8,435 bases of DNA. Origin: Rhodobacteraceae bacterium UBA1957. GTDB lineage: Bacteria; Pseudomonadota; Alphaproteobacteria; Rhodobacterales; Rhodobacteraceae. The notes below the pieces were generated by a model. It saw only the letters and a list, made by a program, of their open reading frames with translations, searched no databases and was not told the origin of the DNA. The position numbers and the translations under genes were made by a program. This document shows positions 1 to 8,435 of this stretch, in pieces. The stretch's first letter is position 1. Each line of letters opens with the position of its first letter. The DNA is taken from NCBI GenBank assembly GCA_002336405.1, contig DDEJ01000091.1:1-8435 (forward strand), given 5' to 3'.

Positions 1-1
1 A

Positions 2-130
2 AATCTACCGTAATACAGCTGGCAAATTATTAGGATTAACCCAAGGCAGATCGCCGGCTTGCAGTATGGTGAAACAAGCGCCAGCCTGTTAATGCGCTCC
101 CGCATACCGCTTAGTGATGCCAAAAATTGA
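2..130 (+). pseudogene. Possible 3' remnant of an upstream gene (perhaps a beta-ketoacyl-ACP synthase)
   Basis: The frame starting at base 2 is interrupted by TAA at 11-13 and then stays open to TGA at 128-130. Its last residues include AGLQYGETSASLLMR. This weakly recalls the C-terminal glycine-rich loop of FabF/FabB ketosynthases (NSFGFGGTNASLLLR), sharing G, T, A, S and L at matching positions. The TGA overlaps the TTG at 127-129, which would start the acyltransferase frame, as a four-base TTGA. That is typical of genes once coupled in an operon. Ketosynthases do sit beside late acyltransferases in acpXL/lpxXL-type lipid A clusters, so the context fits. The match is short and degraded and most of the gene lies outside the window, so identity is uncertain. 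It may also be plain intergenic sequence. Confidence 0.3.
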
Positions 131-1038
131 GGCCCCTGTTGAACTGGCCAGCAGAACCTTCATCTTTGCGTGTTTTCAACCACAGCGTCCAGATTGCATT
201 GGTGCATGGATTGCTTTGGGGTCTGCACCGCTTGTCCTATGGTAGGCGTCTTAAATTCGGGGGGCGGATATTCAGTCGTGTGATTGCTCTATTGACCAGC
301 CATCACAAGCGCATTGTCGAAAATCTGGAGCTGATTTTTTCTGACATGCCAGCCGGGAACGCTGAGCGATCGTCGCAGGATGTCAGCCGCAACATTGGGA
401 TCACCTTCACGGAATCGTTTTCCCTGGATGATTTTTTAAATGCTACTGCTCATCCTAGCCTTCATGGAGCTGGTTTTGAGGTGCTGAAATAGGCCCATGC
501 GCAGGGGCGGACGACCATCGTGGTCTCGGGTCATTTTGGTAATTACGATGTGATGCGGGCTAATCTGCTTCGGCATTGGCTGCGGGTTGGTGGCCGCTAC
601 CGTCGAATGGATACGCTTTATTTTCAAGACCTTTACATTAAAACGATTTCAAAAATAGGCGATGGTCTTTATGAACGCGGGCGTTCGAGTTTGAAACAAA
701 TGCTCACGTCTCTCAAGAGCGCAGGCATTTTTGTTGTGTTGATTGACCAGCGTTTCAGAAGCAGGACAATGCTGAATTTTATGGACCATCCCGCCGACAC
801 CTGGCTGTCGATTGTCAAATTTGTGCTAAAGTTGGATGCGGTGGTGGTGCCGGCCTAGGCAGTGCGTCAGCCAGACCTGTCATATGATATCCAGATTGAA
901 GATCCGGTCTTGCATTCCACGCCAGAACAAATGACACAGGAGCTGGACGACAGCCTGAGCCAGCAAATGCGCCGCCATTCCGACCAATGGTTCTGAATCC
1001 ACCGCCGCTGGCTTTATGACGATATTACCGGGACTTGA
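127..1038 (+). pseudogene. Broken LpxL/HtrB-family late lipid A acyltransferase (three in-frame stops)
   Basis: Read in one frame from TTG 127 to TGA 1036-1038, this gives about 303 residues, the usual length of a lipid A secondary acyltransferase. These inner-membrane enzymes move an acyl chain from acyl-ACP onto Kdo-lipid A. The catalytic HX4D motif is intact as GHFGNYD (virtual residues H136 and D141). It is followed by a YRRMD segment, a GDGLYERGRSSLKQM segment, LIDQR, VVVPA and WF-stop-IHRRW near the end. The frame carries TAG at 490-492, TAG at 856-858 and TGA at 994-996, but no frameshift. The second stop replaces the aromatic residue usual in VPxYxxRQ, and the third replaces the Trp of WFWIHRRW. 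No fragment holds the whole domain, so the gene is almost certainly inactive and recently dead. No Shine-Dalgarno is seen before TTG 127, so the original start is unsure. The frame ends 14 bases before neuB. Confidence 0.88.
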
Positions 1039-1040
1039 CG

Positions 1041-1046
1041 AGGAGA
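1041..1046 (+). promoter_or_regulatory. Ribosome binding site of neuB
   Basis: AGGAGA lies 6 bases before ATG 1053 (7 bases counted from AGGAG). It fixes ATG 1053 as the neuB start over the in-frame TTG at 1035, which lies upstream of this site. It sits immediately after the final TGA of the broken acyltransferase frame, consistent with a former shared transcript. Confidence 0.75.
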
Positions 1047-1052
1047 GCGTTT

Positions 1053-2084
1053 ATGCAGATCGGCACACGAAAAATAGGTCCCTCCGAGCCGCCACTGGTC
1101 ATCGCTGAGATCGGGATCAATCATGGTGGGGACCTCAAGGTTGCCAAACATATGGTATCGCTGGCTGCGCGGTCGGGCTGTGAATGCGTCAAGCATCAGA
1201 CCCATTTTGTTGAAGACGAAATGACCGAGGCGGCAAAAGAGATTTTTCCACCCAATGCTGATATGTCGATCTGGGACGTGATGGCCACCTGTGCGCTGTC
1301 GAAAGACGATGAAATTGCGCTGAAGCGTCATACCGAGAGCCTTGGGCTGATCTACTTATCAACGCCGTTTTCCCGCAGTGCGTCGGATTTTCTTGAAGAG
1401 ATCGACGTGCCGGGGTTTAAAATTGGGTCAGGCGAGGCTGATAACCTGCCACTGATCCGCCATATTGCTAAAAAGGGAAAACCGGTGATTATGTCGACCG
1501 GTATGCAGACCATTGAATCTGTCCGTAAAAGCGTTGGCATCTTGGAGGACTCGGGCGTTGACTACGCCTTGCTGGAATGCACCAACCTCTATCCCTCACC
1601 ACCCGAAATTGTGTCTCTCAGAGGCGTAAGTGATTTGCGTGCTGCCTTTCCCAACGCCGTGGTGGGGTTCTCGGATCACTCAATCGGGCCAGAAATGGCG
1701 TTGGCCTCGGTCGCTTTGGGAGCCTGCATTCTCGAGCGGCATTATACCGACAGCCGCTATCGGACCGGGCCGGATATCCCCTGTTCAATGGATCCCGCAG
1801 AGCTGCGCTTGTTGATCGACAGGTCTCGGGAAATACATATCGCTTTGCACAATACAAAACAACGCACCGGTCCGGAAGAAGACGTGTATCGCTTTGCCCG
1901 TGCCAGCCTTGTTGCAGATCGGGATTTGGCCGAGGGTCACAGGATCACAGAGCCTGATATCTGGGCGCGTCGTCCCGGAAATGGCGAGATACCCGGATAC
2001 CGGTTTGATGATATCATCGGCAAGTGTCTGACCCGCGCAGTGCACCGCAATGAACAACTTAAATGGACTGACCTGACGCCATAA
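1053..2084 (+). CDS. neuB: N-acetylneuraminate (sialic acid) synthase, NeuB family
   Basis: A 343-residue cytoplasmic enzyme of the NeuB family, predicted to condense N-acetylmannosamine with phosphoenolpyruvate to give a free sialic acid. The N-terminal TIM-barrel domain (about 1-270) shows AEIGINH at 18-24, KHQTH followed by EDEM, STPFSR, GSGE at 125-128, STGM, GFSDHS and the late motif ERHYTD at 228-233 followed by TGPD. A C-terminal SAF (antifreeze-like) domain covers about 280-340 and contains RPGNG at 307-311. Length and domain order are complete. The KHQTH..EDEM and ERHYTD..GPDI..SMDP signatures resemble, from memory, the Campylobacter jejuni NeuB1 (Neu5Ac) type more than the E. coli K1 type (EKHFTLD). 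The start at ATG 1053 is supported by AGGAGA. It heads the intact part of the rightward block, 55 bases before neuC. A legionaminate or other nonulosonate synthase cannot be excluded, because substrate choice is not decided by these motifs. Confidence 0.93.
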   Translation: MQIGTRKIGPSEPPLVIAEIGINHGGDLKVAKHMVSLAARSGCECVKHQTHFVEDEMTEAAKEIFPPNADMSIWDVMATCALSKDDEIALKRHTESLGLIYLSTPFSRSASDFLEEIDVPGFKIGSGEADNLPLIRHIAKKGKPVIMSTGMQTIESVRKSVGILEDSGVDYALLECTNLYPSPPEIVSLRGVSDLRAAFPNAVVGFSDHSIGPEMALASVALGACILERHYTDSRYRTGPDIPCSMDPAELRLLIDRSREIHIALHNTKQRTGPEEDVYRFARASLVADRDLAEGHRITEPDIWARRPGNGEIPGYRFDDIIGKCLTRAVHRNEQLKWTDLTP

Positions 2085-2139
2085 TACCCCATGGTAAATA
2101 TGGCTTTTCGCGGGTGTCGCAACAGCATAAAGTAACGAT

Positions 2140-3270
2140 ATGAGACAAAATCAAAGCCTTCTGTTTGTCACTGGAACCCGCGCCGATTTCGGTAAAATAG
2201 AGCCGCTGGCGCGCGCCGCCGTGCTGCATGGCTTTGAGGTGTCTTTTTTTGTTACCGGCATGCATATGATGCACAGCTACGGATTGACCAAACTCGAGGT
2301 GCAGCGGTTGCCAGACGTCACTGTACATGAGTTTCTCAATCAAAGGCCGGGCGACCCACAGGATGTGATCTTGGCCAAGACCATGCTGGGGTTTTCCGAT
2401 TTCGTCGTTGAAAACAAGCCAGATCTGGTGTTGGTTCATGGTGACCGGGTCGAGGCGATGGCCTGTGCCTTGGTCTGTGCGACCAACTATATTAAATGCG
2501 CCCATATCGAGGGCGGGGAGGTTTCGGGCACCATCGACGAGGTTTTCCGGCATTGCAATTCTAAGTTGGCTTATTGCCATTTTGTCAGTTCCAAGTCGGC
2601 AGGTAAACGAGTGCAGGCGCTGGGTGAAGCAAGTGATTCCATTCACATTATCGGCTCGCCTGAACTGGATTTTCACGCCCAACCCTCGGGGTTTACCATC
2701 GACGAGGTCCGTGCCCATTATCAGATTGACCCGTCTGATTACGGCATATGCATCCTGCATCCGGTGACATCCGAAACCAACATCATGGAACAGCAGGCGT
2801 CTGATCTGTTCCAAGCACTCAAAAGCAGCGGTAAGTATTTTGTGGTGATCCGGCCCAATAATGACCCCGGATCGCAGGATATCATTACTGTGATTGATGC
2901 GCTTCCAAAGTCACAATTTAAAGTTATTCCGTCGATGAGCTTTGGTCGATTTTCCGAACTGTTAAAGAACGCCGCCTGCATTGTCGGAAATTCATCTGCC
3001 GGCGTGCGCGAGGCGCCGTTTTTGGGCGTGCCGTCGTTGGATGTGGGCTCACGCCAGTCCGACCGCGCTTTTGGAGTGTCTATCACCAAGGTCGACGCCG
3101 AACAGCAAGACGAAATTGCTCGGTTCCTGCAACAAAACTGGCACAGCAGGCACCCGCGGCAGACCGAGTTTGGCCATGGCAACGCCACCCAGAAATTCAT
3201 TGATATTTTGAAATCTGATGCGTTCTGGTTGCGCTCTATGCAAAAATATTTCAATGACTTTGCGCCATAG
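2140..3270 (+). CDS. neuC: UDP-N-acetylglucosamine 2-epimerase (hydrolysing), NeuC
   Basis: A 376-residue GT-B-fold cytoplasmic enzyme of the hydrolysing UDP-GlcNAc 2-epimerase family. It is predicted to release ManNAc and UDP from UDP-GlcNAc and so feed NeuB. Visible motifs are GTRADFGK near the N terminus, VHGDR with D102, HIEGGE at 122-127, LHPVTSE with H207, RPNNDPG, GNSSAG at 283-288 and DVGSRQSDR. The Asp, two Glu and His positions match the acid/base residues of this family. Length is normal. ATG 2140 is the first start after an in-frame TAA at 2128-2130, and the Shine-Dalgarno is weak. The 55-base gap after neuB holds no gene or terminator that I can see. Neighbouring neuB and the order neuB-neuC match the Campylobacter lipooligosaccharide locus. 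The end overlaps the next gene. A LegG-type enzyme acting on a diamino sugar is the main alternative. Confidence 0.92.
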   Translation: MRQNQSLLFVTGTRADFGKIEPLARAAVLHGFEVSFFVTGMHMMHSYGLTKLEVQRLPDVTVHEFLNQRPGDPQDVILAKTMLGFSDFVVENKPDLVLVHGDRVEAMACALVCATNYIKCAHIEGGEVSGTIDEVFRHCNSKLAYCHFVSSKSAGKRVQALGEASDSIHIIGSPELDFHAQPSGFTIDEVRAHYQIDPSDYGICILHPVTSETNIMEQQASDLFQALKSSGKYFVVIRPNNDPGSQDIITVIDALPKSQFKVIPSMSFGRFSELLKNAACIVGNSSAGVREAPFLGVPSLDVGSRQSDRAFGVSITKVDAEQQDEIARFLQQNWHSRHPRQTEFGHGNATQKFIDILKSDAFWLRSMQKYFNDFAP

Positions 3271-4525
3271 GCTCGCAGAGCATATCAGTCTGGCCCTGTA
3301 TCGTGCGGCGACATCAGCCCTGAGGCCTCTGCTGCCATTGCACCTTAAAAAGCGTCTGCAACGGGGCCGGGAACACTCCGAAAGATGGCGTGAAAAACAA
3401 GGGTTTTCCAGCCTGCCGCGTCCGGTGGGTAAACTGGTCTGGCTGCATGCTGTGGGTCTGGGTGAGGTTTTGGCGCTGCGCGGCATGATCGTGGCGCTGC
3501 AAACTTGCGACCCCTGCCTGCAGTTTCTGGTGACTTCTTCGACCACAGCCTCGGCCGAGACATTTGATAAAAACCTTCCCCCAAGGACGATCCACCAATT
3601 TTTACCGCTTGATACGGGGCGGTATACGCAGCGGTTTTTGGATCATTGGCGCCCCGACCTTGCCCTTTGGTCAGAACAGGACATTTGGCCGGGGCTGGTG
3701 ACCCAAACGGCGCGGCGGGGCATTCCGCAGGCGTTGATAAATGTGCGGATGAATGCCACTTCATTTCAACGCAAGCGTAAAGTAAAGGCGCTATACCGTG
3801 CTGTGTACCGTAATTTTGCGTTGATTTCGGCGCAAGACAGCGATACCGCTGCGGCGCTTACAAAACTTGACGCACAGCAAGATATACGCATCGACGGATC
3901 TTTGAAACCGCACAGTCCAGCGCTGCGTGTCTCAGCCCCAGATTTGGCGATTTTGCGAACTGCGCTGGCGGGTAAATCTGTTTGGGTTGCCGCCTCATGC
4001 CACCCAGAAGACGAAGCCATCGCACTGGCCGCGCAACGGCAATTATTGGCTAAAGCCCCCGGTACGTTGCTTTTGCTTGCCCCGCGTTATCCAAGTCGGC
4101 GGGCGCAAATTATTGCAAAGCTCTCTGGATTTAACGTGAAAGTCAGAAGCCGGGGCGAGCTGCCGGATGCGCACACTGAGGTTTTTGTTGCAGATAGCTT
4201 TGCCGAAATGGGACTGTGGTATGCGCTGTCGGACATGGCTTTGATCGGTGGCACCTTCAGCGATGTTGACGGTCACAACCCATGGGAGGCGTTGCAATTA
4301 GAGTGCGGTGTGATGCACGGGCCAAGGTACGGTAATTTTGTGTCGGATTATAATGCTCTGATTGAGGCGCAAGCCTGTTTTTCAGTTTACAACGCAAAGG
4401 ATATTGTAGACATATTGACGATGCAATCCTCCCGTGGGTTGGACGGCTATCGACACCTGCAGCGCGATCAAAGCGCGGCTTTGTCGGATTTGGCCGAACG
4501 GCTTGTCGGGTTGATCAAACCCTAA
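3254..4525 (+). CDS. waaA: GT30 WaaA/KdtA-like Kdo transferase family glycosyltransferase, first copy
   Basis: A 423-residue GT-B glycosyltransferase of family GT30. Known members move Kdo from CMP-Kdo to lipid A precursors at the inner membrane. Visible family features are HAVGLGE at 65-71 with the expected catalytic Glu71, FLPLDTGRYTQRFLDHWRP, SEQDIWPG (E141, D143, W145, P146), a WVAASCHPEDE segment, APRYPSRR and the C-terminal GGTF..DGHNPWEA (H341, N342, E345) leading to HGPRYGNF. The usual ExExWPN is ExDxWPG here, a conservative change. The N terminus has a short amphipathic or hydrophobic stretch (about 8-25) rather than a clear membrane anchor. ATG 3254 overlaps neuC by 17 bases. An in-frame ATG at 3218 would add 12 residues, and neither has a good Shine-Dalgarno. 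Family membership is firm. True donor and acceptor are open, because the gene sits in a sialic acid operon directly before a second GT30 gene. Confidence 0.85.
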   Translation: MTLRHRLAEHISLALYRAATSALRPLLPLHLKKRLQRGREHSERWREKQGFSSLPRPVGKLVWLHAVGLGEVLALRGMIVALQTCDPCLQFLVTSSTTASAETFDKNLPPRTIHQFLPLDTGRYTQRFLDHWRPDLALWSEQDIWPGLVTQTARRGIPQALINVRMNATSFQRKRKVKALYRAVYRNFALISAQDSDTAAALTKLDAQQDIRIDGSLKPHSPALRVSAPDLAILRTALAGKSVWVAASCHPEDEAIALAAQRQLLAKAPGTLLLLAPRYPSRRAQIIAKLSGFNVKVRSRGELPDAHTEVFVADSFAEMGLWYALSDMALIGGTFSDVDGHNPWEALQLECGVMHGPRYGNFVSDYNALIEAQACFSVYNAKDIVDILTMQSSRGLDGYRHLQRDQSAALSDLAERLVGLIKP

Positions 4526-4528
4526 TCG

Positions 4529-5917
4529 ATGAACAGGTCTATCTTGGCAAAACCGCCTCTTTTTCCACCTTTTAATACCCGCGTGGTTCTGCTGCTGTAC
4601 CGGCTGATTTGGGCGGTGTGTCTGCCATTGATTATGTTTTATCTCTACCGGCGTGGTAAAAAAGAGCCCGCATATTTCAAATTTCTGTCAGAGCGTTTTG
4701 GCCACCACAAACCGCGAGATGAACGGCATATCTGGATCCATGCTGTCTCATTGGGCGAGGTGCGCTCGGCGGTGCCGTTAATCGAGCGCCTGCTGCAAGA
4801 TGACACGCCAGTCGTCACCACCCATTTCACACCAGCGGGACGCAGCGAGGCTGTGCGCCTGTTTCCCGGTGCTGTCGCCGACGGGCGCTTGACGGCCTGT
4901 TATGTGCCGTTTGATTACGGTGTGGCCTTTGCGCGTTTTTTCAAAGCCTTTCGCCCGGTTTACGGATTGGTGATGGAGGTTGAATTTTGGCCTGGCATGA
5001 TCATGAGCAGCCGGAAATGTGGCGTGCCGCTGTATTTGTGCAACGGCCAATATCCCAGCCGAAGCTTTCAGCGTGATCAGAAGCGGTTTTTCTCACGGGC
5101 AAAAATTGTCCCAGGCTTTGCTGGCGTGATGGTCAAGTCTGAATTGCAAGCCGCGCGCTTTCGTGCGCTTGGGATTGACCGCGTGGCAATCACCGGTGAG
5201 ATGCGTTTTGAACAACCTATTCCACAGGCCCATATTACCGCTGCGCGAACTTTGAAAAACACCGAGTTTGGTGCGCGCCCGGTCATTACAATGGCCAGTA
5301 TGGTGGTTGGCGAGGATACAGGCGCCCTTGACATGATTGCAAAAGTGCAAAGCCACTTTTTGCAAAGAGGCTTGGACAAACCGCTGTTTATCTATGTGCC
5401 GCGCGCGCCCGAAAGGTTTGATGTGGTCGCAGGGATGATTTCGGAGAAGTCTTTTTCATATGTCAAACGCTCGGATGTGCTGGATGCGCATTTGCGGATC
5501 AAGCCGAGATCTGAAACCACCGCTGCCGAAAATGCCAAATTTGACATCAACGGGGTTGATATTGTTCTTGGCGACAGTCTGGGTGAGATGTATTTTTATC
5601 TTGAGCTTTGTGATCTGGCGATTGTCGGAGGCGGCTTTAGCCCGAAGGGCTCGCATAATATCTCTGAACCCCTGTGCCTGCGTAAGCCAGTGATCATTGG
5701 GCCAAATGATTATACAATCGAATTTCCAGCGCGCGAAGCTATGGCGCATGGGGTCTGCTTGCAGATGGATTTTTCGCAAATCACCGAACAGCTGATCACA
5801 CATCCGCTGCAGTTTGCCAGCAACCAACAGATGGGCAGGTTTCTGGATGTTCACAGTGGCGGCACGGCAAAAACTATTGCAGCATTAGATGACTTTATGT
5901 ACCCTACCAGCCGCTAA
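4529..5917 (+). CDS. waaA: GT30 WaaA/KdtA-like glycosyltransferase, second copy, membrane-anchored
   Basis: A 462-residue GT30-family protein, somewhat longer than the usual 420-430. A strongly hydrophobic segment at about 18-42, followed by RRGKK, looks like the N-terminal membrane anchor typical of WaaA. Next come ERFG, HAVSLGE at 71-77 with catalytic Glu77, VPFDYG, MEVEFWPG (E150, E152, W154, P155), NGQYPSRSFQR, TGEMRFEQ, YVPRAPERF, GDSLGEMYFYLELCD and GGGFSPKGSHNISEP (H376, N377, E380). It retains the ExExWP motif better than the preceding copy but lacks its NPWEA..GNF style. The two are therefore divergent paralogs, not a recent duplication. ATG 4529 is three bases after the preceding stop, so translation is probably coupled, and there is no clear Shine-Dalgarno. 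The last 14 bases overlap the convergent SDR gene. Known GT30 donors are CMP-Kdo, but a CMP-sialic acid donor is suggested by the neighbourhood and remains inference. Confidence 0.85.
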   Translation: MNRSILAKPPLFPPFNTRVVLLLYRLIWAVCLPLIMFYLYRRGKKEPAYFKFLSERFGHHKPRDERHIWIHAVSLGEVRSAVPLIERLLQDDTPVVTTHFTPAGRSEAVRLFPGAVADGRLTACYVPFDYGVAFARFFKAFRPVYGLVMEVEFWPGMIMSSRKCGVPLYLCNGQYPSRSFQRDQKRFFSRAKIVPGFAGVMVKSELQAARFRALGIDRVAITGEMRFEQPIPQAHITAARTLKNTEFGARPVITMASMVVGEDTGALDMIAKVQSHFLQRGLDKPLFIYVPRAPERFDVVAGMISEKSFSYVKRSDVLDAHLRIKPRSETTAAENAKFDINGVDIVLGDSLGEMYFYLELCDLAIVGGGFSPKGSHNISEPLCLRKPVIIGPNDYTIEFPAREAMAHGVCLQMDFSQITEQLITHPLQFASNQQMGRFLDVHSGGTAKTIAALDDFMYPTSR

Positions 5918-6695
5918 AGCCACCATCTACATTGACCATTTGCCCGGTCATATACCCGGCGCCTTCGGAGCATAAAAACAACATCACATCAGCAATCTCT
6001 TTGGGTTCGGCCATGCGGCCGGCCATGATCAGCTTGCCAACGCGGTTTTGAAATTCGTCGGAATGGTCGTTATATACAGCACCCGGGGCGATGGTGTTCA
6101 CCGTTGAGCCGCGCGCGGCCCAGTATCCTGCCAGCCACAGAGTAAGCCCGTGAATGCCGGCTTTGGTGCTGGAATAGGCCGAGAAGGATTTGAATGGCAT
6201 GTCTTTGTAAATGTCGTGGTGTGGCCCATTGAGCGCATACATCGAGGCCACATTTATCAGCGCTGCAGGGTATTTACCGACGATATCGATATCCATTTGC
6301 CGCGCGATTAAAAAAGCACCTGTTAGATTGATCTTGATGGTTTTTTCCCAATCTTCAAGCGAGGTGTTGGCAAAATCGGGAAAGCTTTTGCCAGCACCCA
6401 TCAATAACTCGCCGGTAATGGCCGCGTTATTGAGCACCACATTTGGGGCATATCCATCCGCTGCAACACGTTTGAAAATCTCTTTGATTTGGTCCTCATC
6501 ACCCACATCCAGATCGTAATAGACAAAATTATCGTTGTCTGCGAACTCCGATTTCAACGCCTCGCCCCGCGCGCCGGGCAGATCGGTTGCCACCACCTGC
6601 GCGCCGGATGCAAGCATGTTACGCACATAGGTGGTGCCCAGAACACCGCCTGATCCGGTGATGAAAATTGTTCTTTTTTCAAGCATTCTGGTCAC
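5904..6695 (-). CDS. Short-chain dehydrogenase/reductase, PtmA-like
   Basis: A 263-residue classical SDR with a Rossmann fold, predicted NAD(P)-dependent and cytoplasmic. It shows TGSGGVLG at 13-20 for cofactor binding, NNAA at 89-92, Ser151, and the catalytic YSSTK with Tyr174 and Lys178. The spacing from Ser151 to Tyr174 is longer than in most SDRs because of an insertion (about 154-170). The family ending VDGGFSGW is present. The start is chosen as GTG 6695, because AAGGAG lies 7 bases upstream of it. ATG 6686 would be 16 bases from that site. The gene overlaps the end of neuA by 17 bases. Its position right after a CMP-nonulosonate synthetase matches ptmA in Campylobacter flagellin glycosylation loci, where PtmA acts in legionaminic acid precursor formation. 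The exact substrate here cannot be read from sequence. Confidence 0.85.
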   Translation of the reverse strand: MTRMLEKRTIFITGSGGVLGTTYVRNMLASGAQVVATDLPGARGEALKSEFADNDNFVYYDLDVGDEDQIKEIFKRVAADGYAPNVVLNNAAITGELLMGAGKSFPDFANTSLEDWEKTIKINLTGAFLIARQMDIDIVGKYPAALINVASMYALNGPHHDIYKDMPFKSFSAYSSTKAGIHGLTLWLAGYWAARGSTVNTIAPGAVYNDHSDEFQNRVGKLIMAGRMAEPKEIADVMLFLCSEGAGYMTGQMVNVDGGFSGW

Positions 6696-7383
6696 TGGTT
6701 TGCTCCTTCATTAGAAATTTAACGATCTTAAAATCAAGTTCGCTGTCAATATCGACGCAGCGTTCTGAGGGCATTAGAAACGGCAGAACCCGGCCTTCAA
6801 ACAACGACTTGGCTGATTTTAAATAGGCGGGATCTAACACATAGGTCGAAGCGGCATGCTCATAGACCACCGGCGCTTGCTGGCGTGCCACGACATGGGT
6901 TGCGAGGGGTTTGCTGACATGCAATGCGCCGGTCTCGTCGGGCTCGACCAGATTAAAGTAAGGGTTTTTGCGCGCTGCACAGCATGACATCAACATATCG
7001 GGCGTTTGGATGGCAAACTGAGTGAGTGCGGCGTCAATATCGCTATCGAGCCTTAACGGCGAGGTGCAATCGAGATCGACAAAAACCGATACCGGGCCGG
7101 TGATCGCCTCAGTGGCCGCAAGCGCATGCTGCCAAACCATCCATTTCGACGCGGTGTCAGTGCACAGTTCGGGCGGGCGCATCCCGATATCAAGCGTTTG
7201 TTTACTGCGCGCATGGCGATAGATATCTTCATCATCAGTCGAGACAATCACAACATCAATGCGGGGGTTGCCCAGCAATTGATCCAAGGACCAATCGATT
7301 AACGGCTTGCCGTTCAAGGTGCGAAAATTCTTTCCCGGCACGCCTTTGCTGCCTTTGCGCGCGCCAATATGTCCGACAATCAT
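6679..7383 (-). CDS. neuA: CMP-nonulosonate synthetase (acylneuraminate cytidylyltransferase), PtmB/LegF-like
   Basis: A 234-residue nucleotidyltransferase that would activate a free nonulosonic acid with CTP to its CMP form. It is complete for the family. The CTP-binding loop ARKGSKGVPGKN is at 8-19. It is followed by STDDEDI, RPPELCTD, VDLDCTSPLR with D103 and D105 and R111, RKNPYFNLVE at 138-147, RQQAPVVYEHAASTYVL, and the metal-site stretch DIDSELDF starting at 211. RKNPYFNLVE, the Asn-free EHAAS stretch and DIDSELDFKIV resemble, from memory, the Campylobacter PtmB/LegF (CMP-legionaminic acid) type more than the Neu5Ac NeuA type. ATG 7383 overlaps the stop of the upstream oxidoreductase as ATGA, and an AAGG lies about 10 bases before it. 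It is the only cytidylyltransferase in the window, so it would also have to serve the NeuB product unless another exists elsewhere. Confidence 0.92.
   Translation of the reverse strand: MIVGHIGARKGSKGVPGKNFRTLNGKPLIDWSLDQLLGNPRIDVVIVSTDDEDIYRHARSKQTLDIGMRPPELCTDTASKWMVWQHALAATEAITGPVSVFVDLDCTSPLRLDSDIDAALTQFAIQTPDMLMSCCAARKNPYFNLVEPDETGALHVSKPLATHVVARQQAPVVYEHAASTYVLDPAYLKSAKSLFEGRVLPFLMPSERCVDIDSELDFKIVKFLMKEQTSDQNA
6703..6708 (-). promoter_or_regulatory. Ribosome binding site deciding the SDR start
   Basis: On the minus strand AAGGAG occupies 6708 to 6703, inside the 3' end of neuA. It is 7 bases from GTG 6695 and 16 bases from ATG 6686, so it supports GTG as the SDR start codon. Confidence 0.65.
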
Positions 7384-8333
7384 TGCAGGTCTACCTTTTT
7401 TGTGCCGATAAAATCACGTCTTTCCCACGCCTCAACAATGCGCGCACAACTTGTCTTAACCCGGTCCATCCTCGGCACTTTGTCATGGGTGGCATCACCG
7501 GTGTCTTCGGCGAGGGTCACAAAATCTTGCATGATCTTTTCAAACATGTTGTTGCGTTCGGTGTTGAAGTTGTGGTCTTCCACGCCCGTTGCCATGGCAA
7601 CGGTTGCAGTGTTGGTCACAAAATCAAACACGATATTTTGCGCATCCCCGGTCAGGCTGCCGCCCCGCTTTAATACCGGAGACAGATAATCCATCGAAAC
7701 GGTGGCCGTTGCCCCTGACCCTGAGGCCAGTGACAGTGATGAGGCGATATCAACCCCGGGAAACGCAGCATGCCCAATGGATGTGACATCCCTCAGCGAC
7801 AGATCGGGGCACATTAGGCCTATCAAATCGATTTCGTGGCAGAGGTCCAACAACACGCCGCCACCCTGCGCCCGGGCTGCATAACTTTCTGCAAACCGCC
7901 AGTTTTCGCGCCATTGCCGCACGTCATGCCCAATCTCGAGTTGCAGCCGAAAAAAGCTTTGCGGGGGCAGGTTGACCAGAAAGTCGGTCAAAGGATGATA
8001 GCGCAACATAAAGCCGACTATGGAGCGTTTTTGTAAATCAGCATTAATGCTGTAGATTTTGTCAAATTCAGCGCGGGTAAAAGCCAGTGGTTTTTCGATA
8101 TACATCGGGGCATGGTTTGCGGCGCAGATCGCCACTAACTCGGCACGAATATCCGTGGCTGTCGCAATGATCACCGCAGCATTCCCGGTGTGGCTGGCCA
8201 GTTTTTGGGTGATGCCCTGAGCACCAAAACGCCGCCAAGACAACAGTTCTGTCGATTTGCCCATCGTTTTCAGATTGGCAAAATGGCGCCGTCCGATAGA
8301 ACCGCTGCCAATCACAAAATATGTAAATGCCAT
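7380..8333 (-). CDS. Gfo/Idh/MocA family oxidoreductase, PtmF-like
   Basis: A 317-residue cytoplasmic NAD(P)-dependent oxidoreductase. The N-terminal Rossmann domain begins with GSGSIGRRH at 9-17, and the family's EKP signature is at 80-82 (IEKPLAF), with Lys81 the expected catalytic or cofactor-contacting lysine. GFMLRYHP follows. The C-terminal domain contains GGGVLLDLCHEIDL, with His166 and Asp169 in the place of the usual active-site GxHxxD region. Length is close to the family norm. ATG 8333 has GAGG eight bases upstream. It is the first gene of the leftward block that lies wholly in the window, and its TGA overlaps the neuA start as ATGA. The order Gfo/Idh, cytidylyltransferase, SDR is that of ptmF-ptmB-ptmA in Campylobacter. 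A sugar-nucleotide or aminosugar phosphate substrate is likely, but the reaction is not determined by the sequence. Confidence 0.85.
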   Translation of the reverse strand: MAFTYFVIGSGSIGRRHFANLKTMGKSTELLSWRRFGAQGITQKLASHTGNAAVIIATATDIRAELVAICAANHAPMYIEKPLAFTRAEFDKIYSINADLQKRSIVGFMLRYHPLTDFLVNLPPQSFFRLQLEIGHDVRQWRENWRFAESYAARAQGGGVLLDLCHEIDLIGLMCPDLSLRDVTSIGHAAFPGVDIASSLSLASGSGATATVSMDYLSPVLKRGGSLTGDAQNIVFDFVTNTATVAMATGVEDHNFNTERNNMFEKIMQDFVTLAEDTGDATHDKVPRMDRVKTSCARIVEAWERRDFIGTKKVDLQ

Positions 8334-8341
8334 CGTGCTGA

Positions 8342-8345
8342 CCTC
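8342..8345 (-). promoter_or_regulatory. Ribosome binding site of the Gfo/Idh oxidoreductase
   Basis: GAGG on the minus strand (8345 to 8342) lies 8 bases before ATG 8333 and supports that start. Confidence 0.55.
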
Positions 8346-8435
8346 GAATATGCCACGTCAAACCCTGTCACAGTTAAACGCTGAAACACTGCGCTGTTTT
8401 TTGCTTTAATACGCGTAATGAATGCTGGACGCCAC
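8346..8435. other. Right-edge segment without an assignable gene
   Basis: This 90-base stretch lies upstream of the leftward block. It could hold that block's promoter or the 3' end of another leftward gene. One minus-strand frame is open from the edge (8434) to a TGA at 8314-8312, which would overlap the oxidoreductase start by about 22 bases. Its translation is not one I recognise. The other two minus-strand frames close at TAA 8408-8406 and TAA 8376-8374. On the plus strand an ATG at 8418 could begin a divergent gene, but only six codons are visible. No convincing promoter was found. Confidence 0.3.

Follow-up and report, generated by a model that had tools for sequence, protein, structure and literature searches.

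A distinct branch of GT30 glycosyltransferases accompanies NeuB- and PseI-type synthases in Rhodobacteraceae and probably transfers nonulosonic acids

Introduction

Can a glycosyltransferase of family GT30 use a CMP-activated nonulosonic acid as its donor? The question is raised by an 8435-base stretch of DNA (the window), which is one entire contig of a genome of 94.9% completeness and whose closest named relatives are Rhodobacteraceae. An earlier note on this DNA described two WaaA-type proteins behind neuB and neuC, with the gene of a CMP-nonulosonate synthetase facing them, and proposed that one or both copies had switched donor. GT30 is introduced as the family of CMP-Kdo transferases in the relevant passages of PMC5811610, and those of PMC12887879 assign the sialyltransferases to families GT29, GT38, GT42, GT52 and GT80. 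A search of titles and abstracts of the open-licence PMC literature gave, among the matches listed, no report of a GT30 enzyme with a nonulosonate donor.

Results

Gene content of the window

The described arrangement was confirmed by ORF calls and by Pfam and NCBIfam matches. Seven genes were recognized: neuB, neuC and the two GT30 genes (GT30a and GT30b) on the forward strand, and three convergent genes on the reverse strand.

1035..2084, + strand: NeuB-type nonulosonate synthase (PF03102, 223.3 bits; TIGR03569, 343.1 bits, below the cut-off of 399.65)
2140..3270, + strand: NeuC, hydrolysing UDP-GlcNAc 2-epimerase (TIGR03568, 345.8 bits, above the curated cut-off of 235.9)
3218..4525, + strand: GT30a, likely housekeeping WaaA (PF04413, 160.2 bits; within Rhodobacteraceae WaaA in the tree; alternative start 3254)
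4529..5917, + strand: GT30b, predicted nonulosonate transferase, outside alphaproteobacterial WaaA (PF04413, 150.8 bits; tree, co-occurrence, model)
5904..6695, - strand: SDR oxidoreductase, possible sugar modifier (PF13561, 138.2 bits; stays beside the synthetase in relatives)
6679..7383, - strand: CMP-sugar synthetase, likely CMP-nonulosonate synthetase (PF02348, 60.3 bits)
7380..8333, - strand: Gfo/Idh/MocA-type oxidoreductase, possible sugar modifier (PF01408, 26.1 bits, cut-off 24)

The Pfam scan took in nine ORFs of the window, and none of them matched GT29, GT38, GT42, GT52 or GT80, in agreement with the earlier note. The coordinates given there were also right, and both GT30 proteins have the catalytic Glu. 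Since position 3254 is an in-frame internal ATG of the GT30a ORF (3218-4525), Glu71 counted from that start is Glu83 in the longer form. The synthetase is weakly PseF-like (best NCBIfam match PseF, 76.1 bits, below the cut-off of 205.7). All seven genes were found in the same order, with protein identities of 83-97%, in another contig (L004, NYVC01000110.1), indicating that the layout is not an assembly accident.

A KdsB-like gene is located on another contig of the genome (152.9 bits, just below the cut-off of 155.2), thus CMP-Kdo is probably made. With this gene present, the idea that the Kdo pathway had been lost and the GT30 proteins had adopted a new donor was rejected.

GT30a groups with ordinary WaaA

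No PF04413 genes other than GT30a and GT30b were found in the genome. When 141 GT30 proteins were placed in a tree, GT30a fell within a 35-row group nested in the Rhodobacteraceae WaaA proteins, and it is the only GT30 of the WaaA clade found in the window genome. Because it is nested among ordinary WaaA proteins, GT30a is likely to be the housekeeping Kdo transferase. Its WaaA label is taken solely from the tree; the best score with the NCBIfam WaaA equivalog models was 272.8 bits, below the cut-off of 617. One sampled set comprised 13 genomes carrying GT30b (including G022, whose GT30b copy is cut off), and in 12 of them GT30a alone represented the WaaA clade proper. It was not found in the thirteenth, G023, where the contig is broken at that point. 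The remaining GT30 proteins of these 13 genomes belong to two divergent types, termed D and E. In a family genome without GT30b (G018) the ordinary WaaA gene adjoins LpxK.

Most simply, these sequences would make GT30a the housekeeping Kdo transferase and GT30b an extra enzyme. GT30a had been a candidate sialyltransferase by its location directly behind neuC, and was rejected as such because the tree puts it inside WaaA and GT30b outside. The earlier note had regarded a donor switch as refuted if the genome lacked a third waaA, one copy being its sole Kdo transferase, and the other GT30 copy was absent from the sialic loci of relatives. No third waaA was found, but GT30b is present at those loci.

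GT30b forms a separate branch of GT30

In the same tree GT30b belonged to a group of 31 rows (SH-aLRT 100), outside the group of 109 rows containing alphaproteobacterial WaaA. (Left out of this tree were ORFs shorter than 300 aa, L095, L104 and L022 as duplicate loci, and 21 of the 30 loci L035-L064, namely 11 re-fetched family copies and 10 surplus class members.) In a second tree GT30b was monophyletic (71 of 71 rows, SH-aLRT 100) and stood outside the 49-row group with the WaaA proteins. Of the other GT30 types, this tree and the residue alignment described below took in W (26 of 52 rows), a (18 of 35) and D (5 of 20), and neither of the two E rows; seven duplicate GT30b rows had been removed. 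GT30b is divided into two sister subclades with support of 99 each, one of 62 NeuB-type and one of 9 Pse-type rows.

Membership of GT30b in GT30 is indicated by its PF04413 score, well over the curated cut-off of 23.9 bits, whereas its best match to the NCBIfam WaaA equivalog models (328.9 bits) was below the cut-off of 524. Only 3 of 289 genomes of the class scored like GT30b (at least 628 bits), all of them from the family of the window, and the next match was at 226.

GT30b co-occurs with NeuB

A GT30b profile was searched against 394 family genomes from 393 genera, with a score of at least 298 bits taken as presence of GT30b; G022, whose copy is cut off, was thereby counted as lacking it. 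GT30b was present in 70 genomes, and the next matches, among those listed, did not exceed 190 bits. In 62 genomes there was a NeuB with 60% or more identity to that of the window. Both genes were present in 58 genomes, GT30b only in 12, NeuB only in 4 and neither in 320 (Fisher p 2.9e-52, a value that ignores shared ancestry). Nine of the 12 GT30b genomes without window-type NeuB had another synthase of the family, so that some NeuB-family synthase was found in 67 of the 70. In these 67 genomes GT30b and the synthase shared a contig in 55 (within 10 kb in 50) and were on different contigs in 12.

There were exceptions in both directions among the 394 genomes searched. NeuB but no GT30b was found in G018, G290 and G387 (the fourth NeuB-only genome is G022), and GT30b but no synthase in G208, G248 and G375. 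These six genomes count against GT30b being a nonulosonate transferase.

In seven fetched loci (L016, L020, L021, L022, L024, L030 and L031, at least four of them close kin) the GT30 pair was not accompanied by neuBC. In six of these cases a NeuB 75-77% identical to that of the window lies elsewhere; no NeuB of window type was found elsewhere in the genome of L021. In G057, which has a NeuB-type GT30b, the synthase is only 31% identical to the NeuB of the window. It nevertheless scored best as NeuB (295.8 vs 222.7), which fits the type of its GT30b as judged by sequence.

A sister subclade is linked to Pse genes

In seven loci (L257-L263), all within the nine-row Pse-type subclade, a PseI-type synthase gene lies 24-1075 bases from GT30b. 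No synthase was found on the short contigs of the other two rows (L264 and L275). The seven synthases scored 314-339 bits as PseI (cut-off 340.25) and 263-285 with the NeuB model. That all of them are just below the PseI cut-off counts against GT30b as a nonulosonate transferase. The accompanying enzymes, two copies of each being scanned, were above their cut-offs: PseB with 539.7 and 543.2 bits (407.75), PseC with 519.9 and 516.5 bits (423.5) and PseF with 320.1 and 314.1 bits (205.7). In L257 GT30b follows a complete PseB-PseC-PseF-PseI operon, and by homology the order is the same in L259. As the partner is NeuB in one subclade and PseI in its sister, GT30b goes with a class of acids rather than with a single sugar.

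GT30b can be separated from GT30a

Gene maps of the relatives were made with a custom ORF picker; one set of maps is partly wrong in GC-rich loci and another misses some genes, such as GT30b of L261, which was found separately. In G046, G004 and L019 GT30b is separated from the neuB-neuC-GT30a group. Its neighbours in G046 (L106) are genes for a CMP-sugar synthetase, a DegT aminotransferase and a GMC oxidoreductase, and in G004 (L097) GMC and aminotransferase genes. A single cluster that lacks GT30a combines genes of this kind with neuB, neuC and GT30b in each of L252, L253 and L265; in this way GT30b is found beside neuB and neuC also in the isolates AG-911-I18 (L012; L252) and AG-916-E11 (L014; L253). 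L010 and L105 retain short pieces of GT30b or of the synthetase gene behind GT30a. The GMC oxidoreductase and aminotransferase genes near GT30b (L106, L097, L252, L253, L265) suggest, if the Kdo8N pathway is taken as a model, that the acid may be amino-modified.

Sugar-side residues differ between GT30b and WaaA

The model of GT30b (pLDDT 90.8) had Aquifex WaaA (2xci) as its best PDB match (E 9.1e-19, TM by target 0.69), corresponding to a GT-B fold. According to passages of PMC6286764, alanine mutants of Aquifex WaaA show that Gly30, Glu31, Glu98, Lys162 and Arg212 are important; Glu98 and Lys162 may be the residues that position Kdo, and CMP is contacted by Arg212, Asn273 and Glu276. In an alignment to 2xci the equivalents of Glu31, Glu98, Arg212, Asn273 and Glu276 are retained in GT30b. 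Ser74 of GT30b corresponds to Aquifex Ser28, the proposed contact of the lipid IVA 1-phosphate. Three codons of GT30b are of particular concern here:

4757..4759, + strand: Glu77, equivalent of Glu31, the proposed catalytic base of Aquifex WaaA; kept in 71 of 71 GT30b rows
5048..5050, + strand: Gln174, aligned with Arg154 of E.coli WaaA
5204..5206, + strand: Arg226, which lines up with Lys162 of Aquifex WaaA, a residue with a proposed role in positioning Kdo

Glu77, Arg292, Asn377 and Glu380 are kept across GT30b, with gaps in one or two rows at the last three. The Lys162 position has Lys throughout the 44 WaaA rows and in 8 of the 9 Pse-type rows, and Arg in 60 of 62 NeuB-type rows. The Arg154 position is occupied by Arg in 43 of 44 WaaA rows, by Gln in 61 of 62 NeuB-type and by Asn in 8 of 9 Pse-type rows. 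Two further changes are common to all 71 GT30b rows: His241 (44 of 44 WaaA rows) is lost, and Gln183 (41 of 44) is replaced by Lys. The changed residues may line the sugar pocket. The CMP site is thus kept while sugar-side residues have changed according to the partner synthase, as a switched donor would require.

The replacement of Lys by Arg is conservative, and Aquifex WaaA itself has Tyr at the Arg154 position; both observations count against this reading.

Discussion

The branch of GT30 to which GT30b belongs is monophyletic, distinct from WaaA, and tracks NeuB- and PseI-type synthases. We consider it likely that GT30b uses a CMP-activated nonulosonic acid and adds the acid to lipid A-core, GT30a being the likely WaaA. 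For GT30b, several lines of comparative evidence give good support to the proposed adoption of CMP-nonulosonate as donor: the clade, co-occurrence and linkage with NeuB, linkage with PseI and the sugar-side residues. For GT30a, nested in WaaA, the same proposal had to be abandoned.

For the donor, the acceptor and the sugar of GT30b we infer the following scheme. NeuC would convert UDP-GlcNAc to ManNAc, from which NeuB would make, with PEP, a Neu5Ac-type acid. Modification of the sugar may be the task of the SDR and Gfo enzymes, whose genes suggest that the acid is a modified one. The synthetase encoded at 6679-7383 would provide the CMP form. Transfer of the acid would then fall to GT30b, acting as an inverting GT-B enzyme in which Glu77 serves as base and the CMP site is conserved. 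Since both the WaaA fold and Ser74 are retained in GT30b, the likeliest acceptor would be the Kdo placed by GT30a, or lipid A itself. The scores of NeuB and of the synthetase are below the curated cut-offs, therefore the sugar is not pinned to one acid. A more far-reaching proposal is that there is a nonulosonate branch of GT30 with two specificities, for sialic-acid-type and for pseudaminic-acid-type sugars, adding the acids directly to the inner-core Kdo-lipid A and possibly substituting for the second Kdo. This would be a sialylation route unlike those of the known sialyltransferase families; we advance it tentatively and put it somewhat short of an even chance.

The association with neuB and pseI could also be due to the acceptor and not to the donor, if GT30b kept CMP-Kdo and put Kdo on an acceptor already bearing a nonulosonic acid. 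The CMP site and catalytic Glu, which are those of Kdo transferases, and the KdsB-like gene in the genome are compatible with this. However, the Lys162 and Arg154 positions differ between NeuB-type and Pse-type GT30b, and in L106 GT30b lies beside a CMP-sugar synthetase gene even though it is apart from neuB, which makes this explanation unlikely. The simplest reading of two GT30 genes, in tandem in the window and in most of the fetched neuBC loci, would be a plain pair of Kdo transferases, one for each Kdo, with neuBC nearby by accident. Such a coincidence is hardly credible in view of the co-occurrence (58 of 62 and 67 of 70 genomes), the location of the sister clade beside Pse genes and the clusters in which GT30b is present without GT30a (L252, L253, L257-L263 and L265).

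Alternatively, GT30b could do something else, and CMP-nonulosonate could be used by another transferase, whether GT29-like, KpsC/KpsS-like or of an undescribed kind. GT29-like genes were found in 49 of the 394 family genomes. Ten of these are among the 62 with window-type NeuB, a number that counts against GT30b as the nonulosonate transferase, and in three fetched loci (L023, L107, L108) such a gene lies between neuB and neuC. GT29 showed no association with NeuB (both 10, GT29 only 39, NeuB only 52, neither 293; p = 0.40) and was not found in the window genome; as a general sialyltransferase it was rejected for lack of association. PF05159 (KpsC/KpsS-type) genes do occur in the window genome, on contig C98, but they were found in 58 of 101 genomes, including ones where no NeuB was found. 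The families F7 and F9, which occur near neuB in relatives and are related to each other, might be hidden sialyltransferases; one member of each was scanned and had no Pfam match, and by hhalign they are unlike the GT29-like family. GT42 was not found in the window genome by a search that was also silent in 14 control genomes and gave one match among 100 relatives, and a GT52 search of the genome gave no match, its control being wholly silent too. Taken with the points in its favour, this alternative appears quite improbable, and transfer of the acid by GT30b remains our preferred explanation.

GT30b shares with WaaA/KdtA (GT30; Aquifex 2xci/2xcu) the PF04413 domain, the GT-B fold, the catalytic Glu and the CMP-binding Arg, Asn and Glu. 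It differs in forming a separate clade that follows NeuB- and PseI-type synthases and in its altered residues at the Lys162, Arg154, Gln183 and His241 positions. With the sialyltransferases of GT29, GT38, GT42, GT52 and GT80 it would have the kind of donor in common, CMP-nonulosonate, but its family is GT30. There is a precedent for a nonulosonic-acid-using member in a family related to Kdo transferases: the pseudaminic acid transferase of Acinetobacter is, in the passages of PMC12887879 that describe it, a KpsC homologue. Unlike GT30b, that enzyme belongs to the retaining-type KpsC superfamily and not to GT30.

The window locus is present in Rhodobacter aestuarii (L017). According to passages of PMC9631793, which cite Krauss et al. 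1992, sialic acid is a constituent of the lipopolysaccharide of Rhodobacter capsulatus. R. capsulatus belongs to the same bacterial family as the window, and the presence of the sugar is a chemical finding for which these passages name no transferase. If our interpretation is right, GT30b is a candidate gene for the sialic acid chemically found in Rhodobacter lipopolysaccharide, and a CMP-nonulosonate branch of GT30 would represent an added route of bacterial sialylation and a new donor for the family. The Neu-type and Pse-type GT30b enzymes would constitute a natural pair, in which the choice of donor may be readable from a few residues.

Genes around neuB in the window and in relatives

Upstream of neuB the window carries an lpxL-like lipid A acyltransferase gene, which is broken by in-frame TAG codons:
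127-858, (+) strand, lpxL-like gene
The copy in L004, a relative with the same gene order, is uninterrupted. The window gene is either in decay or affected by a sequencing error.

In three relatives' loci, genes resembling GT29 (eukaryotic-type sialyltransferases) were placed between neuB and neuC:
L107, 7236-7970, GT29-like gene
L023, 6609-7340, GT29-like gene
L108, 12336-13145, GT29-like gene
PF00777 matches were found in 49 of the 394 family genomes, 39 of them without window-type NeuB (at least 60% identical to that of the window).

No GT30b was found in genomes G018 (97% complete) or G290 (100% complete), though both hold window-type NeuB. When the genes around NeuB were mapped (L111, L271), the family of a single gene was identified:
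L271, 12089-12892, histidine-biosynthesis type gene

Gene remnants lie behind neuB-neuC-GT30a in loci L010 and L105. They derive from GT30b, in L010, and from the CMP-sugar synthetase gene; the genome of L105 has an intact GT30b elsewhere:
L010, 11277-11882, remnant
L105, 6963-7157, remnant

Divergent GT30 proteins

Many family genomes encode, at a separate locus, a divergent GT30 (type D). The 20 loci sampled (L155-L174) formed a clade of their own in the GT30 tree, and in the alignment their catalytic Glu column was not conserved. A third divergent type, E, was represented by two copies, one of them (in G010) adjoined by a KdsB gene:
L113, 7028-8476, type E GT30
L018, 4792-6180, type E GT30

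Five loci combine GT30b with an oxidoreductase of the GMC type and a DegT aminotransferase, and all except L097 also contain a CMP-sugar synthetase:
L106, 8401-13029, GT30b cluster
L097, 8779-13449, GT30b cluster
L252, L253 and L265, GT30b clusters
This gene content suggests that the sugar at such clusters is an amino-modified nonulosonic or related acid.
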